From positions 233,983 to 297,982 of the forward strand of contig JAPPFB010000017.1 in the NCBI GenBank assembly GCA_028875225.1: a stretch of DNA of 64,000 nucleotides. Reading direction: 5' to 3'. This document shows, piece after piece, positions 1-64,000 of this stretch (positions are counted from its first letter, which is position 1; each line of letters starts with the position of its first letter). The translations under genes and the position numbers were made by a program. The notes beneath the pieces were generated by a model. That model was not told the DNA's origin. It did not search any database and saw nothing but the letters and a program-made list of their open reading frames with translations. The stretch comes from Chloroflexota bacterium. Lineage in GTDB: Bacteria > Chloroflexota > Dehalococcoidia > Bin125.

Positions 1-110
1 GGGGGGGGCTAAACGGTTGGCCGGGGGTTTATTTCTACTCCCCCCCCCCCGGCCCCTCCTTTTCTCGGGCCGCGGCCGGGTGCCCGGCGGGGGCTACCCG
101 GGCGGCAGCC
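1..110. other. Low-complexity G/C-rich window edge
   Basis: The first 110 bases have runs of G (positions 1-8 and 23-27) and of C (40-50), followed by more G/C-rich sequence. No feature can be assigned confidently here. The frame of the protease gene downstream stays open through this stretch to the edge. Either the gene begins outside the window, or the runs are an assembly-edge artefact that disturbs the true 5' end. Confidence 0.4.
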
Positions 111-182
111 TTCCTGTCGTTCGGGACGGCGGGCTCACCCGAAACAGTCCAGAATCCCGACTCGATTCAGTACGACGGGATC

Positions 183-1148
183 GTGGAGTTCGGAGCGGCT
201 GAATCGCCGACCGTTCCGCTGACGCCTCCGGACAGCTTCTCGACGCTCTCACGATCCTCTGTCGATTGGGCCGCCGTGTATGCGCGAGTGCTCCCGTCGC
301 TGGTCTCGGTCGTGTCTGAGGAGGGGGCGGGGTCGGGATTCTTCGTTACCGAGGACGGTCATGTGATCACGAATCTGCATGTCGTGTCGGGCGCCGAGCA
401 AATCTACGTGGTGCTCCAGGATCGCAGCCGGCACGAGGCGGAACTGATCGCCAGGGATGCCGGCAACGATCTCGTGTTGCTGCGAATCGAGGCTGAAGAG
501 ATTGAAATCAACGTCCCTTCATTTGGCGGACTGGACGAATTGCGCGTGGGAGACCCAGTGGGCGCGCTGGGCGCGCCGTTCAATCTGCCCAACTCGCTGA
601 CGGTAGGGATCATCTCGGCGCTGGATCGGACGCGTCCCAGCGGAACCGGAACGTATGAGCCGCTGCGAGCGATGATCCAGACCGACGCCGCGCTCAATCC
701 GGGCAACTCGGGCGGCATGCTGGTCGACGAGCGCGGCCGAGTGGTGGGGATTCCGACGCAGATCGAGAGTGCGGATCGCAGTTCGGGTGGAATCGGATTC
801 GCCGTGAGCGCCGAGGCGATGCTTCGCTCGCTTCCGAGGATGCTGGAGGGCGAGGACGTCGAGCGAAGCTATCTGGGCGTGTCGCTGGCGTCGACCGGCG
901 ATCGATTGGAGATTCTCGAAGTGGTCTGCGAATCCGCGGCTGATCGCGCGAATCTGCGCGTGGGCGACGTGCTGTTGCAGATCAATGGCGAGTCGGCCGA
1001 CTCGTTTGCGGCGCTGGTGGAGGTGATGGCCGAGATCGCGCCCGGCGATGAGATGACGGTCACGGTTCGACGTGGCTTCAGGCGTCTGACGGCGGAGACG
1101 ACGGCCAGCGCCTGGCCGACCGAGCCGCCGGACCTGGGCTGCGGCTAG
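183..1148 (+). CDS. Trypsin-like serine protease with PDZ domain (HtrA/DegP type), 5' end uncertain
   Basis: This is an HtrA-like protease for envelope protein quality control. From the GTG at 183 the triad is visible: His66 in TNLHVV, Asp96 in GNDLVLL and Ser176 in NPGNSGG. A PDZ domain follows at about residues 228-318 and begins SYLGVSL. The product from this start is 321 residues and has no signal peptide or membrane anchor, which the family usually has. The same frame has no stop codon back to base 3, so the gene very probably starts upstream of 183 or outside the window. The sequence at the edge is homopolymer-rich, so the true N-terminus cannot be read. The protease family is clear; whether it is periplasmic or anchored is not. 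Confidence 0.85.
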   Translation: MEFGAAESPTVPLTPPDSFSTLSRSSVDWAAVYARVLPSLVSVVSEEGAGSGFFVTEDGHVITNLHVVSGAEQIYVVLQDRSRHEAELIARDAGNDLVLLRIEAEEIEINVPSFGGLDELRVGDPVGALGAPFNLPNSLTVGIISALDRTRPSGTGTYEPLRAMIQTDAALNPGNSGGMLVDERGRVVGIPTQIESADRSSGGIGFAVSAEAMLRSLPRMLEGEDVERSYLGVSLASTGDRLEILEVVCESAADRANLRVGDVLLQINGESADSFAALVEVMAEIAPGDEMTVTVRRGFRRLTAETTASAWPTEPPDLGCG

Positions 1149-1158
1149 CGGTTGGCCT

Positions 1159-2391
1159 CTACGAAGGGGTCTGACGCGAATCTGGTTCTGAGACACGCCG
1201 AGCGACCGGGCTTGCCAACATCAAGGCCGCGCTCACGGCCAGGCAGATTCCCATCGTCAACAGACCGGCGCGGGCGCCCAGGAGGTCAGCGAGGCCTCCG
1301 GTGACGAGTGCGCCGACGAGGATCATGCCTCGGGCGATGTTCATCAGGCTGAGCGCGCGTCCGGCCATGCCTTCAGTCGCCTGTGCGAGGAGGGTGAGGT
1401 TGGCAAGCGACATCACGTTCGTGGAACAGGCGGCCGCGACAAAGACGCAGGCGGCGACGACTGCCAGATGCGGCGCGCCGGACATGATGGCGAGGCCGAG
1501 GCCGGAGGCGATCAGGAGGCCGACCATCAGCCGGCCAGGAGCGGGGATCGTCCGGAGTCCGGCCAGTGCCAGTGAGCCACCGGCCGCCCCGACGCCGCCG
1601 ATCGCAATGAGATAGCCGACCCAGGATTTCTGCTCGCCCAACACGTCGATGACCATCAGCGGGATGAAGACTCCCTGATAGGGGACGAGGAAGATGAACA
1701 TCACGATCGATATGGCCAGTACCGCAAGCGGCCAGCGGGTCTCGAAGGCCCAGCGCAAGCCACTGAGCGTCTGGCCAGCGAGCGAGCCGCCGGTTCGGCT
1801 GGCGCTGAGTCCGGCGGTGCCCTTCGTCCGGATGAGCGCGGTGCAGATCACCGCGCCGACGTAGATGCCGGTCATGGCTCCGTAGATCCAGACGAAGTCG
1901 GCGAATTCCAGCAGGAGGCCGGCGAGCAAGGCGCCGCCGATGCGCATCGAGGTGTTGGCGGTCTGGGAGAGCGCGACCGCAGGTCGCAGCGCCGACTGCG
2001 GAACCATCGAGGGCAGGATCGCCTGTCTGGCGGGTTGGAAGAAGGCGATATTGACTCCGGCGGCGGCGGCCAGGGCGATCACGTGCCAGGCTTCGGCCAG
2101 ATCGAGGAGCAACAGCAGGAAGAGCGCGCCGGTCGCGGCTACGTTGCCGGCCTGCGACAGCACCAGCACGACGCGTCGCGGATAGCGGTCGACGATTGCG
2201 CCGGCGAACAGGCCGAGCAGAAGATTCGGCGCCATGCGGGCGGCCAGCACGGCGCCGAGGAGCAGAGCGGAACCGGTGAGCTCGACGATCAGGACCGGTC
2301 GCGCGACCTGGTCGAGCCAGAGCGCCGCCGAACGTAGGAAGATCGCCAGCCAGAGAACGCGAAAGTCTCGCGAGGCGAAGGGGGAGAACAT
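1159..2391 (-). CDS. MFS transporter, exporter-like (MFS_3/EntS type)
   Basis: A 410-residue major facilitator superfamily protein. About twelve hydrophobic segments run through the whole sequence, with the MFS loop signature after the second segment (DRYPRRVVLV, near residue 70). The N-terminus (FASRDFRVLWLAIFLRSAALWLDQVA) is typical of the MFS_3 group, which includes the enterobactin exporter EntS and macrolide-efflux relatives. The gene converges on the protease gene with a 10-base gap. The substrate cannot be told from sequence or neighbours. ATG start; no clear ribosome site was identified. Confidence 0.85.
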   Translation of the reverse strand: MFSPFASRDFRVLWLAIFLRSAALWLDQVARPVLIVELTGSALLLGAVLAARMAPNLLLGLFAGAIVDRYPRRVVLVLSQAGNVAATGALFLLLLLDLAEAWHVIALAAAAGVNIAFFQPARQAILPSMVPQSALRPAVALSQTANTSMRIGGALLAGLLLEFADFVWIYGAMTGIYVGAVICTALIRTKGTAGLSASRTGGSLAGQTLSGLRWAFETRWPLAVLAISIVMFIFLVPYQGVFIPLMVIDVLGEQKSWVGYLIAIGGVGAAGGSLALAGLRTIPAPGRLMVGLLIASGLGLAIMSGAPHLAVVAACVFVAAACSTNVMSLANLTLLAQATEGMAGRALSLMNIARGMILVGALVTGGLADLLGARAGLLTMGICLAVSAALMLASPVARRVSEPDSRQTPS

Positions 2392-2469
2392 CCCCGCCTC
2401 GCGGCGGCGCAGGAAGGTCTGCGGCCTGCCGCCGGATTCGACGTCTTCCGATTGGCGCGTGGTCGAGGC

Positions 2470-3177
2470 TTACTCCTCGTCGGCGTACGGCGCTCGTCCC
2501 TGCATCACGTTCAGCAGTCCCTGGCTGGTAAAGTCGTCGGACTTGGCGAAGTTGATGATCACGCGCTCGCGATCCTCGACAGCCTGAGCGGCGGCGGCGA
2601 CCTGCGGGGCGATGTCATGGGGGATTTCGCAGACGCCGTGCTTGTCGGCGTGCAGGAGATCGCCGGGGTGGACGGTGACGCCGCCAACGGTGACCGGTTG
2701 TCCGATCTCGACGATGTGCACATAAGCGTGGGATACGAGGATTTCCTTGGAGAGGAATTGGAATCCGATCTCTTCGACCTCGTCAAGATCTCGGACGCCG
2801 CCGTCGGTGACCAGACCGATCGCGCCGAGCGCCTTGTGGATGTTGCCATTGACCTCGCCCCAGAACGAGCCAATGGGCGGCTGGTCGAGGTCCTGGATCA
2901 CAATGATGCGCGGCTCAGGGATTGACTCGATATGCGCCCACCAATCGGGGGCGGCCTTGGTCTGCGGGTCATCGCCGGGAGGAATCGAGGCGCGGATCTT
3001 GCAGGTCGCTGCATAGCCAACGATCGGATCCATGTCGGGGAACCGGCAGACGATGTCAGGGGTCATGAAGCCGGTGGCGCGGCTGCGGACATCGAAGGTC
3101 TCGATCGCATTGGCGATCGCCGGCGAAGGCCAGGCTCTCAGATCGGCCAGCTGCGCATCACTCAGAGGTTCAGTCAT
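2470..3177 (-). CDS. RraA family protein / HMG-CHA aldolase-like
   Basis: A 235-residue member of the RraA-like superfamily. Members include 4-hydroxy-4-methyl-2-oxoglutarate/4-carboxy-4-hydroxy-2-oxoadipate aldolases and the RNase E regulator RraA. The family core is visible: GSFWGEVNGNIHKALG (103-118), then LVTDGGVRD with Arg129-Asp130, the residues used for pyruvate and divalent metal binding in the aldolases. GDLLHADKHGV follows near residue 172. The protein is longer than RraA proper (about 160), so a lyase role on a small oxoacid is more likely than RNase regulation. GGGTGA lies just before the ATG as a ribosome site. It is probably cotranscribed with the MFS gene, but separated from it by 78 bases. 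Confidence 0.8.
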   Translation of the reverse strand: MTEPLSDAQLADLRAWPSPAIANAIETFDVRSRATGFMTPDIVCRFPDMDPIVGYAATCKIRASIPPGDDPQTKAAPDWWAHIESIPEPRIIVIQDLDQPPIGSFWGEVNGNIHKALGAIGLVTDGGVRDLDEVEEIGFQFLSKEILVSHAYVHIVEIGQPVTVGGVTVHPGDLLHADKHGVCEIPHDIAPQVAAAAQAVEDRERVIINFAKSDDFTSQGLLNVMQGRAPYADEE

Positions 3178-3234
3178 CGGTCACCCTTCACAGGTTGAAG
3201 CTCGCTTGCATGACGACGCGATACGACTCAGGAA

Positions 3235-3960
3235 CTATTGCGACAGCGCGTATTCCCGTTCAAGAGCCGTTGTATTCAGAATGGTGACCCGCTGGCGGTT
3301 GACATCGACGATGTCCTGCTTGCGCCACTGCTGAAGTTGTTTATTCACTGCAACCCGAGACGCGCCAATCATGTTGGCCAGCTCCTGTTGTGAGACTCGC
3401 AGGCCGATATCGACGCCTTCGTCGGTCTTCTCCCCATGTTCTTCCGCGATGGCGAGCAAGCGCCGAGCCAGCCGACCGGGGACGTCAAGCAGGTAGGCGT
3501 CCTGGATCGACTGGTTCGTGGCGCGCAACCTCGCGACGAGCACGTCGATGATCGCGCGCTGGGCCTCAGGGTGGCGGTCCAGGACCGAGAGAAAATCGTG
3601 ACGGCTGAGGCTGACCGCCTCGGTGTCTTCGATCGTCGTCGCCGAAGCCGAACGGGGATGGTCGTCCAGCAACGACATCTCGCCGAGCAAGTCGTACTTG
3701 CGATGCACGGCCAGGACAACCTCGCGGCCGTCGAGCGAGGGAATGAAGATCTTTACGGCGCCTTTGAGGATGATGTAGAGCGTGGCGCCTTCGTCGCCCT
3801 CGTGGAAGATGTCGGTGTGGGCGCGGTAGCGAATCGGTCGTAGCTTCGAGGCCAATTCAAGCAACATGGTGCGCGGCATCCCACGGAACAGCACCACGTT
3901 GAACAACAGGTCCAGCGCTTCCCCACCGCGGTCGCTCGTTGGTGATCGTCTTGTTGTCAT
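3235..3960 (-). CDS. Crp/Fnr family transcriptional regulator
   Basis: A 241-residue regulator. A cyclic-nucleotide-binding fold spans about residues 20-140 (GDEGATLYIILKGAVKI, then LLGEMSLLDDHPRSASA). A Crp-type winged helix-turn-helix covers about 190-235 (SQQELANMIGASRVAVNKQL). The phosphate-binding cassette GEMSLLDDHPRSASA resembles true cAMP binders, though the ligand is unproven. No cysteine cluster like that of Fnr is present. The frame is open further upstream, but the ATG at 3960 has GGGGAG seven bases before it and begins at the domain boundary, so I chose it. It is divergent from the crotonase gene, with about 120 bases between them, and may control that catabolic cluster. Confidence 0.88.
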   Translation of the reverse strand: MTTRRSPTSDRGGEALDLLFNVVLFRGMPRTMLLELASKLRPIRYRAHTDIFHEGDEGATLYIILKGAVKIFIPSLDGREVVLAVHRKYDLLGEMSLLDDHPRSASATTIEDTEAVSLSRHDFLSVLDRHPEAQRAIIDVLVARLRATNQSIQDAYLLDVPGRLARRLLAIAEEHGEKTDEGVDIGLRVSQQELANMIGASRVAVNKQLQQWRKQDIVDVNRQRVTILNTTALEREYALSQ

Positions 3961-4081
3961 CAAATGCTCCCCGCGCAGTCTAGAGCCTGTTCGGATCAAT
4001 AACGGAGGACCAGGCCGGTGTCGATGGTCCCGGCAGAGCGAATAGTCTGACCAGCATCTGAACAGATTGTGGAGGGACGCC

Positions 4082-4885
4082 ATGGCTGAGACGGTTGCCG
4101 TTGAACGAACGGGCCGAGCCGCCCGGATTGTGCTCAACCGCCCGGAGAAGCTCAACGCGATTTCGCGGCAACTTCAGGGCGAGCTGATCGAGGCGCTGGT
4201 CGAAGCCGAGCGCGACGATTCGGTACACGTCGCACTGGTGTCAGGAGCGGGCCGGGCCTTTAGCGCCGGGTACGACCTGACCGGCGGCTCGGGCGTGGCG
4301 GCGGAACAAGCTTCGGCGATCTCTCGAGACCGCGACGGGTTGGAGGAACTGAACCGCAATTGGCTGCGGATCTGGGATCTTCGATTACCGGTGATCGCCA
4401 AAGTGCATGGACATTGCCTCGCCGGGGGTACGCAGCTGGCAACCATTTGCGACGTCACCTTCGCCGCCGAGGATGCCCGCGTCGGCGCACCGCAGTTGCC
4501 GCTGGGCGCGGGCTTCGTCGCCTCATTCTGGGCCTGGCAGGTGGGCGCGAAACGAGCCAAGGAGTTCTTCTTTCCCGTGGGCAGCATGATCTCGGGTCGG
4601 GAGGCTGCCGAGATTGGCCTGTTCAATCGCGCATTGGCGCCAGAAGAACTGGATCAGTTCGTCGATGATTATGTTGAGTTGGTCGCCAAGACGCCCAAGG
4701 AGATCCTGGTCCTGCAGAAGAAGGCGATCAACCGCACCCAGGAGGTCCAGGGTTTCCGTGAGGCGCTGATGGGCGGGGTCGAGATCGACGCCATCGCCCA
4801 CTTCACCAAGCCAGTGTTGGAGATGAACCGATCACTGAAGGAGCGCGGTCTGCGCGCCACGCTTGATGAGTTCCACAGCCAATAG
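4082..4885 (+). CDS. Enoyl-CoA hydratase/isomerase family protein (crotonase)
   Basis: A 267-residue crotonase-fold protein. CoA-binding and oxyanion-hole segments are clear: GRAFSAGYDLTGG (about 60-72) and HGHCLAGGTQLATICDVTFA (about 111-130). In classical enoyl-CoA hydratase a Glu sits in the PEI-type motif after the second oxyanion loop; here the motif reads APQLPLG with Gln in that place. The catalytic acid of hydratases therefore seems absent, and isomerase, thioesterase-like or other crotonase chemistry is possible. A TTG lies 15 bases upstream in frame, but the ATG at 4082 has GGAGGG at the right distance. The gene heads a run with the next gene (20-base overlap) and lies next to CoA-transferase genes. 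Confidence 0.85.
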   Translation: MAETVAVERTGRAARIVLNRPEKLNAISRQLQGELIEALVEAERDDSVHVALVSGAGRAFSAGYDLTGGSGVAAEQASAISRDRDGLEELNRNWLRIWDLRLPVIAKVHGHCLAGGTQLATICDVTFAAEDARVGAPQLPLGAGFVASFWAWQVGAKRAKEFFFPVGSMISGREAAEIGLFNRALAPEELDQFVDDYVELVAKTPKEILVLQKKAINRTQEVQGFREALMGGVEIDAIAHFTKPVLEMNRSLKERGLRATLDEFHSQ

Positions 4886-5348
4886 CGAGCCTCCAGCGAC
4901 GCTTGAGGAAGCGCGGCTGCCGCTCGAGCATGCGGCGCGGCTGCTGGCGGTTGCCGACGGGCTCTGCGCCATCGGCCAGTTGCGCACGGGCGATCGCGCC
5001 GGCCAGTTCTCGATCTTCAATTTTCTGATCCGCTGCGCGCCGGATGACGAGTATCCATCTCCGGATGAGCGCACCACCTACGTCCTGCTGATGCAGGCCG
5101 GGATCTTCCGCCGGCATGGGTGGTACGCCTACTTCTGGCTGCCCGAGGGAGATCAGCCGTTACGAGTCGGTCTGCCCGCGCCGATTGACAAGTCGTGGCA
5201 CTGGCACGACGACATCGTCGAGATCAGCAAGCGGTTCGAGCAGTCCGAGGGCTGGACGCAAGCCGTCGGCGAGACCGTGGACGAACACGTGGACCGATTC
5301 AAAGAGGCGCTGCGCGAGGCGGAGATCGTCAGAGCATCGAAGGCGTAG
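4866..5348 (+). CDS. Conserved-looking hypothetical protein coupled to the crotonase gene
   Basis: A 160-residue soluble protein that I do not recognise. It has no signal peptide or membrane segment and is rich in Trp and acidic residues (HGWYAYFWLPEGDQ, then DKSWHWHDDIVEISKRFEQ). The start overlaps the end of the crotonase gene by 20 bases, so the two are probably translated together. The 3' end overlaps the convergent CoA-transferase gene by 20 bases. Codon use resembles its neighbours and the frame is clean, so I take it as real. Function unknown; by position it may serve the same CoA-dependent pathway. Confidence 0.6.
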   Translation: MSSTANSEPPATLEEARLPLEHAARLLAVADGLCAIGQLRTGDRAGQFSIFNFLIRCAPDDEYPSPDERTTYVLLMQAGIFRRHGWYAYFWLPEGDQPLRVGLPAPIDKSWHWHDDIVEISKRFEQSEGWTQAVGETVDEHVDRFKEALREAEIVRASKA

Positions 5349-6615
5349 GCGGCATCTCCGAGGCAAGCGGTACGCCCTCGGGTTGCGTCGCGATGATCCC
5401 CGCCGCCTCCAACGCCCACTGTTCGTCGGCCGACATTCCCATGAGCCCGCCCAGGATCTCAGCGTTGTGCTGTCCGAAGTCAGGGGCCGGGGCGAGGATG
5501 CAGGGTCCCGCGCCGTCGGCTCGCCAGAGCCAGCCGTGAACCGACCAGATGCCGACTTCGGGATGTTGCAGCGGCTCGTAGAATCCGCGAGCCCTGAGGT
5601 GCGGTTCGCGAATCACTTCGAGCATCTTCCAGACCGGCGAGGAGGGAATCCGTTCCGCATGCAGAGCAGCGAAGACGTCCGTCTTGGACTTACTCGATGT
5701 CCAGGCAGTGACCTGCTCGTCGAGTTCGGCGCGATGCTCCCAACGCAGAATCTGGTCTGAGTACTCCGGCCGCTCGGCCCAGTCGGGCGCGCCCATCGCT
5801 CGCTTCAGGCCTTCCCACTCAGCGTCGGTGCGGACGCAGATGGCAATCCACTCGTCGTCTCCGGCACAACGGTAGACATTGTGCGGGGCCATCCAGTCGT
5901 GGCCAGTCCCGATGTGGTCCGGCAACCGCCGATTCATCGACCAGTCCATGTAGAACTCGCCGAGCAGGGTCGACATGACTTCGCGCTGGGCCAGGTCGAT
6001 GTACTGGCCCTGGCCGGTCCGCTTGCGCTGAATCAAGGCTGTGGCAACGGCTGCCGCAGCGCAGATTCCGGCGATCGGATCGCCGTAAGAGATGCCGCTC
6101 TTGTAAGGCACGCCGTCGTCGCCGTAGCCCGACGTAGAGGTCATCCCGCTCATCATCTCGATGATCGGTCCGTAGCCGACGGCGTCCTTCTCCGGTCCGG
6201 TTTTGCCGAAGCCGGCCATGCCGACCACGATGATGTCTTCCTTCTGCTCGCGCAGCCACTCGTAGGTGAGGCCGAGATTGTCCATGACATCGGTGCGGTA
6301 GTTCTCGATCACGACATCGCAGTGAGGCAGCAATCTGGCCAGCACCGCTTTGCCGTCATCGGAAGCCAGATCGAGGCTCAGCGACTTCTTGTTACGGCTG
6401 TATTCGTGGAGGTAGAAGTTGGTGTTCCACCAGTGTTCGCCGAGCGCGACCGGCGGCGGGATCAGGGTGCGGATGTTGTCCCAGGCGCGCGGCGATTCAA
6501 TCTTGATCACCTCCGCGCCCTGGTCGGCGAGGATCTTGGCGGCGTAGGGACCCGCCCAGATCATGGTCAGGTCGGCGACTCGCACGCCGCTCAAAGGCCG
6601 TCCCGGATCAAACAT
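5329..6615 (-). CDS. CaiB/BaiF family CoA-transferase, catalytic-Asp subunit
   Basis: A 428-residue class III CoA-transferase, which moves CoA between carboxylic acids. The N-terminal fold LSGVRVADLTMIWAGPYAAK and the AEVIKIESP strand are typical. The active-site region GISYGDPIAG holds Asp179, aligned with the catalytic Asp of formyl-CoA transferase (Asp, then Gly four residues on, then 16 residues to TGQG). The gene starts inside the stop codon of the preceding gene on this strand (TGATG, one-base overlap), so the two are translationally coupled. That partner lacks the Asp, suggesting a heteromeric enzyme of the BbsEF kind. The substrate is unknown. A CoA-transferase with internal partner is inferred, not shown. 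Confidence 0.9.
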   Translation of the reverse strand: MFDPGRPLSGVRVADLTMIWAGPYAAKILADQGAEVIKIESPRAWDNIRTLIPPPVALGEHWWNTNFYLHEYSRNKKSLSLDLASDDGKAVLARLLPHCDVVIENYRTDVMDNLGLTYEWLREQKEDIIVVGMAGFGKTGPEKDAVGYGPIIEMMSGMTSTSGYGDDGVPYKSGISYGDPIAGICAAAAVATALIQRKRTGQGQYIDLAQREVMSTLLGEFYMDWSMNRRLPDHIGTGHDWMAPHNVYRCAGDDEWIAICVRTDAEWEGLKRAMGAPDWAERPEYSDQILRWEHRAELDEQVTAWTSSKSKTDVFAALHAERIPSSPVWKMLEVIREPHLRARGFYEPLQHPEVGIWSVHGWLWRADGAGPCILAPAPDFGQHNAEILGGLMGMSADEQWALEAAGIIATQPEGVPLASEMPPTPSML

Positions 6616-7829
6616 CAGATGGCGTCCAATTCCCGCAGGCGGACGAGGTCCTCGCGTTCGTAACCGAGTTCTCCGTGAATGACGTCCATGTTGTGCTCAC
6701 CCAGCAGCGGTGCGCGGCCCATCTTCCAGTCGTGACCGTCGCTCACCCAGAGCCGGCCGGGATACGTGAGGCTGCCGGCGCGCTCGTCGTCGCGTTGAGC
6801 GAAGAAATCTCTGCTCTGCAGGTGCTCGGAGGTCGAGAGGTCTTCGAATGACGCGACAAAGCCGAACGGGACTCGATGCTCGATGCCGAGTTCCATCAGA
6901 CCTTGCCGGGTCTGCCCGCTGAACCATCCGTACAACATTGCCATCAACTCGTCGTTGTTGATCAAGCGCTGTCCGGGGTCAGAGAAGCGCTCCTCCTGCA
7001 GCTCGGGTATGTCGACGGCACGGGCGAATCCGGGATAGTTGCGCGGCAGCGCGCAGATGCCGCCGTATCCGTCGGAGACCTCGTAGATGCCCCAGAGCGC
7101 GTTGAGGAAGTTGCCGCCGCGTTGCGTTTCGATTCCCAGTTGCGAGGCCCGGTTGTGAAACGCCTCGGCCATGCCGGCGTACGTCTCCTGCATCGACAGG
7201 TCGATGTAGGAGCCCTGTTCGTGCATGATGGCGCCGTAGTAGGCCCCGGAGATTGCCGCGAAGGCGTTCAGGCCGGCCTGGTAAGACGGCTGCGAGCCGC
7301 CGTTCTTCAATGGAGCGCGCGCCGGGTGACCCGTCAGCCACATCTGTCCGCTGGCGGCGTAGAGCGTGAGCTCGGTCGCGGGCAGGTTGGCGTTGGGTCC
7401 GGTCTGGCCGAATGGGGTAATCGAGATCATTACCAGGGCGGAGTTGTCCGCGGACAGATCGTGGTAACCGAGGCCGTGACTGGACAGGTATCCGGGCTCG
7501 AACGATTCGATCACGATTTCGGCTGAGGTTGACAGTTCGCGGAGAATTTCGCGACCGTCGGAGGTTTCGAGATTCAGGGTGACCGAGCGCTTGTCGCCGT
7601 TGAGGTAAAGGAACAGGCCGCTGGTCTCGTCGTCCGGGAGGTCGTCGGGCCATGGACCGAACGCGCGGGACGGATCGCCGATGGTTCGCTCGATTTTGAT
7701 GACGTCGGCGCCGAGCGCGGCCAGCCAGCGCCCGGCGTAGGGTCCGGAGATCCCCTCGGCCAGTTCCAGGACCCGGACGCCGTCGAACGGGCGCAATGTG
7801 CTCGGCTGTTCCTGGTCGTGCTCGCTCAT
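6615..7829 (-). CDS. CaiB/BaiF family CoA-transferase, Asp-lacking partner
   Basis: A 404-residue class III CoA-transferase fold (FDGVRVLELAEGISGPYAGR, GADVIKIERTIGDPSR). At the position of the catalytic Asp it has Ser182 in GGSQPSYQAG; the spacing to the following Gly and to the HEQG turn matches the Asp-bearing paralogues exactly, so this is a substitution and not a gap. It lies directly upstream of the Asp-bearing gene with a one-base overlap. I infer a non-catalytic or substrate-holding subunit. The ATG at 7829 is preferred over a GTG 27 bases upstream because the family domain starts shortly after it; no strong ribosome site is visible. Confidence 0.88.
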   Translation of the reverse strand: MSEHDQEQPSTLRPFDGVRVLELAEGISGPYAGRWLAALGADVIKIERTIGDPSRAFGPWPDDLPDDETSGLFLYLNGDKRSVTLNLETSDGREILRELSTSAEIVIESFEPGYLSSHGLGYHDLSADNSALVMISITPFGQTGPNANLPATELTLYAASGQMWLTGHPARAPLKNGGSQPSYQAGLNAFAAISGAYYGAIMHEQGSYIDLSMQETYAGMAEAFHNRASQLGIETQRGGNFLNALWGIYEVSDGYGGICALPRNYPGFARAVDIPELQEERFSDPGQRLINNDELMAMLYGWFSGQTRQGLMELGIEHRVPFGFVASFEDLSTSEHLQSRDFFAQRDDERAGSLTYPGRLWVSDGHDWKMGRAPLLGEHNMDVIHGELGYEREDLVRLRELDAI

Positions 7830-7877
7830 CGCAGGCAGTCTATGAGCAGGTGGCACTGCGTTCTAGACTGTCGAGGA

Positions 7878-9125
7878 ATGTCCAGTTACTCCTCTGAACC
7901 CCTCGATGCTTCGGATGAACTCGGTCCGCCGCTACTGGATGGGTTGGTCGTGGTTGAGCTGGCAGAAGAGGTCGCCGGGCCGTTCGCGGCGAGGTTGCTG
8001 GCTGACGCAGGCGCTGAGACGATCAAGATTGAACTGCCCCAGGGAGACGCGTCGCGTCGGATGGCGCCGTTTGCAGAGCCGTCGCCGCATCGCGAGACGT
8101 CCACCTCCTGGCTCGCCTACAACACATCGAAGCGCAGCGTCGTGCTGGACTTGGAGAACTGCTCGGCTCGCCGGTTGCTGCAGAATCTCGTCGCTCAGGC
8201 CGACGTCTTCGTCACCGACCGGACACCGGCGCAACTGGCGCAACTAGATCTCAGCCCCGACGAACTTCGGGAGCGATATCCACAGCTGATCATTGCGGCG
8301 GTGACGCCGTTCGGCCTGATGGGCAGCGCGGCGGAGTGGCCGTCGACGGCGCTGACCCGGGCGCATGCGTCCGGTTCGGCGGCGGGAGTCCGTCGCAATC
8401 TGGGCGCGGACACCGGAGCTCCGTTGATGGCCGGCGCCAAGGTTCACGAGGCGGACGGCGGCATGGCTCTCGCGTTGGCGGTGTGGTCCGCGTTGATTGC
8501 CCGAGAGCGCTTTGGCCACGGCCAGATCGTCGATGTCGCCTCGACCGAGGCGATGATGAACATGGATCGAGTCGACATCTCGATCGCGCACAATGACGGA
8601 GGACCTCCGGCGCGGCCGCCGACCAAGGGCGGCAGCGCGTTTGGCGGCCGGTTGGAGTGTTCGGACGGCCACTTGATCGCGGTGACGCCGCAATCTCACC
8701 AGTGGGCGGGACTGATCAAGTCGATGGGCGATCCGAGCTGGGCATACGACGACGAAGGGAATCTCGTTGATCGTCTTGAGTTGGGCGAAGACGCGAGCGA
8801 CGCGATTGAACATTGGGCGGGCGCTCACACTCGAGACGAAGTGTTTCGCGCGCTGCAGGAGAACAGTGCGCCTGCAGGACCGGTGTTGCGGCCCTCGGAA
8901 GTGATGAACTCGGAGCAGATGCAGGTCCGCGAGTTCTTTGACCGCCTCGAGCATCCGCTGGTCGAGAGCGCCCGCTATCCACAATTTGCCGCTCGCTGGA
9001 ACGGCGCCCGGCGCGTTCAGAGGACAGCCGCGCCGCTGTTCGGATCGTCCACGGCGGAGATCACTCGCCCGCACCTTGAACCATGGAGCCCCGCTCAGGC
9101 CCGACGAGCCGGAGTCATCCGATGA
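7878..9125 (+). CDS. CaiB/BaiF family CoA-transferase, Asp-lacking partner
   Basis: A 415-residue class III CoA-transferase fold (LDGLVVVELAEEVAGPFAAR, AETIKIELPQGDASR). The aligned active-site residue is Glu191 in AKVHEADGG, with the 16-residue spacing to FGHG conserved, so the usual Asp is replaced by Glu. The ATG at 7878 has CGAGGA just before it and is chosen over upstream in-frame codons. The gene is divergent from the previous CoA-transferase pair with 48 bases between them, which must hold both promoters. The stop overlaps the next CoA-transferase start (ATGA), so this is the first member of a second coupled pair. Confidence 0.88.
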   Translation: MSSYSSEPLDASDELGPPLLDGLVVVELAEEVAGPFAARLLADAGAETIKIELPQGDASRRMAPFAEPSPHRETSTSWLAYNTSKRSVVLDLENCSARRLLQNLVAQADVFVTDRTPAQLAQLDLSPDELRERYPQLIIAAVTPFGLMGSAAEWPSTALTRAHASGSAAGVRRNLGADTGAPLMAGAKVHEADGGMALALAVWSALIARERFGHGQIVDVASTEAMMNMDRVDISIAHNDGGPPARPPTKGGSAFGGRLECSDGHLIAVTPQSHQWAGLIKSMGDPSWAYDDEGNLVDRLELGEDASDAIEHWAGAHTRDEVFRALQENSAPAGPVLRPSEVMNSEQMQVREFFDRLEHPLVESARYPQFAARWNGARRVQRTAAPLFGSSTAEITRPHLEPWSPAQARRAGVIR

Positions 9126-10441
9126 CCACTACCTCAAATGGACAGAACGGCCACAACGGTCTCCACGGCCTGCTGCGGGCAGCCGATCGTCCGGGGCCGC
9201 TTTCGGGCAAGCGAATCATCGATTTCACCTGGGCCTGGGCCGGACCGTACGGCGCGATGCAGTTGGCATTGCTTGGGGCGGAACTGATCAAGATTGAGTC
9301 GGCCACCCGGATCGATCACTCGCGTCAGCGATCGCTGGCAATGGGTTCGTTCAAGGGCGGCGTGAACCAGGCGCCGATGTTCAACGAAGTCAATCTGAAC
9401 AAGTACTCGATCCAGCTCAACCTCAAGATGGAGGGCGCCAAGCAGGTCATCCGCGATCTCGCCCGCACCGCCGACGGCGCGATTGACAACTTCCGGCCCG
9501 GCATTCTCGAGAAGCTGGGGCTGGGCTACGACGACCTGCGCCAGTTCAATCCGGAAATCGTGATGGTTTCCGCCTCGGCGCTCGGTGCGACCGGGCCGGA
9601 GCGCAACTACACCGGTTATGCGCCAACGTTCGCAGCGCTCAGCGGACTCTCCTATCTCTCCGGCGAACCTCAGGAGCCGCCGGTGATGATGGGCGGCTCG
9701 ATTGACCTGCGCGCCGGGACGACCGCGGCCATGGCGATGCTCGCCGGATTCCACTATCACGCCCGGACGGGACGCGGACAGTTCATTGACGCCTCGTCGT
9801 CCGAGGCGATCGGAATGCACATCGCCGAGGAATTCCTGCACGTCGACCTGCTGGGCAGCGATGGCGAACGGATCGGCAATGGTCACCGCGCCTACGCTCC
9901 GCACGACGTGTTCCGCTGCGCCTCGATGCGCGCGCCGGAGGCCTACACCGACGAACACAAGGGCGCGCGTAGCGGCTGGATCGCGATCGCCTGCCGCTCC
10001 GACGATGAGTGGGCTTCGCTCTGTGAGTGCAGCGGCCTCGATCATCTCAAAGAGGATCCACGCTTCCGCACCGGCCTCAAGCGCTGGAAACATCGCGCCG
10101 AACTGAAACCGATGATCGAAGCCTGGACCTCGGAGCAGTCAGCGGTCGAGACCGCGGAGGCGCTCCGCGCCGTCGGTGTACCCGCCGCGGCGTCGGTCTG
10201 GGGCAGCGACATCCACCACTCCGAGAACTTCCGCGAGCGAGGCGGCGCGATCAGGGTCAGGCCGCCGGAGACCCATCTGCGGCAGGTGCTGCCGCCGCCA
10301 TGGAAACTCTCCGAGACGCCCGCCGAGATCGTGTCGCCGGCGCCACGCCTGGGCGAAGACACCGACTACGTGCTCGGCCGCATGCTGGGCTACGACCGGG
10401 ACACAATCGACGCTCTCGCGCGTGAGGGCGCGCTGGAATAA
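9122..10441 (+). CDS. CaiB/BaiF family CoA-transferase, catalytic-Asp subunit
   Basis: A 439-residue class III CoA-transferase (LSGKRIIDFTWAWAGPYGAM, GAELIKIESATRIDHSR). It keeps the catalytic residue as Asp195 in GGSIDLRAG, followed by the TGRGQ turn. The ATG at 9122 overlaps the stop of the preceding gene by four bases (ATGA); an upstream in-frame codon would give a longer overlap and adds nothing to the domain. With its upstream partner (Glu in place of Asp) it forms the second asymmetric pair in this cluster. An Asn/Gly-rich N-terminal tag of about 15 residues precedes the domain. Acyl specificity unknown. Confidence 0.9.
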   Translation: MTTTSNGQNGHNGLHGLLRAADRPGPLSGKRIIDFTWAWAGPYGAMQLALLGAELIKIESATRIDHSRQRSLAMGSFKGGVNQAPMFNEVNLNKYSIQLNLKMEGAKQVIRDLARTADGAIDNFRPGILEKLGLGYDDLRQFNPEIVMVSASALGATGPERNYTGYAPTFAALSGLSYLSGEPQEPPVMMGGSIDLRAGTTAAMAMLAGFHYHARTGRGQFIDASSSEAIGMHIAEEFLHVDLLGSDGERIGNGHRAYAPHDVFRCASMRAPEAYTDEHKGARSGWIAIACRSDDEWASLCECSGLDHLKEDPRFRTGLKRWKHRAELKPMIEAWTSEQSAVETAEALRAVGVPAAASVWGSDIHHSENFRERGGAIRVRPPETHLRQVLPPPWKLSETPAEIVSPAPRLGEDTDYVLGRMLGYDRDTIDALAREGALE

Positions 10442-10488
10442 CCTACATAGTCACAGCCACTGACTGCGAGACAGCGGAGGGGAAGGCC

Positions 10489-10809
10489 ATGCGAGAGGTA
10501 TTGAGTGCAATCATCAAACCAATGGCGCGTCTCTCGCTCGCCGCTGCGTTGGCCCTGGTTGCCATTTCGGCGATTCAACCGTTGTTCAGCGATAGCGGCG
10601 ATCTTCTCGCTGCCGACGCTGTTCCCGCTCAAAGCGAACTGACGATGCCGCAACAGGCCGCGCCGGATGAAGGCGGCACCGGCGTCAACAACTTCGACCG
10701 CGAGGAGTGGTACGAGTTCTCCATTCTCCTGGCGCCGTTCATCGTGTTGGTGACGTTCATCCTGATCCTGATGTTTGCCTGGGATCGATCCACGGGCAAC
10801 GAGGACTAG
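10489..10809 (+). CDS. Small membrane protein, unknown function
   Basis: A 106-residue protein with two hydrophobic stretches: residues about 13-33 (a signal-anchor-like segment following a basic N-terminus) and about 78-98 (ILLAPFIVLVTFILILMFAW). The part between is acidic and Pro/Gln-rich and would face one side of the membrane. I do not recognise a family. A purine-rich stretch with GAGGGGAAGG lies upstream of the ATG, a good ribosome site. It lies between the CoA-transferase pair and the CinA-like gene, 15 bases before the latter, so the two are probably transcribed together. Confidence 0.6.
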   Translation: MREVLSAIIKPMARLSLAAALALVAISAIQPLFSDSGDLLAADAVPAQSELTMPQQAAPDEGGTGVNNFDREEWYEFSILLAPFIVLVTFILILMFAWDRSTGNED

Positions 10810-10824
10810 CCAAGAGCCTGATCC

Positions 10825-11316
10825 ATGGCCGAGGACATCGCCCAACAACTCGTCGACACGCTGGCCGAGCGCAGCCTCACCCTGGCGACGGCAGAGACCG
10901 ACACCGGCGGCCTGATCGGTCACTGGATTACCGACATTGCCGGTTGCTCCAGGGTCTGGATCGGCGGCGCGTCGCCGTATCACAACTACCCGAAGATCGA
11001 CCTGATCGGCGTCTCGCGCGATCTGCTGCGCGAACATGGTTCTGTTTCGGAGGAGGCGGCCGTCGCGATGGCCCGCGGAGTTCGCGACACGCTCAATGCC
11101 GATATCGGCGTTTCCGAGACGGGAATCACCGGCCCGACTGGAGGGTCGGAGTCGCGCCCGGTCGGGACGGTCTGGATGGCCTGCGTGGGCCCCGGTGACC
11201 GCGTCCACGCGGAACGACAGGTCTGGGACTCCGACCGCGAGGGCAACAAGCGACTGACCGCCATCCGCTGCGTCGAGCTGGTGCTCGAAGCGGCAATGTC
11301 GGCGGCCGACGCCTGA
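10825..11316 (+). CDS. CinA C-terminal domain protein (PncC-like nicotinamide-nucleotide amidase)
   Basis: A 163-residue stand-alone CinA-C domain, the fold that deamidates NMN to nicotinate mononucleotide in E. coli PncC. The whole domain aligns: LATAETDTGGLIGHWITDIAG at 19-39, the Tyr/Asn/Lys pattern in PYHNYPK (about 52-58), ITGPTGGSESRPVGTVW at about 108-124. The family nucleophile is the Ser of the AES-x-TGG motif; here it reads AETDTGG, so Thr replaces Ser. The enzyme may therefore be slow, altered or inactive. It lies between a small membrane protein and an alpha/beta hydrolase gene (16 bases downstream). Confidence 0.8.
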   Translation: MAEDIAQQLVDTLAERSLTLATAETDTGGLIGHWITDIAGCSRVWIGGASPYHNYPKIDLIGVSRDLLREHGSVSEEAAVAMARGVRDTLNADIGVSETGITGPTGGSESRPVGTVWMACVGPGDRVHAERQVWDSDREGNKRLTAIRCVELVLEAAMSAADA

Positions 11317-11332
11317 ATCGCCTGCTGCGAAC

Positions 11333-12127
11333 GTGCCCTATCTCCACTGCAACGAGATCGACCTCTACTACGAGGCGCATGGCGATCCGTCTTTGCCACC
11401 ACTGATCCTGGCGCACGGAGCGGGCGGCAATCATCTCGTCTGGTGGCGAAACGTGCCCGAGTTCCGGGAGCGTTTCTACACGATCACGTTCGATCACCGG
11501 GCCTTCGGACTGAGCAGAGATGTTCCCGGTGGGCCGGGTCGGCGCGCATTCCCGCACGATCTGCACGCGCTGTTGGAGCACTTGCAGATCGACAGATTCG
11601 CGATGATCGCCCACTCCATGGGCGGCAGGACCGCCACGCCGTTCGCGCTGATTTTCCCGGGCAGAATTGAGGCGCTGATTCTCTCTGGCACGCTGGCCGG
11701 TGCGGTGAATGACGAGGTCCGCGAGATCCAGTCTGCCCACTACCGGACCGTTGAGGGGCTGACACTGCGTCAACGCGCTCTGGCGCCGTCGACCGAGCAG
11801 AACGATCCACAGCTCACGTGGTTGTATCGGCGGATGAACGGCTGGAACCCGAAGCGTCCGTCAACCTTCCTCGCGCCGACGCCGGGTCTGGCTACCTGGC
11901 GCGGATCGTCAATGCCGCTCTTGCGCCAGTTCGGAATGCCGATGCTCTACATCATCGGCGAGCATGACCGGATCGTCCCCTGGCAGGCGATGGAAGCCTC
12001 ACATCGGGCGATGGAAGGCTCGGAGTTGGTCGTCGTTCCGGATGCGGGTCACTCGGTCTACCTCGAACAGCCCGAGCGGTTCAATGATGCGGTGATTGAC
12101 TTTCTCGACCGCCGCTGGCTGCACTGA
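11333..12127 (+). CDS. Alpha/beta hydrolase
   Basis: A 264-residue alpha/beta-hydrolase-fold enzyme. The oxyanion motif is LAHGAGG (27-32). The triad reads Ser95 in AHSMGG, Asp212 in GEHDRIVP and His240 in PDAGHSV. Length and layout match the small esterase/lactonase/C-C hydrolase group (for example 3-oxoadipate enol-lactonase relatives). The start is GTG at 11333, sixteen bases after the CinA-like gene. The frame is fixed by domain start; no strong ribosome site is visible. Natural substrate unknown; downstream genes encode a 2-hydroxyacid oxidase, so an ester or lactone of a hydroxyacid is one possibility, inferred only. Confidence 0.85.
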   Translation: MPYLHCNEIDLYYEAHGDPSLPPLILAHGAGGNHLVWWRNVPEFRERFYTITFDHRAFGLSRDVPGGPGRRAFPHDLHALLEHLQIDRFAMIAHSMGGRTATPFALIFPGRIEALILSGTLAGAVNDEVREIQSAHYRTVEGLTLRQRALAPSTEQNDPQLTWLYRRMNGWNPKRPSTFLAPTPGLATWRGSSMPLLRQFGMPMLYIIGEHDRIVPWQAMEASHRAMEGSELVVVPDAGHSVYLEQPERFNDAVIDFLDRRWLH

Positions 12128-12148
12128 GCACCCGTCTATCATCGAACC

Positions 12149-13603
12149 ATGAACGTTCCCTCGCCGCTTGTTCGCGACCTGATCGACGCCATCGGCGAAG
12201 AAGCGGTCGTCTGGCACGACGACGATCTGCTCGTCTATGAGTACGACGGCACCATCGACCGCGGCAATCCTGATGTCATCGCGTTACCCGCCAATACCGA
12301 CGATGTGGTCAATCTGATCAAGATCGCCAACAAGCACGACGCGCCGGTCACGCCTCGCGGAGCCGGAACCGGCCTCAGCGGCGGCGCGCTGGCGGCCAGG
12401 GGCGGCGTGATCATCGGCATGAACCGGATGCGGCGGATTCTCAACATCGATCCCGAGAACAAGACGGCCCTCGTCCAACCCGGCGTGGTCAATCTCGATC
12501 TCGGGTCCGAGGCCGAGCGGCATGGTCTGGCCTATGCGCCCGACCCCAGTTCGCAACGGGCGTGCACGATTGGCGGCAACGTCGCTGAGAACGCCGGCGG
12601 GCCGCACACGCTGGCCTGGGGCACGACGACCAATCACGTGCTCGCCCTGGAACTCGTCACCGCCGATGGCGAAGTCCAGTGGATCGGCCACGACACGCGG
12701 GACGAGCCAGGCTATGACCTGGTCGGATGTGTGGTCGGCTCGGAGGGCACGGTCGGCATCGTCACCCAGGCGCTCGTCCGCCTCGTTCCCCGGCCCACCG
12801 CCGTACGGACGATGCTCGCGATCTACGACAGCGTCAGACAGGCGTCGAACGCGGTCTCGGCCGTGGTCGCCTCGGGAATCGTCCCGGCCGCGTTGGAGAT
12901 GATCGACAAGATGACGATCGCCGCCGTCGAGCCCGTGCTCAACACGGGATTCCCGCTCGACGCCGAAGCTGTCCTGCTGGTTGAGGTCGACGGACCGGAA
13001 TCGCAGGTCGAGGCGGAGGGAGCGCGCGTCGAGGGCATTCTTAATCGATTCGAGCCGCGCGAAGTCCGTTCGGCCACCGATCCCGAGGAGCGCGAACACC
13101 TCTGGGCCGGCCGCAAGGGCGCGATTGGCGCGCTGGGCCAGATCATGCCCAACTACTACCTGCTGGACGGCGTGGTCCCGAGGACCCAGCTCCCCGATGT
13201 ACTGGACGGCGTCTACGAGATCGCCGAGCGCTATCGGCTGCCGGTGGCCAACATGTTCCACGCGGGCGACGGCAATTTGCATCCCTGCCTGCTGTTCGAC
13301 GAACGGGAGCCCGGCGCGACGGAGCGGGTGCTCGACGCGGGCGGCGAGATTATGCGGCTGTGCGTTGATGCGGGAGGCGCCATCACCGGTGAACACGGCG
13401 TGGGTCTGGAAAAGCGCGATTATCTTCCCTGGATTTTCACAGAGGCTGATATGGACGCGATGAAGTCGCTGCGAGCCGCATTCGGTCCCACCGAGAACTT
13501 CAACCCCTGCAAGATCTTCCCCAAGGGCCACGGCTGCGGCGAAGCCGGTCACCAGCACGCTCAACAGCAAATCGCCAGGTTCGGCCCCAAAGCGTTCGTA
13601 TGA
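12149..13603 (+). CDS. glcD: FAD-linked oxidase, GlcD-like (glycolate/lactate oxidase large subunit)
   Basis: A 484-residue FAD enzyme of the VAO/PCMH type, like glycolate oxidase subunit GlcD. The FAD-binding domain is seen in VTPRGAGTGLSGGALA (about 67-82) and in ACTIGGNVAENAGGPHT (about 133-149). The C-terminal FAD-oxidase domain ends with the family motif GAITGEHGVGLEKRDYL (about 410). Followed at 27 bases by the GlcE-like and at 9 bases more by the GlcF-like gene, the classical order for glycolate oxidase, which converts 2-hydroxyacids to 2-oxoacids and passes electrons to quinone. D-lactate or another 2-hydroxyacid is an equally possible substrate. Confidence 0.9.
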   Translation: MNVPSPLVRDLIDAIGEEAVVWHDDDLLVYEYDGTIDRGNPDVIALPANTDDVVNLIKIANKHDAPVTPRGAGTGLSGGALAARGGVIIGMNRMRRILNIDPENKTALVQPGVVNLDLGSEAERHGLAYAPDPSSQRACTIGGNVAENAGGPHTLAWGTTTNHVLALELVTADGEVQWIGHDTRDEPGYDLVGCVVGSEGTVGIVTQALVRLVPRPTAVRTMLAIYDSVRQASNAVSAVVASGIVPAALEMIDKMTIAAVEPVLNTGFPLDAEAVLLVEVDGPESQVEAEGARVEGILNRFEPREVRSATDPEEREHLWAGRKGAIGALGQIMPNYYLLDGVVPRTQLPDVLDGVYEIAERYRLPVANMFHAGDGNLHPCLLFDEREPGATERVLDAGGEIMRLCVDAGGAITGEHGVGLEKRDYLPWIFTEADMDAMKSLRAAFGPTENFNPCKIFPKGHGCGEAGHQHAQQQIARFGPKAFV

Positions 13604-13630
13604 ATCGGCTGGCGCACTCCGGACCGCAAC

Positions 13631-14944
13631 ATGGCGGACGCTGAGGCTGACAGCGCAGCCGGGCTCGAGTCGCTCTTCGACAACGTCGACTCAGATAACG
13701 ATCGGCTCAGGCGCTACGCCGTCGATGATCTCGTCCCCGGCAGAGCGGTCAGGGCCACTGCCGTCGAAGACGTTGAGCGCCTGCAGTCATTGGCGACTGA
13801 ACACAATCTGTCGGTGATTGCGCACGGTGGTCGGACCATGCTCGACTTGGGCATGCCGCCGCGCAGATACGACCTGGCACTTGATCTCTCTGGGCTGGAT
13901 CAGGTCGTCGACTACGAACCCAACGACTTCACGATCACCGTGCAGGCCGGGATGACCCTGGCGGAGCTGCAACGTCACCTGGCCACCAACGGACAGTTCC
14001 TGCCGCTCGATCACTCGCACTTTGAGCGTGCCACACTGGGCGGCATCTGCGCCGTCGGACGCGGCGGACTGCGGCGCAACTCGTTCGGCGGGCCGCGCGA
14101 CTGGCTGATCGGGATGCGCATGGTCAAGGCCGACGGCACGGCAATCAAGGGCGGCGGCAAGGTGGTCAAGAACGTCAGCGGTTACGACCTGCCCAAGCTG
14201 TTTGCCGGCTCCCTTGGCACTCTCGGCGTCATCGTCGAAGTGACGCTCAAACTCCGACCGCAGCCGGCCAGCGACCAGATCGTTGCGCTCAACGCTCCGT
14301 CCTTTGAATCCGCGCTGGCTGCGGCACGAGCGGCAGCGAGGGCGGCGCCGTTTCTCAATGGATGCGTGGCGCTCTCGGCCGAAGCCGCGGCTAATGCACA
14401 CGACCTTGGTGCGAGGCTGCTCCATGACCAGCCCGCAATCCTGCTCCGAGCAAACGGTCTGGAAACTGCCGCCTCGGAGGTGTTGGCCCAGGCGCTTCGC
14501 GCTGTGCGCGAAGCCGGCCTCGACGGTCCAGAACGGACCACGAGCGCCATCGTGGAGACCTGGCAAGCCGTCGCGGATCTGGAACTCCAGACCCGTGAAG
14601 CCTGCGTCAGGTTGCGACTCGGCCTGCCGCCGGCCAACCTGCCGCGGGCGCAACGTCTCCTCTCCGACTTCTTGCCTGAAGCGACATCCTGGATTGCCGC
14701 CGCCGATTCCGGATTGATGTTCGTCGATGTCCCATCGGTCGACGCTGACACCGTCAAGACCCTGCGCACCCGGCTCGGTCCGCTCCAGGGACGACTGACC
14801 ATCGAGTCGGGGCCGCTCGAACTCAAGCGGGCAGTCGATGTCTGGGGTCCGGCAGGTCCGGGCGCGCGGCTGATGCACAACGTCAAAGAGCAGTTCGACC
14901 CACTGGGCATCCTCAATCCCGGTCGATACGTGGACGGCATCTAA
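13631..14944 (+). CDS. glcE: FAD-binding oxidase subunit, GlcE-like
   Basis: A 437-residue FAD_binding_4 protein, the second flavin-fold subunit of GlcDEF-type oxidases. Key segments are SVIAHGGRTMLDLGMPPRR (about 57-75), FERATLGGICAVGRGGLRRN (about 134-153) and KGGGKVVKNVSGYDLPKL (about 175-192); the last is characteristic of GlcE. The C-terminus ends in the family-type ...KEQFDPLGILNPGRY. Standing between GlcD-like and GlcF-like genes makes the assignment firm. The start is ATG at 13631; the product is longer than E. coli GlcE (about 350), mostly because of an extended middle region. Confidence 0.85.
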   Translation: MADAEADSAAGLESLFDNVDSDNDRLRRYAVDDLVPGRAVRATAVEDVERLQSLATEHNLSVIAHGGRTMLDLGMPPRRYDLALDLSGLDQVVDYEPNDFTITVQAGMTLAELQRHLATNGQFLPLDHSHFERATLGGICAVGRGGLRRNSFGGPRDWLIGMRMVKADGTAIKGGGKVVKNVSGYDLPKLFAGSLGTLGVIVEVTLKLRPQPASDQIVALNAPSFESALAAARAAARAAPFLNGCVALSAEAAANAHDLGARLLHDQPAILLRANGLETAASEVLAQALRAVREAGLDGPERTTSAIVETWQAVADLELQTREACVRLRLGLPPANLPRAQRLLSDFLPEATSWIAAADSGLMFVDVPSVDADTVKTLRTRLGPLQGRLTIESGPLELKRAVDVWGPAGPGARLMHNVKEQFDPLGILNPGRYVDGI

Positions 14945-14953
14945 GCTGCATCC

Positions 14954-16312
14954 ATGAGCATCGCTCCCTCGCCGCCTGACAGTGACACGATCTGGTTGAC
15001 CGAGGATCGGCCCGACGCCGGTGAACTGGGCCTCTGCGTCCACTGCGGATTCTGTCTCAACGCCTGCCCCACCTATCTCGACCTGGGCGTCGAGACCGAC
15101 TCTCCGCGCGGCAGAATCGCCCTGATGCGAGGACTCGACGACGGTCGGATCGAGTGGTCGCCGCGCGTGCAACAGCACTTCGATCAGTGCCTGCAGTGCC
15201 GCGCCTGCGAGACGGCCTGCCCGTCGAAGGTGCCGTACGGACGCCTCATGGAATCGACTCGCGCCGAGGCGTTTGCCCAGGACAAGTGGCCCCGCCGACA
15301 GCGCATTCTGTGGCGGCTGATCATGCATGGACTCTTTCCGTATCCCCGGCGCATGCGTCTGGCCGGATACGGCTTGAAGTTTTACCAGCGGACCGGGCTT
15401 CAGGCCCTGGTGCGCAGAACCGGACTGCTGGGCAAGGTCGCTCCCAAACTCGCTGATATCGACTCACTGTCGCCGGTCGCCGACAAACCGTTCTACGCGA
15501 ACAACGAGGCGTCGCGGATTGCGCCCGCGACGCCCGTCCGTGCTCGTGCATCGCTGATCACCGGCTGCATGATGCCGCTGGCCTACCCGGAGACGCATCG
15601 CGCCACCGTTCGAGTCTTCACACGCAATGGGATCGCGGTTGACGCCCCGGAAGCGCAGGTCTGTTGCGGCGCCCTGCACGCCCACGGCGGAGACGTAGAA
15701 GCGGCGCGCGATCTGGCGAGGCGCAACATCGACGCGATCACTCCCGAATCGTCCCACCTACCGGACGCGATCCTGATCAACGCGGCAGGCTGTGGCTCGC
15801 ATCTGAAGGAGTACGGACACTTGCTCCGCAATAACGCTGCCTATGCGAAGCGAGCGGAGGTATTCGCCGCGCGGGTCCGTGACGTGCATGAGTATCTCGT
15901 AGAAATCGGCTTTGCCGCTCCCGAAGGCCGGATTGAACGTACCGTCACCTACCAGGATTCCTGCCATCTCTCACACGCCCAGAACGTTCGCAGTGCTCCT
16001 CGGGACGTCCTGCGCAGCATCCCCGGACTGACCCTGAGCGAGATGCGCAAACCAGACAAGTGTTGCGGTTCAGCCGGGATCTACTCAGTGGTGCAAAGTG
16101 ACATCTCGAAGCGAGTGTTGGCCGAAAAGATGGAAGACGTGCTCTCCACCGGGGCCGAGCAAGTGTGTACCGCCAACCCGGGCTGCATGCTCCAGCTCGA
16201 CGCGGGCATCGCGCGATTCGATGACGACGGCCGTATGATGCCACGCTCGACTCACGCGATTGAACTGCTGGATGAGTCGTACCGACTCGGCGACGCAGCC
16301 GGCAACGACTGA
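14954..16312 (+). CDS. glcF: Iron-sulfur oxidase subunit, GlcF-like
   Basis: A 452-residue (Fe-S)-binding subunit. Two 4Fe-4S motifs are clear in the N-terminal part: CVHCGFCLNACPTYLDLG (about 28-45) and CLQCRACETACPSKVPYG (about 79-96). Two CCG domains follow, with CCGALHAHGG near residue 236 and CCGSAGIYSV near 371. These domains carry the second redox cofactor and dock the flavin subunits. It follows glcE by 9 bases and completes the glcDEF set. In the cell it would carry electrons from the flavin to membrane quinones. Confidence 0.9.
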   Translation: MSIAPSPPDSDTIWLTEDRPDAGELGLCVHCGFCLNACPTYLDLGVETDSPRGRIALMRGLDDGRIEWSPRVQQHFDQCLQCRACETACPSKVPYGRLMESTRAEAFAQDKWPRRQRILWRLIMHGLFPYPRRMRLAGYGLKFYQRTGLQALVRRTGLLGKVAPKLADIDSLSPVADKPFYANNEASRIAPATPVRARASLITGCMMPLAYPETHRATVRVFTRNGIAVDAPEAQVCCGALHAHGGDVEAARDLARRNIDAITPESSHLPDAILINAAGCGSHLKEYGHLLRNNAAYAKRAEVFAARVRDVHEYLVEIGFAAPEGRIERTVTYQDSCHLSHAQNVRSAPRDVLRSIPGLTLSEMRKPDKCCGSAGIYSVVQSDISKRVLAEKMEDVLSTGAEQVCTANPGCMLQLDAGIARFDDDGRMMPRSTHAIELLDESYRLGDAAGND

Positions 16313-16377
16313 TCAGTTAGCCTCCCAATCGCGGACCACGCAGACAGCACCGCACAGAACCTGGAGAGGCGGCGATC

Positions 16378-17217
16378 ATGGGACAGTTCCACAAGGTTGA
16401 AGTTGGCGGCGCGACAATGATCGCCGTCCAGGACTCATGGGCGACCATGCCGCCCACCGCGTTCTTCAATCAGACCACCGACTCGGACTGGGATAACTAT
16501 CGCGATCTGCTGACCGAGGAAGGCCACGTGACGCTCAACCTCGGCGCCTGGATCGTGATCTCCGACGGCACCACCATCCTCGTCGACTCGGGCATCGGTG
16601 GACGGCCAACGATGATGCCGCTCAAGGAACCGCCGGCGCTGCCCACCGTCATGGAGGAAGCCGGAGTTTCGCCCAACGACATCGACATCGTGGCGTTCTC
16701 CCACCTCCATTTCGACCACACCGGCTGGAACACCTGGGACAACGACGGCACGCCGGTCCCGCAGTTTCCCAACGCCCGCCACATCATCCAGCAGGCCGAA
16801 TGGGACTACTGGACCAGCAGCGACGAGCTCAAGGAAGGCGCGGGCTACGACAACGTGCTCAGTCCGATCGTCGACGCCGGTCTGGTCGATTTTGTCGAGG
16901 GCGAACACGTCCTGACATCGGAAGTGGTCACCGTGCCGACGCCCGGTCACACACCCGGTCACGTGTCGTTCGCCGTCAACAGCGGCGGCGAGAAGGCCTA
17001 CGTGATCGGCGACGCCGCGCACCACCTGGTCCAGCTCACCGAGACCGACTGGTGTCCCGGCGCCGACGTCAACACGACCGACTCAACCGCCAGCCGGCAC
17101 AAGCTCTTCGACCAGATCGAAGCGGAACACGCCCTGATCGCCTCTGGCCACTTCAACTTCCCGGGGCTGGGACGAGCAGCCCGGCGAGACGGGGCGCGAT
17201 ACTTCGCCGCCGAGTAG
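16378..17217 (+). CDS. MBL-fold metallo-hydrolase
   Basis: A 279-residue metallo-beta-lactamase-fold hydrolase with the dinuclear-metal motif SHLHFDHTG (His109, His111, Asp113, His114). Further metal ligands are TPGHTPGHVSF (about 194) and IGDAAHH (about 214). The length and the GHTPGHVS pattern resemble the AHL-lactonase-like/quorum-quenching and general lactonase branch. GGAGAGGCGGC lies just before the ATG as ribosome site. It runs in the same direction as glcDEF, with 65 bases between, and may be part of the same unit. The 3' end converges on the NYN gene with 13 bases between. Substrate unknown. Confidence 0.85.
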   Translation: MGQFHKVEVGGATMIAVQDSWATMPPTAFFNQTTDSDWDNYRDLLTEEGHVTLNLGAWIVISDGTTILVDSGIGGRPTMMPLKEPPALPTVMEEAGVSPNDIDIVAFSHLHFDHTGWNTWDNDGTPVPQFPNARHIIQQAEWDYWTSSDELKEGAGYDNVLSPIVDAGLVDFVEGEHVLTSEVVTVPTPGHTPGHVSFAVNSGGEKAYVIGDAAHHLVQLTETDWCPGADVNTTDSTASRHKLFDQIEAEHALIASGHFNFPGLGRAARRDGARYFAAE

Positions 17218-17230
17218 CCGGGCGCGGCCC

Positions 17231-18178
17231 TCAGTCGCGGAGTTGATCGGCGTACTGGGCGATGTCGATGTAGCGGTCGGCGACCTGGCGCAGGTCGGAT
17301 GATGTGCTCTTGCCGAACGCCATCACCTCGACCCGGACGCCGCGCGCGCCGACGATCTCGACGAGTCGGCGGAAATCGCCGTCGCCGGACACCAGGACGA
17401 TCACGTCGACACGGTCTGACATTGTCAGCACATCGATGGCCAGTTCGACGTCGAAGTTGGCCTTCACCGATCCGCCCGTGAAGCGCTTGAGCGGCTTCGT
17501 CGCGATCCGGTAGCCGTGGTCGAGGAACGGCACAACGAACCGTTCGTTCTCGGTCCTCGCCGTCGGGTCGTCGGAGATCGGCGCGTACGCGATTGCGCGC
17601 ACCAGCGTACGGCCGTGCGACAGGAAGTCGGCGACCTTGCCCCAGTTGAGGCGCACGCCGGACGACTCCGCGCCGTAGAGGATGTTGGGCACGTCGACGA
17701 AGATGGCCAATCTCGGCAGGACCTCGATCCTCGCCGGAATCGCATCCTCGCCCCGCTGACCGAGCAGCGTTTCCGTGAGCAATGTTTGCGATTCGGCCAA
17801 CTGCTCGATCGTCTTGCCCTGCTGTTCCAGCAGCGCGGTCTGCCGTTCAATGAGCGCCAACATCTTCTCCGTCGGGTCTGTCGGAAGCGACTCCTGAGAG
17901 CCTCGCCGCGAGCCTCGTCGGCTGGACGGCTTACTGGCAGGCGTCGCTGGTGTGGCCGCCGTCGCGGCGGCGCCGGAGCCGTTGCCGCCTGAGGAACGCC
18001 GGCGCGACCCTCGCCTGGACGGAGCTCGCGTTGGCGGCTCGACCAGGGAATTCATCGCCGGCTTCTTCCGGCTCGGCGCGGCTGGCGCTTGACTTCTGGC
18101 GGCCGGCTGTTGTTGTTCTTCGTTCTGCTCGTCGGTGGGCTGGTCAGTCGATGCCGACCGCCTCAAAAACCTTGCCAT
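17231..18178 (-). CDS. NYN domain protein (LabA/DUF88 family putative RNase)
   Basis: A 315-residue protein. The first 130 residues are low-complexity and basic (Gln, Ser, Arg and Ala-rich), probably a nucleic-acid-binding tail. A predicted coiled segment follows (LALIERQTALLEQQGKTIEQ). The C-terminal half is a NYN/PIN-like nuclease domain with its acidic residues: AIFVDVPNILYG, then the aspartates of DVELAIDVL and LVSGDGDFRRLVE. NYN proteins of the LabA group act as RNases or RNA-linked regulators. It is 15 bases downstream of the Mrp gene on the same strand, so the two probably share a transcript. Confidence 0.8.
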   Translation of the reverse strand: MARFLRRSASTDQPTDEQNEEQQQPAARSQAPAAPSRKKPAMNSLVEPPTRAPSRRGSRRRSSGGNGSGAAATAATPATPASKPSSRRGSRRGSQESLPTDPTEKMLALIERQTALLEQQGKTIEQLAESQTLLTETLLGQRGEDAIPARIEVLPRLAIFVDVPNILYGAESSGVRLNWGKVADFLSHGRTLVRAIAYAPISDDPTARTENERFVVPFLDHGYRIATKPLKRFTGGSVKANFDVELAIDVLTMSDRVDVIVLVSGDGDFRRLVEIVGARGVRVEVMAFGKSTSSDLRQVADRYIDIAQYADQLRD

Positions 18179-18193
18179 TTCCTAGCTTTCCGT

Positions 18194-19264
18194 TCATAGG
18201 ACGGGCACCGTAGGCGCCTGCAGCAACGCGGAGGCAGCGGCTTTGACCGCCACTCGATTCGCGATCGCCGCAAACGCCTGCGCCGCCGGATGCTCCGCGC
18301 CGAACGCGACGATCGGTTGTCCGTCGTCTCCGCCGGCTCGGACTTCGGTTGCCAACGGCACCTCGCCCAGGAAGTCAATCTCCAGATCGTCGGCGGCGTC
18401 CCGTGCGCCGCCGTGTCCAAATATCTCCACGCGCTGACCGGTGTCGGGCGTGATGAAATAGGACATGTTCTCGACGATGCCGAAGACCGGCACGTCGAGT
18501 TTCTCGAACATCGTGACCGCTTTGCTCGCGTCCTCCAGGGCCACCTGCTGCGGCGTCGAGACAATCACCGCACCCGCGATCGGCGCTTCTTGCGCCATCG
18601 ACATCGACGCGTCGCTGGTGCCCGGCGGCAGATCGATCAACAGGTAGTCAATCTCGCCCCAATCGACGTCGTGCAACAGCTGCTTGATCGCCGAGCCAAT
18701 CATCGGACCGCGCCAGACCACCGGAGCGCCGGGCGGAATCAGGAACCCGAGGGAGATGACTCGGACTCCGTACCGCTCGACCGGATGTAGTCCACGTTCG
18801 CTCTCGGCCTGATACCCGCTTGGCAATCCGAACATCGTCGGCAGATTGGGACCGGTCGCATCTGCGTCGACGAGGCCGACCGCCGCGCCCGTCTGCGCCA
18901 GTGCGACGGCGAGGTTCGTGGCGATTGTCGACTTGCCGACTCCTCCCTTGTTGGAAGCAACGGCGATGATGTTCTTCACACCACCGATGGCAGCCTGCCC
19001 GCCGTTGCCCTGCCAGGCGGGGACTTCCACTCGAATCTCGAATCCCACTGATTCCGCCCCCGCATCGATCAGGGCATCCGTGATCCGTTTCTCCAGATCC
19101 TCCTGCGAGGGGTAACCGTGCAGTGGCAAGCTGAGATGGACGACCACTGACCCACCGTCGATCACTGCGCCGCCGAAAGTACGCAGCGAGATCAGATCCC
19201 GCCCCAGATGCGGATCTCGAATCGTTCTCAGCGTGTCGCGAACCACCTCTTGCGTCAGCGCCAT
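18194..19264 (-). CDS. Mrp/ApbC/NBP35 family iron-sulfur cluster carrier ATPase
   Basis: A 356-residue P-loop protein that loads or carries Fe-S clusters. An N-terminal MIP18/DUF59 domain spans about residues 1-85 (VRDTLRTIRDPHLGRDLISL). The deviant Walker A of the ParA/Mrp group follows (SNKGGVGKSTIATNLAVALA, about 108-127), then LIDLPPGTSDASMSMAQ and a C-terminal region with the Mrp-type EIFGHGGARDAAD. The usual CxxC near the C-terminus is not seen in the expected place, but members vary. An earlier in-frame start exists; the ATG at 19264 sits at the domain start. Complex I and GlcF in this window need such clusters. Confidence 0.85.
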   Translation of the reverse strand: MALTQEVVRDTLRTIRDPHLGRDLISLRTFGGAVIDGGSVVVHLSLPLHGYPSQEDLEKRITDALIDAGAESVGFEIRVEVPAWQGNGGQAAIGGVKNIIAVASNKGGVGKSTIATNLAVALAQTGAAVGLVDADATGPNLPTMFGLPSGYQAESERGLHPVERYGVRVISLGFLIPPGAPVVWRGPMIGSAIKQLLHDVDWGEIDYLLIDLPPGTSDASMSMAQEAPIAGAVIVSTPQQVALEDASKAVTMFEKLDVPVFGIVENMSYFITPDTGQRVEIFGHGGARDAADDLEIDFLGEVPLATEVRAGGDDGQPIVAFGAEHPAAQAFAAIANRVAVKAAASALLQAPTVPVL

Positions 19265-19813
19265 GCCACTGCCCTTCCCGTCCGATCGACCGCGCCCGCT
19301 ACTCCTACCTGCCAACCGACGCCAGACCACGACTCCGTCACCGCCACATTCGCCGGATCGGGGTACGGTGAAGAGGAGGCTGTTCGAGTGTGTGTCGCGG
19401 ACGGTCTCTGAGCCGCTGCGGGCGTCGCGTGCGATGTCGATGGCGAGTACGTGTGAGTATCAATGCTGATCGAATCCGCATGGACCCTCGCCGCACGCGC
19501 GGGAGGATCAGTTCGGACTGCATTCATCGTACTCCAATGACATCGACCCGCCGCCGAAGTGACCGGCAAAATGCGACAGAACTGTCGTCGATTGCGCTTG
19601 AGCCGCAACTCGTCGGTGGCGGTGGGAACGGAATCGACGAGCGAATCGTCAGGTCGTTACAGGCGCGTGTTCCACTTTACAGGCGCAGATCCGGTGTGTT
19701 GCCCGATGTATTGCCCAGCAGCCAGCCCATCCGTAGCGTCCTGCTCACGTGGGACTGACAGAGCGCGGGTTGCGTCCACAGCCCGGCTGCCCAGCCCCAG
19801 GAAGGTTCCCGGA
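19265..19813. other. Gene-free 549-base divergent intergenic region
   Basis: I see no convincing gene here; the short reading frames lack family features and good starts. It separates the divergent Mrp gene from the small conserved protein, so it must hold promoters for both. One pattern stands out: TTACAGGCGC occurs twice, at 19657-19666 and 19677-19686, exactly 20 bases (about two helical turns) apart, followed by two TTGCCC copies near 19700-19715. These may be binding sites. No rRNA, tRNA or recognisable small RNA was found. Confidence 0.4.
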
Positions 19814-20038
19814 ATGCCAGCCAAGACTCGTCAGAAGAGCGAAGCGCCCAGCCACATCCATCACTGGACGATCGAGGCCCCGAACGGCCCGATGTCCATG
19901 GGTGTCTGCAGTTGCGGCGAAACCAAGGAGTTCCGCAACTCCTCGGAGGACTCGATCTGGGATCGCAACGAGGGTCGCTCGCGCTGGAATGACATGGGCA
20001 TCTCCAAGCGCCGCCGCCCCGCCGAGAACTCCAACTAG
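19814..20038 (+). CDS. Small conserved-type protein, Cys/His-containing
   Basis: A 74-residue soluble protein preceded by AGGAAGG as ribosome site. A basic N-terminus (PAKTRQKS) is followed by a compact core, HHWTIEAPNGPMSMGVCSCG, then TKEFRNSSEDSIWDRNEGRS. The GP-x(3)-G-x-C-x-C-G-x(2)-KEF pattern resembles short uncharacterised proteins in Chloroflexota and actinobacteria that have a CxxCG pair at this place; here it is C-x-C. It might bind a metal, but two cysteines alone are not enough to say so. Function unknown. pyrD follows 77 bases downstream on the same strand. Confidence 0.6.
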   Translation: MPAKTRQKSEAPSHIHHWTIEAPNGPMSMGVCSCGETKEFRNSSEDSIWDRNEGRSRWNDMGISKRRRPAENSN

Positions 20039-20115
20039 CTGGTCGCCTGGCTCCAGTTCGTCCTGAGACCGAACCTCGCCCCAACTGCGCCGTAGCATGC
20101 GCAGAAGGAGGCACG

Positions 20116-21102
20116 ATGCCGTCGCCGACTGCCGACACGCTTGGTCAACCGACGCTCCGGCATCGCGAGCGCATGCCCGACTTGACGGTTGATCTGGCGC
20201 CTGGCGCCAAGCGCGAGCTGATCCTTCGCAACCCGGTGATGACGGCCTCGGGAACGTCCAGCAACGGCCTGGAGTTCGCGCGCCTCTTCGACATCAACCG
20301 CCTCGGAGGCCTGTTGTCCAAAGGCGTCACGCTTAAGCCTCGGCGTGGCAATCCCACGCCGCGGATCGTCGAGACGCCGGCCGGCATGCTGAATAGCATC
20401 GGCTTCCAGAACATCGGCGTGCGCAAACTGCTCAACGAGGTCGCCACCGTCTGGGAAACCTGGGACGTGCCGGTCGTCGTCAACATGCTTGGCGACACCG
20501 TGGACGAGTTCGCTCGTCTGGCCCAGGTGCTGGACGGGGCACCGGGCGTGGCCGGACTTGAGGTCAACATCTCCTGCCCCAACCTGGACGTTGGGGGCGT
20601 CGCCTTCGGCCGCGACCCAGTCGCTGCGGCGCGGGTCACCGAGGCGGTCGTGACATCGACCACCCTGCCCGTGATCGCCAAGCTGACGCCCGACGTGACC
20701 GACATCAGCGTCGTGGCGAAAGCCTGTGAAGAGGCCGGCGCCGACGCCCTCTGCGTGGCCAACTCGTTCGTCGGCATGAACATCGACGTCAACACCCGTC
20801 GGCCGCGCACCAATCGGCCTGTCGCCGGACTCACCGGACCGGCGATCAAGCCGCTGGCCTTGCGGTTGGTCTGGGAGACCGCCCGCGCGGTCGACATCCC
20901 CGTGATCGGCTGCGGCGGCATCGTGGACGGCCGCGATGCGGTGGAGTTCCTTCTGGCAGGCGCGAGCGCGATCCAGGTCGGCACCGCTTCATTCCGCGAT
21001 CCGTTCGCGGCGATCCGTGTACTCGAGGAACTGATCGAGTATTGCCGCGACAACGGTGTGTCGGACATCTCCGAACTGATCGGCGCCGTTCAGGTCGACT
21101 GA
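20116..21102 (+). CDS. pyrD: Dihydroorotate dehydrogenase, class 1B type
   Basis: A 328-residue FMN enzyme that oxidises dihydroorotate to orotate in pyrimidine synthesis. Class 1 features: NPVMTASGTSSNG near residue 38, LNSIGFQNIG near 94, and the active-site Cys in VNISCPNLDVGGVAFG (about 150-165), where class 2 has Ser. The GG-x(2)-FG run after ISCPN is typical of class 1B, which works with the iron-sulfur flavoprotein PyrK and uses NAD; no pyrK lies nearby. GAAGGAGG precedes the ATG at the right spacing. A second in-frame ATG at 20176 gives a more usual length and cannot be excluded. tRNA-Pro follows. Confidence 0.9.
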   Translation: MPSPTADTLGQPTLRHRERMPDLTVDLAPGAKRELILRNPVMTASGTSSNGLEFARLFDINRLGGLLSKGVTLKPRRGNPTPRIVETPAGMLNSIGFQNIGVRKLLNEVATVWETWDVPVVVNMLGDTVDEFARLAQVLDGAPGVAGLEVNISCPNLDVGGVAFGRDPVAAARVTEAVVTSTTLPVIAKLTPDVTDISVVAKACEEAGADALCVANSFVGMNIDVNTRRPRTNRPVAGLTGPAIKPLALRLVWETARAVDIPVIGCGGIVDGRDAVEFLLAGASAIQVGTASFRDPFAAIRVLEELIEYCRDNGVSDISELIGAVQVD

Positions 21103-21131
21103 GCCAGCGGAGCCCATAGAGTGAGCACAAC

Positions 21132-21208
21132 CGGGGTGTAGCTCAGCTTGGCAGAGCGCACGGTTTGGGGCCGTGAGGCCGGCGGTTCAAATCCGCCCAC
21201 CCCGACCA
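21132..21208 (+). tRNA. tRNA-Pro (anticodon TGG)
   Basis: A full cloverleaf is readable. The acceptor CGGGGTG (21132-21138) pairs with CACCCCG near the 3' end; the D arm is GCTC...GAGC. The anticodon stem CACGG/CCGTG encloses TTTGGGG, so the anticodon is TGG. The T arm is GGCGG-TTCAAAT-CCGCC. The discriminator base A is followed by an encoded CCA (21206-21208). The gene is 29 bases after pyrD. Confidence 0.95.
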
Positions 21209-21227
21209 CTCCAGTCCTCCCACCGCT

Positions 21228-23663
21228 TCAAAGTCGAGGTTTCAACATCTCCTCCAGGCTCGGCGGGCGCTCTGCGAGCACCCCGTCGGCCAGCAACACT
21301 CCGATGTCCGCCTCGCTGATTCCCAGCATCTGCGTCAGCACTTCGGCATTGTGCTCGCCCAGGCCGGGCGCGCCTCGGCGATAGGTCGCCGGCGTCTGGC
21401 TCAACCTGATCGGGCAGCCCGGATACCTCAGCACGCCCATGTCGATTCCACCGACCTCGGCCCAGAACTCCCGCTCTGCGAGGTGTGACGACTCCAACAG
21501 GTCACGCGCATCCGCGAGACCAGCGGCAATCACGCCCGCCGATTGAAGCCGCATCGCCGCTTCGGCAGGCGAAACTGAACGCGCCCAGATGTTCAACGCG
21601 GCGTCGATCTCGTCGTGCCGCGCTTCTCGCTCCCAGAGCTCCCAGCCACGCCAGTTATCGGGTAGCCCGGCCTCCCGACAAAGCGACCGCCATTCCTCGT
21701 CGGAAGTGATCGAAATTGCGATCCAGCGATCATCGCCGAAACAGCGGTAGACGCCCTGCGGCGCGACGCCATGCTCGCGGTTCCCACGACGAGGCGGCGG
21801 CTGTCCGACGACCTGCGCAGAGAGCAACTCATCGCCGGCGAAGGTGCCCATCGACTCGATCATTGCCGTCTCGACGCGCTGACCTGCGCCGCCGGAGGAC
21901 ATCCGCTGCCACAGGCCGACCAGGGTGCCGGCCACGGCGCTCATGCCCGAGACCGGATCGGGCCAGGCCACGCCGGATCGGAACGGGATGCCGTCGGCAT
22001 AGCCCGCCATCATCGTCATGCCCGTCGCTGCCTCAATCACCGGACCGAGCGCGACCCGATTGGCGCCCGGACCGCTGGAACCATAGCCGGGCATCGACGT
22101 GTGGATGATCGAAGGATTGATGCGTTGCAACGAATCCCAGTCCAATCCCCATTGCGGAAACACTCGCGGCGAGTAGTTCTCCAGGATGACGTCAGACTTC
22201 CCAATCAATTCACGGAACAGCTGCTGACCGCGCCTTGTCGACAGGTCGATTGACAGTCCCTTCTTGTTTCGGGCCAGCTTGTTGAACCCGCCGTTCCGAT
22301 TCCAGTGACGTTCGCCCAACTCGTTGTCCGGATACAGATGGGTGAGTTCGGCCAGGTCGTCGGCAACCTCGAGCGGCCCGCGATTCCAGGGCGACTCGAT
22401 GTGGATGACCTCAGCTCCCAGATCGCCGAGCAATCGACCGGCAATCGGTCCGGCCCAGACTCGAGTCAGATCGAGAACCTGCAGCCCGGACAACGGACCC
22501 TGTGCCAGCGCTTCACCGGTCGCTGGCGCCGGATTCGGTTCTTCATGCCAGAAGAGCTCGTCAATGCCGATTCTCTTCGGCGGTCGAGGTGAACCTCCAG
22601 ACAGGTCCGAACCCAGCCGGAACGGTCCGCACGGAATCACTTCTGGCCCGCGCTCGTCGTCGAGCGGCACAAAGAACTCGCGGGCCGCCATATGCGGGTC
22701 CGACAGGAAGTCGTGCGTGCTCCAGACCGGTCCCATGGGCGAGAAGGTGGCCTCGCCTAGCTCGCATAGCTCCTCAGAGGTTTGCGACATGAGCCAGGGT
22801 CGCAATACCGCGTCGAACGCCCGCTTGTTCCTCCCTCGCGATTCGTTCGTCGCGAAGCGTGGATCTTCAAGCACGTGCCCCATGCCGCCTGCCTGGAGAA
22901 ACGGCTCCAGCTTCGTCCCGGTCGCGTGACCGAGGAAGATGAAGCCGTCGGCGCATTCGTACACCCCGGCCGGATGCCACATGCCCGGCTGAGCGTTGCC
23001 GTCTCGCCTGAGGATGTGACCGGCGTGGGTCCACATCGTGGTCGTGTGCTGATGCATCGCGACCATCGCCTCGAGGTGCGCAACCTCGACCGTCTGGCCC
23101 ACCCCCGTCGACTCGCGCGCGATCAACGCCGCCAACGCGCCGATGAAGCCGTACATGCCGGCGGCGTACTCGGTATGTCGACCGTGACGGCGGAACGGAT
23201 GCCGATCCGCTTCCCCGTTGAGATACATGTGACCGCTGGCAGCGTCGTCGGTGAAGACGTTCGATCTCCGGTTCGACCATGGACCGGACAACCCGAACGG
23301 TGAGATGTAGACCTTGACGACCCTCGTGGCATCCAGTTGCTCTGTCACTGGTGTCAGAGAGTCGGGCGCGGAGCTCTCAATCACGACATCCGATGACGAA
23401 ATCAATCGCTGGATTTCGGCAGAGCGAGCATCAGCTTTAAGAACGAACTTGGACGTATTGCAGAAGGCCCAGATCGAGCCGATCTCGCCATCGCCGAGGC
23501 TGTGGGCGCTGACCAGCTCGCCGTGATGGATCAGCGGATCACCATCCGGCGGCACGACCTTGACGACCTGCGCGCCGTAATCGGCGAACATCTTGGCGGC
23601 AAAGGCGCCCGCGTGCGACCCCGCCACCTCCACGACGCGCAGCTCACTGAACGGCTTCGTCAT
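21228..23663 (-). CDS. Fused two-domain CaiB/BaiF CoA-transferase
   Basis: An 811-residue protein made of two complete class III CoA-transferase domains, residues about 1-375 and 390-811. Domain 1 begins FSELRVVEVAGSHAGAFAAK and has Glu165 (RHTEYAAG) in the place of the catalytic Asp. Domain 2 begins LSGLQVLDLTRVWAGPIAGR and has the Asp (Asp569 in AWPDPVSG). The linker is Pro/Glu-rich. The family is usually a single domain of about 400 residues. The domain order, Asp-lacking then Asp-bearing, matches the gene order of the two pairs at 5.3-10.4 kb, so this looks like a fused version of such a pair. An in-frame ATG 18 bases upstream is an alternative start. Confidence 0.9.
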   Translation of the reverse strand: MTKPFSELRVVEVAGSHAGAFAAKMFADYGAQVVKVVPPDGDPLIHHGELVSAHSLGDGEIGSIWAFCNTSKFVLKADARSAEIQRLISSSDVVIESSAPDSLTPVTEQLDATRVVKVYISPFGLSGPWSNRRSNVFTDDAASGHMYLNGEADRHPFRRHGRHTEYAAGMYGFIGALAALIARESTGVGQTVEVAHLEAMVAMHQHTTTMWTHAGHILRRDGNAQPGMWHPAGVYECADGFIFLGHATGTKLEPFLQAGGMGHVLEDPRFATNESRGRNKRAFDAVLRPWLMSQTSEELCELGEATFSPMGPVWSTHDFLSDPHMAAREFFVPLDDERGPEVIPCGPFRLGSDLSGGSPRPPKRIGIDELFWHEEPNPAPATGEALAQGPLSGLQVLDLTRVWAGPIAGRLLGDLGAEVIHIESPWNRGPLEVADDLAELTHLYPDNELGERHWNRNGGFNKLARNKKGLSIDLSTRRGQQLFRELIGKSDVILENYSPRVFPQWGLDWDSLQRINPSIIHTSMPGYGSSGPGANRVALGPVIEAATGMTMMAGYADGIPFRSGVAWPDPVSGMSAVAGTLVGLWQRMSSGGAGQRVETAMIESMGTFAGDELLSAQVVGQPPPRRGNREHGVAPQGVYRCFGDDRWIAISITSDEEWRSLCREAGLPDNWRGWELWEREARHDEIDAALNIWARSVSPAEAAMRLQSAGVIAAGLADARDLLESSHLAEREFWAEVGGIDMGVLRYPGCPIRLSQTPATYRRGAPGLGEHNAEVLTQMLGISEADIGVLLADGVLAERPPSLEEMLKPRL

Positions 23664-23749
23664 CCTCGACCGCGCTCCCATCGATGCTCTGGACGGTGTC
23701 CGTTAAGCTATCGCCCGAACGCTCCAAACGAACACGAAAGGACCCGCCA

Positions 23750-24235
23750 GTGGCAACCGACCACTTTCCGATTGAAGCCGGGCACATCATGCTCTTCGCC
23801 CGCTCGATCGGCGACGACAACCCCATCTATCACGACGCCGACGCGGCGGCCGGCACCGAGCCGGGTCATGTCATTCCGCCTCCGACCTTCGTCCAGGCGT
23901 CCGCGCAGTTCACCGACGGCTACAGCCTCCGACCCGTCGTCGGCGAGCCCTGGTTCGGCTCAGGCAAGGAGCCGACCGGCGTCAAGCGCGAGTCCTCGGG
24001 CGGCAGCGGCGGCACCGGCTTCCACGCCGAGCAGCACTACGAGTACCACGCGCCAATCCAGCCCGGCGACGTGCTCAAGGCCGTCGACAAGCCCGGCAAC
24101 TCCTGGAGCCGCGAAGGCCGCCGCGGCGGCACGCTCCAATTCAACGAGTCGATCACCGAGTACTACAACCAGGATGGCGTCCTCGTCGTCACCGCCCGTT
24201 CGGTCGGTGTGCAGACTTCACGAGTCGTCGAGTAG
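23750..24235 (+). CDS. MaoC-like hydratase half-protein, FAS1-DH type (HadA-like)
   Basis: A 161-residue N-terminal-type MaoC (FAS1_DH) protein with a hot-dog fold. It begins HFPIEAGHIMLFARSIGDDNPIYHD and continues PPPTFVQASAQF; the family aligns along its whole length. Such halves pair with an R-hydratase half to make a heterodimeric 3-hydroxyacyl dehydratase, as HadA with HadB in mycobacteria. The next gene is that second half. The start is GTG at 23750 with GAAAGGA upstream; the longer frame to 23684 only adds a non-domain tail. It is divergent from the fused CoA-transferase. Confidence 0.82.
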   Translation: MATDHFPIEAGHIMLFARSIGDDNPIYHDADAAAGTEPGHVIPPPTFVQASAQFTDGYSLRPVVGEPWFGSGKEPTGVKRESSGGSGGTGFHAEQHYEYHAPIQPGDVLKAVDKPGNSWSREGRRGGTLQFNESITEYYNQDGVLVVTARSVGVQTSRVVE

Positions 24236-24273
24236 CGTCCGGGAATCGAAGAGAAAGCAGAAGAGAACCAACC

Positions 24274-24696
24274 ATGCCGCTCAGCAAGGCCAACCTCAGC
24301 GTCGGCGACCAGCACAGCGAACAGGTCGTGGACAATCTCACTCGCACCCAGATCATCCAGTACGCCGGCGCCTCCGGCGACTACAACCCGCTGCACACCG
24401 ACGAAATCTTCACCACGCAGGTTGCCGGTTACCCAACCGTCTTCGCCCACGGCATGCTCAGCATGGGCCTGACCGGCAAGATGCTGACCAACTACGTCGG
24501 CGACGGCCGCTTGACCAACTACGGCGTCCGTTTCGTGAGCCAGGTCTGGCCCGGCGACAGCCTGACCGCGACCGCCACCGTTGAAGGCATCCGCGAGGAA
24601 GACGGCGTCAACCTCGTCGACCTTTCGGTCTCGACCGTCAACCAGGACGGCGCCGAGGTCGTCAAGGGCACGGCAACAGCCCGAATCGACGACTAA
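24274..24696 (+). CDS. MaoC-family dehydratase, R-hydratase type (HadB-like)
   Basis: A 140-residue MaoC/R-specific enoyl-CoA hydratase. The hydratase motif is clear: IQYAGASGDYNPLHTDE (about 27-43), holding the catalytic Asp and His, then TVFAHGMLSMGLTGKML. It sits 38 bases after the FAS1_DH-type half with GAAGAGAA near its start, so the two probably form a heterodimeric (R)-3-hydroxyacyl-CoA or -ACP dehydratase. By position next to a CoA-transferase, a CoA-thioester substrate is likely. A palindromic repeat lies downstream. Confidence 0.85.
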   Translation: MPLSKANLSVGDQHSEQVVDNLTRTQIIQYAGASGDYNPLHTDEIFTTQVAGYPTVFAHGMLSMGLTGKMLTNYVGDGRLTNYGVRFVSQVWPGDSLTATATVEGIREEDGVNLVDLSVSTVNQDGAEVVKGTATARIDD

Positions 24697-24754
24697 CAGG
24701 TCCTGACCGCCGACGATCGCTCTCCGTCCACCTCATGGAGCGTTCTGCATAGCT

Positions 24755-24840
24755 CAACGAAGGTCGCCCCCGCGAAGGCGGGGGCGCATTGACCAGTTGG
24801 TCCACGCAGCGCCCCCGCCTTCGCGGGGGCGACTTCGTTG
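24755..24840. repeat. Nested palindromic repeat (REP-like)
   Basis: Two arms, 24755-24787 and 24809-24840, are inverted copies that differ by one extra base. Each arm contains its own hairpin (GCCCCCGC-GAAG-GCGGGGGC). The 21-base spacer also folds (GACCA-GT-TGGTC). The whole could extrude a branched structure. The same core, with GCGCAGGC or GTAGGC loops, recurs at 47612-47685. It lies between genes on opposite strands and may also end transcription of the MaoC pair. Confidence 0.7.
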
Positions 24841-24899
24841 AAGGAGTGATTGCAGGCCACCTCATGGTGGAAGGGGCCGATTGCGGAGGGTGGCGCCCC

Positions 24900-25154
24900 T
24901 CACCCCTCACGATCGTTCGGCGGCGTGTTCTCCGCGACGAGATCGGAGATATCGGGTATCAGCCGATCAACGATGCCCATGATCAGCATGAACGGGATAA
25001 AGGCGATCCCGGTACCGATCGCCCACCACCATTCGGCCGCGACCAGCGCCAGCACGCAGCCTGAGAACGTCAAACCCATTCCCAGGATGGAAATCACCCG
25101 AAGCACCACCGCGAGCGGTGGGATCGGGGGAATCTGCGGCGGCTGCGAAGACAT
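24900..25154 (-). CDS. Small membrane protein, unknown function
   Basis: An 84-residue protein with two likely membrane helices (about 14-40 and 42-64) between a Pro-rich N-terminus (QPPQIPPIPPLA) and an acidic C-terminus (ENTPPNDREG). No family recognised. It follows the cyclophilin gene on the same strand at about 19 bases, so it is probably the last gene of that unit. Codon use is like the neighbours; the frame is clean, but with so short a protein some doubt remains. Confidence 0.5.
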   Translation of the reverse strand: MSSQPPQIPPIPPLAVVLRVISILGMGLTFSGCVLALVAAEWWWAIGTGIAFIPFMLIMGIVDRLIPDISDLVAENTPPNDREG

Positions 25155-25173
25155 GATCCCTGGCGCTTGCTGA

Positions 25174-25689
25174 CTATGACTCGGTGATCGTCACCGACTT
25201 CATCTTCGGTCCCGGCTGTCGCGATTGACGGGGATCCTGCGGGTCGCGGTCGGGGAAGGCGTGGACGACTTCCATGCCCGAGGTCACCTTGCCGAACGCC
25301 GTGTATTGACGGTCCAGGAAGGTCGCGTCGGCGTTGCAGATGAAGAACTGGCTGCCTGCGGAATTCGGATCCTGCGCCCGAGCCATCGAGAGCACACCCT
25401 CGACGTGCGCGGTGTCGTTGAACTCGGCCGGGACGTTGTAGCCGGGACCGCCTGTGCCGGTACCAGTCGGGTCCCCGCCCTGGGCCATGAATCCGCTGAT
25501 GATCCGGTGAAAGGTCACGCCGTCGTAGAAGCCGTCGTTGGCGAGGAAGACGAACGAGTTGACGTGCTCCGGCGCTTTGTCGGGCCAGAGTTCCAGCTCG
25601 ATCGTGCCGCCTTCTTCCATCTCGATCGTGGCGCTGTACGAAACGCCTTCCTTGAGCGCCATCGCCGGTCGACTGCTGTAGCTGGCCAT
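25174..25689 (-). CDS. Peptidyl-prolyl cis-trans isomerase, cyclophilin type
   Basis: A 171-residue cyclophilin, which speeds proline isomerisation. Core motifs: YDGVTFHRIISGFMAQGGDP (about 65-84), including the active-site Arg of FHR, then SMARAQDPNSAGSQFFICN (about 112-130). No signal peptide is seen with the ATG at 25689, so it is probably cytoplasmic. The open frame runs further upstream into the end of the neighbouring cyclophilin gene, but the start at 25689 matches the domain. It is 40 bases downstream of the second, anchored cyclophilin; a tandem duplication is likely. Confidence 0.9.
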   Translation of the reverse strand: MASYSSRPAMALKEGVSYSATIEMEEGGTIELELWPDKAPEHVNSFVFLANDGFYDGVTFHRIISGFMAQGGDPTGTGTGGPGYNVPAEFNDTAHVEGVLSMARAQDPNSAGSQFFICNADATFLDRQYTAFGKVTSGMEVVHAFPDRDPQDPRQSRQPGPKMKSVTITES

Positions 25690-25729
25690 CCCAATCCTCG
25701 ATTTCCTGGGCAAGCGTCGGCGACGCTCG

Positions 25730-26530
25730 CTATTGCTCGATAATCCGAATCTCGACGATCTTTGGGCCGGCAGGCGGAGTGGGCACTGCTGCCGGATCGC
25801 GAGTGTCGAAGGCGTACAGCAGGTCAATGCCCGATGTCACGATTCCGAAGGACGTGAAGCTCTGGCTGTCCAGGTGGTCCTGATCGCCCAGCTTGATGAA
25901 AAACTGTGACGATGACGCGCCGAGCCCGCTGCGCGCCATCGAGACCACGCCAATCGGCGTGACAGACAGCTGTCCCTCGTTCCCATCGTGAATCGGTTCG
26001 TCGGGAAGGGTGTATCCAGCGCTCCCGGTCCCGGTCGCGGTCGGATCTCCCGCCTGCGCGACGAATCCGGGAACGACCCGATGGAAGGTCAAACCGTCAT
26101 AGAAGCCCTCGCGCGCCAGGAAGACGAAGTTGTTGACGTGTTCCGGCGCCAGTCCCTCGTACAGGTCGATCACCACGATCTCGCCATCTTCCAACTCAAT
26201 CTCCGCGATGTAGTCGACGCCCTGGGTCAGGCTGAACGCCGGCGGCGCATCCCATTGCGGCTTGCCCTCAACCGCCCCGGTATCAACTTCGGAACCAGTT
26301 CTCCGGACCGGAGGCGGATCGGTGGTCGGCGCCGGACCGCCGCTGTCAAATGCCACAACGGCCAAACTGGCGATCAGCGTGACGGCCAGAACCAGTCCGA
26401 CCGTCGCGATCACCGGACGCGAAAACAGCCTCGATCGGCGGACGCCGCCGCGGTCGAATCCTCGCGACGCAGCTCGACGACGCGCCAGACGCTGGGGACG
26501 CGTTCGCGCGCTGCGACCTCGTTGCGACAC
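25730..26530 (-). CDS. Membrane-anchored cyclophilin-type peptidyl-prolyl isomerase
   Basis: A 266-residue protein. A very basic N-terminus (RGRSARTRPQRLARRRAASR) is followed by one membrane helix at about 40-62 (VIATVGLVLAVTLIASLAVV) and a Pro/Thr linker. A cyclophilin domain fills about 100-266, with YDGLTFHRVVPGFVAQAGDP and SMARSGLGASSSQFFIKLGD. The isomerase domain would therefore work outside the cytoplasmic membrane. This tail-out design is common in Chloroflexota and actinobacteria. It is the first gene of a run with the cytosolic cyclophilin and the small membrane protein. Confidence 0.88.
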   Translation of the reverse strand: MSQRGRSARTRPQRLARRRAASRGFDRGGVRRSRLFSRPVIATVGLVLAVTLIASLAVVAFDSGGPAPTTDPPPVRRTGSEVDTGAVEGKPQWDAPPAFSLTQGVDYIAEIELEDGEIVVIDLYEGLAPEHVNNFVFLAREGFYDGLTFHRVVPGFVAQAGDPTATGTGSAGYTLPDEPIHDGNEGQLSVTPIGVVSMARSGLGASSSQFFIKLGDQDHLDSQSFTSFGIVTSGIDLLYAFDTRDPAAVPTPPAGPKIVEIRIIEQ

Positions 26531-26638
26531 CAGCTGTCCCCTCAGTCCACTCGGCCCATCGGCACACTCAAGAACTTACGCTATCACCGCTCTACGTTAT
26601 GACGACGCAGACACGCACGAGGGAACTGTCAATCGCCA

Positions 26639-27457
26639 ATGAACGCCGCAGAACACTACAACGGGATGGTCAACGCGCGGCAGCAACAACAGAGCAGGCT
26701 CGCTACGCCGTTCGGAGAGTCCTACTGGCAGCGCTACGCGCACACCTATCGCTTCGATCCGTTCCGCGACCCAGAGCCGCAACTCTCGGCCGCGCTGAAC
26801 CTGGTGGAACCGGACGACGAGATCATTGAGATCGGCGGAGGAGCGGGACGAATCGGCTTGCCGCTGGCGAGCACGGCAACGTCGCTGACCAACGTCGAGC
26901 CATCCCCGGCAATGCGCGAGCAGTTTGCCATCGCCGTCTCGGAACACGGAATCTCGAACGCGAATCTCATGGCGGCCAACTGGCCATTGTCTGAACCGAT
27001 CAGCGCCGACGTCGTGCTGACCGTTGACGTCACCTACTTCATCAACGACATCGAACCCTTCATCCGGGCCATGCACGATTCCGCTCGACGTCGGGTCATC
27101 ATCCTCACCTGGACGGTGGCGCCGCCCAACGTCAGCGCCGAGCTGTTCCGGACGGCCTTTGGCGAAGAGGAAGCGCCGTCGCCGGGATTTCGCGAACTGC
27201 TTCCCGTGATTTGGAACATGGGGATCGTCCCCGACGTACAGGTCGTCGATCAACCATTCACCTGGCCGGAACAACTCCCCGGCAACGAGGACGAGGCCGT
27301 GCGCTTCGCGCTGGAGGAACTCGCCGCCGTCGATCACCCCCAGGTCGAGGCCAACGTCCGCAGAGCGATTGGCGCACTGTTTCAGCGTGGAGATGTCTAT
27401 CGACCGGCCTGGCGGACGCCGTCGCAGGCCATGCTGATCACATGGCGGACCGATTGA
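26639..27457 (+). CDS. SAM-dependent methyltransferase, class I
   Basis: A 272-residue methyltransferase with motif I EIIEIGGGAGRIG (about 61-73), the acidic end of strand 2 (TNVEPSPAMREQF) and motif IV region ISADVVLTVDVTYF (about 121-134). No target-specific domain is seen, so the acceptor (small molecule or macromolecule) cannot be told. Divergent from the anchored cyclophilin gene. The long reading frame on the opposite strand across this gene has no family match and is not coding. Confidence 0.8.
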   Translation: MNAAEHYNGMVNARQQQQSRLATPFGESYWQRYAHTYRFDPFRDPEPQLSAALNLVEPDDEIIEIGGGAGRIGLPLASTATSLTNVEPSPAMREQFAIAVSEHGISNANLMAANWPLSEPISADVVLTVDVTYFINDIEPFIRAMHDSARRRVIILTWTVAPPNVSAELFRTAFGEEEAPSPGFRELLPVIWNMGIVPDVQVVDQPFTWPEQLPGNEDEAVRFALEELAAVDHPQVEANVRRAIGALFQRGDVYRPAWRTPSQAMLITWRTD

Positions 27458-27471
27458 CTGGTGTTGCAGGC

Positions 27472-27546
27472 TGGTACCCCCGGTAGGATTCGAACCTACG
27501 CTCCCGGCTCCGGAGGCCGGTGCTCTATCCCCTGAGCTACGGGGGC
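27472..27546 (-). tRNA. tRNA-Arg (anticodon CCG)
   Basis: Read on the minus strand, the acceptor GCCCCCG pairs with CGGGGGT (one G-U pair). The D arm is GCTC...GAGC. The anticodon stem CCGGC/GCCGG encloses CTCCGGA, giving CCG, which reads CGG codons. The T arm GTAGG-TTCGAAT-CCTAC is perfect. The discriminator A is followed by an encoded CCA (27472-27474). It lies between the methyltransferase and PhoX genes. Confidence 0.95.
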
Positions 27547-27626
27547 GGGAAGGCCACGATATCACCGTTGCCAGGGCGCCACGTCGGCAATGACCAGCGC
27601 AAAATCCTCGACTCGATGTGTTGCGC

Positions 27627-29612
27627 CTACGTGCCGACCACCCCGCCGTCGTCCTTGTACGCCGCGACAACGCTGGGCCGAGGGTAGTCGCCGTCCGGCC
27701 AGGTGCTGGTCGGCTCGTCCAGGCCGCCCCCCTCGCCGGGATGCTGAACGCTAACAAACAGCGTGCCGAAGTCGGGCGTGAACTCAGGACCCGCCATTTC
27801 ACCGCCCGGTACGCCGGTCATGAATCGCCGAATCCGTCCGCGCTCAGGCCCGGCCGTCGGTACCACGTAGATTGCGTCAGCCTGACCGAGCTTGCTCGGC
27901 TGCCCGTCAGTGGCGATCCAGAGGTTGCCGTTGAGATCGACCGCGAGATTGTCGGGAGCCGAGATCGAGTCAAGTTCGCTCTGGTCGAAGCCGGCGAAGT
28001 AGGTCTCGTGCTCGCTGTCGGACGGGTCGCCGCAAAGGATGAAGATGTCCCAGGTAAAGCGCCGGGAGGCGGCGTCGCCGCCGTTCTCGGTGAGCTCGAG
28101 GATGTGGCCGTGCGTGTTCGGACCGCGGGGGTTGGCGCCGTCGACGGCGTCTATCGCTCGCTGGGTGTTGTTGGTCAATGCGATGTAGACGCGATGATTG
28201 ATCGGATTCACCTCGATGTCTTCGGGACGGTCCATCGGCGTGGCGCCAACAGCGTCGGCGGCGAGCCGTGTGAACGTGGCGATGCCTGCGTTGGTCCAGG
28301 TGTGCAATGGCGGCGGGCCGGGAACGAGCGGCAACCATTCACCGCTCCCGTCGTCGTTGAACCTCGCCACGAAGAGCGTTCCCGACGAGAGCAGGTCGAG
28401 GTTTGCCGAGCGGTTGAAGACGTTGTAGCGGTCGTGGCTGATGAACTTGTAGACATAGTCAAACCGCTCGTCGTCTCCCGAATAGACCACCGCGCGTCCA
28501 TCGTCAGACAGAGTGACGCTGGCGGCCTCGTGCTTGAAACGACCCATGGCGGTGTGCTTGCGCGGCGTGAACGTGGGGTCGTATGGATCAATCTCGACCA
28601 GATACCCGTGCCGATTCGGCTCATTCGGCTCAATCCTCAGATCAAAGCGGTCGAAGAAATCCTCCCAGTGCCGCTTCGATCCGGCCTCGGGAATTCCGTA
28701 CCGTGCGGCGCGAGTCTCCTCGCCGGCATGGGCGAAGTACTGGTTGAAGTTCTCTTCCGCCGTGAGAATCGTGCCCCACGGCGTGCGGCCGCCGGAGCAG
28801 TTGTTGAACGTGCCAACCACGTCGACTCCCGTCGGATCGACATCGGTAATGGTGTAGACGCTGCCGGCGCCGGGACCTGTCAGTTGCATCGGGCTCTCGC
28901 CGCTGATGCGGAAGTTGTGCGACGACGACGGGTTGTAGGACCAGGAACCATCTTCGCCTCGAGAGACCTCAACGACTGACATTCCATGCGACACGATTTC
29001 GATCGCGGCCTGTTCGGCCGTGACGTGGTCGGCGTCGTAGCCGGGGAACATGTCCACCCCGCTGGTGTACTCGTGATTGACGCCCAACAGCCCGCGCTGG
29101 CTCTGCCCCGGCAGCAGCGGAAAGAACCCGTTGTAGTCGCAGTTGAAGCCGAATTGTTTGGCCGCGGACTCGGCCGTTTGACCGCTCAGGCTGAACGCCG
29201 GCGCCCCGGGAAGGACGCCGTCGCCCCAGCGAATGACCACGTTGGTGCGGTAGCCGTCGGCGATGTTAATCGCGTCGTCGTTGTCGTGAGGAATGCTCTG
29301 CAACCCCACGCTGCTGGACGCGGCGTCGGCCTGGCTGGTCAGTGGTGCCGAACCGAAGATCTGCGATTCCAGCGGGGAAGTGCTCAACGCCAGCAAGGGA
29401 GCGCCGGCAATAGCCGCTCTGACCAGCGATCGGCGAGAGATTCGCCGATTCAGCACCGCGGCGAACGGCTCGTTGCCGCTCCGGTTCGGCACAGGCCTGA
29501 AACATGCGTCGTCGCAGGAGATCTCACAGTGATACGCGGAGCGCGCACGCCGCGGAATCCAGTTCAGCGGCGCGAAACTGCGCGAGGCATTGGTGGAACT
29601 CATTTGAACCAT
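27627..29612 (-). CDS. PhoX family phosphatase (DUF839)
   Basis: A 661-residue PhoX-type protein. PhoX is a secreted, calcium- and iron-dependent phosphomonoesterase used in phosphate scavenging. A twin-arginine signal is visible at residues 56-75 (RRISRRSLVRAAIAGAPLL), so the protein is exported folded. Family blocks follow: NCDYNGFFPL, RGLLGVNHEYT, GGRTPWGTILTAEENFNQY, HTAMGRFKHEAASV and a late block DNLAVDLNGNLWIATDGQPS. The unusual stretch before the signal (about 55 residues with several Cys) is also seen in other PhoX proteins. No pho box was found upstream. Active-site residues were not checked one by one. Confidence 0.88.
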   Translation of the reverse strand: MVQMSSTNASRSFAPLNWIPRRARSAYHCEISCDDACFRPVPNRSGNEPFAAVLNRRISRRSLVRAAIAGAPLLALSTSPLESQIFGSAPLTSQADAASSSVGLQSIPHDNDDAINIADGYRTNVVIRWGDGVLPGAPAFSLSGQTAESAAKQFGFNCDYNGFFPLLPGQSQRGLLGVNHEYTSGVDMFPGYDADHVTAEQAAIEIVSHGMSVVEVSRGEDGSWSYNPSSSHNFRISGESPMQLTGPGAGSVYTITDVDPTGVDVVGTFNNCSGGRTPWGTILTAEENFNQYFAHAGEETRAARYGIPEAGSKRHWEDFFDRFDLRIEPNEPNRHGYLVEIDPYDPTFTPRKHTAMGRFKHEAASVTLSDDGRAVVYSGDDERFDYVYKFISHDRYNVFNRSANLDLLSSGTLFVARFNDDGSGEWLPLVPGPPPLHTWTNAGIATFTRLAADAVGATPMDRPEDIEVNPINHRVYIALTNNTQRAIDAVDGANPRGPNTHGHILELTENGGDAASRRFTWDIFILCGDPSDSEHETYFAGFDQSELDSISAPDNLAVDLNGNLWIATDGQPSKLGQADAIYVVPTAGPERGRIRRFMTGVPGGEMAGPEFTPDFGTLFVSVQHPGEGGGLDEPTSTWPDGDYPRPSVVAAYKDDGGVVGT

Positions 29613-29764
29613 CCCGTTCCCGCTCTGTTACCCGGCATCTTGCCAGTTGCTGAGCGCAGGATATGTATGGGCCGCCGCCTCAACGATTGACGGCCGGATC
29701 ACAAGCGGACCGGCCCTCCGAGATACCCGCGTACAGGCCGCCAACGATGGCACTCGGCCTGCGG

Positions 29765-31318
29765 TCAGTTCAGATTGCTCCGGCGTCGATACTGCACTGC
29801 CTCGGCCACGTGTTGGGCGGTGATTGTTTCCGACTCCGCCAGGTCGGAGATCGTCCGCGCCACCTTGAGCACCCGGTGGAAGCCGCGCGCCGACAGATTG
29901 AGACGATCCACCGCCTCCTGGATCAGCATCCGAGCCCGATCGTCCAGCATGCTGTAGCAATGCTGGTTGACCTCGCGCGCCGACAGCGTCGCGTTGGCGT
30001 TTGGTCCATCCGATCCGAACCGACCGCGCTGCACCTCCCGCGCCTGGACCACCCGCCGCCTGACCTCCGAGGACGGTTCGGCGCTCGGCGGTGCGGAATC
30101 GCCCGACGATTCCATCAGCTTTTGCACGTCCACGCGCGGAACATCGACGAACATGTCGATCCGATCGAGCACTGGACCGGAGATGCGCCGTTGATAGCGA
30201 TACACCGCGCCATCCGTGCACGTGCAGTGCTGCTCCGATCCGAAGTTGCCGCACGGGCAGGGATTCATCGCGCCGACCAGGCAAACGTCGGCCGGATACG
30301 TCACCGTGCCATGCGCCCGCGAGATCGTGATCTGCCGATCCTCCAGCGGCTGCCGCATGGTCTCGAGGGCGCGAACCGAGAACTCCGGCAGCTCGTCCAG
30401 GAAGAGCACGCCGCGATGCGCCATCGTCACCTCGCCCGGGCGCAAGCGTTGCCCGCCGCCCACCAGCCCGGCGTTGGAGATCGTGTGGTGCGGCGCACGG
30501 AACGGCCGCTCGCGGATCAGCCGGTTCCCCCCGGTCATCCCGGAGATCGAAGCGATCTTGGTCACCTCCAACGCCTCGTGCGTGGTCAGCGGCGGCAGAA
30601 TGCCCGGCAAACACGAAGCCAGCAGCGTCTTGCCCGCGCCCGGCGGACCGCACATCAGCAGATTATGTCCACCAGCCGCCGCGACCTCCAGCGCCCGCTT
30701 GACGTGTTCCTGCCCGCGAACGTCGGAGAAATCATGCCCGTCGTAACTCGTGCCAGGATCGTCCTCGACCACGCGGGCCGTCGGCCAGATCGCGTCCGAC
30801 ATCGGCCGTTCCTCGGTCGCAATCTCGATCCAGTCGCGCAACGAGTCAACCGCCAACACCTCGATCCCGTCGATCAACGATGCCTCCTCGGCATCGACCC
30901 GCGGCACGACAATCCGCTTGACCGACGCGTCCCGTGCGGCCGCCGCGACCGAAAGCACGCCGCGCACGTGACGCAGCTCGCCGTCCAGCGCCAGCTCTCC
31001 GAGGAAGAGCGTGTCCTGAACCGCCGACTCGCAGACCTGCCCGGTCGCAACCAACATCCCCACCGCAATCGGCAGATCGTAGCCCGCGCCTTCCTTGCGG
31101 ATGTGGGCCGGCGCCAGGTTGACCGTCACCCGCTTGGTCGGAAAGCCGGCGCCGGCGTTGCGAATTGCCGATCGCACGCGTTCGCGCGCCTCATCGACCG
31201 CGGCGTCGGGCAGGCCGACAATCGTCGTCTTCGGCATCCCGGAGGAGATATCGACTTCGACGCAGATCGGCGCTCCATCCAGGCCAATCACGGCTCCGCC
31301 GTTCACTCGAGTGTGCAT
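29765..31318 (-). CDS. YifB/ComM family Mg-chelatase-like AAA ATPase
   Basis: A 517-residue member of the ComM family, hexameric helicases for branch migration in natural transformation. The N-terminal ChlI-like domain (IVGLPDAAVDEARERVRSA, about 33-51) is followed by the P-loop GPPGAGKT (224-231) and Walker B VLFLDELPEF. A cysteine cluster CPCGNFGSEQHCTC follows and may bind zinc. The C-terminal Mg-chelatase domain includes RISGPVLDRIDMFVDVP. The length is standard. The 5' side carries a marked inverted repeat (31343-31369). No other competence genes are in the window. Confidence 0.92.
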   Translation of the reverse strand: MHTRVNGGAVIGLDGAPICVEVDISSGMPKTTIVGLPDAAVDEARERVRSAIRNAGAGFPTKRVTVNLAPAHIRKEGAGYDLPIAVGMLVATGQVCESAVQDTLFLGELALDGELRHVRGVLSVAAAARDASVKRIVVPRVDAEEASLIDGIEVLAVDSLRDWIEIATEERPMSDAIWPTARVVEDDPGTSYDGHDFSDVRGQEHVKRALEVAAAGGHNLLMCGPPGAGKTLLASCLPGILPPLTTHEALEVTKIASISGMTGGNRLIRERPFRAPHHTISNAGLVGGGQRLRPGEVTMAHRGVLFLDELPEFSVRALETMRQPLEDRQITISRAHGTVTYPADVCLVGAMNPCPCGNFGSEQHCTCTDGAVYRYQRRISGPVLDRIDMFVDVPRVDVQKLMESSGDSAPPSAEPSSEVRRRVVQAREVQRGRFGSDGPNANATLSAREVNQHCYSMLDDRARMLIQEAVDRLNLSARGFHRVLKVARTISDLAESETITAQHVAEAVQYRRRSNLN

Positions 31319-31342
31319 TTGCTACCCCCTGTGGTTCCCTGT

Positions 31343-31369
31343 AGAACACAAATACCAAACTTGTGTTCT
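31343..31369. promoter_or_regulatory. Perfect 9-base inverted repeat between divergent genes
   Basis: AGAACACAA (31343-31351) and TTGTGTTCT (31361-31369) are perfect inverted copies separated by nine bases. A further TAGAACACA half-site lies at 31387-31395. All are in the 153-base stretch between the divergent ComM-type ATPase and aminotransferase genes, an AT-richer region than its surroundings. The symmetry and position suggest an operator. The GAAC...GTTC ends recall Gram-positive-type LexA boxes, but the spacing is too wide for that protein. Confidence 0.4.
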
Positions 31370-31471
31370 CTCGGTGCTCAGTACTATAGAACACACATTC
31401 TTCAACATGCAAGTCGCAATCAACCGTGGAACCCGATTCGTGCCTAGACTCTCCTGAGTGGAGCACTACCA

Positions 31472-32608
31472 ATGACCAACAACCTGTACCCCGTCCTCAA
31501 CAGCGGCCTCGCCTTCTTCAACCACGCGGGAGTCTCGCCGCTGCCATCCGATGTCGCTCAGGCCGTACACGACTACGCCGACCAGGCCGCCCGCGCCGGC
31601 TACTTCGGCTCGACCTGGATGGAGGACATGCAGGACTTCAGAGCGGTCTCGGCCGAGCTAATCGGCGCGCGAAGCCCCGACGAGATCGCCTTCGTGCCTA
31701 ACACCGCGACCGGCGTCTCGGTCTCGGCCGGAGCGCTGAACCTGCAGGATGGCGACCGCATCCTCGTCACCGACGCCGAGTATCCGTCAAACCGCCACTT
31801 CTACAACGCGCTGCAGCAGAAGGGCGTCGAACTCGACGTCGTCTACCAGCAGGACGACGGACGGATCCCGACCGAAGACATCATTTCCGCCGTCTCCGAG
31901 CGCACGAAACTCGTCGGCATTTCCCACGTTCAGTGGGGCAGTGGATTCCGCTCCAACCTGCGCCCCATCGCCGACGCCGTCCACGCCGTCGGCGGACTGC
32001 TCTCGGTCGACGCGATTCAATCTGCCGGCGCGTTGCCGGTCAACGTGGTCGATGATGACATCGACATCCTGGCGGCCGGTGGACACAAGTGGATGCTGGG
32101 GCCGACCGGCTCCGGCATGCTCTACATCCGCGAGGAACTGATTGACGGTCTGATCCCGCCCGTACTGGGCGCCAACAGCATGGACGGTGGCCTGTCCGCA
32201 GGCAATGACCAACTCATCCTCTCGCCGACCGCGTCGCGCTTCGAGCCGGGCGCGACTCCCACCGCCGCCATGCTCGGCATGCGCGCAGCGATCCGCCACT
32301 TGCTCGATGTCGGCATCGACAACGTCTGGGCGCAGCTGGAATCCGTCACCGCCTACCTATGCGACGCCCTCGCCGACGCGGGATGTCGAGTCTTCTCACC
32401 CCGAGGAGAATCGGAGCGCAGCGGAATCGTGATCTTCGATCCGCCGCCCGATCTGTCCGAACGCGAAACCGTCGATGAAACCTGGGAACGACTGCAAGAC
32501 TCAGGGATCATCACGGCCGTCCGCTTCGGCCGGTTACGCGCCTCGCCGCACTTCTACACGCCGCAATCGGACATCGACAGATTGGTCGCCGCGCTCAAGC
32601 CGCAGTGA
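31472..32608 (+). CDS. Class V aminotransferase family protein
   Basis: A 378-residue PLP enzyme of the cysteine desulfurase/isopenicillin-N-epimerase-like branch. It begins FFNHAGVSPLPSDVAQAV, a typical epimerase/selenocysteine-lyase start. The PLP lysine is in AAGGHKWMLGPTGSGMLYI (about 195-213), after LLSVDAIQSAGALPVNV. No catalytic Cys loop of NifS type is seen, so desulfuration is not implied. Divergent from the ComM-type gene across 153 bases. The substrate is unknown; a dedicated pathway is not visible from the neighbours. Confidence 0.85.
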   Translation: MTNNLYPVLNSGLAFFNHAGVSPLPSDVAQAVHDYADQAARAGYFGSTWMEDMQDFRAVSAELIGARSPDEIAFVPNTATGVSVSAGALNLQDGDRILVTDAEYPSNRHFYNALQQKGVELDVVYQQDDGRIPTEDIISAVSERTKLVGISHVQWGSGFRSNLRPIADAVHAVGGLLSVDAIQSAGALPVNVVDDDIDILAAGGHKWMLGPTGSGMLYIREELIDGLIPPVLGANSMDGGLSAGNDQLILSPTASRFEPGATPTAAMLGMRAAIRHLLDVGIDNVWAQLESVTAYLCDALADAGCRVFSPRGESERSGIVIFDPPPDLSERETVDETWERLQDSGIITAVRFGRLRASPHFYTPQSDIDRLVAALKPQ

Positions 32609-32631
32609 CATCGAGTCGAAACTCGCAGTCG

Positions 32632-34833
32632 CTAGTCGCGTTCGACGCTCATCACGCCGTGGACTCCGTCGAGCTTCGACATCACGCGCTGTAGCTGCCG
32701 CAGTCCGTTCGTCTCCACCGTGAATGTCAGCGTGACCGCTCCGCGATCCGGTTCGCCGGTCACGAACGACACCATGTTCACGTTCTCGTCCGCGCAGATG
32801 CCCGCTACATCGCGGGCCAGACCGACGCGGTCCCAGCCCATCACCTTCAGCCGCGCCTCGGTCAAACCGCGGAACGTGTTCCAGCGAACCGGCACGACGC
32901 GTTCATCTTCGCCCACCGAGAGGATGTTGGGACACTCGCTGCGGTGAATCGTGACGCCGCGGCTGCGAGTGATGAATCCGGTGATCGCCTCGCCAATCTG
33001 GGGTGAACAGCAGGGCGCCAGCCGGGTCAGCATGTTCGATCCGCCCAGCACCTGGACCGCATCAGCGCTGGGCGCAGCGCTTCGCTCCACCACTTCAATC
33101 ACCGGAGCCGCCTCTGCCTCTTCTTCATTCGCCGAGGCCACCTTGAGGGCGACCGCGTGGGCGGTAACGTCGCCGGCGCCGATCGTCGCCAGCGCGTCCT
33201 CCATGCTCTTCGCGCGGGTCGCCTCCATCACTTCCGCTTCGACGCTCGGCAGCTTCAGGCTCAGACGTCGTAGCTCACGCTCCAGCTCATCGCGTCCCCG
33301 GGCGATGTTCTCGGTCCGCGCCTGACGGTTAAACCACTGCCGAATCTTCGTCCGCGCATGCTGCGTCGTCACATAGCCCAATGCTGGATTCAACCAGTCG
33401 CGACTCGGTCCCCGAGCCGTGCGGCTCGTTACGATCTCGACCACATCGCCGTTCTCAAGCGGAGTCGACAGTCGGGCCAACCGACCATTGACCTTCGCGC
33501 CCACGCATTGATAGCCGACATCGGTGTGAATCCTGAAGGCGAAATCGAGCGGCGTCGCGCCCGTGCGCAACGCGAGGATCTCACCTTTCGGCGTGTGCAC
33601 GAACACCTGGTCCTGGAACACATCGGATCGCAGGGTCTCCAGAAAATCGTCGGCGCCCGACAGCTCTCCCTGCCACTCGACCAGCTGGCGCAACCACGAC
33701 ATCCGATCGCGGTCGTTCATCGCGTTGTGGCGATTCTCCTTGTAGGCCCAGTGCACAGCGACGCCGTACTCGGCCTCCCGATCCATCTCGTGCGTGCGTA
33801 TCTGAACCTCAACCGCGTGCGACGGCGACCAGAACGCCGTCGTATGCAAGGACTGGTATCCACTCGGTCGGGGACTCGCAATGTAATCGTCAAACTCGCC
33901 GGGCAGCGGACGCCAGAGCCCGTGCACCACCCCAAGCACCGCATAACAGTCGGTCGTCGACTCGGTCAGCACCCGTAACGCGAGCAGGTCATAGATATCG
34001 TCGAACGACTTGCCCTGCGCCGAGTACTTCCTGATCTTCTGGTGGATCGAATACAGGTGCTTCACCCGTCCGCGAACCTGTGCGCTCAACCCGGCGCCTT
34101 CGAGGGCATTCTCTAGTTGCACCCGGATCTGCCCCAGGTACCGCTCGCGGGTCTGACGGCGCGAAGCAACCAGCTCGGATATCCGCCGATAGTCCTCCGG
34201 CTCCAGGTACTTGAACGCCAGATCCTCAAGCTGCGCGCGAATCTGCCAGATCCCCAGCCGCGCAGCGAGCGGTGCGTAAATCTCCATCGTTTCCCGCGAG
34301 ATCTGCACCTGCTTCTCAGGCCGCATCGCGTCGAGCGTGCGCATGTTGTGCAGTCGATCGGCCAGCTTGACGATCACGACGCGCACATCGTCGGCCATCG
34401 CCACGAACATTTTGCGCAGGTTCTCCGCCTGGACTTCCCGGTCCAGACTGCCCGTGACCCGCGGGAGCTGGAGCGCCGACAGCTTCGACGCCCCCTCGAC
34501 CAGTTTGGCCACATCGACGCCAAACTCCGTCACCAGTTGAGAACGCGTGACGCCGCAATCCTCCATCACATCGTGCAAGAGCGCCGCCTGCAACGCGGGC
34601 ACGTCCAGCTGAAGCTCGGCACACGTGACGGCGGCGGCAAGTGGATGCTCGATGTATGGATGTCCGGACCGCCGCAGATGGCCCTCGTGCTTCTCCTCCG
34701 CAAACTCATACGCGGAAAGCACCAGGTCGCGATCGGCCGGAGCAAGATACTGCTCCAGCACGTCGACCAGCACATCGAGCGTCGGGTGCTTGGTCAGGTC
34801 GACAACTGCCGCGGGCACGGTCTGCGTTGCCAT
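32632..34833 (-). CDS. RelA/SpoT family (p)ppGpp synthetase/hydrolase
   Basis: A 733-residue bifunctional stringent-response enzyme. Domains in order: an HD hydrolase domain (HPYIEHPLAAAV, then ALLHDVMED) around residues 45-170; a synthetase domain around 220-350 (KSFDDIYDLLALRVL, GEFDDYIASPRPSGYQSLHT); TGS at about 380-440 (VFVHTPKGEILALRTGATPL); and a C-terminal ACT domain (VMGWDRVGLARDVAGIC). The intact HD motif supports hydrolysis as well as synthesis. The ATG at 34833 gives the usual length; an in-frame start 60 bases upstream adds an odd N-terminus. It is divergent from hisS. Confidence 0.93.
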   Translation of the reverse strand: MATQTVPAAVVDLTKHPTLDVLVDVLEQYLAPADRDLVLSAYEFAEEKHEGHLRRSGHPYIEHPLAAAVTCAELQLDVPALQAALLHDVMEDCGVTRSQLVTEFGVDVAKLVEGASKLSALQLPRVTGSLDREVQAENLRKMFVAMADDVRVVIVKLADRLHNMRTLDAMRPEKQVQISRETMEIYAPLAARLGIWQIRAQLEDLAFKYLEPEDYRRISELVASRRQTRERYLGQIRVQLENALEGAGLSAQVRGRVKHLYSIHQKIRKYSAQGKSFDDIYDLLALRVLTESTTDCYAVLGVVHGLWRPLPGEFDDYIASPRPSGYQSLHTTAFWSPSHAVEVQIRTHEMDREAEYGVAVHWAYKENRHNAMNDRDRMSWLRQLVEWQGELSGADDFLETLRSDVFQDQVFVHTPKGEILALRTGATPLDFAFRIHTDVGYQCVGAKVNGRLARLSTPLENGDVVEIVTSRTARGPSRDWLNPALGYVTTQHARTKIRQWFNRQARTENIARGRDELERELRRLSLKLPSVEAEVMEATRAKSMEDALATIGAGDVTAHAVALKVASANEEEAEAAPVIEVVERSAAPSADAVQVLGGSNMLTRLAPCCSPQIGEAITGFITRSRGVTIHRSECPNILSVGEDERVVPVRWNTFRGLTEARLKVMGWDRVGLARDVAGICADENVNMVSFVTGEPDRGAVTLTFTVETNGLRQLQRVMSKLDGVHGVMSVERD

Positions 34834-34943
34834 AACTCGATCATACAAAGCGACAGACCACGCCAACATGTTTACCCGCTCGTGCAATATCAATGCGGCG
34901 TGAAATCGACCGTCGTCTGTACGATGAGGGCTGAGGATCGACG

Positions 34944-36254
34944 ATGAGCAGTTCGACCAGCCGACAGTTCCAGACCCCTCGCGGTACGCGCGACCTGCTG
35001 CCCGAGGATCATCTCGTCCACAACCACGTCCTCAATTGCGCCAGAGAGCAAGCCCGCCTGGCCGGCTTCGGATTCATCGAACCGCCCACATTCGAGCAGG
35101 CCGAATTGTTCGCCCGAGGCGTCGGCGAGGGAACCGACATCGTCGAGAAAGAGATGTACATCTTCGAGGATCGCGGCGGCGAACGACTCGCGCTGCGCCC
35201 AGAGGGCACCGCCTCCGTCTGTCGCGCTTATCTGCAGCACGGCATGGCCAACTTCACTCAGCCCGTCAAACTGGCCTATCACCTGCCGATCTTTCGCTAC
35301 GAGCGACCCCAGGCCGGACGCTTCCGCCAGCACACCCAGTTCGGAGTCGAAGCAATCGGCGTGCGCGACGCGGCGCTCGACGCCGAGGTCATCGACCTCG
35401 GCTGGCGCGTCGCCGAAACGCTCGGCCTCTCCGACCTCAAGATCCTGATCAACAGCATTGGTGATATCGAAGACCGCCGCGCATACGTCCCCCTGCTCAA
35501 GGAGCACTTCGAGCCGCACCTCGAACGCATCGCCCCCGATGATCAGGCCCGCTGGGACCGTGCTCCCATGCGATTGTTGGACAGCAAGGACGACCGCACC
35601 AGGCCCTACCAGGCCGGCGCACCGCTGATCACCGACCATTTGCGACCAGAGTCCGCCGCCTACTACGACGCCGTCAAATCCCACCTGGAAGCGGTCGGCA
35701 TTCCCTACGAAGAGCGCCCGACCCTGGTCCGCGGCCTCGACTACTACACCCACACCGTCTTCGAAATCGTCCCCGCCCACGCCGACGGCTCGCAGGTCAC
35801 TGTGCTGGCTGGCGGCCGCTACGACGGACTGATCGAACAGATCGGCGGTCCGCCGACGCCCGGCATCGGTTTCGGCATGGGCATCGAGCGCATGGCCCAT
35901 CACCTGCGCGAGCAAGGACTCGCGCCGAGTACCGATTCATCGACGGACGTGCTCATCGCAACCCAGGGCGAAGGAGCCGACATCGCCGCCTCAAAGATCG
36001 CCGGCGAACTGCGCCGCTGCGGCGTCGCCGCGTCCCTGGCCTTCGGCGGACGCTCGCTCAAGGCGCAGCTGCGTCAGGCCAATCGGATCGGCGCCCGCTA
36101 CGCCATCATCGCCGGCGCCAGAGATCTGGCCGACGGCGCCGTCACGATCCGCGACCTGCAGACGTCCGATCAGCGACAGGTCCCACTCGACCAGGTGGTC
36201 GCAGCACTGACGCCCGAACTGACCGGCCATCCATATACTCGGCCCCAGGACTGA
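34944..36254 (+). CDS. hisS: Histidyl-tRNA synthetase
   Basis: A 436-residue class II synthetase that charges tRNA-His. Motif 1 region TPRGTRDLLPED begins the protein. Motif 2 is RYERPQAGRFRQHTQFGVEA (about 118-137), and the histidine-specific LVRGLDYYTHTVFEI is at about 262-276. Motif 3 is PGIGFGMGIERM (about 308-319). A C-terminal anticodon-binding domain follows (about 335-430). It is the first gene of a compact run hisS-prfA-prmC-hydrolase, with 8, -4 and -4 base spacings. Confidence 0.95.
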   Translation: MSSSTSRQFQTPRGTRDLLPEDHLVHNHVLNCAREQARLAGFGFIEPPTFEQAELFARGVGEGTDIVEKEMYIFEDRGGERLALRPEGTASVCRAYLQHGMANFTQPVKLAYHLPIFRYERPQAGRFRQHTQFGVEAIGVRDAALDAEVIDLGWRVAETLGLSDLKILINSIGDIEDRRAYVPLLKEHFEPHLERIAPDDQARWDRAPMRLLDSKDDRTRPYQAGAPLITDHLRPESAAYYDAVKSHLEAVGIPYEERPTLVRGLDYYTHTVFEIVPAHADGSQVTVLAGGRYDGLIEQIGGPPTPGIGFGMGIERMAHHLREQGLAPSTDSSTDVLIATQGEGADIAASKIAGELRRCGVAASLAFGGRSLKAQLRQANRIGARYAIIAGARDLADGAVTIRDLQTSDQRQVPLDQVVAALTPELTGHPYTRPQD

Positions 36255-36262
36255 GGCCCCAC

Positions 36263-37366
36263 ATGCCAGCAACCGCCACTTCCGACAGCACCGCCATGTG
36301 GGCGCGGCTCGAGGACGTCGCCGCACGATTCCGGGAGATCGAGCAGGAGATGGCCGATCCGGCCACTGCCGCCAACCCGTCGCGCCTCCAGACCCTGGCC
36401 AGGGAGCATTCCTCATTACAGGGGAAAATCAACCTGCTCAACCAGTACCGTTCCGCCGCCGACCAGCTCCAGCAGGCGCGTGAAGTTCTCGACGAAGCCG
36501 ACGACGAAGAAATGCGCGAATTCGCCCTCGCGGAAGTCACGGACCTCCGAGAGCAGATCGAACAGCTCGAAGAATCCGCCAAGCGAGCATTGCTGCCTCG
36601 CGACCCAAACGACGACCGCAACGTAATCGTCGAAATCCGGGCTGGCGCCGGCGGCGACGAGGCTGGACTCTGGGCCTCGGACCTCCTCCGAGCCTACGTC
36701 CGCTACGCGGAGGGCCGCCGCTGGCGTACCGACGTGCTCAGCGCCTCCGAAAACGCAATGGGCGGCTTCAAGGAAGTCATCTGCCAGATCGAAGGCAGCG
36801 GCGCATTCTCACGGCTCAAGTACGAGTCCGGCGTCCACCGTGTCCAGCGCGTCCCCGAGACCGAAGCGCAGGGCCGCATCCACACCTCCACCGCGACCGT
36901 CGCCGTCATGCCCGAGGCCGAAGAAGTCGACGTCGATCTGGACGAATCCGACATCCGCCTCGACCTCTTCCACTCCGGCGGCGCCGGCGGACAGAACGTC
37001 AACAAGGTCCAGACCGGCGTCCGGTTAACCCATGAGCCAAGCGGCATCGTCGTCACCTGCACCGACGAACGCTCCCAGCTCAAGAACAAGCTCAAGGCGA
37101 TGTCCGTCCTCCGCGCCCGCCTCTACGAACAACAGCGCATCGCCGCCGAGCGTGAGCGCGCCGACTTCCGCCGCTCACAGGTCGGCTCCGGCGACCGCTC
37201 CGAGAAAATCCGCACCTACAACTTCCCCGAAAACCGCGTCACCGATCACCGAATCGGCCTCACACGTCACGACCTCGACGGCATGCTCGACGGCAACCTC
37301 GATCCCCTGATCGACGCCGCCGCCACCGCCGAGGAAGCCCGTCTGCTCGCCGAGGCGTCGTCGTGA
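36263..37366 (+). CDS. prfA: Peptide chain release factor 1
   Basis: A 367-residue class I release factor for UAA and UAG. The peptidyl-tRNA hydrolysis motif is GGAGGQNVNKVQTGVR (GGQ near residue 239). The codon-recognition tripeptide that reads PxT in RF1 is present as PET in RVPETEAQGRIHTSTATVA; RF2 would have SPF. The N-terminal coiled-coil domain (about 1-110) is complete. It is followed by prmC, the methyltransferase that modifies the Gln of the GGQ motif, with a four-base overlap; this order is common in bacteria. Confidence 0.95.
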   Translation: MPATATSDSTAMWARLEDVAARFREIEQEMADPATAANPSRLQTLAREHSSLQGKINLLNQYRSAADQLQQAREVLDEADDEEMREFALAEVTDLREQIEQLEESAKRALLPRDPNDDRNVIVEIRAGAGGDEAGLWASDLLRAYVRYAEGRRWRTDVLSASENAMGGFKEVICQIEGSGAFSRLKYESGVHRVQRVPETEAQGRIHTSTATVAVMPEAEEVDVDLDESDIRLDLFHSGGAGGQNVNKVQTGVRLTHEPSGIVVTCTDERSQLKNKLKAMSVLRARLYEQQRIAAERERADFRRSQVGSGDRSEKIRTYNFPENRVTDHRIGLTRHDLDGMLDGNLDPLIDAAATAEEARLLAEASS

Positions 37367-38226
37367 CGACGCCCGCTATGCTCAGGGACGTCTGGCTGGC
37401 CGCCGCCGCCGAACTGGAGTCGGCCGACATCGACGACGCGCGCTTCGAGGCCGAAGTCCTGCTCCGCCACGCCACCGGACTCAACCGCGCCCAGCTCTAC
37501 GCATCCCTGACCGACGAGATCGACCCGGCCGCACAGCAACGCTTCCAGGACGCCATCGCCGAGCGAACGACCCGCAAACCCCTCGCCTACATCACCGGCA
37601 CCCGAGAGTTCTACCGCCTCGAGTTCCGCGTCACGCCCGATGTCCTGATTCCCCGGCCCGAGTCGGAGCTCCTCGTCGACGCCGCCCTCGACCACATGCG
37701 CCAGGCCCGATTCCGAACCCCGCAGGTCGCCGACGTCGGAGCAGGCTCCGGCGCCGTCGGCATCGCCCTGGCCCGGCACCGCCGTGGAGTCGAGCTGATC
37801 TGCAGCGACGTCTCGCGTGACGCCCTGCTCGTCGCCCGCGACAACGCCCAGCGCCTGCTCCGACGGCCCAGGACAGAGTTCATCCAGGGCGACCTCCTCA
37901 CGCCGCTGCCCGGACCCTTCCACTGCGTCGTCGCCAATCTCCCCTACATCCCCGAAGAACGCCTGGCCGAACTCGAGCCCGAAGTCGCCGAACACGAGCC
38001 CCGCGTCGCCCTCACCCCGGGCACGCGCGGAACAGAACTGATCCTCCGGCTGATCACCCAGTTGCCATCCCGCCTCCATCCCAACGGCGTCGCCGTGCTC
38101 GAGGTCGACCCCGGCCAGGAATCCGCCATCGCCGACGCCGCCCGCCAGATGCTGCCCAACGCCGAGATCACCGTGCTCGACGACGTCTCCCAGCAACCCC
38201 GAGCCGTCCGCATCATCGCCGGATGA
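37363..38226 (+). CDS. prmC: Release factor glutamine methyltransferase (HemK/PrmC)
   Basis: A 287-residue methyltransferase that methylates the GGQ glutamine of release factors. The N-terminal helical domain (about 1-90) binds the factor. The SAM site is VADVGAGSGAVGIALAR (about 122-138). The catalytic NPPY-type motif reads VANLPYIPEE, with Leu in the second place, a substitution seen in some members. The start is GTG at 37363 and overlaps the prfA stop (GTGA). The next gene starts in its last codons. Confidence 0.92.
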   Translation: MTTPAMLRDVWLAAAAELESADIDDARFEAEVLLRHATGLNRAQLYASLTDEIDPAAQQRFQDAIAERTTRKPLAYITGTREFYRLEFRVTPDVLIPRPESELLVDAALDHMRQARFRTPQVADVGAGSGAVGIALARHRRGVELICSDVSRDALLVARDNAQRLLRRPRTEFIQGDLLTPLPGPFHCVVANLPYIPEERLAELEPEVAEHEPRVALTPGTRGTELILRLITQLPSRLHPNGVAVLEVDPGQESAIADAARQMLPNAEITVLDDVSQQPRAVRIIAG

Positions 38227-39395
38227 CCGCAACGCCGGACCAACTCCCGTCGCCCGCCGACGCCCCGGTGCAGGGCTATTGCGATCCCCGCTTCGCCGCC
38301 GTCAGGGAACAGTTCCAGCAAAACTTCGTCGACCGCTCAGAAACCGGCGCCGCCCTCGCCGTCACCCTCAACGGCGAACTCGTCATCGAAATCTACGGTG
38401 GCTGGACCGATGCCAAGCACACGAAGCCATGGGCCGAGGACACCATCGTCTGCTGCTACTCCGTCGGCAAGGCCATCTGCGCCATCCTCGCCTGGCGCAT
38501 GGCCGAACGCGGGGAACTGGACATCGACCGCCGAGTGGCCGACTACTGGCCCGAGTTCGCCCGGAACGGCAAGTCCGACGTCCCCGTCCGCTGGATCCTC
38601 ACCCATCAGAGCGGCCTCGCCGCCATCCGCCGGCCGCTGCCCCGCGGCGCGATGCTCGACTGGGATCTGATGACCTCAGCCCTCGCCGAGCAGGAGCCCT
38701 GGTGGCCGCCCGGCGAGGCCCACGGCTATCACTCCAACACGCAGGGATTCCTCATCGGAGAAGTCATCCGCAGAATCACCGGCAACTCAATCGGCCCACA
38801 CCTCCAGCGCGACCTCAGCCGGCCAATCGACCTCGACTTCCACTTCGGAACAAAGCCGGAGCACGACATCCGCACCGCCGACATGCTTCCCGTCCAGCAA
38901 CCGCCCGACTTCCGCCGCGCGCCGCCCAACGCCCTGCAAACCCTCGGCGGACGCAACCCACCCCACATCCAGACCGGACCCGGCTCACAGAACACCCGAG
39001 AGTACCGAGCCGCAGAGTTCCCCTCGACCACCGGCCACGGCGCCGCCCGAGGCCTCGCCCGCCTCTTCGGCGCACTCGCCACCGACGGACAACTCGACGG
39101 CGCCCACATCCTCGAGCCGCAGACCATCGACCACATGTCCGCCGAGCAGGTCTACGGAGTCGACCGAATCCTCGGCCGCCCAACCCGCTTCGCCTCCGGC
39201 TTCCAGATGACCATGGCCGAGCGTCCCCTCGGCCCCAACCCCCGAACCTTCGGCCACTTCGGAGGCGGAGGCTCCCTCGCCTTCGCCGACCATGACGCCA
39301 ACGTCGGCTGGGGCTACGTCATGAACCAGGGCCGAGGCGGCTGGCAACACCGCCACACCCGCCGCCTCCTCGACCTTTTCTACGAGGCCCTTTAA
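38223..39395 (+). CDS. Serine hydrolase of the beta-lactamase fold (family VIII esterase-like)
   Basis: A 390-residue beta-lactamase-related protein. The nucleophile motif S-x-x-K is SVGK (Ser80, Lys83), and the Tyr base lies in HGYHSNTQG (Tyr169), as in esterases of family VIII and the YHALT-type serine hydrolases. GHFGGGGSLAFAD near the C-terminus stands for the third motif. No signal peptide is seen, which argues against a true secreted beta-lactamase. ATG overlaps the prmC stop (ATGA), so it is the last gene of the hisS run. Substrate unknown. Palindromic repeats follow. Confidence 0.85.
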   Translation: MTATPDQLPSPADAPVQGYCDPRFAAVREQFQQNFVDRSETGAALAVTLNGELVIEIYGGWTDAKHTKPWAEDTIVCCYSVGKAICAILAWRMAERGELDIDRRVADYWPEFARNGKSDVPVRWILTHQSGLAAIRRPLPRGAMLDWDLMTSALAEQEPWWPPGEAHGYHSNTQGFLIGEVIRRITGNSIGPHLQRDLSRPIDLDFHFGTKPEHDIRTADMLPVQQPPDFRRAPPNALQTLGGRNPPHIQTGPGSQNTREYRAAEFPSTTGHGAARGLARLFGALATDGQLDGAHILEPQTIDHMSAEQVYGVDRILGRPTRFASGFQMTMAERPLGPNPRTFGHFGGGGSLAFADHDANVGWGYVMNQGRGGWQHRHTRRLLDLFYEAL

Positions 39396-39400
39396 CCCCC

Positions 39401-39514
39401 CCTCCCTCTGGAAGAGGGCTGGGGTGAGGGTCAGACCTTCGCAGTCATTGCGGTGACGGTGCGCGTCCGATACGCCGTGGGCCCTCACCCTGACCCTCTC
39501 CCTCAGGGAGAGGG
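39401..39514. repeat. Intergenic CCCTCTCCC-type palindromic repeat
   Basis: This stretch between two convergent genes holds CCTCCCTCTGGAAGAGGGCTGG on the left and, at 39494-39514, a nine-base hairpin CCCTCTCCC-TCA-GGGAGAGGG. Copies of the GGGTGAGGGTCAG and CCCTCACCCTGAC strings flank it. Closely related strings recur at 42031-42058 and on both sides of the element at 47574-47721. It probably also acts as a terminator for both genes. Confidence 0.6.
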
Positions 39515-39553
39515 AACCAGAGAAGAATCGCCTCAGCTTGACAACTGTGACCG

Positions 39554-40774
39554 CTAATCCCGCATCATCTGATACCGCTTGCCCTCGGTCTTGATCGCCG
39601 GAGCAATCACCATCTCCGTCTCCTGCAACTCCCGAATCGTCTCCGCCCCAACACTGCCCATGCAAGTCCGCAACGCGCCGATCAGGTTCTCCGTCCCGTC
39701 CGTCCGCGAGGTCGGACCATACAGCAGCCGATCGAGCGTCGTGTGCTGCCCCACATGGACGCGCACGCCGCGCGGCAACTCGGCATGCGGCGTCGCCATC
39801 CCCCAGTGGAACCCGCGGCCCGGAGCCTCGAGCGCACCCGCGAACGGAGAGCCAATCATCACCGCGTCGGCCCCCGAGACCAGCGCCTTGCAGAAATCGC
39901 CGCCGGTCCGGATCCCGCCGTCCGTGATGATCGGCACGTAGCGACCCGTCCGCTCGTAGTAGACGTCCCGCGCGTAGGCGCACTCGATCGTCGCCGACAC
40001 CTGCGGCACGCCAATCCCCAGCACTTCGCGCGAGGTGCAGGCCGCGCCCGGACCGACGCCGACCAGCAATCCGGCGATGCCTTCTTCCATCAGTTCCAGC
40101 GACGCGTCGAATCCCACCGTGTTGCCGACCAGGGTCGGAATCTCCATCTCCCGGATCAGCTCGCTCAGGATCAACCCGCGCTGCGAGCGCGAGTAATGCC
40201 GCGCCGTCGTCACCGTCGACTGCACCACGAAGACGTCGGGACCAGCCTCCTTGATCGCCGGCGCCAGTCGCTTGGCGTTCGGAGGCGTGACCGAGACCGC
40301 CGCCGCCACGCCGCCGTCCTTGATCTGCTGAACCCGCAGGCCGATCAACTCATCGCGAATCGGCGTCGTGTAGGCGCGCTGCAGAATCTCCGTCGCCGCC
40401 TCCGTATCGCTGGCCGCCACTTCCTCCAGCACCTCGGCCGGATCGTCGAACCGGCACTGCAGACCCTCCAGGTTGAGCACTGCCATCCCGCCTCGCCGCC
40501 CCACTTCAATCGCGAAGTGCGGGTCGACCACGGCGTCCATCGCCGACGCCAGGATCGGAATCTCCAGCCGCTGCCCGGCCAGCATCGTCGAGACGTCAGT
40601 CAGTTCCGGGTTGATCGTCAACACGCCGGGCACAATCGCCACGTCGTCGAATCCGTACGCCTCCTGCAGCGACTTGCGCCGCGGATGCCGGATCGGCTCC
40701 AGCTCGGACTCGTAGGCGCCCTGCACCAGCTCCTGCCCGGGAGTCAGTGCTTCGCGTTCGGTCAACGTGGTCAT
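39554..40774 (-). CDS. GuaB3 family IMP dehydrogenase-related protein
   Basis: A 406-residue protein of the IMPDH/GMPR family that lacks the paired CBS domains of IMPDH. It begins ELEPIRHPRRKSLQEAYGF and continues GVLTINPELTDVS. The active-site loop is GVGPGAACTSREVLGIG (about 224-240), with the catalytic-type Cys, followed by PIITDGGIRTGGDFCKAL and the MIGSPFAGA phosphate site. GuaB3 proteins are known from actinobacteria, cyanobacteria and Chloroflexota; some have been shown to act as GMP reductases. The exact reaction here is not given by the sequence. ATG start; a strong hairpin lies 60 bases upstream. Confidence 0.88.
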   Translation of the reverse strand: MTTLTEREALTPGQELVQGAYESELEPIRHPRRKSLQEAYGFDDVAIVPGVLTINPELTDVSTMLAGQRLEIPILASAMDAVVDPHFAIEVGRRGGMAVLNLEGLQCRFDDPAEVLEEVAASDTEAATEILQRAYTTPIRDELIGLRVQQIKDGGVAAAVSVTPPNAKRLAPAIKEAGPDVFVVQSTVTTARHYSRSQRGLILSELIREMEIPTLVGNTVGFDASLELMEEGIAGLLVGVGPGAACTSREVLGIGVPQVSATIECAYARDVYYERTGRYVPIITDGGIRTGGDFCKALVSGADAVMIGSPFAGALEAPGRGFHWGMATPHAELPRGVRVHVGQHTTLDRLLYGPTSRTDGTENLIGALRTCMGSVGAETIRELQETEMVIAPAIKTEGKRYQMMRD

Positions 40775-40837
40775 CTGTCTCCCCTTTTGCTAATCCGAAG
40801 CTGGTGACCGACGAGGTCGAAGGGCGCTTAAACGCAT

Positions 40838-40860
40838 GAGCGCGGCACATGGCCGCGCTC
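40838..40860. other. GC-rich hairpin upstream of GuaB3 gene
   Basis: GAGCGCGGC (40838-40846) and GCCGCGCTC (40852-40860) form a perfect nine-base stem with a five-base loop. It is on the 5' side of the minus-strand GuaB3 gene, about 60 bases from its start. No T-run follows, so a simple terminator is less likely; a leader structure or a stray repeat is possible. Confidence 0.4.
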
Positions 40861-41006
40861 CTTCGCTTCTACGCCAGTGTCCCGTGCAAACAAGCACGTT
40901 ACCGACCGCCTGTCCTGACTCCACCGGTCACCCTAAGATACCCGACCCCCCACAAACCCTTCGTAAACGACCAAACAACTCCCACCCCCGGAGAAACACC
41001 TCGTCA

Positions 41007-41095
41007 TACCCGCGCTCGCCGCGGGTATCTCGCAGCATCCCGCACTGCCTCCTCTCCCACCCCCACCCCTCCGATGCCCCGCACTCGATGCGGGG
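41007..41095. repeat. Pair of palindromic stems (REP-like)
   Basis: The first stem is ATACCCGCG-CTCGC-CGCGGGTAT (41007-41029). The second is CCCCGCACTCGATGCGGGG (41077-41095), identical over 19 bases to the stem at 62178-62196 and one base different from 42063-42081. All three lie outside genes. They resemble the widespread bacterial intergenic palindromes that contain CCCGC...GCGGG with nearby ATCCAG. Confidence 0.6.
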
Positions 41096-41205
41096 CCCAG
41101 ACCTCCGCCCACATCAACAGCGCCACACTCCCCCTCACCCCACCCCCGCGCCAACCCGCATACCATACAAAGAACATATGTACCTCTCAAGGAAAGGCCC
41201 TCCTC

Positions 41206-42025
41206 ATGTCCAACCCGCCCACCCCCAGACGCTGCCGACGCATCCTCGAAGCCCACCACCTCGACTGCCAGGGCCGCCCCCCCCGATGACATCGCCGCTG
41301 AGCTCCATTGCGCCCGCTCCACCGTCTACGCCTACTTCCGCGACTTCCAGCTCCACCGCGCCCACATCCTGCGCAGCGTCGCCGCCGACCGACTCGCCGA
41401 CCAGGTCCACATCCTCACCACCCCCGACACCGACCCCGACCAGCACCGCCAGACCGTCGCCGCCACCAGAGAGCTGCGTCTCCTCCTCGCCGCCCTGCCC
41501 AACCTCCAGGAACAGGAGCGCGAACAGCGCGAACAACTCGTCAACGCCCGCCAGGCCGACGCTGTCGCTCTCGCTCGAAGCCGGCATTTCCTGGCCGACG
41601 AGGACGGACACGTCCGTTACGTCGCCGGCGACGACTACGGCCAATGCCTGCCCGAGTGCCCGATGTGCCGCCCCGACCTCTACGAAGGCGACGACGCCCT
41701 GCCGCATCTCAGATCCTTGTACCACCTTGCCGAACCCCACCAACGCCCCCAGCCCTCCGACGCCGAACTGGACGAACCTGCTCCCACCGAGCCTGAACCG
41801 GACCAACCTCCACAATTTCCAGATGAATCCGCACCCATCCAGACAAATCTGGACAAATCCGGACAAGAAAACGACCAAAACCCAGCCCAGGCCACCGAAT
41901 CCACGCCAAACCCCCCAAATTCACCCCTCAGACCCCACCAACCCCGGAACTGGCCCAGACTCACCACACCCCAACGCCCCAACCGAAGCGTCGTCATCCC
42001 CCTCCCCGACCTGAGCAGACACTGA
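41206..42025 (+). pseudogene. HTH-domain protein gene, frameshifted at a C8 tract
   Basis: The ATG at 41206 has AGGAAAGG upstream and begins MSNPPTPRRCRRILEAHHLD. After 27 codons this frame stops just past a run of eight C (41277-41284). Removing one C joins it to the next frame, which reads DDIAAELHCARSTVYAYFRD and continues open to the stop at 42025, about 272 residues in all. The N-terminal part is a helix-turn-helix (about 10-50) like those of transposases or phage terminase small subunits. The middle has a CLPECPMC cluster, possibly metal-binding. The C-terminal third is Pro/Gln/Asn-rich with an IQTNLDKSGQ-type repeat. It may be a sequencing error, a decayed gene or a phase-variable one. 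It lies among palindromic repeats, not in an operon. Confidence 0.6.
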
Positions 42026-42030
42026 TGTCC

Positions 42031-42120
42031 CCTCTGACCCCCTCTCCCCGAGGGAGAGCTTGCCCCGCACTTGATGCGGGGGGCTGGAGCCTGCCCCCGC
42101 GACGGCGGGGGGTGAGGGCC
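42031..42120. repeat. Three adjacent palindromic stems (REP-like)
   Basis: Stem 1 is CTCTCCCC-GA-GGGAGAG (42042-42058), stem 2 CCCCGCACTTGATGCGGGG (42063-42081), stem 3 CCCCCGC-GAC-GGCGGGGG (42094-42111). Stem 1 belongs to the CCCTCTCCC type of 39494, stem 2 to the type at 41077 and 62178, stem 3 to the type at 24755 and 47612. So all three repeat types of this window meet here, right after the broken HTH gene and before rsmI. Confidence 0.65.
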
Positions 42121-42183
42121 TTCCGCTACCCCCAACCGAGCAGATGAACAGCGCAATCACCCTCGATCTTTACAGTGACACCC

Positions 42184-43014
42184 ATGTCCACCGACCCCGG
42201 CACCCTCTACGTCGTCGCCACACCGATCGGCAACCTCGAGGACATCACCCTGCGCGCACTGCGCGTTCTCCGTGAAGTTGACCTGATCGCTGCCGAACAC
42301 GTCCCCGTCGCCCTGGCCCTGCTGCGCCACTACGAGATCGACACTCCGGTCCTCCCCTATCACGACCGAGGTCCGGACCCCCAACGCATCGTGGAGCGAA
42401 TCGAGCGTGGACAGTCGGTCGCCCTGGTCTCCGACGCCGGCACGCCCGGAGTCTCAGACCCGGGACGCAACCTCGTCGCCGCGGCGTTGGACGCTGGATT
42501 TGACGTCGTCCCAATCCCCGGCGCGGCTGCATCTGTCGCACTCTGGTCGGTCAGCGGCGCAGAGTCGCCACAGGTGATGCTGTACGGCTTCCTGCCTCGC
42601 AAGACCAGCGAGCGTCGCCGAGCACTCGAGCAGCTCGCAGCCCTTGGACAGCCATCGATCGTGTTCGAGTCGCCGAGGCGAGTACGGAGCACGTTTCAGG
42701 ACATGGCCGACACCGTTCCCGATGCGCAGCTCGTGGTCGGCCGCGAGCTGACCAAGCTCCACGAACAGATCTGGCGCGGGACGCCGGCTGAGGCGCTCGA
42801 GGAGTTCGGCGAACCGCGCGGCGAATTCACCATCCTCCTCATTCCTCCCGTCGAAGGCGGCCGCCTCTGGACCGATGACGACGTCGCCAAGGCGCTCGCC
42901 GAGGCCGCTTCGCAGGGAGCCTCGCGACCGCAGGCCGCGCGCTTCGTCGCGCAGCAGTCCGGCCGGCCGCGACGTGAGGTTTACGCGCTCTGGCCGTTCG
43001 AGTCGGAACGATGA
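42184..43014 (+). CDS. rsmI: 16S rRNA (cytidine-1402 2'-O)-methyltransferase
   Basis: A 276-residue tetrapyrrole-methylase-fold enzyme that methylates C1402 of 16S rRNA. The N-terminal signature is YVVATPIGNLEDITLRALRV. GQSVALVSDAGTPGVSDPGR (about 75-94) forms the SAM pocket, and VIGRELTK-like VVGRELTKLHEQIWRGTPAE is at about 183-202. The ATG at 42184 is preferred to a GTG nine bases upstream. The next gene, metG, is 85 bases on. Length is normal. Confidence 0.93.
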   Translation: MSTDPGTLYVVATPIGNLEDITLRALRVLREVDLIAAEHVPVALALLRHYEIDTPVLPYHDRGPDPQRIVERIERGQSVALVSDAGTPGVSDPGRNLVAAALDAGFDVVPIPGAAASVALWSVSGAESPQVMLYGFLPRKTSERRRALEQLAALGQPSIVFESPRRVRSTFQDMADTVPDAQLVVGRELTKLHEQIWRGTPAEALEEFGEPRGEFTILLIPPVEGGRLWTDDDVAKALAEAASQGASRPQAARFVAQQSGRPRREVYALWPFESER

Positions 43015-43099
43015 CGTTCAAACTCAACCGAGCGCCTAACCTAGAGGAAGACGTGCCTTCCAACCCTCCCCAGCCTGAAATCAACCCCCGCGAACGACC

Positions 43100-44767
43100 A
43101 TGAGCGACAACATTCTCGTCTGCGTGGCCTGGCCCTACGCCAACGGCCCCATCCACCACGGACAGCTCGGCGGCGCATACCTGCCCGCCGACATCTTCGC
43201 GCGCTACCACCGCATCCGCGGCAACCGCGTCGCCATGGTCTCCGGCTCTGACACCCACGGCACGCCAATCACCGTCCGCGCCGACGACGAGGGCCGGACG
43301 CCGGAGGAAGTTGTCGCCGAGTACCACCAGTCCATCCTCGACACCTGGGACGGGATGGGCATCTCCTTCGACACGTTCACCACAACCATGACCGACAACC
43401 ACGAGGAAGTCGTCCACGGCCTGTTCAACGCGCTGCTCGAGCGGGACTACCTGTACCGGCAGACCCAGGACCTCTTCTACGACCCCGAAGCGAAGCGCTT
43501 CCTGCCCGACCGCTACATCGAGGGACAGTGCCCGCACTGCGACGAGCCGCGCGCCCGCGGCGATCAGTGCGACACCTGCGGCCGCCAGCTCGACGCCATC
43601 GACCTCATCAATCCCCGCTCACGCAACACCGGCGCCACCCCCGAGTTGCGCAGTTCGGAGCACTACTTCCTCCGCTTGACCGCGTTCGAGAATCCCCTGC
43701 AGGAGTGGCTTGACGACGACAAGGACTTCTGGCGCACGCATGTCCTCAACTTCTCCAAAGGGATGCTGCGCGAAGGTCTACAGGACCGCGCCATTACCCG
43801 CGACATCGACTGGGGCGTGCCCGTGCCGCTCGACGGCTGGGACGACAAGCGCATCTACGTCTGGTTCGAGGCCGTGATCGGCTATCTCTCGGCCACGGTC
43901 GAGTGGGCCGCGACCAACGGCGACGCGGATGCCTGGCGCGACTTCTGGCAGTCCGACGACGCCCGCATCTACAACTTCATCGGCAAGGACAACGTCCCCT
44001 TCCACACCATCATCTGGCCCGCCATTCTGCTCGGCGCGGGCGGCTACAACCTCCCCTATGACGTGCCGGCCAACCAATACATCACGATGAGCGGCTCCAA
44101 GGCCAGCACCTCGCAGCGCTGGGCCGTCTGGGTCAACGACTACCTCACCCGCTACGACCCCGACCCGCTGCGCTACGCCCTCGCCGCGCAAATGCCCGAG
44201 ACCGCGGACTCCGACTTCTCCTGGTCCGAGTTCCTGCGCCGCAACAACGACGAACTCGTCGCCACCTGGGGCAACCTCGTCAATCGAGTGCTCTCCCTGA
44301 TCAATCGCCACTTCGACGCGCAGGTCCCTGACCCTGGCCCGCTCGACCGCGACGCCACCCGAATGCTCGACCGCGCCCAATCCGGCCTGGAACAGGTCGG
44401 ACAGTCAATCGAGGCCGTCCACCTGCGACAGGGCATCCAGCAGGCCTTCGCGCTCGCCCAGGAAGCCAACCGCTATCTCGACCAGACCGCGCCCTGGCAG
44501 GCCGTCAAGACCGACAAACAGGCCGCCGCCCGCAGTCTCTACACCGCGCTCAACGTGATCGCCGCCCTCCGAACGGCGCTCGCCCCCTACCTCCCCTTTA
44601 GCTGCCAGCTGCTCCACGAAATGCTCAACACTCAGGGCAGCATCAACGACCTCGGCTGGCAGATGCACGCCCTCCGCCCCGGCGACCAACTGCAGAAACC
44701 GACCCCCCTCTTCAAGAAACTCGACCCCTCAATCGTCGAGGAAGAAGAAGCCCGGCTCGGCACATGA
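43100..44767 (+). CDS. metG: Methionyl-tRNA synthetase
   Basis: A 555-residue class I synthetase. The HIGH-type motif in AWPYANGPIHHGQLGG reads HHGQ, a variant form. A zinc module follows: CPHCDEPRARGDQCDTCG (about 142-159). The KMSKS loop is replaced by KASTS in ITMSGSKASTSQRW, close to the KFSTS form of some MetG lineages. The anticodon-binding helical domain fills the C-terminal third; no C-terminal tRNA-binding OB domain is present. The stop overlaps the tatD start (ATGA). The enzyme charges initiator and elongator tRNA-Met. Confidence 0.93.
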   Translation: MSDNILVCVAWPYANGPIHHGQLGGAYLPADIFARYHRIRGNRVAMVSGSDTHGTPITVRADDEGRTPEEVVAEYHQSILDTWDGMGISFDTFTTTMTDNHEEVVHGLFNALLERDYLYRQTQDLFYDPEAKRFLPDRYIEGQCPHCDEPRARGDQCDTCGRQLDAIDLINPRSRNTGATPELRSSEHYFLRLTAFENPLQEWLDDDKDFWRTHVLNFSKGMLREGLQDRAITRDIDWGVPVPLDGWDDKRIYVWFEAVIGYLSATVEWAATNGDADAWRDFWQSDDARIYNFIGKDNVPFHTIIWPAILLGAGGYNLPYDVPANQYITMSGSKASTSQRWAVWVNDYLTRYDPDPLRYALAAQMPETADSDFSWSEFLRRNNDELVATWGNLVNRVLSLINRHFDAQVPDPGPLDRDATRMLDRAQSGLEQVGQSIEAVHLRQGIQQAFALAQEANRYLDQTAPWQAVKTDKQAAARSLYTALNVIAALRTALAPYLPFSCQLLHEMLNTQGSINDLGWQMHALRPGDQLQKPTPLFKKLDPSIVEEEEARLGT

Positions 44768-45555
44768 GCCAGCCCCCGGCGCTCTTCGACACCCACGCCC
44801 ACCTCCACGACCCCTGGATCGGCGACGACCTGCCCGACGTCATGGCCCGCGCCAGTGAGGCTGGCGTCGAGCGAATCGTCACAATCGGCTGCTCTCTCGA
44901 GGACAGCCGAAACGCCCTCGCCGTCGCCGAACAATACGACAACGTCTGGGCCACGCTCGGCGTCCACCCCCACGACGCCAAAGACTGGGACAAAGAAACC
45001 GAAGCCGAGTTCACCCGCATGGCCGACAACCCCAAGGTCGTCGCCATCGGAGAAATCGGCCTCGACTTCTACCGAAACCTCTCCCCCCACGCGGACCAGT
45101 ACGCCGCATTCGAAGCCCAACTCGCCCTAGCCGACCACCTCAACCTCCCCGTCGTCATCCACTCCCGAGACGCCCACGAAGAGACCTACGGCATTCTCCG
45201 CGAATGGGCCAATCTCCGCGAGCGAGAGCACCCTATCGGAGTCATCCACTGCTTCTCCGGAGACGCCCACCTCGCCCACCGCTACCACGACCTCGGCTTC
45301 CTCATCTCCTTCGCCGGCCCCGTCACCTACCCCAAGAACCACGCCCTCCGCGCCGCCGCCGCATCCCTCCCCCTAAACGCCATCGTCATCGAAACCGACG
45401 CCCCCTACCTCAGCCCCCAGCCCCGCCGCGGCAAACGAAACGAACCCGCGAACGTCCGCTACACGGCAGAGCAGATCGCGGAGGTCCGTGGGCACTCGGT
45501 CGCCGCCATAGCCGAGCAATCCTCCGCAAACGGCTTACGCCTCTTCCGAATCTAG
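44764..45555 (+). CDS. TatD family metal-dependent DNase
   Basis: A 263-residue TIM-barrel metallohydrolase. The metal ligands of the family are present: DTHAHLHD (9-16), EIGLDFYRN (about 97-105), VIHSRDAHEE (about 134), IHCFSGD (about 161) and ETDAPYLSP (about 211). TatD enzymes act as 3'-5' DNases. The four-base overlap with metG is a common gene order. Its 3' end overlaps the convergent accessory gene by about 20 bases. Confidence 0.92.
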   Translation: MSQPPALFDTHAHLHDPWIGDDLPDVMARASEAGVERIVTIGCSLEDSRNALAVAEQYDNVWATLGVHPHDAKDWDKETEAEFTRMADNPKVVAIGEIGLDFYRNLSPHADQYAAFEAQLALADHLNLPVVIHSRDAHEETYGILREWANLREREHPIGVIHCFSGDAHLAHRYHDLGFLISFAGPVTYPKNHALRAAAASLPLNAIVIETDAPYLSPQPRRGKRNEPANVRYTAEQIAEVRGHSVAAIAEQSSANGLRLFRI

Positions 45556-46530
45556 TTCGTCAATGACTTGGCGGAGGCGTGGCTCTAGCACTCGCTGGAA
45601 CGCCTCAAGCCTGTCCAAGCACCAATCGAGCGTCACTTCGATGACATCCGGTGGATCGTCTACAGACGTGTCGCGGAATGTCATCACCCTGCCAGCGATT
45701 CGTCCATGAGGGCCATCAGGGTCTGGAAAGAAGAAATCAGGCTCAAAGCTCAACTCATGCTCTATCTCCGCATTGTCGTCGAACAGGGCCTGAATGATGG
45801 CTTCGTTTCGGTCGGCTCCCCCCGTTCTAACGTCAAGTTGCACAGCAACGACGCCCGTCGTCCGCCAATCGACCCAATACTTGAGTCCTGGCTCGTCCAC
45901 TCGACAAGGAAACGACTTGGACTTGGCGACTGAGGCGAAGCCTGTTGATTCTGTTAGCCCCCGATCGAGTGCACCTTTGGCAAGTCGATCAAAGAAATCG
46001 ATTCTCAGACTTCTCTCGCTGTCCGTCATCGCCGCCGATGGACTCGTTGACCTACGTCTCCTTGCCCAAGCCTTGGGGGCTGCGACTACACGGAAATCCG
46101 CTCCTGTGAGAGATTCGCCAATCTTCAATGCCCTTACTTCGACGGCAAACAGGATGATGTTTGAAGCTGCCCATTCATTGAGGGAGTCAATCGCTGCAAG
46201 ATGCTCAGAGCGAAACACCGGTGCCACCCAGACCAACGTTCTGGCGTTGAGTCCTGCCGCATACGTCATGAGTTGACCGAGGTGGCCATGGTCGGACTGG
46301 CTGAGTTGATTCTCGATTGCAACCTTGCCGAATTCGCCCGCCGAGGCCAAGATGTCGAGGAAGAAGTCCCCCACCGGTACCTCCGTGTCCTCAAGCTCCA
46401 GATCCAATCTGATTTCGCTTCCCACCAAATCCAAGTTGTCGGCGAGCCATGGCGTGAAGTCCTGTGGTTCATTCGCAAACACATCGCTCAACGGCACTTG
46501 CCTAACTCGCCCCAGATCCTGCTTTGGCAT
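45535..46530 (-). CDS. DUF4268-type protein with PD-(D/E)xK nuclease-like N-terminus
   Basis: A 331-residue protein of uncertain role. The N-terminal part has a restriction-nuclease-like pattern: VGDFFLDILA (about 52-61), then VAIENQLSQSDHGHLGQLMTYAAG (about 70-93). The second acidic motif is E-N-Q where E-x-K is usual. The C-terminal part (about 165-331) resembles DUF4268, which often accompanies such nuclease domains. The gene is clearly more AT-rich than its neighbours (for example 45721-45780) and stands alone between tatD and the polyprenyl synthase, on the opposite strand from both. That suggests acquisition by transfer. Role in defence or repair is possible but not shown. Confidence 0.65.
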   Translation of the reverse strand: MPKQDLGRVRQVPLSDVFANEPQDFTPWLADNLDLVGSEIRLDLELEDTEVPVGDFFLDILASAGEFGKVAIENQLSQSDHGHLGQLMTYAAGLNARTLVWVAPVFRSEHLAAIDSLNEWAASNIILFAVEVRALKIGESLTGADFRVVAAPKAWARRRRSTSPSAAMTDSERSLRIDFFDRLAKGALDRGLTESTGFASVAKSKSFPCRVDEPGLKYWVDWRTTGVVAVQLDVRTGGADRNEAIIQALFDDNAEIEHELSFEPDFFFPDPDGPHGRIAGRVMTFRDTSVDDPPDVIEVTLDWCLDRLEAFQRVLEPRLRQVIDELDSEEA

Positions 46531-46583
46531 GTCGGCGGCCTCCTTCGATGTCCATCAAGCCTATCGGCGATACGCTAGTCCCG

Positions 46584-47564
46584 ATGACCACCCTCGACCA
46601 ACTCTATGCGCCCATCGCCGATGATCTGGCCATTGTCGAGGACACCCTCTCCCTCGTCGCGCAGTCCGACTTTCTGCCGCTGGAGGCGATGCTGAACCAG
46701 GTGCTGTCGCGGGGTGGGAAGCGGCTGCGACCGGCGATTTCTCTGCTCTGCGGGGGGTTTGGCGACTATGACGCCGACACTCAGATTCCGCTGGCCGCTT
46801 CGATTGAGTTGCTGCACACGGCGACGCTGGTGCATGACGATGTGATCGACTCGGCCGACACCCGGCGCGGGCATGTGACGGCCAACGCGACGTTTGGCAA
46901 TCCGGCCTCGGTGATGCTGGGCGATTACATGTTTGCCCACGCTGCCGAGCTGGTGGCGCGGACCGGGCACATCGGCGTGATTCGCCTGTTTGCCGACACG
47001 CTGATGGTCATGGCCAAGGGCGAACTGGCGCAGGACGTCTCGGCCTTCGACGCCGACTCGGGCACGATGCGCGACTACTACCGCCGAATCCACGGCAAGA
47101 CGGCGTCGCTCTTCGCGACTGCCGGCGCCGGCGGCGCGATGATGTCGGCTTGCGACGCGCAGACGATCGATTCGCTGCGCGAGTATGGACGCTCGATCGG
47201 CATGGCCTTCCAGATCGTCGACGACATCCTCGACTTCTGCGGCACCGAGGAGCAACTGGGCAAGCCGGTCGGCGGCGACCTCTCGGCCGGCACGCTCACG
47301 CTGCCGGCCATCGTGCTGATGGAGGACAATCCCGACGACAATCCGATCAATCGGTTCCTGGACGCCAGGGAAGAGAACGGGCGCGGCGAGTTTCTTGATC
47401 AGGCGCTGGAGGCGGCGCGTCAGCCGTCAATCGTGGAGCGCTGCATGGAAACGGTCGAGCAGTGGCGCAATCGCGGACTCGACGCGCTGCACGCCGCGCC
47501 GACCAACGGTCCCCGTGAACAGTTGACGGCGATCGCCGAGTTCGTGACCCAGCGCGACTTCTGA
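46584..47564 (+). CDS. Polyprenyl diphosphate synthase
   Basis: A 326-residue trans-prenyltransferase that lengthens isoprenoid diphosphates, for quinone side chains or carrier lipids. The first Asp-rich motif is LVHDDVIDSADTRRG (about 81-95); the second is FQIVDDILDFCG (about 209-220). GGKRLRP (about 45-51) binds isopentenyl diphosphate. Chain length cannot be told safely, but octaprenyl/heptaprenyl synthases are the closest type. The ATG at 46584 is chosen over an earlier frame start that runs into the divergent accessory gene. Confidence 0.9.
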   Translation: MTTLDQLYAPIADDLAIVEDTLSLVAQSDFLPLEAMLNQVLSRGGKRLRPAISLLCGGFGDYDADTQIPLAASIELLHTATLVHDDVIDSADTRRGHVTANATFGNPASVMLGDYMFAHAAELVARTGHIGVIRLFADTLMVMAKGELAQDVSAFDADSGTMRDYYRRIHGKTASLFATAGAGGAMMSACDAQTIDSLREYGRSIGMAFQIVDDILDFCGTEEQLGKPVGGDLSAGTLTLPAIVLMEDNPDDNPINRFLDAREENGRGEFLDQALEAARQPSIVERCMETVEQWRNRGLDALHAAPTNGPREQLTAIAEFVTQRDF

Positions 47565-47573
47565 CCATTGGTT

Positions 47574-47721
47574 CCCTCTCCCTGAGGAGATTTGCGCGTA
47601 ATCCCTAGAAGAAGTCGCCCCCGCGCAGGCGGGGGCAGCACGACCAGATAGGGGCCGACAGGCCCCGCCTACGCGGGGCCGACTTTGATTGGTTTGCGCG
47701 CAACTCTCCTGAGGGAGAGGG
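47574..47721. repeat. Composite long inverted repeat of nested palindromes
   Basis: Outer arms are CCCTCTCCCTGAGGAGA (47574-47590) and TCTCCTGAGGGAGAGGG (47705-47721). Next inside, TTTGCGCG occurs at 47591-47598 and 47693-47700. The inner arms, 47612-47636 and 47661-47685, are GC-rich hairpins of the same type as 24755-24840. The four layers are symmetric about a centre near 47648. It lies between convergent genes (polyprenyl synthase and the zinc-ribbon gene), so it may also end transcription. Confidence 0.65.
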
Positions 47722-47740
47722 TCAGGGTGAGGGCGCGGCG

Positions 47741-48181
47741 TTAGTCGCGCTTCATCGGTTGGGGCTGCGGCTTGCGCTCCGGCGCCTTCTTGGCCATGCG
47801 GTCCCGCTTGAGCTCGCGCTCCTTGCGCCGATCTTCGCGCGCCAGCCGCCGTTCGTGAATCTTCCTGTCGACCAGATCCACGTAGTCCTGCGAGGACAGG
47901 GGCTCCTGTTCGCGCCGCTTGGTGACTTGCGGGTGCTCGTAGGGACGGGCCTTTTTGGGCAGGTAGGTGACCTCCTGGCCCAGGTGCCAGTAGGTACCCT
48001 TGTCGGGGATGCGGCGGGGATAGCCCTGGCGCATGATGAAGGCCGAGAAGGAGGACGGCATGACGCGCTCGCACTCTTCATCGCATTCCGGGCAGGGTTG
48101 CGGTTCGGGCGCTTCCCGAATCGGCCGGACGACCTCGAAGATTCCCGCGCACTCTTCGCACAAGTACTCATATAGCGGCAC
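47741..48181 (-). CDS. FmdB-type zinc-ribbon protein
   Basis: A 146-residue protein. The N-terminal FmdB/CxxC zinc ribbon is complete: MPLYEYLCEECAGIFEVVRP, then CPECDEECERVM, giving C-x2-C and C-x2-C pairs. The rest is highly charged (KIHERRLAREDRRKERELKR) and probably helical, and ends in a basic Lys/Pro/Gln tail. Such proteins are uncharacterised or regulatory. The start overlaps the end of recO by 14 bases, so it is the last gene of the recR-recO unit. Confidence 0.75.
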   Translation of the reverse strand: MPLYEYLCEECAGIFEVVRPIREAPEPQPCPECDEECERVMPSSFSAFIMRQGYPRRIPDKGTYWHLGQEVTYLPKKARPYEHPQVTKRREQEPLSSQDYVDLVDRKIHERRLAREDRRKERELKRDRMAKKAPERKPQPQPMKRD

Positions 48182-48995
48182 GTCGCTGCTCCTCTCGCTC
48201 GCTCTCAGCGGCGGACTTCACCGCGCTGCGGCCAATCGTTTCTGCTCGCGCCAGATCCTCGGCAAAGCTGCTTGAACGCAGCCGTCCGTCCAGCGCCTGT
48301 TCCAGTGACAGTCTCAGGTGCCGTTCAAGCTCCACCGACGCTGCCGCGTCGACACGCACCTGCGCCGTCGACTCAGCCGACGACCGTCTCATATAGCGTA
48401 ACAATCGAAAGACCGGGGAGGACAGACGCTGACCATGCCCCGCGCCATGACAGCTCGGGCAGATGACACCGCCGTCTGCCGGGGAGTAGCCGTTGCCCTC
48501 CGGGCCGACTTCCGCACGGCATCGAACGCAGGCATCGAGCTCGGGCCGGTAACCCTGTTGATCGAGAAACCGCAACGTAAACCATCGGCGGACCGCCTCC
48601 GGGGCTGTTGTCCGTGCAAGGGCCTCCAGGGACTGGCACAGCAATTGATAGAGCTGGCCGGAGGCGGCGTCGGCGTCGGTCGAGCGGTCAACCAGCTCGG
48701 CCATCGCCATCGCCTCGGTCATGCGCTCCACATCGTCGTGCAATGGCGACCAGGGATCCAGGGACTGGGCGTCGGTGATCACGTAGAGCGAGCGGCCCTG
48801 AGCGAGGCCGAACTGACCACGGCTCAGCGGCTCCACGTGACCCGACATCTTGCTCAGCGGTTTGCGCACCCCCTTCGCGACCGCCTCGATTCTGCCCCTT
48901 GTGGGTGAGAAGAGCACACAGATACGGTCGGCGTCGCCCAGCGGACGCTGACGCAAGACGATCGCTTCGATGCGGATCGGACGGATCCGCGGCAT
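48168..48995 (-). CDS. recO: DNA repair protein RecO
   Basis: A 275-residue RecO, which helps load RecA at gaps in the RecFOR pathway. The N-terminal OB domain begins IEAIVLRQRPLGDADRICVL. The zinc site is CVRCRAEVG...GGVICPSCHG (about 153-184). Full length. Its ATG overlaps the recR stop by one base (TGATG), so the two are translated together; this close pairing of recR and recO makes functional sense as their products bind each other. Confidence 0.92.
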   Translation of the reverse strand: MPRIRPIRIEAIVLRQRPLGDADRICVLFSPTRGRIEAVAKGVRKPLSKMSGHVEPLSRGQFGLAQGRSLYVITDAQSLDPWSPLHDDVERMTEAMAMAELVDRSTDADAASGQLYQLLCQSLEALARTTAPEAVRRWFTLRFLDQQGYRPELDACVRCRAEVGPEGNGYSPADGGVICPSCHGAGHGQRLSSPVFRLLRYMRRSSAESTAQVRVDAAASVELERHLRLSLEQALDGRLRSSSFAEDLARAETIGRSAVKSAAESEREEQRRAAI

Positions 48996-49624
48996 CAGTC
49001 GGTCTCCTCGTGCCGCTCCAGCTCGACGCGATGCGTCATCGCCGCGCGGAGGGTGCGTTCATCCGCGTACTCGACGTCGGCGCCGACGGGTAGGCCGTGC
49101 GCGATCCGGGTGATCCTGACGCCCATCGCACCAATCACGCGAGACAGATATCCGGCCGTGGCCTCGCCCTCAAGATTGGGGTTCATGGCGAGGATGACTT
49201 CTTCGACAGAGGCGTCGCCGAGGCGGCTCAGGAGTTCTCGGACCTTGAGGTCTTCGGGGCCGACCCCGTCCATTGGCGAGATCGCGCCGTGCAGGACGTG
49301 ATAGCGGCCGCGATGCACGCCGGCCCGCTCGATTGCCGCCACATCGAGTGGCTCTTCAACCACGCAGATGGTTGCGTCGGAGCGCTGCGGATCGAGACAG
49401 AGGCCGCAGGGATCGGAGTCGGTGATGTTCTGGCAGACGGCGCAGAGGCGGGTGGAATCCTTGACCTCGAGCAACGCTTCCGCCAGCGCCTCGGCCTCTG
49501 CGCGCGGCGCACGCAGGACGTGATAAGCGAGGCGCTGGGCGCTCTTTGGGCCAATGCCAGGCAGGCGGTGGAAGGCCTCGATCAAGCGGGCGATCGTCGG
49601 CGAGGTGGCGGGCGAGCGCTGCAT
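48995..49624 (-). CDS. recR: Recombination protein RecR
   Basis: A 209-residue RecR, which forms a DNA clamp with RecO. The HhH motif FHRLPGIGPKSAQRLAYH (about 18-35) is followed by the zinc finger CAVCQNITDSDPCGLC (about 58-73) and a Toprim domain (ICVVEEPLDVAAIE; EVILAMNPNLEGEATA). The length is normal. It follows ybaB by 19 bases on the same strand, the usual dnaX-ybaB-recR order. Confidence 0.95.
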   Translation of the reverse strand: MQRSPATSPTIARLIEAFHRLPGIGPKSAQRLAYHVLRAPRAEAEALAEALLEVKDSTRLCAVCQNITDSDPCGLCLDPQRSDATICVVEEPLDVAAIERAGVHRGRYHVLHGAISPMDGVGPEDLKVRELLSRLGDASVEEVILAMNPNLEGEATAGYLSRVIGAMGVRITRIAHGLPVGADVEYADERTLRAAMTHRVELERHEETD

Positions 49625-49643
49625 GCCGACTGCTCCTACTGTC

Positions 49644-50030
49644 CTACTGCAGGCCCGGCAGCGACAACCCGTCCGTCAGACCCGACATTCGCTCCTGCTG
49701 CATCTCTTCCAGCCGGTCCTGCGCTTCGTTCACTGCCGCCAGGACCAAATCCTGCAGCATTTCCGTGTCGTCCGGGTCGACGACGTCGGGGTCGATGGTG
49801 ACCTCGCGCAGCTTGTGATCGCCGCCCAGGGTGACGGAGACGACGCCGCCGCCGACGGAGGCCTCGACGGTCGCTTCCTTGAGTTCGTCCTGGGCTTCTG
49901 CCAGCTGGTTCTGTAGGTCCTGGGCTCGACGCAGCATCTCCGGGGAGAAGCCGCCGGCCCCGGCGACGCCCTGTCCACGCGCCTTGTTGGATCGCGCCGG
50001 CCGGAACATTCCGCCCTTCCGCTTCGCCAT
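49644..50030 (-). CDS. YbaB/EbfC family nucleoid-associated protein
   Basis: A 128-residue member of the YbaB/EbfC family, small DNA-binding dimers shaped like tweezers. The family core is LRRAQDLQNQLAEAQDELKE (about 30-49), then VSVTLGGDHKLREVTIDPDV (about 60-83). The first 28 residues are a Gly/Arg/Ala-rich extension before the core. The position between dnaX and recR is conserved in bacteria. A start a few codons later is possible but would not touch the domain. Confidence 0.9.
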   Translation of the reverse strand: MAKRKGGMFRPARSNKARGQGVAGAGGFSPEMLRRAQDLQNQLAEAQDELKEATVEASVGGGVVSVTLGGDHKLREVTIDPDVVDPDDTEMLQDLVLAAVNEAQDRLEEMQQERMSGLTDGLSLPGLQ

Positions 50031-50330
50031 CGTCAGCCCTTTCGCCGGAACTGTTCATTTCCAGTTTAGGCGCTCGACTGTTGCGTCCCCGGCGGCTGCC
50101 AGCACAGGAAATTTTCTTCGGCGCCCAGAAGCGACGAAATCCAGCAAATCACTGGACGAACGCTCGAGTGCGGGGTTCACTTCTGCACAATTTCGTTCTG
50201 GCTTTTGCGGTGTTCGGACGGGTGTTGTTGTTCGATGTTGTTCGATTCTGTTCGGATCTGGACGGATCTGGACGGACTTGGACGAGGTTTGTTTGAGTCT
50301 GTACTGAAGTGGATGGATGTGTCTGCCGGA
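50031..50330. other. Gene-free AT-richer region with 10-base tandem repeats
   Basis: The usual dnaX-ybaB gap is short; here it is 300 bases and T-rich on the plus strand. It contains three tandem copies of a 10-base unit (GGATCTGGAC, last one GGACTTGGAC) at 50254-50283 and repeats of GTTGTTCGAT before it. The unit is like the ACAAATCTGG repeats in the 3' part of the broken HTH gene (41843-41866). Translated on the plus strand the region gives IWTDLDGLGRG, similar to IQTNLDKSGQE there. It may be a decayed end of a related gene. Confidence 0.4.
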
Positions 50331-51980
50331 TTAGTTGGCGTGGAATGGACGAGCTCCGAAGCGGGATTTTGCCTCCTCGGCGAGGCGACTCCGACTGGAC
50401 TGCGCTGGGGGCTTCGCTTGCGAGCCGCCGGATGCTCCTGCGGCGGGCCCATTGGACTGGGACAACAGGATGCATTCGACCTGGACCGGCCGCTTGAGGA
50501 CGTGCTCGGCGACCTCAGACAACAGTGGCAACGCGTCCTGGCAGCGCTTCATGTATCCCTCGCGATGGGCGGGGAACTCGAGCACCAGTCCGTTGTCCAC
50601 GGGCCGCGCTGATTGGCACCCGTCCCGCACCGCGGCCGCGAGCACCTTGTCGCGCCGCATCAGGGTGCCGACGATCTGGTCGAGCAGTCCCTGCCCTGCG
50701 GCCGCCTCCGCGACCGGTTCTGCTGTTCGCGCCGGCTGTTGTGGCTCCGTTGTTCGATCCGGCAGGTTTCGGGTCGCCTGTTGTTCTCGGGCTGACGATT
50801 GGCGCGGTGGGCGGCGTTGGGCGTCAGGTCTCTGCTGGCGCTGGGGACGTTGCTGGGTACTTGATTGGGTTCGTTGTTGGGTTCGTTGCTGGGGCGCCGG
50901 GTTCGATGGCGCCGGCGCGGGCGGCGGGTCGTAGACGATTGAGGCCAGCGCCAACTCCAGCGGGAGGGGCTGATACGGGTCTCGGCGCACGTCGGCTTCG
51001 GAGAACGCCCTCAGCGCCGTCACGGCTGCCTGGGCGTCGACGCCCTGGCAGATTTCGTCCAGCCGCTCCAACTCGGGGGCCGAGAGCGACAAGGTTCCGG
51101 TGGCTCCGGTCAGTTTGAGCAGGGCGTGGCGGAGATGAATGACGACCTGTCGCTTGAATCGTCCGAAGTCGATGGCGTCTTCCTGGACGGCGGAGAGCAC
51201 AGCCAGCCCTTCCGCCAGCTCCCCTCTCAGCGCCGCCGAAGCCAGCTCCGCGGCTCGCGCGTCGGGGCTGAGTCCCAGCGCCTCCTGCGCCGCTTCCAGC
51301 GAGATCGTGGCGCCGCACATGACCCAGACCTGGTCGAGCAGGTTGACGCCGTCGCGCAGGGAGCCGGTCGCTTCGCGCGAGATCAGGCGCAGCGCTTCAT
51401 CGGGGATGTCGATGCCTTCGGCCTCTGCAATGGCGTTCAGGCGCAGGACCATGTCGTCGACGCTGACTCGGCGGAAGTCGAAGCGCTGGCAGCGGCTGAG
51501 AATCGTCGGTTTCAGCGCCTCCGGATCGGTCGTCGCGAGGATGAAGACCACGTGCGGCGGCGGCTCTTCGAGGGTCTTGAGCAGCGCGTCGGCGGCGGCT
51601 CCGGTAAGTTGATGCACCTCGTCGATCAGATAGACCTTGAACCGAGCCGATCCCGGCTGATAGTTCGCCCGTTCGCGGAGTTCGCGGATGTCGTCGATGC
51701 CGCGGTTTGAGGCGGCGTCGATCTCGACGAGATCAAAACCCAGATCGTCCATTTCGCCGAGCGCCGTGGCGCCGGTCGAGGCCGTGCGGCCATTGATGGC
51801 TCGGGCGAGGATTCGCGCCGTGGTGGTCTTGCCGGTGCCTCGCGGCCCGCAGAACAGGTATGCGTGGGAAATCTTGTCCTGCGCGACGGCGTTCCTGAGC
51901 GTGCGGACGACGGTCTCCTGGCCGACGACCTCGTCGAAGTCGGCCGGACGCCACTTGCGATACAGGACGGCGCCGCTCAC
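50331..51980 (-). CDS. dnaX: DNA polymerase III gamma/tau subunit, lacking the zinc module
   Basis: A 549-residue clamp-loader ATPase. Walker A is GPRGTGKTTTARILAR (45-60); DLVEIDAASNRGIDDIRELR (about 83-102), VYLIDEVHQLT and the SRC sensor motif (ILSRCQRFDF) are intact. In the family, a cysteine-rich zinc module (four Cys) lies between the P-loop helix and EIDAASNRG. Here this part (residues 62-84) is short and has no Cys. The C-terminal third is Gln/Arg/Pro-rich, then a tau-like C-terminal domain. No frameshift is seen. ATP binding should work; subunit contacts may differ. Confidence 0.92.
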   Translation of the reverse strand: MSGAVLYRKWRPADFDEVVGQETVVRTLRNAVAQDKISHAYLFCGPRGTGKTTTARILARAINGRTASTGATALGEMDDLGFDLVEIDAASNRGIDDIRELRERANYQPGSARFKVYLIDEVHQLTGAAADALLKTLEEPPPHVVFILATTDPEALKPTILSRCQRFDFRRVSVDDMVLRLNAIAEAEGIDIPDEALRLISREATGSLRDGVNLLDQVWVMCGATISLEAAQEALGLSPDARAAELASAALRGELAEGLAVLSAVQEDAIDFGRFKRQVVIHLRHALLKLTGATGTLSLSAPELERLDEICQGVDAQAAVTALRAFSEADVRRDPYQPLPLELALASIVYDPPPAPAPSNPAPQQRTQQRTQSSTQQRPQRQQRPDAQRRPPRQSSAREQQATRNLPDRTTEPQQPARTAEPVAEAAAGQGLLDQIVGTLMRRDKVLAAAVRDGCQSARPVDNGLVLEFPAHREGYMKRCQDALPLLSEVAEHVLKRPVQVECILLSQSNGPAAGASGGSQAKPPAQSSRSRLAEEAKSRFGARPFHAN

Positions 51981-52041
51981 GACACCCCTCCGGTGTTCCC
52001 GCTGGCCATGCCCTGATAATAGAACATAGTATCTAGTGCCG

Positions 52042-52518
52042 TCAAGTCCGAGCGGCGTGCGGCATTCCGGAGCGACGCAGCGCGACGAGTTCCAACTGCT
52101 TCATCCGTGCGTCCTCGTCCGGTTCCTCGTGGTCGAAGCCCAGCAGATGCAGCGTGCCGTGCACCACAAGCAGCGCGAGTTCCTCGGCGAGGGTGCGTCC
52201 GCGATCACGCGCGCCTCGAGCGGCGACGGGCAGCGCGATCACGATCTCTCCCAACTCGGCCGCGCCATCGGGCCGGCGCAGTCCGTCGAAGTCGGTGTTG
52301 AACGAGAGCACATCGGTGGCCGAGTCCTCTCCACGGAACTGCCGATTGAGCCGCCGGACCGTCCGGGAGTCCGTGACCCGAACGGAGACGACACGGGCTA
52401 TGCGCAGTCTGCGGGACGCGAGAGTCTCTTGCACGCAGCGCTCAAGAGCATCCACATCGACGCGGTGGACAAGGGCGGAATCGACGAGGATGTCGACGTG
52501 ATGTCGCGAAGCCGTCAC
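52042..52518 (-). CDS. ybeY: Endoribonuclease YbeY (rRNA maturation factor)
   Basis: A 158-residue UPF0054 protein, a zinc endoribonuclease for 16S rRNA 3'-end maturation. The metal motif H-x3-H-x5-H is HGTLHLLGFDH (about 118-128). RQFRGEDSATDVLSFNTD (about 58-75) is also typical. The GTG at 52518 follows the nuoN stop directly (TGATGTG) and fits the domain start; an ATG at 52557 would overlap nuoN by 38 bases and add a Pro-rich tag. It lies between the complex I cluster and dnaX. Confidence 0.9.
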   Translation of the reverse strand: MTASRHHVDILVDSALVHRVDVDALERCVQETLASRRLRIARVVSVRVTDSRTVRRLNRQFRGEDSATDVLSFNTDFDGLRRPDGAAELGEIVIALPVAARGARDRGRTLAEELALLVVHGTLHLLGFDHEEPDEDARMKQLELVALRRSGMPHAART

Positions 52519-52519
52519 A

Positions 52520-53992
52520 TCAGGAGAATATGGCGGAAACGGCGGCCTCGGCAGCATTGATCAGCAGACCAGGATGCAGGCCGATCACCAGGACGCCGGC
52601 GGTGACCAGACCCATGGTGGCCAGCACGCTGTTGGAGGGACGCGGCATGGACGTCTCGTCTGCTTCGTCCTCGGCCGTGTCGATGAACATCGCCTTGACC
52701 GGGCGCAGGTAGTAGGCGGCGGAGATCAGGGTGTTGACCGTGCCGATCACCGCCAGCCAGGCGAGTCCACTCTGGACGGCCGTCTCGAACAGGTAGATCT
52801 TGCCGAAGAAGACGGCGGTCGGAGGCAGACCAATGAGCGAGATCAACGCAAAGGCGAGCACGATCGACAGCCAAGGCGATTTCTTGCCCAGCCCGGCGTA
52901 CTTGCGGATGTCGTAGCTGCCGCCGTTCTGGTTGGCGATCAGGACGATCACGGTGAACGCGGCCAGGTTGGTGACGGTGTAGCCGGCGAGGTAGAAGAGG
53001 ATGCCGCTGGCGCCGAGCAGCTCGCCTCGGTCGGCCGAGATGGCCGCGAGGCCGATCATCAGCGTGCCGGCCTGGGCGACGGAGGAATAGGCCAGCATGC
53101 GTTTGATGTTGTTCTGGCGGATGGCGAAGAAGTTGCCGACGAACATCGAAATCGTGGCCAGGACGGCAAAGATCGTCTTCCAGTGCTCGGCCAGCAGGTC
53201 GTCGCCGAGCGCCTCGAAGAAGACGCGGATGAGGATGGCGAAGGCGGCGGCCTTGGAGGCCACCGAGAGGTAGGCGGCAATCGGCGTGGGCGCGCCGGTG
53301 TAGGCGTCGGGCGCCCACATCTGGAAGGGCGCGACGGCGGCCTTGAAGCCGAATCCGGCGATCAGGAAGACGGCCGCCAGGATGAGCGCGTCTTCCTTGC
53401 CGTCGCCCTGCCAGGCGATGTAGGAGGCGATCTCGGAGAGGTTGGTGGAACCGGTCAGGCCGAGCAGGATCGCCATGCCGTAAAGCAGCACGGCCGAGGC
53501 GACGGCGCCGGTGAGCAGGTACTTGAGTCCGCCCTCGGAGCCCCAGCGGTCCTTGTAGAAGCCGACGAGGATGTACTGCGAGATCGAGGTGAGTTCGAGC
53601 GCGATGAAGATCATGATCAGGTCGCGCGAGCCGGCCAGCAGCTGCAGTCCAGCGGTCGAGAAGAGGATCAGCGCCAGGTACTCGCCGCGCCGAGACGGCG
53701 TCCGCTGCATGGTCTCGGTCGAGACCAGCACGGCGGCCATCGCGGCTCCGGCGAGCAGGATCTGGAAGAAGATGGCGAACTTGTCGACAACGTGGACGCC
53801 GCCGAATCCCTGCGAGCCGACGTGACCCTCGGTCAGCAGGACGGCGGAGTAGAGGATGGAGCCGAGCAAGGCCGCCAGGGTCGTGCCCATCAGCAGGCGG
53901 CGGTCCTTGATGAAGAGGTCGGCGATCAGGAGGAAGCCGCCGACGACCAGGAGGACGAGCTCGGGTCCGAGCAGATTGACGTCGCTGAGCAT
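52520..53992 (-). CDS. nuoN: NADH-quinone oxidoreductase subunit N
   Basis: A 490-residue antiporter-like membrane subunit of complex I with about fourteen helices. The Proton_antipo_M core contains LTSISQYILVGFYK and AYSSVAQAGTLMIGLA; the key Lys of the helical channel is in the usual region (FGFKAAVAPFQMWAPDAYTG). Length matches NuoN. The start codon overlaps the nuoM stop by one base. It is the last nuo gene here, and ybeY follows at once. Confidence 0.93.
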   Translation of the reverse strand: MLSDVNLLGPELVLLVVGGFLLIADLFIKDRRLLMGTTLAALLGSILYSAVLLTEGHVGSQGFGGVHVVDKFAIFFQILLAGAAMAAVLVSTETMQRTPSRRGEYLALILFSTAGLQLLAGSRDLIMIFIALELTSISQYILVGFYKDRWGSEGGLKYLLTGAVASAVLLYGMAILLGLTGSTNLSEIASYIAWQGDGKEDALILAAVFLIAGFGFKAAVAPFQMWAPDAYTGAPTPIAAYLSVASKAAAFAILIRVFFEALGDDLLAEHWKTIFAVLATISMFVGNFFAIRQNNIKRMLAYSSVAQAGTLMIGLAAISADRGELLGASGILFYLAGYTVTNLAAFTVIVLIANQNGGSYDIRKYAGLGKKSPWLSIVLAFALISLIGLPPTAVFFGKIYLFETAVQSGLAWLAVIGTVNTLISAAYYLRPVKAMFIDTAEDEADETSMPRPSNSVLATMGLVTAGVLVIGLHPGLLINAAEAAVSAIFS

Positions 53993-55557
53993 CAGCTGCC
54001 TCCCGCCCCAACATTGCCGGAAGTCGAGACGAAGGTCTCGATGTTCTCGACGATCGGCTCAACGCCCATCTCCAGCAGGTCCATGACGATCGACGGGTAG
54101 ACGCCGAGCAACACGATCAGCGCCATGAGCGCGCCGATGATCGTGAACTCGCTCCAGTGGTTGGCGTCGGGCAGGTGCGACCACTTCTCGTCCCTGGGGC
54201 CGAAGAAGGTTCGCTGGAGGGCCCAGAGGATGTAGGCCGCGGCGAGCAGGACGCCGAGCAAGGCGACCGAGACGGCGGCGGTCTGGGAGCCGAAGGCGCC
54301 GAGGAAGATCGTGATTTCGGCGACGAATCCGGCCAGCGCCGGCAGTCCGAGTCCGGCCAGTCCGGCGAAGATCATGCCGATTCCAAGTAACGGAATGTAG
54401 TGGGCGAGACCGCGCATGTCGGCGATCTGCCGCGTATGGGTGCGGTCATAGACGAGGCCGACCATGACGAAGAGCATGCCGGTGATCAGTCCGTGCGTGA
54501 CGAGCTGCATCGCCGCGCCGGCCATGCCGGTCACTCCGAGCGCGGAGACGCCGAGCAAGACGAAACCCATGTGGGAGACGGAGGAATACGCGATCAGCCG
54601 CTTCAAGTCGGTCTGCCGGATCGTCACGATGGCGCCGTAGACGATCGACACGGTTCCAATGATTGCGAGGGCCAGGTCGGCGTCGGCGCCGACGTCGGGC
54701 ATCAGAGTGAAGAGCAGCCGCAGGATGCCGTAGCCGCCCATCTTGAGCAGCACGCCGGCGAGGATCACGGAGACGGCGGTTGGCGCGTCGGTGTGGGCGT
54801 CGGGCAGCCAGGTATGCAGCGGCACGACCGGCAGCTTGATCGAGAAGGCGATCAGGATGAAGGCGAAGATCACCGGCGCGGGCAGGAAGGCGGCGGCGAG
54901 CGCGTCCTGGCGGATTTCGCGGATGTCGAAGGTGTCGGCGGCGACGCCCATGGCCAGGAATCCGGCCAGCATGAAGGCGGAGCCGAAGACCGTGTAGAGC
55001 ACGAACTTGAGCGCCGAGTAGTTGCGGTTGCCGCTGCCCCAGATCGAGATGAGCAGGAACATGGGAACCAGCTCGAGCTCCCAGAAGAGGAAGAAGAAGA
55101 TCAGGTCGAGCGAAGTGAAGACGCCGAGCACGGAGGTCTCGAGCACGAGCAGCCAGGCGAAGTATTCCTTGGTGCGTAGATCGATGCGCCAGGAGACGAG
55201 CACGCCGACCACGGTCAGGAACGAGGTCAAGAAGACGAGCGGCATCGACAGCCCGTCAACGCCGAAGGCGTAGGTGACGTTGAAGCCGACCGCTTCGGCG
55301 GAGATCCAGTCGAACTCGTCGACAAACTGGAATCCTGAGACCGAGCGGTCGAAGAGGACGAACATCACCAGGGAGATGATTAGCGTGGCCAGGGCGATGC
55401 CCAGCGCGATCCACTTGGGGTAGTCGACCTGGTTGCCGGGCGCGTTCTGGACCAGCCACTCGGTGCGTGTGTGGCGACCGGGGAGCAGCGCGATCAGCAG
55501 GACGCCCACCAGCGGCAGGAAGATCAGCAGCGACAGTACGGGGAAGCCCGGATCCAT
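53992..55557 (-). CDS. nuoM: NADH-quinone oxidoreductase subunit M
   Basis: A 521-residue antiporter-like subunit. Conserved stretches: FFFLFWELELVPMFLLI (with the proton-channel Glu), KLPVVPLHTWLPDAHTDAP and AYSSVSHMGFVLLG. About fourteen helices. The order nuoL-nuoM-nuoN is the normal one; nuoL lies 9 bases upstream. It pumps protons or helps couple quinone reduction to proton movement. Confidence 0.94.
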   Translation of the reverse strand: MDPGFPVLSLLIFLPLVGVLLIALLPGRHTRTEWLVQNAPGNQVDYPKWIALGIALATLIISLVMFVLFDRSVSGFQFVDEFDWISAEAVGFNVTYAFGVDGLSMPLVFLTSFLTVVGVLVSWRIDLRTKEYFAWLLVLETSVLGVFTSLDLIFFFLFWELELVPMFLLISIWGSGNRNYSALKFVLYTVFGSAFMLAGFLAMGVAADTFDIREIRQDALAAAFLPAPVIFAFILIAFSIKLPVVPLHTWLPDAHTDAPTAVSVILAGVLLKMGGYGILRLLFTLMPDVGADADLALAIIGTVSIVYGAIVTIRQTDLKRLIAYSSVSHMGFVLLGVSALGVTGMAGAAMQLVTHGLITGMLFVMVGLVYDRTHTRQIADMRGLAHYIPLLGIGMIFAGLAGLGLPALAGFVAEITIFLGAFGSQTAAVSVALLGVLLAAAYILWALQRTFFGPRDEKWSHLPDANHWSEFTIIGALMALIVLLGVYPSIVMDLLEMGVEPIVENIETFVSTSGNVGAGGS

Positions 55558-55566
55558 CTATCGCTC

Positions 55567-57582
55567 CTAGAACAGCACGACGGCGATCCAGATGATCATG
55601 CCGCCGAGTCCAATCGAGATTGTGCCCGCCTGCACCCATCCGTTCTGGACGAAGCGGGCGCCGTTGGAAATGGTCAGGCCCTCGCGCCAGGCGCGGTTGA
55701 CGACGCCGTCGACCACTGTGGCGTCGAACCAGGCCGAGGAACGGGCGATCCAGCCGTAGAAGACTCGCCGGGCGAGCAGATTCTCGGCCAGCGCGTCGAG
55801 ATAGAAGAGTTCGGTGGCGAACTTTTGCGCCTCGGGAATGGGCCAGATGCCTCCGGCGCCCCAGCTGCGGACGCGGTCGCGGTTGCGCATGAACCAGTAC
55901 GCGACGAATCCGGCGCCGACGGCGAGTGCGGTCGAGCCGAGGAATATACCCCAGCTCCAGTGGAACTTGCCGGCGTGCGGGTCGGGCAGCGCCCCGTAGA
56001 CCCAGGTCTGGAACTCGCCGCCGAAGGTCAAGAAGCCGGAGACGACCGAGATCACGGCGAGGATGATCAGCGGCGTGGTCATGCTGCGCGGCGACTCGTG
56101 CGGATGCGACGGGTCTTCGTTGCCGTGCTCGCCGGGCGCGACTTCTTCGCCGCCGCGGTACTCGCCGAAGAAGGTCATGTAGACGGCGCGGACCATATAG
56201 GCGGCGGTTAGACCCGCAGCGAGCAGGCCAAGGACGAATACACCCTTGTTGTTGTCCCAGGCTTCGATCAGGATCTCGTCCTTGGACCAGAAGCCGGACA
56301 ACGGGACGATGCCAGCCAGGGCCAGCGTGCCGACAATGAAGGTGCCGAAGGTGATCGGCATCAGGGTCCGCAGGCCGCCCATTCTGCGCATGTCGAAGGT
56401 ATTGGTCGAGTGATTCACCGAGCCGGAGCCGAGGAACAGCATCGCCTTGAAGAAGGCGTGTGTCATCAGGTGGAAGACGGCGGCGGCGTATCCGCCGACG
56501 CCGATCGCGAACATCATGTAGGCGAGCTGGGAGATGGTCGAATAGGCGAGCACGCGTTTGATATCGACCTGGACCATAGCGAGGATTGCGGCTCCCAGAG
56601 CGGTGCCGGCTCCGATCCAGGCGATCAAGTCGGATGCGGTCGATGAGGCATGAATAACGGGGAAGAACCGGGCCAGCAGGTAGACGCCGGCGGCGACCAT
56701 CGTGGCTGAGTGGACCAGGGCCGAGACGGGTGTCGGGCCTTCCATGGCGTCGGGCAGCCAGATGTGCAGCGGGAACTGTGCCGACTTGCCCACCGCGCCG
56801 GCGATCAGGCCGAGGCCGAACAGCGTCATCGCCGTCTGGCCGATCAGCAGGCCGTTGAAGGCGAACATGCCGGCTTCGGCGCCGCTATCGGCGAGGGCGT
56901 TGATCGCGGCGATGTCGAGCGTGCCGGTCTTGCTGAAGATCAGGATCATCGCCGCGAGCATGCCGAGGTCGCCGAGTCGGGTGACCAGGAACGCTTTCTT
57001 CGCCGCCGCTGCAGCTGCCGACCGGTGGAACCAGAATCCGATCAGCAGGTACGAGGTCAGACCAACCAGCTCCCAGAACGCGAAGAGCATCAGCAGGTTG
57101 TCGGCCAGGACCAGTCCCAGCATCGAGGTCGTGAACAGCGCCATGAAGGCGAAGTAGCGCCGGTAGCCGTGGTCGCCGTCCATGTAGCCGGTCGAATAGA
57201 CCTGGACGAGCAGCGATACGCCGGTGACGACGACCAGCATGACGGAGGTCAGGCCGTCGATGCGGACGCCGACGTTGACGATGAGCTCGCCGGCGGTGAA
57301 GAGTTCGTGCGTGCCGATGTTGAGCGGCAGGCCGCGCAGTCCGATCGAGTCGATCAGGTTGATCACTGCGAGCAGGAACGCGACGGCCAGCGCGATGATC
57401 AGCGGCGTCGAGGCCAGTCGCGGTCCGCAGAACAGATCGGCGATCGGTTTCCAGGATCGCGGATAGTTGGGGTCCCATTCGGGGATCTGGCGCTGCAGAT
57501 TCTGGTTGACCGCGGAGATACCGGCCAACACGAACGCGGTCAGCGGCAGGAAGAGGATCACCCAGAAGATGGTCTCGGGCAC
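55567..57582 (-). CDS. nuoL: NADH-quinone oxidoreductase subunit L
   Basis: A 671-residue subunit, the longest antiporter-like member. The N-terminal Proton_antipo_N part and the core are clear: FFLLMLFAFWELVGLTSYLL-type sequence around 155-175, QFPLHIWLPDAMEGPTPVSA (about 267-286), and AYSTISQLAYMMFAIG (about 340-355). The C-terminal part with the long lateral helix follows (about 590-671). It is four bases after the 64-residue protein gene. Confidence 0.94.
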   Translation of the reverse strand: MPETIFWVILFLPLTAFVLAGISAVNQNLQRQIPEWDPNYPRSWKPIADLFCGPRLASTPLIIALAVAFLLAVINLIDSIGLRGLPLNIGTHELFTAGELIVNVGVRIDGLTSVMLVVVTGVSLLVQVYSTGYMDGDHGYRRYFAFMALFTTSMLGLVLADNLLMLFAFWELVGLTSYLLIGFWFHRSAAAAAAKKAFLVTRLGDLGMLAAMILIFSKTGTLDIAAINALADSGAEAGMFAFNGLLIGQTAMTLFGLGLIAGAVGKSAQFPLHIWLPDAMEGPTPVSALVHSATMVAAGVYLLARFFPVIHASSTASDLIAWIGAGTALGAAILAMVQVDIKRVLAYSTISQLAYMMFAIGVGGYAAAVFHLMTHAFFKAMLFLGSGSVNHSTNTFDMRRMGGLRTLMPITFGTFIVGTLALAGIVPLSGFWSKDEILIEAWDNNKGVFVLGLLAAGLTAAYMVRAVYMTFFGEYRGGEEVAPGEHGNEDPSHPHESPRSMTTPLIILAVISVVSGFLTFGGEFQTWVYGALPDPHAGKFHWSWGIFLGSTALAVGAGFVAYWFMRNRDRVRSWGAGGIWPIPEAQKFATELFYLDALAENLLARRVFYGWIARSSAWFDATVVDGVVNRAWREGLTISNGARFVQNGWVQAGTISIGLGGMIIWIAVVLF

Positions 57583-57586
57583 GCCG

Positions 57587-57781
57587 CTACACCTTCCCCA
57601 GGATTTCCCGCGCCACGTGCGTCTTCGAATCCGGGACCATCAGGATCACCGGCGCGAAGTCGCCTTCGTCCTTGCGATCGGGCTCAACCACGAAGCGCAC
57701 CGAGACGCCCTCGGCGAAGAGCAGCTCGCGCAACGTCTCGGCGACGTAGCGGTTCGGCGCGGTCATCAGCGGAGCCCACAT
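57587..57781 (-). CDS. Small soluble protein inside the complex I cluster
   Basis: A 64-residue soluble protein between nuoK (7 bases upstream) and nuoL (4 bases downstream), so almost certainly cotranscribed. It reads as a small alpha/beta domain: LRELLFAEGVSVRFVVEP, then APVILMVPDSKTHVAREIL. This resembles DUF2007-type small signal-transducing domains, but I cannot be sure. No complex I subunit of this kind is standard at this place. The start is GTG at 57781; an ATG at 57766 is an alternative. Function unknown. Confidence 0.6.
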   Translation of the reverse strand: MWAPLMTAPNRYVAETLRELLFAEGVSVRFVVEPDRKDEGDFAPVILMVPDSKTHVAREILGKV

Positions 57782-57788
57782 CCCGTCG

Positions 57789-58103
57789 TCAGCCCTTCAA
57801 CAAGGTCGTGCGGTCGACCGAGATTGTCTGCCGGTTGCGATACACCACCAGCGCCAGCGCCAGACCCACCGCGACTTCCGCCGCCGCGACGGCGATGATG
57901 AAGACCACGAACACCTGCGTCGAGAGCGCCACCTCGGCCGAACCGAAGCGGGAGAACGCGACCAGCGTCAGGTTGACCGCGTTGAGCATCAGCTCAACGC
58001 CGATCAGCACGCCAATCGCATTCTTCTTCGACAAGGCGATGAAGAAGCCGATGCAGAACAACAACGCCCCGAGGACGAGGTAGTGCTCAAGTCCAATGAT
58101 CAT
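57789..58103 (-). CDS. nuoK: NADH-quinone oxidoreductase subunit K
   Basis: A 104-residue three-helix subunit. The family Glu residues needed for proton transfer are present (LIGVELMLNAVNLTLVAF near 34-51; a second Glu in the third helix AVAAAEVAVGLALAL). It overlaps nuoJ by four bases, the usual coupling. The length is normal. Confidence 0.94.
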   Translation of the reverse strand: MIIGLEHYLVLGALLFCIGFFIALSKKNAIGVLIGVELMLNAVNLTLVAFSRFGSAEVALSTQVFVVFIIAVAAAEVAVGLALALVVYRNRQTISVDRTTLLKG

Positions 58104-58711
58104 GAGCCGGCCTCACCGTCGGACGGAATCGGAGGATCGATGACGTCAACCGGATCGACCGAGCCGTCGCCATCGAGCTCTGCCTGCAGGGAGGATGCAT
58201 GCACCGCGGCGTCCTCGTCATCCTGTCGCGCCAGCGCGATCGCGCCAACCAGTGCGGCCGTCAGCAGGACTGCGCCAATCTCAAAGGGCAGGATGTAATG
58301 CTTGATCAGGCTCTCGCCGATCAAACGCGCCTGGTCGGTCAGGGCCGCTTCGCGCACCGCGCCCCAGTCGGTATCGATCGCCACCCAGAGGGTTGAGATC
58401 ATCACCAGCATCACGACGATCGCGGCCGGGCCGCCGGTCTTGATGTTCTGCGAGTTGTCGCGTTCCGCGCGCGGGGTCAGCATGATCGCGAACAGCATCA
58501 GCACCGAGATGGCGCCGACGTAGATCAGGACCTGGACCACGGCGATGAAGTCGGCGGAGAGGGTCAGGTAGAGGCCGGCGACGCCGAGCATCGACAGGAC
58601 CAGCCAGATCACGGCATGGATCAGGTTGCGGCTGATCATGATCATCGACGCGCCGCCCAGGGTCATCGCCGCCAGCGACCAGAACGCCAGGTGAAAGCCG
58701 AAGTCACTCAT
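58100..58711 (-). CDS. nuoJ: NADH-quinone oxidoreductase subunit J
   Basis: A 203-residue membrane subunit with five helices (NuoJ fold: HAVIWLVLSMLGVAGLYLTL, FIAVVQVLIYVGAISVLMLF). The C-terminal tail after the last helix is acidic (DDEDAAVHASSLQ). It follows nuoH by 3 bases; in most operons nuoI lies between H and J, but here there is no gene between them. Confidence 0.93.
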   Translation of the reverse strand: MSDFGFHLAFWSLAAMTLGGASMIMISRNLIHAVIWLVLSMLGVAGLYLTLSADFIAVVQVLIYVGAISVLMLFAIMLTPRAERDNSQNIKTGGPAAIVVMLVMISTLWVAIDTDWGAVREAALTDQARLIGESLIKHYILPFEIGAVLLTAALVGAIALARQDDEDAAVHASSLQAELDGDGSVDPVDVIDPPIPSDGEAGS

Positions 58712-58714
58712 GGG

Positions 58715-60019
58715 CTAGTCACCACCGACCTGGAACTGCGGTTCCTCGGTTCGAGAGGCAACCTGGCGGGCGGCCCTGAGACCGCCGATCTCCGCTCCGG
58801 CCATGCGGATCCGGGCCGGGCGGCGCAGCGGCGCCGGTCGGGAGACGCGGGCGAAGAGCATGATCGCGCCGAGGGTCAGGGCGATGTTGAACACGGCCAT
58901 GATCGGCAGGGCAACGGTCGTGTCCCAGCCTTCCGAGATCAGCAGCGTGCGTTCAACAAATGCGACCACGACGAACAGAAGCGTCGCGGGCACGAGCGCT
59001 TTCCAGCAGAAGCCCATCAGCTGGTCGACGCGTAGCCGCGGCAGCGTGCCGCGCGTCCAGATCAGGAGGAAGTAGACGGCGCCGGTCTTGACCAGCAGGA
59101 TGATCCAACTCGGCACCCATTGATCGAGACCCCACAACCACCAGCCGCCGAGGAAGAACGTCGCGATAAAGGCCGACACCACCAGCGTGTTGCCCAGTTC
59201 GACGGCGTAGAACAGGCCGAAGCGCATGCCCGAATACTCGGTGTGGTAGCCGGCGACGATCTCCGACTCCGCTTCCGAAATGTCAGCCGGGGTGCGGTTC
59301 AGTTCGGCCGAGGCCGCAAAGAAGAACGCAATCGCCGAGAGCGGGAAGAGCAGGATGAAGATCACGTCCTCCTGCTGCTGCCACTGGACGATGCCGTTGA
59401 TCGACATCGTGCCCGAGAAGACCACCAGCGTCAGCAGCGCCAGCACCATCGGCACTTCATAGGAGATCGACATCGCCACGGCGCGCATCGCGCCGAACAG
59501 CGCGTACTTGTTGTTCGACGACCAGCCGGCCATGAAGATCACCAGCACCGTCGTCCCGGATACGGCCAGCAGGAAGAGCACGCCGACGTTCAGATCGGCG
59601 ACCGACATCCGCGGGCCGAAGGGCAGCACGCCCCAGATCAGCACGCCGGGGACGAAGATGAGCACCGGCGGCAGGAAGAAGATCAGCTTGTCCGCGGCGC
59701 GCGGGGCGAGTTGTTCCTTGAGGATCAGCTTGACCGCGTCGGCGACGGGCTGCAGCAAACCCTTGGGACCGACGCGATTGGGTCCGTAGCGCTGCTGGAA
59801 GCGGGCGATCACCTTGCGCTCGACCCAGATCAGGATCAGCAGCGTGGGACCGATCACGCCGAGGATGCCCAGCGTGCCGAGCACCCCGGCGATGATTGAC
59901 GCCAGCCAGTCGGGGCCCCAGTCGGCGATCCATTCGGTGATCAACCGCTGCAGGTTGTTCAGGTCGCGGAAGTCGTACCACGCACCGAGAACGCTGCCGA
60001 GTTGGGCGAAATCGGTCAT
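58715..60019 (-). CDS. nuoH: NADH-quinone oxidoreductase subunit H
   Basis: A 434-residue membrane subunit that forms much of the quinone cavity. Conserved blocks: RVIARFQQRYGPNRVGPKG (about 68-86), ADAVKLILKEQLAPRAADK, ELNRTPADISEAESEIVAGY (about 252-271) and RGTLPRLRVDQLMGFCWK. The C-terminus extends about 40 residues past the usual end, with a basic tail. The ATG overlaps the nuoD stop by four bases. Confidence 0.94.
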   Translation of the reverse strand: MTDFAQLGSVLGAWYDFRDLNNLQRLITEWIADWGPDWLASIIAGVLGTLGILGVIGPTLLILIWVERKVIARFQQRYGPNRVGPKGLLQPVADAVKLILKEQLAPRAADKLIFFLPPVLIFVPGVLIWGVLPFGPRMSVADLNVGVLFLLAVSGTTVLVIFMAGWSSNNKYALFGAMRAVAMSISYEVPMVLALLTLVVFSGTMSINGIVQWQQQEDVIFILLFPLSAIAFFFAASAELNRTPADISEAESEIVAGYHTEYSGMRFGLFYAVELGNTLVVSAFIATFFLGGWWLWGLDQWVPSWIILLVKTGAVYFLLIWTRGTLPRLRVDQLMGFCWKALVPATLLFVVVAFVERTLLISEGWDTTVALPIMAVFNIALTLGAIMLFARVSRPAPLRRPARIRMAGAEIGGLRAARQVASRTEEPQFQVGGD

Positions 60020-61176
60020 CGATCGATCTCCCCCACCACGATGTCAATCGAACCCAGCGTCACGATCGCGTCGGCAAGGGTACCGCCAATCGACATTTCC
60101 TTCAGCGCCGTCAGATTGATCAGCGAGGGAGGTCGACAGTGGAATCGGTACGGCGCGGGACCGCCGTCCGAGACCAGGTAGAAGCCCAGTTCGCCGCGCG
60201 GAGACTCGACCCGGGCATACGACTCGCCCGGCTCCGGCCGCGCGTGCAGGGGCACGTCGGCCAGCCAGGGGCCGTCGGGCAGGTTGTCGACGACCTGGCG
60301 CAGGATTCTCAGGCTCTCCTTGACCTCGGCCATGCGCACGAGAAAGCGGTCGAAGCAGTCGCCCTGCTCGCCGACCGGCACGTCGAACTCGTAGTCCTCG
60401 TAGCCGCAGTACGGATTCGCCTTGCGCAGATCCCAGGGCACGCCGGTCGCTCGCAGCACCGGACCCGACAGCGACGAGTTGATCGCCATCTCGGGCGAAA
60501 TCACGCCGATCCCGCGAGCGCGGGCGTGGAGAATCTCGTTCTCAAGCAGCAGCGCCTCGTAGTTGGCGATGTTCTCCGGCATGTCGGCGAGGAACTGCTC
60601 CAGCGTCGGCAGCAACTCGTCGGGCAGATCGAAGGCGACACCGCCGATCCGCATGTAGTTGGTCGTCAGGCGCGCGCCGCAGGTCATCTCGAACATGTCG
60701 AGCACCCGCTCGCGGTCGCGGAACATGTGGAAGAGGGGTGTGTGCCAGGCGCCGCAGTCGTTGATGAACGTCCCATTGGCCATCGCGTGCGAGGCGACGC
60801 GCTGCAACTCGGCGAACATCACCCGGATCGCGTTGGCGCGCGGCGGGACCTCGACCCCCAGCAGCTCTTCGGCGGCCAGGCAGTAGGCGAGGTTGTTCGA
60901 CATCGCCGCCAGGTAGTCGATCCGGTCGGTAAAGGGAATGTTCTGGGTGTAGGTGCGTTCCTCGGCCAGCTTTTCCATCGAGCGATGCAGATAGCCGATT
61001 CGCATTTCCGCGTCCTGCACGATCTCACCGTCGAGCGTCACCTTGAGTCGGAAGACGCCGTGTGTCGACGGGTGCTGCGGGCCCAGGTTGACGACGACCG
61101 GTTCGGAGCCGTCGCCGGTGGTGAGGGCTTCGATGGTTCCCTGCATGGCGAGACGAGTGTCGTCGGCGGTGGTCAC
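60016..61176 (-). CDS. nuoD: NADH-quinone oxidoreductase subunit D
   Basis: A 386-residue 49-kDa-type subunit. The quinone-site block NLGPQHPSTHGVFRLKVTLD (about 31-50) has the His that contacts quinone. ERTYTQNIPFTDRIDYLA (about 73-90) and GLGPVLRATG-type sequence around 218 follow, with MSIGGTLADAIVTLGSIDIV at the end. Overlaps nuoC by four bases. NuoD normally contacts NuoB at the N2 cluster; nuoB is not in this cluster. Confidence 0.94.
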   Translation of the reverse strand: MTTADDTRLAMQGTIEALTTGDGSEPVVVNLGPQHPSTHGVFRLKVTLDGEIVQDAEMRIGYLHRSMEKLAEERTYTQNIPFTDRIDYLAAMSNNLAYCLAAEELLGVEVPPRANAIRVMFAELQRVASHAMANGTFINDCGAWHTPLFHMFRDRERVLDMFEMTCGARLTTNYMRIGGVAFDLPDELLPTLEQFLADMPENIANYEALLLENEILHARARGIGVISPEMAINSSLSGPVLRATGVPWDLRKANPYCGYEDYEFDVPVGEQGDCFDRFLVRMAEVKESLRILRQVVDNLPDGPWLADVPLHARPEPGESYARVESPRGELGFYLVSDGGPAPYRFHCRPPSLINLTALKEMSIGGTLADAIVTLGSIDIVVGEIDR

Positions 61177-61772
61177 GACGATTCCTCGCCTTCTTCGGCA
61201 ACGACCAGCTCGCCCTCAGGCTGCGGGTCGTTGGGATGCATCGGACGCTGGGGCACGCTGCCCGGCACCGGCCAGGCGTTTTCTTCGCTCTCGTGCGGGA
61301 AGCCGGGCAATCCGGCTCGCACCTGGCCGGGCATCTGGAGGAAATCTTTGCGCAGCGGATAACCGGGGAAGCCGTCCCAGAGGAACATCCGGCGCAAATC
61401 GGGATGTCCCTCAAAGCGGATCCCGAACAGGTCGTAGACCTCGCGTTCCTGCAAATGTGCTCCGTGGAACAAGCCGGTCAATGACGGCAGTGCCGGATCT
61501 TCGCGATCCGTCACCCGCGCCTTGATCTGCAGGATGTGATTCAGATCCAGCGATTGCAGGTGATAGACGATTTCGAAGTACAACTCCTGGTCGACGGCGG
61601 TCAGATTGGAGAGGAAAATCAGGTCGCTCTCCTCGGAGTCGCGCAGCGCCTCGATCGCTTCGACCAGCCGTTCCGGCTCGAGGAACAGGATGCCGGCGTC
61701 CACGCAGGCCGCGCCGGGCGCGTTCGCGTTGACGATTTCCATCGCCGCCGTGGCGTCGTATTGAGCGGTCAC
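61173..61772 (-). CDS. nuoC: NADH-quinone oxidoreductase subunit C
   Basis: A 199-residue 30-kDa-type subunit. The family signature is ALPSLTGLFHGAHLQEREVYDLFGIRFEGHP (about 93-123). The C-terminus is highly acidic. It starts one base after the end of nuoA on this strand. In most bacteria nuoB lies between nuoA and nuoC; no such frame exists here on either strand. Confidence 0.93.
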   Translation of the reverse strand: MTAQYDATAAMEIVNANAPGAACVDAGILFLEPERLVEAIEALRDSEESDLIFLSNLTAVDQELYFEIVYHLQSLDLNHILQIKARVTDREDPALPSLTGLFHGAHLQEREVYDLFGIRFEGHPDLRRMFLWDGFPGYPLRKDFLQMPGQVRAGLPGFPHESEENAWPVPGSVPQRPMHPNDPQPEGELVVAEEGEESS

Positions 61773-61773
61773 G

Positions 61774-62154
61774 TCAGCGCCACTCCAGCGCCTGTCGGCG
61801 CCACTCGTAAACGAGCCCGAGGAAGAGCACGGCGATGAAGATCAGCGCCGCGACCAATCCGGTCACCACAACCGAATCCAGCGCCACCGCCAGCGGGAAG
61901 AGGAAAATCACCTCGACGTCGAAGAGCACGAAGATCAGCGCGACCAGGTAGTAGCGGAAGTTGAACTGCACCCAGGTTGGACCCTCGGTCTCGACGCCGC
62001 ACTCATAGGTGTCGGACTTGACCGCGTTGGGCAGTCTGGGCCGCAACCCGAACTTGAACATCGCCCAGGAGGCGATCAGCGGGAGCGACGGGAACAGGGC
62101 GGCGAAGATCAGCAGGATGCCGAGGTGCCCGTACTGCTCCAGGACATTGTCCAT
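61774..62154 (-). CDS. nuoA: NADH-quinone oxidoreductase subunit A
   Basis: A 126-residue three-helix subunit. The conserved core SDTYECGVETEGPTWVQFNF (about 48-67) and YLVALIFVLFDVEVIFLFPL (about 69-88), with its two acidic residues, are clear. The ATG at 62154 gives the usual length; the frame is open upstream but that part is a Cys/Arg-rich non-domain stretch. It is the first nuo gene; a promoter in the 60-200 bases upstream is expected but not identified. Confidence 0.93.
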   Translation of the reverse strand: MDNVLEQYGHLGILLIFAALFPSLPLIASWAMFKFGLRPRLPNAVKSDTYECGVETEGPTWVQFNFRYYLVALIFVLFDVEVIFLFPLAVALDSVVVTGLVAALIFIAVLFLGLVYEWRRQALEWR

Positions 62155-62177
62155 CTGGACGACCCCGCTTCTGCCTG

Positions 62178-62223
62178 CCCCGCACTCGATGCGGGGATCC
62201 AGAACCCGCCGACGATGGCGGGT
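62178..62223. repeat. Pair of palindromic stems (REP-like)
   Basis: CCCCGCACTCGATGCGGGG (62178-62196) is identical to the stem at 41077-41095. After ATCCAGA a second stem follows, ACCCGCC-GACGAT-GGCGGGT (62204-62223). It lies in the space between nuoA (minus strand) and the PHP gene (plus strand), so it is in the nuoA leader or promoter region. Confidence 0.6.
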
Positions 62224-62367
62224 GACTCTGAGGGAGTATATGCACCCGCCCCAACTCACTCAATCGCGCCGGGGCCGGCGAGCGGCGTGCAGGGTTTGCG
62301 ATTGGGCGAACCGGGGGGTGCTGATAGCATGGCGACTGCCTCTCCCTCCCAGCAGATAGATGCCTGC

Positions 62368-63075
62368 ATGCTGATCGACCTGCACAACCACACGTGGCCG
62401 CGCTCGCACGATTCCGTGCTCGATCCGAAAGATCTCGCCATCCGCGCCAAAGAGGCCGGACTCGACGGCATTTCCTTCACCGAGCACGACGCGCTCTGGC
62501 CTCACGACGAGGTGCAGAAGATTGCCGAAGAAGTCGGCATCGTCATCATTCCCGGATGCGAGGTCTCCACCGATCCCGGCCACATCCTGGCGTGGGGGAT
62601 GGAGAAGTACGTCTTCGGCATGCACCGTGTCGAGCGGCTGGCCGAACACGTCAACGAGCGCGGTGGCGCGCTGGTCCTGGCGCACCCGTACCGCCGGCAA
62701 ATCGCCTGGAAAGACAACCGCGATGACTGGGACATTGCCGTCGAGCGGGCGATCAGAAACAGCGCGATGGAGCATGTGATCGCTCTTGAGATCCTCAACG
62801 GCCGCGGCAAGGAGCGTGAGAACCGATTCTCCGGTGATCTCGCCGCCGCCTCGGGCATGAACGGCACCGCCGGTACCGATTCGCATGCGGTCCACGACAT
62901 CGGCAAGGTCGCGACCTGGTTCGAGACCGATTCGATCGAGACCTGGCAAGACCTCGTGCGTGAGCTCAAGGCCGGCAATTTCTGCGCCGTCGACATGGAA
63001 ACCGGGGAGGAATTCGCGATTCCCTCGCGGCCGCCCAAGTTCAGGATCGTCGGAGCGAGCGCCGGCGGCAGCTAG
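62368..63075 (+). CDS. PHP domain metal-dependent hydrolase
   Basis: A 235-residue PHP-fold protein. The metal ligands are visible: LIDLHNHTWPRS (2-13), GISFTEHDALW (about 33-43), LVLAHPYRRQ (about 104-113) and GTDSHAVHDIGKVAT (about 170-184). The stand-alone PHP group includes phosphoesterases such as histidinol phosphatase and 3',5'-nucleotide hydrolases (TrpH/RNase AM). The ATG at 62368 places the metal motif at the very start, as in relatives; an in-frame ATG at 62329 with a G-rich site upstream is an alternative. Confidence 0.85.
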   Translation: MLIDLHNHTWPRSHDSVLDPKDLAIRAKEAGLDGISFTEHDALWPHDEVQKIAEEVGIVIIPGCEVSTDPGHILAWGMEKYVFGMHRVERLAEHVNERGGALVLAHPYRRQIAWKDNRDDWDIAVERAIRNSAMEHVIALEILNGRGKERENRFSGDLAAASGMNGTAGTDSHAVHDIGKVATWFETDSIETWQDLVRELKAGNFCAVDMETGEEFAIPSRPPKFRIVGASAGGS

Positions 63076-63134
63076 ACTCCGTCTCGTCCGTCCAGAACAA
63101 CGCGACACCAGTTCACCAGCAAGGGAGGAGCCAG

Positions 63135-63653
63135 ATGGCAGACCAGGAGTTTGAGTCGGTCGTCACCGACGAGATGCGCGCCATGATCGGCGTCAAGGGT
63201 GAAGAAACGATCAGCGAGCTGACGACGACCAGCGTGCGCATGTTCGCCCGCTCGGTCGGCTACGTCGACCCCGCCTTCTACGACGAAGAGGTCGCGCGTG
63301 AGCGCGGCTTCCGCAGCTTGCCGGCGCCTCCGGGATACCTCGGCACGCCGATTTTCAACCCGGCGGAGTCCGACGCCACGTTCGGCGGCCGACGCGGAGC
63401 CGGCGGCTTCCGTTCTCCGTATCCGCTGGTGCTCAACGGCGGCACGGACATCGAGTACACCGGCGAGCAGATCTGCGCCGGCGACACGCTGACGTCTGCG
63501 ACCGCGCTGGCCTCCTTGCAGGAGCGCTGGAGCGGCGCGCTGGGCGTGCCGATGCTGATCCAGGTGTCGGAAACGACCTACACCAACCAGCACGGCCAGG
63601 TCGTCGCCGTGTCGCGAGGGACCGGCATCTCCTACCCCGCGCCCGGCAGCTGA
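63135..63653 (+). CDS. MaoC-like hydratase half-protein, FAS1-DH type
   Basis: A 172-residue N-terminal-type MaoC protein, similar in plan to the one at 23.75 kb. It reads TSVRMFARSVGYVDPAFYDE (about 32-51) and SLPAPPGYLGTPIFNPAES, then a hot-dog core ending VSRGTGISYPAPGS. AAGGGAGGAG precedes the ATG as ribosome site. The next gene is an R-hydratase-type half, 73 bases on, so the two very probably form a heterodimeric dehydratase acting on a CoA or ACP thioester. Confidence 0.8.
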   Translation: MADQEFESVVTDEMRAMIGVKGEETISELTTTSVRMFARSVGYVDPAFYDEEVARERGFRSLPAPPGYLGTPIFNPAESDATFGGRRGAGGFRSPYPLVLNGGTDIEYTGEQICAGDTLTSATALASLQERWSGALGVPMLIQVSETTYTNQHGQVVAVSRGTGISYPAPGS

Positions 63654-63726
63654 TCGAACCGACCCTCAGTCGCGGCGGCTGCTTCAGGCAGTCGCCTAGA
63701 CTGACAGAGACCGAAGGAGACGAGAT

Positions 63727-64000
63727 ATGTCAGACGCAGTTCCGGACCAGATCTACTTCGAGGACATCGAAGTCGGCGACAACATTCCCGAACTCGAGAA
63801 GAGCCCGACCAGCCAGCAGCTCGTCCAGTGGGCCGCCGGCTCTGGCGACTTCTACCAGATCCACTACGACACAAGCTATGCGCAGGACACCGGCCTCGAT
63901 GACATCATCGTGCACGGCGCGCTGAAGCATGCCTTCCTGGGCGAACTGCTCTGGCGCTTCGCCGGCCCCGAGGGCCAGGTCAAGCGTGTGCAGTGCTCCT
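63727..64000 (+). CDS. MaoC-family dehydratase, 3' end cut by window
   Basis: The first 91 codons of a MaoC/R-hydratase-type protein are present; the frame is still open at the window end. GAAGGAGACG precedes the ATG. The start DQIYFEDIEVGDNIPELEKS and the motif LVQWAAGSGDFYQIHYDTSY (about 35-54), with the catalytic Asp and His in conserved places, followed by IIVHGALKHAFLGELL, match the family. It forms the second half of the pair that starts at 63135. Confidence 0.8.
   Translation, partial: MSDAVPDQIYFEDIEVGDNIPELEKSPTSQQLVQWAAGSGDFYQIHYDTSYAQDTGLDDIIVHGALKHAFLGELLWRFAGPEGQVKRVQCS

Follow-up and report, generated by a model that had tools for sequence, protein, structure and literature searches.

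The window, which is the whole 64-kb stretch of DNA analysed here, is part of contig C16 of a 3.22-Mb genome in 29 contigs (referred to as G000). It contains an HTH gene that is divided between two reading frames, within a short accessory segment flanked by genes that, from their proteins, we take to be guaB and rsmI; metG and tatD are names that we presume on the same grounds. The features of the locus, numbered by window position, are as follows.

39554–40774, minus strand: guaB, flanking the accessory segment
40980–42170, no strand assigned: accessory segment between guaB and rsmI, edges approximate
41076–41095, plus strand: dispersed GC-rich palindrome GCCCCGCACTCGATGCGGGG, on the upstream side of the gene
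41172–41183, plus strand: GAACATATGTAC box, 22 nt upstream of the ATG; resembles a LexA/SOS operator and is common to many family members
41206–41289, plus strand: frame A, the start of the HTH gene and the first HTH part, 27 aa, with a premature TGA at 41287–41289
41277–41284, plus strand: C8 run, the point of the frame change, not at the same place in the other members compared
41285–42025, plus strand: frame B, the remainder of the HTH gene, open to the TGA at 42023–42025
42062–42081, plus strand: the same palindrome with one base different, on the downstream side of the gene
About 42175–43014, plus strand: rsmI, flanking the accessory segment

We confirmed that frames A and B are two pieces of one HTH gene. 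A family profile built from 22 intact relatives matches the window as two abutting pieces in two frames (G000:C16:275188–275262, profile positions 3–27; 275267–275950, profile positions 29–229). All 38 of the other strong matches (E ≤ 4.6e-20), which include the 22 used in model building, span profile positions 20–45 unbroken; one of them, at an end of contig G005:C10, begins at position 19 of the profile. Among the 39 strong profile matches, the window copy is the only one that is split at the junction; its HTH is not read in one continuous frame. Stop codons occur somewhere inside the match in 6 of the 38: four of these genes (L007, L028, L018 and L023) are open through the HTH, the stops of G010:C20 sit in a degraded contig end, and G010:C40 also bears a stop somewhere in its match. 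The first 24 residues of frame A are identical to those of the intact same-genome paralogue L002 at 22 positions and differ at two. Frame B encodes the second HTH half, a conserved ELRLLL segment, a Cys-rich segment and a variable Pro/acidic tail. Its earliest ATG, GTG or TTG is at 41663, and its HTH half therefore has no usual start codon of its own.

The preliminary description of this DNA had joined the two frames into one protein, with a good ribosome site before the ATG and an HTH across the junction, and had called for homologues with an intact frame at this point. These claims hold: the homologues exist, AGGAAAGG lies 8 nt upstream of the ATG at 41206, and the junction falls inside the HTH because the Pfam HTH_23 domain (PF13384) of intact relatives spans the junction point (residues 12–52 of L013 and 26–63 of L018). 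The description of the surroundings as an accessory locus with repeats is also borne out. The sequence GCCCCGCACTYGATGCGGGG occurs at 41076, 42062 and 62177 in the window, compared with 0.03 expected occurrences, and it flanks the gene on both sides; stretches similar to the palindrome match many contigs of relatives. The gap between guaB and rsmI is empty of genes in six of seven relatives (G001, G002, G004, G005, G006 and G009), and in the seventh, G013, it is occupied by an unlike gene on the opposite strand. G010 carries the same gene as the window, followed by rsmI, and in G005 the interval from rsmI to metG contains a family member. The gene in the G013 gap (L101) appears HTH-like by eye and has a GAACATCTGTC stretch before it; it gave no match to the family profile at 1e-5.

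The guaB leader (window positions 40800–40960, minus strand) is strongly conserved across all seven genus genomes in the alignment: a GAGCGCGGC-CATGT-GCCGCGCTC hairpin is invariant, and another stem-like part is conserved as well. The leader had no match in Rfam even at E ≤ 1. With changes on both sides in only 2 of the 35 predicted pairs, a structure here is no more than a lead.

The window gene belongs to a multi-copy, apparently genus-restricted family of HTH DNA-binding proteins, as judged from profile searches. At 1e-5, the profile matches 11 of 15 genus genomes, with 18 matches in G000 and 24 in G010, counts that include short matches limited to the HTH or to the tail; the sole match in G008 is a tail with three stops. 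At 1e-20, with at most 18 candidates scored per genome, 6 of a sample of 148 genomes of the class match, all from one genus (1 of 116 genera), and under the same scoring G000 has at least 7 matches. A search with a single protein found matches in 10 of 61 genomes, again in this genus only, and the nearest named relative of the window gene is from Chloroflexi bacterium isolate SB0664_bin_20. The family is turning over within the genus, as 4 of the 15 genomes have no match at 1e-5 and most of the tail is missing from L017, L018 and L023. Six family members were scanned against HTH_23 (cut-off of 24.6 bits): L013 (32.0) and L018 (31.6) score above it, and L008 (24.3), L005 (24.2), L028 (21.1) and L002 (17.8) below it. 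Frame B of the window alone reaches 14.6 bits against the same cut-off. Among known structures, the profile gives seven partial matches at E ≤ 0.1, including weak ones to resolvase HTHs. The best of these, to Mediator subunit 9 (2.4e-4, profile positions 65–131), was set aside as a putative chance similarity between helical proteins. A phage origin was also rejected, given that frame B has no match in phage records and that 47 pattern matches in viral contigs include no relative. Family members do match DNA-binding or HTH-containing families in PHROGs (best, phrog_664 at 5.9e-7 for L013), and a remote phage link may exist.

Close to the start codon of the window gene is an operator-like box that matches GAACATATGTAC with no mismatches. 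In the window alone, three box matches at up to two mismatches were found, no more than chance (2.1 expected), and the weight therefore rests on the family. Of 26 members, 17 have a GAACATAYGTAC-like box, with up to two mismatches, no further than 120 nt from the start (mean of 0.18 and maximum of 2 in 500 Markov controls); the other nine have three or four mismatches. GAACRNRYGTWC occurs 26 times in G000 when counted by strand, compared with 4 for the reversed control, and 172 times compared with 57 when summed over ten relatives, with a weak excess in G006 (8 versus 4), G013 (16 versus 11) and G009 (21 versus 13). The wider pattern GAACNNNNGTTC shows only a mild excess (40 versus 24 places). 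In its treatment of the LexA operator, PMC3323433 gives GAAC-N4-GTTC as the motif of Bacillus subtilis and Mycobacterium tuberculosis and, by extension, of Gram-positive bacteria. The window box differs from this motif by one mismatch (GTAC), and the boxes of L017 and L008 match it exactly. In the lexA region of this genome, GAACGGCCGTTC lies some 110 nt upstream of the probable start. On the strength of these motifs, LexA would be expected to bind the box here and to link the family to its regulon, and intact copies would probably provide a DNA-binding regulator that is made upon release of an SOS-like repressor.

Genes other than those of the HTH family lie behind the same box. Of 23 distinct GAACRNRYGTWC places in G000, 15 precede recognisable genes and the other 8 are junk-like or unrecognised. 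The boxed genes comprise four HTH-family members (including that of the window), five copies of a family of 85–119 aa (MPN.YH.RA.IDRLWR-like), two copies of an 89-aa family, a 76-aa Cys-rich protein, a class II ribonucleotide reductase (by Pfam), a radical SAM protein and a protein that resembles Y-family polymerases and scores below the NCBIfam cut-offs. Inspection by eye of 29 box loci in relatives showed that 15 precede genes of these kinds, a further HTH gene or the gene adjacent to lexA in G000.

The second multi-copy family (MPN.YH.RA.IDRLWR...DP.DVARH.LRDLYD-like) has the same box at L041, L042, L046, L052 and L055 in G000 and at L183, L184, L186, L190, L197 and L106 in relatives; L055 matches PHROG 30150, which has no named function, at 2.3e-6, and has no Pfam match. 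A third small family, YTDAAIKAGIAHEAANGPSHVRIKALGMMARI-like, is found behind the box at L054, L058 and L185, and L054 has a weak match to a PHROG without a named function (8.2e-4) and none in Pfam. The 76-aa Cys-rich protein (CPRCAGPTA...CVICGFG) follows a GAACGTACGTAC box at L051 in G000 and at L179, L180, L187 and L195 in relatives.

As to the break in the window copy, our main reading is that a real, recent change of one base in length disrupted the frame, and we place its probability at about one half. The change is most likely a recent one that is found in this copy alone. Across the stretch, L002, the closest paralogue in the same genome, has one base fewer and stays in frame, and the register of the G010 orthologue is also without the extra base, with degraded letters at that place. 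The dN/dS of frame B relative to the G010 orthologue is 0.15 in the first 75 codons, 0.42 in the middle and 0.83 in the tail. The low value over the first 75 codons suggests a recent loss; the overall value of 0.48 is well above those of the neighbouring rsmI (0.17) and metG (0.05), and constraint outside the HTH is therefore modest. Polymerase slippage in the C-rich stretch would be the simplest origin of a one-base change. As assembled, translation from the normal start of the family would halt after 27 codons, inside the HTH, and the window copy should yield no DNA-binding protein, which would make it a newly formed pseudogene or else an inactive allele. We infer that the change is present in the cell, not merely in the assembly, and that the product has been lost.

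The most serious competitor, to which we assign a substantial share of the probability, is a consensus or assembly error, whereby the gene is intact in the cell and the reading of a C-rich, repeat-flanked stretch has introduced the extra base. The persisting constraint on the HTH half would fit an intact gene. In the sister assembly, G010, the sequence is interrupted on either side of this place. The contigs of G010, which their gene order indicates to be neighbours, end either side of a stretch of about 250 nt just before the junction, with poly-G on one side and, on the other, 65 corrupted nt over the junction in which the shorter register is kept. Exact C8/G8 runs number 33 in G000, the highest count of 11 genomes (4–28 in the ten relatives), and 21 of the 33 lie by N gaps or contig ends (16 no more than 400 nt from an N gap, and 5 no more than about 100 nt from a contig end). 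Window positions 1–60 and several contig ends and N gaps of G000 consist of junk-like G/C-rich sequence that is probably an assembly artefact. The C8 run of L002 (G000:C2:299987–299996) also has a length change, being two bases shorter than in the window and G010, with the last residues of the protein changed; this fits systematic miscalling as well as it fits real slippage.

Set against an error, the run in the window is among the 12 that are not beside an N gap or contig end, and roughly 41 kb separate it from the junk-like beginning of the window. The window contains no N, and the coding sequence that flanks the run is normal. Open reading frames of relatives match 56.5 of the 64 kb of the window (tblastn). 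Seven of the 351 were flagged as two-frame, and by eye all seven were judged to be adjacent genes or antisense frames. The most frameshift-like of them, a tandem pair at 25174–26530, is one open frame in G006 and was kept as adjacent genes because it is in two frames in G002 as well as in the window. Broadly poor sequence across the window was rejected on this basis, as the 56.5 kb yielded no further accepted frameshift, although that sequence contains no other C8 run. A codon-score test for frame changes at the other C8 runs was discarded as too noisy, many of them being in junk-like or intergenic DNA.

We regard as improbable a phase-variable or slippage-programmed gene, in which the regulator would be toggled by changes in C-run length or by slippage on the run during translation or transcription. 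The proximity of an eight-C run to the start of a regulator gene is in its favour, as is the lack of a usual start codon in frame B before 41663, such that expression would need slippage. However, the HTH gene is 45.7% C, and the run is no more than chance because a C run of eight or longer arises in 48.8% of 2,000 dinucleotide shuffles. Comparison of 28 member sequences, including that of the window, found no tract at the same place in the 27 others; relatives carry unlike sequences across the stretch (for example, GGCCTCTCCCCC, GGACTCCGACCC and GGACACTCCGCC). Among 22 other family genes, the longest C run measures 4–6 in 21; the exception is L002, with a run of 8 near the other (3′) end of the gene. 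The tract is not conserved in orthologues or paralogues, as a phase-variable switch would predict, and the conserved slippery site and frame arrangement of programmed ribosomal frameshifting are likewise absent, with homologues reading through in one frame. A conserved switch or slippage site was therefore rejected, same-place tracts being absent from every relative compared. Of the overall interpretation in the preliminary description, the split HTH gene, the one-base difference and the accessory locus stand, and the suggested phase-variable switch or slippage site, already weakened by this lack of conservation, does not; its other option, a sequencing error, may still apply. Both frames are open as assembled, but the idea that the 27-codon peptide and the downstream protein come from separate genes can be dismissed given that the pieces are consecutive parts of one profile, that frame B is without an ATG, GTG or TTG before 41663 and that homologues cover both pieces in a single frame.

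With a real one-base change as the preferred reading, the frame break itself has the look of an ordinary gene break, or of a sequencing error, and not of a switch; the HTH family behind it is unusual and is the better finding. The window nonetheless provides a case in which a switch-like run can be weighed by comparison of relatives. Tentatively, and with somewhat more doubt than conviction, we propose that this chloroflexotan genus has expanded mobile-like HTH regulators under SOS-box control, together with two further small multi-copy boxed families, at variable intergenic sites such as guaB–rsmI–metG; these would form a lineage-specific arm of the DNA-damage response, with copies, such as that in the window, that are quickly gained and silenced. 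If this is true, the repeated and apparently DNA-damage-linked regulator genes of one genus would add a new accessory layer to a stress response that is already known.

Phase-variable poly-C genes occur in bacteria such as Neisseria, and the window gene is similar to them in having an early C run in the coding frame and differs in that its tract is not common to the orthologue or the paralogues. Compared with HTH_23 in Pfam, two of the scanned members exceed the cut-off and the four others score 17.8–24.3; the matches inspected at E ≤ 0.1 are of the HTH type and near the N terminus, and the rest of the protein is unnamed. Relative to the LexA/SOS regulon of PMC3323433, the usual form of the box in the family, GAACATAYGTAC, has GTAC instead of GTTC, and no exact box was found for recA of this genome, whereas similar boxes are present here before lexA and before genes for the Y-family-polymerase-like protein, ribonucleotide reductase and the radical SAM protein.
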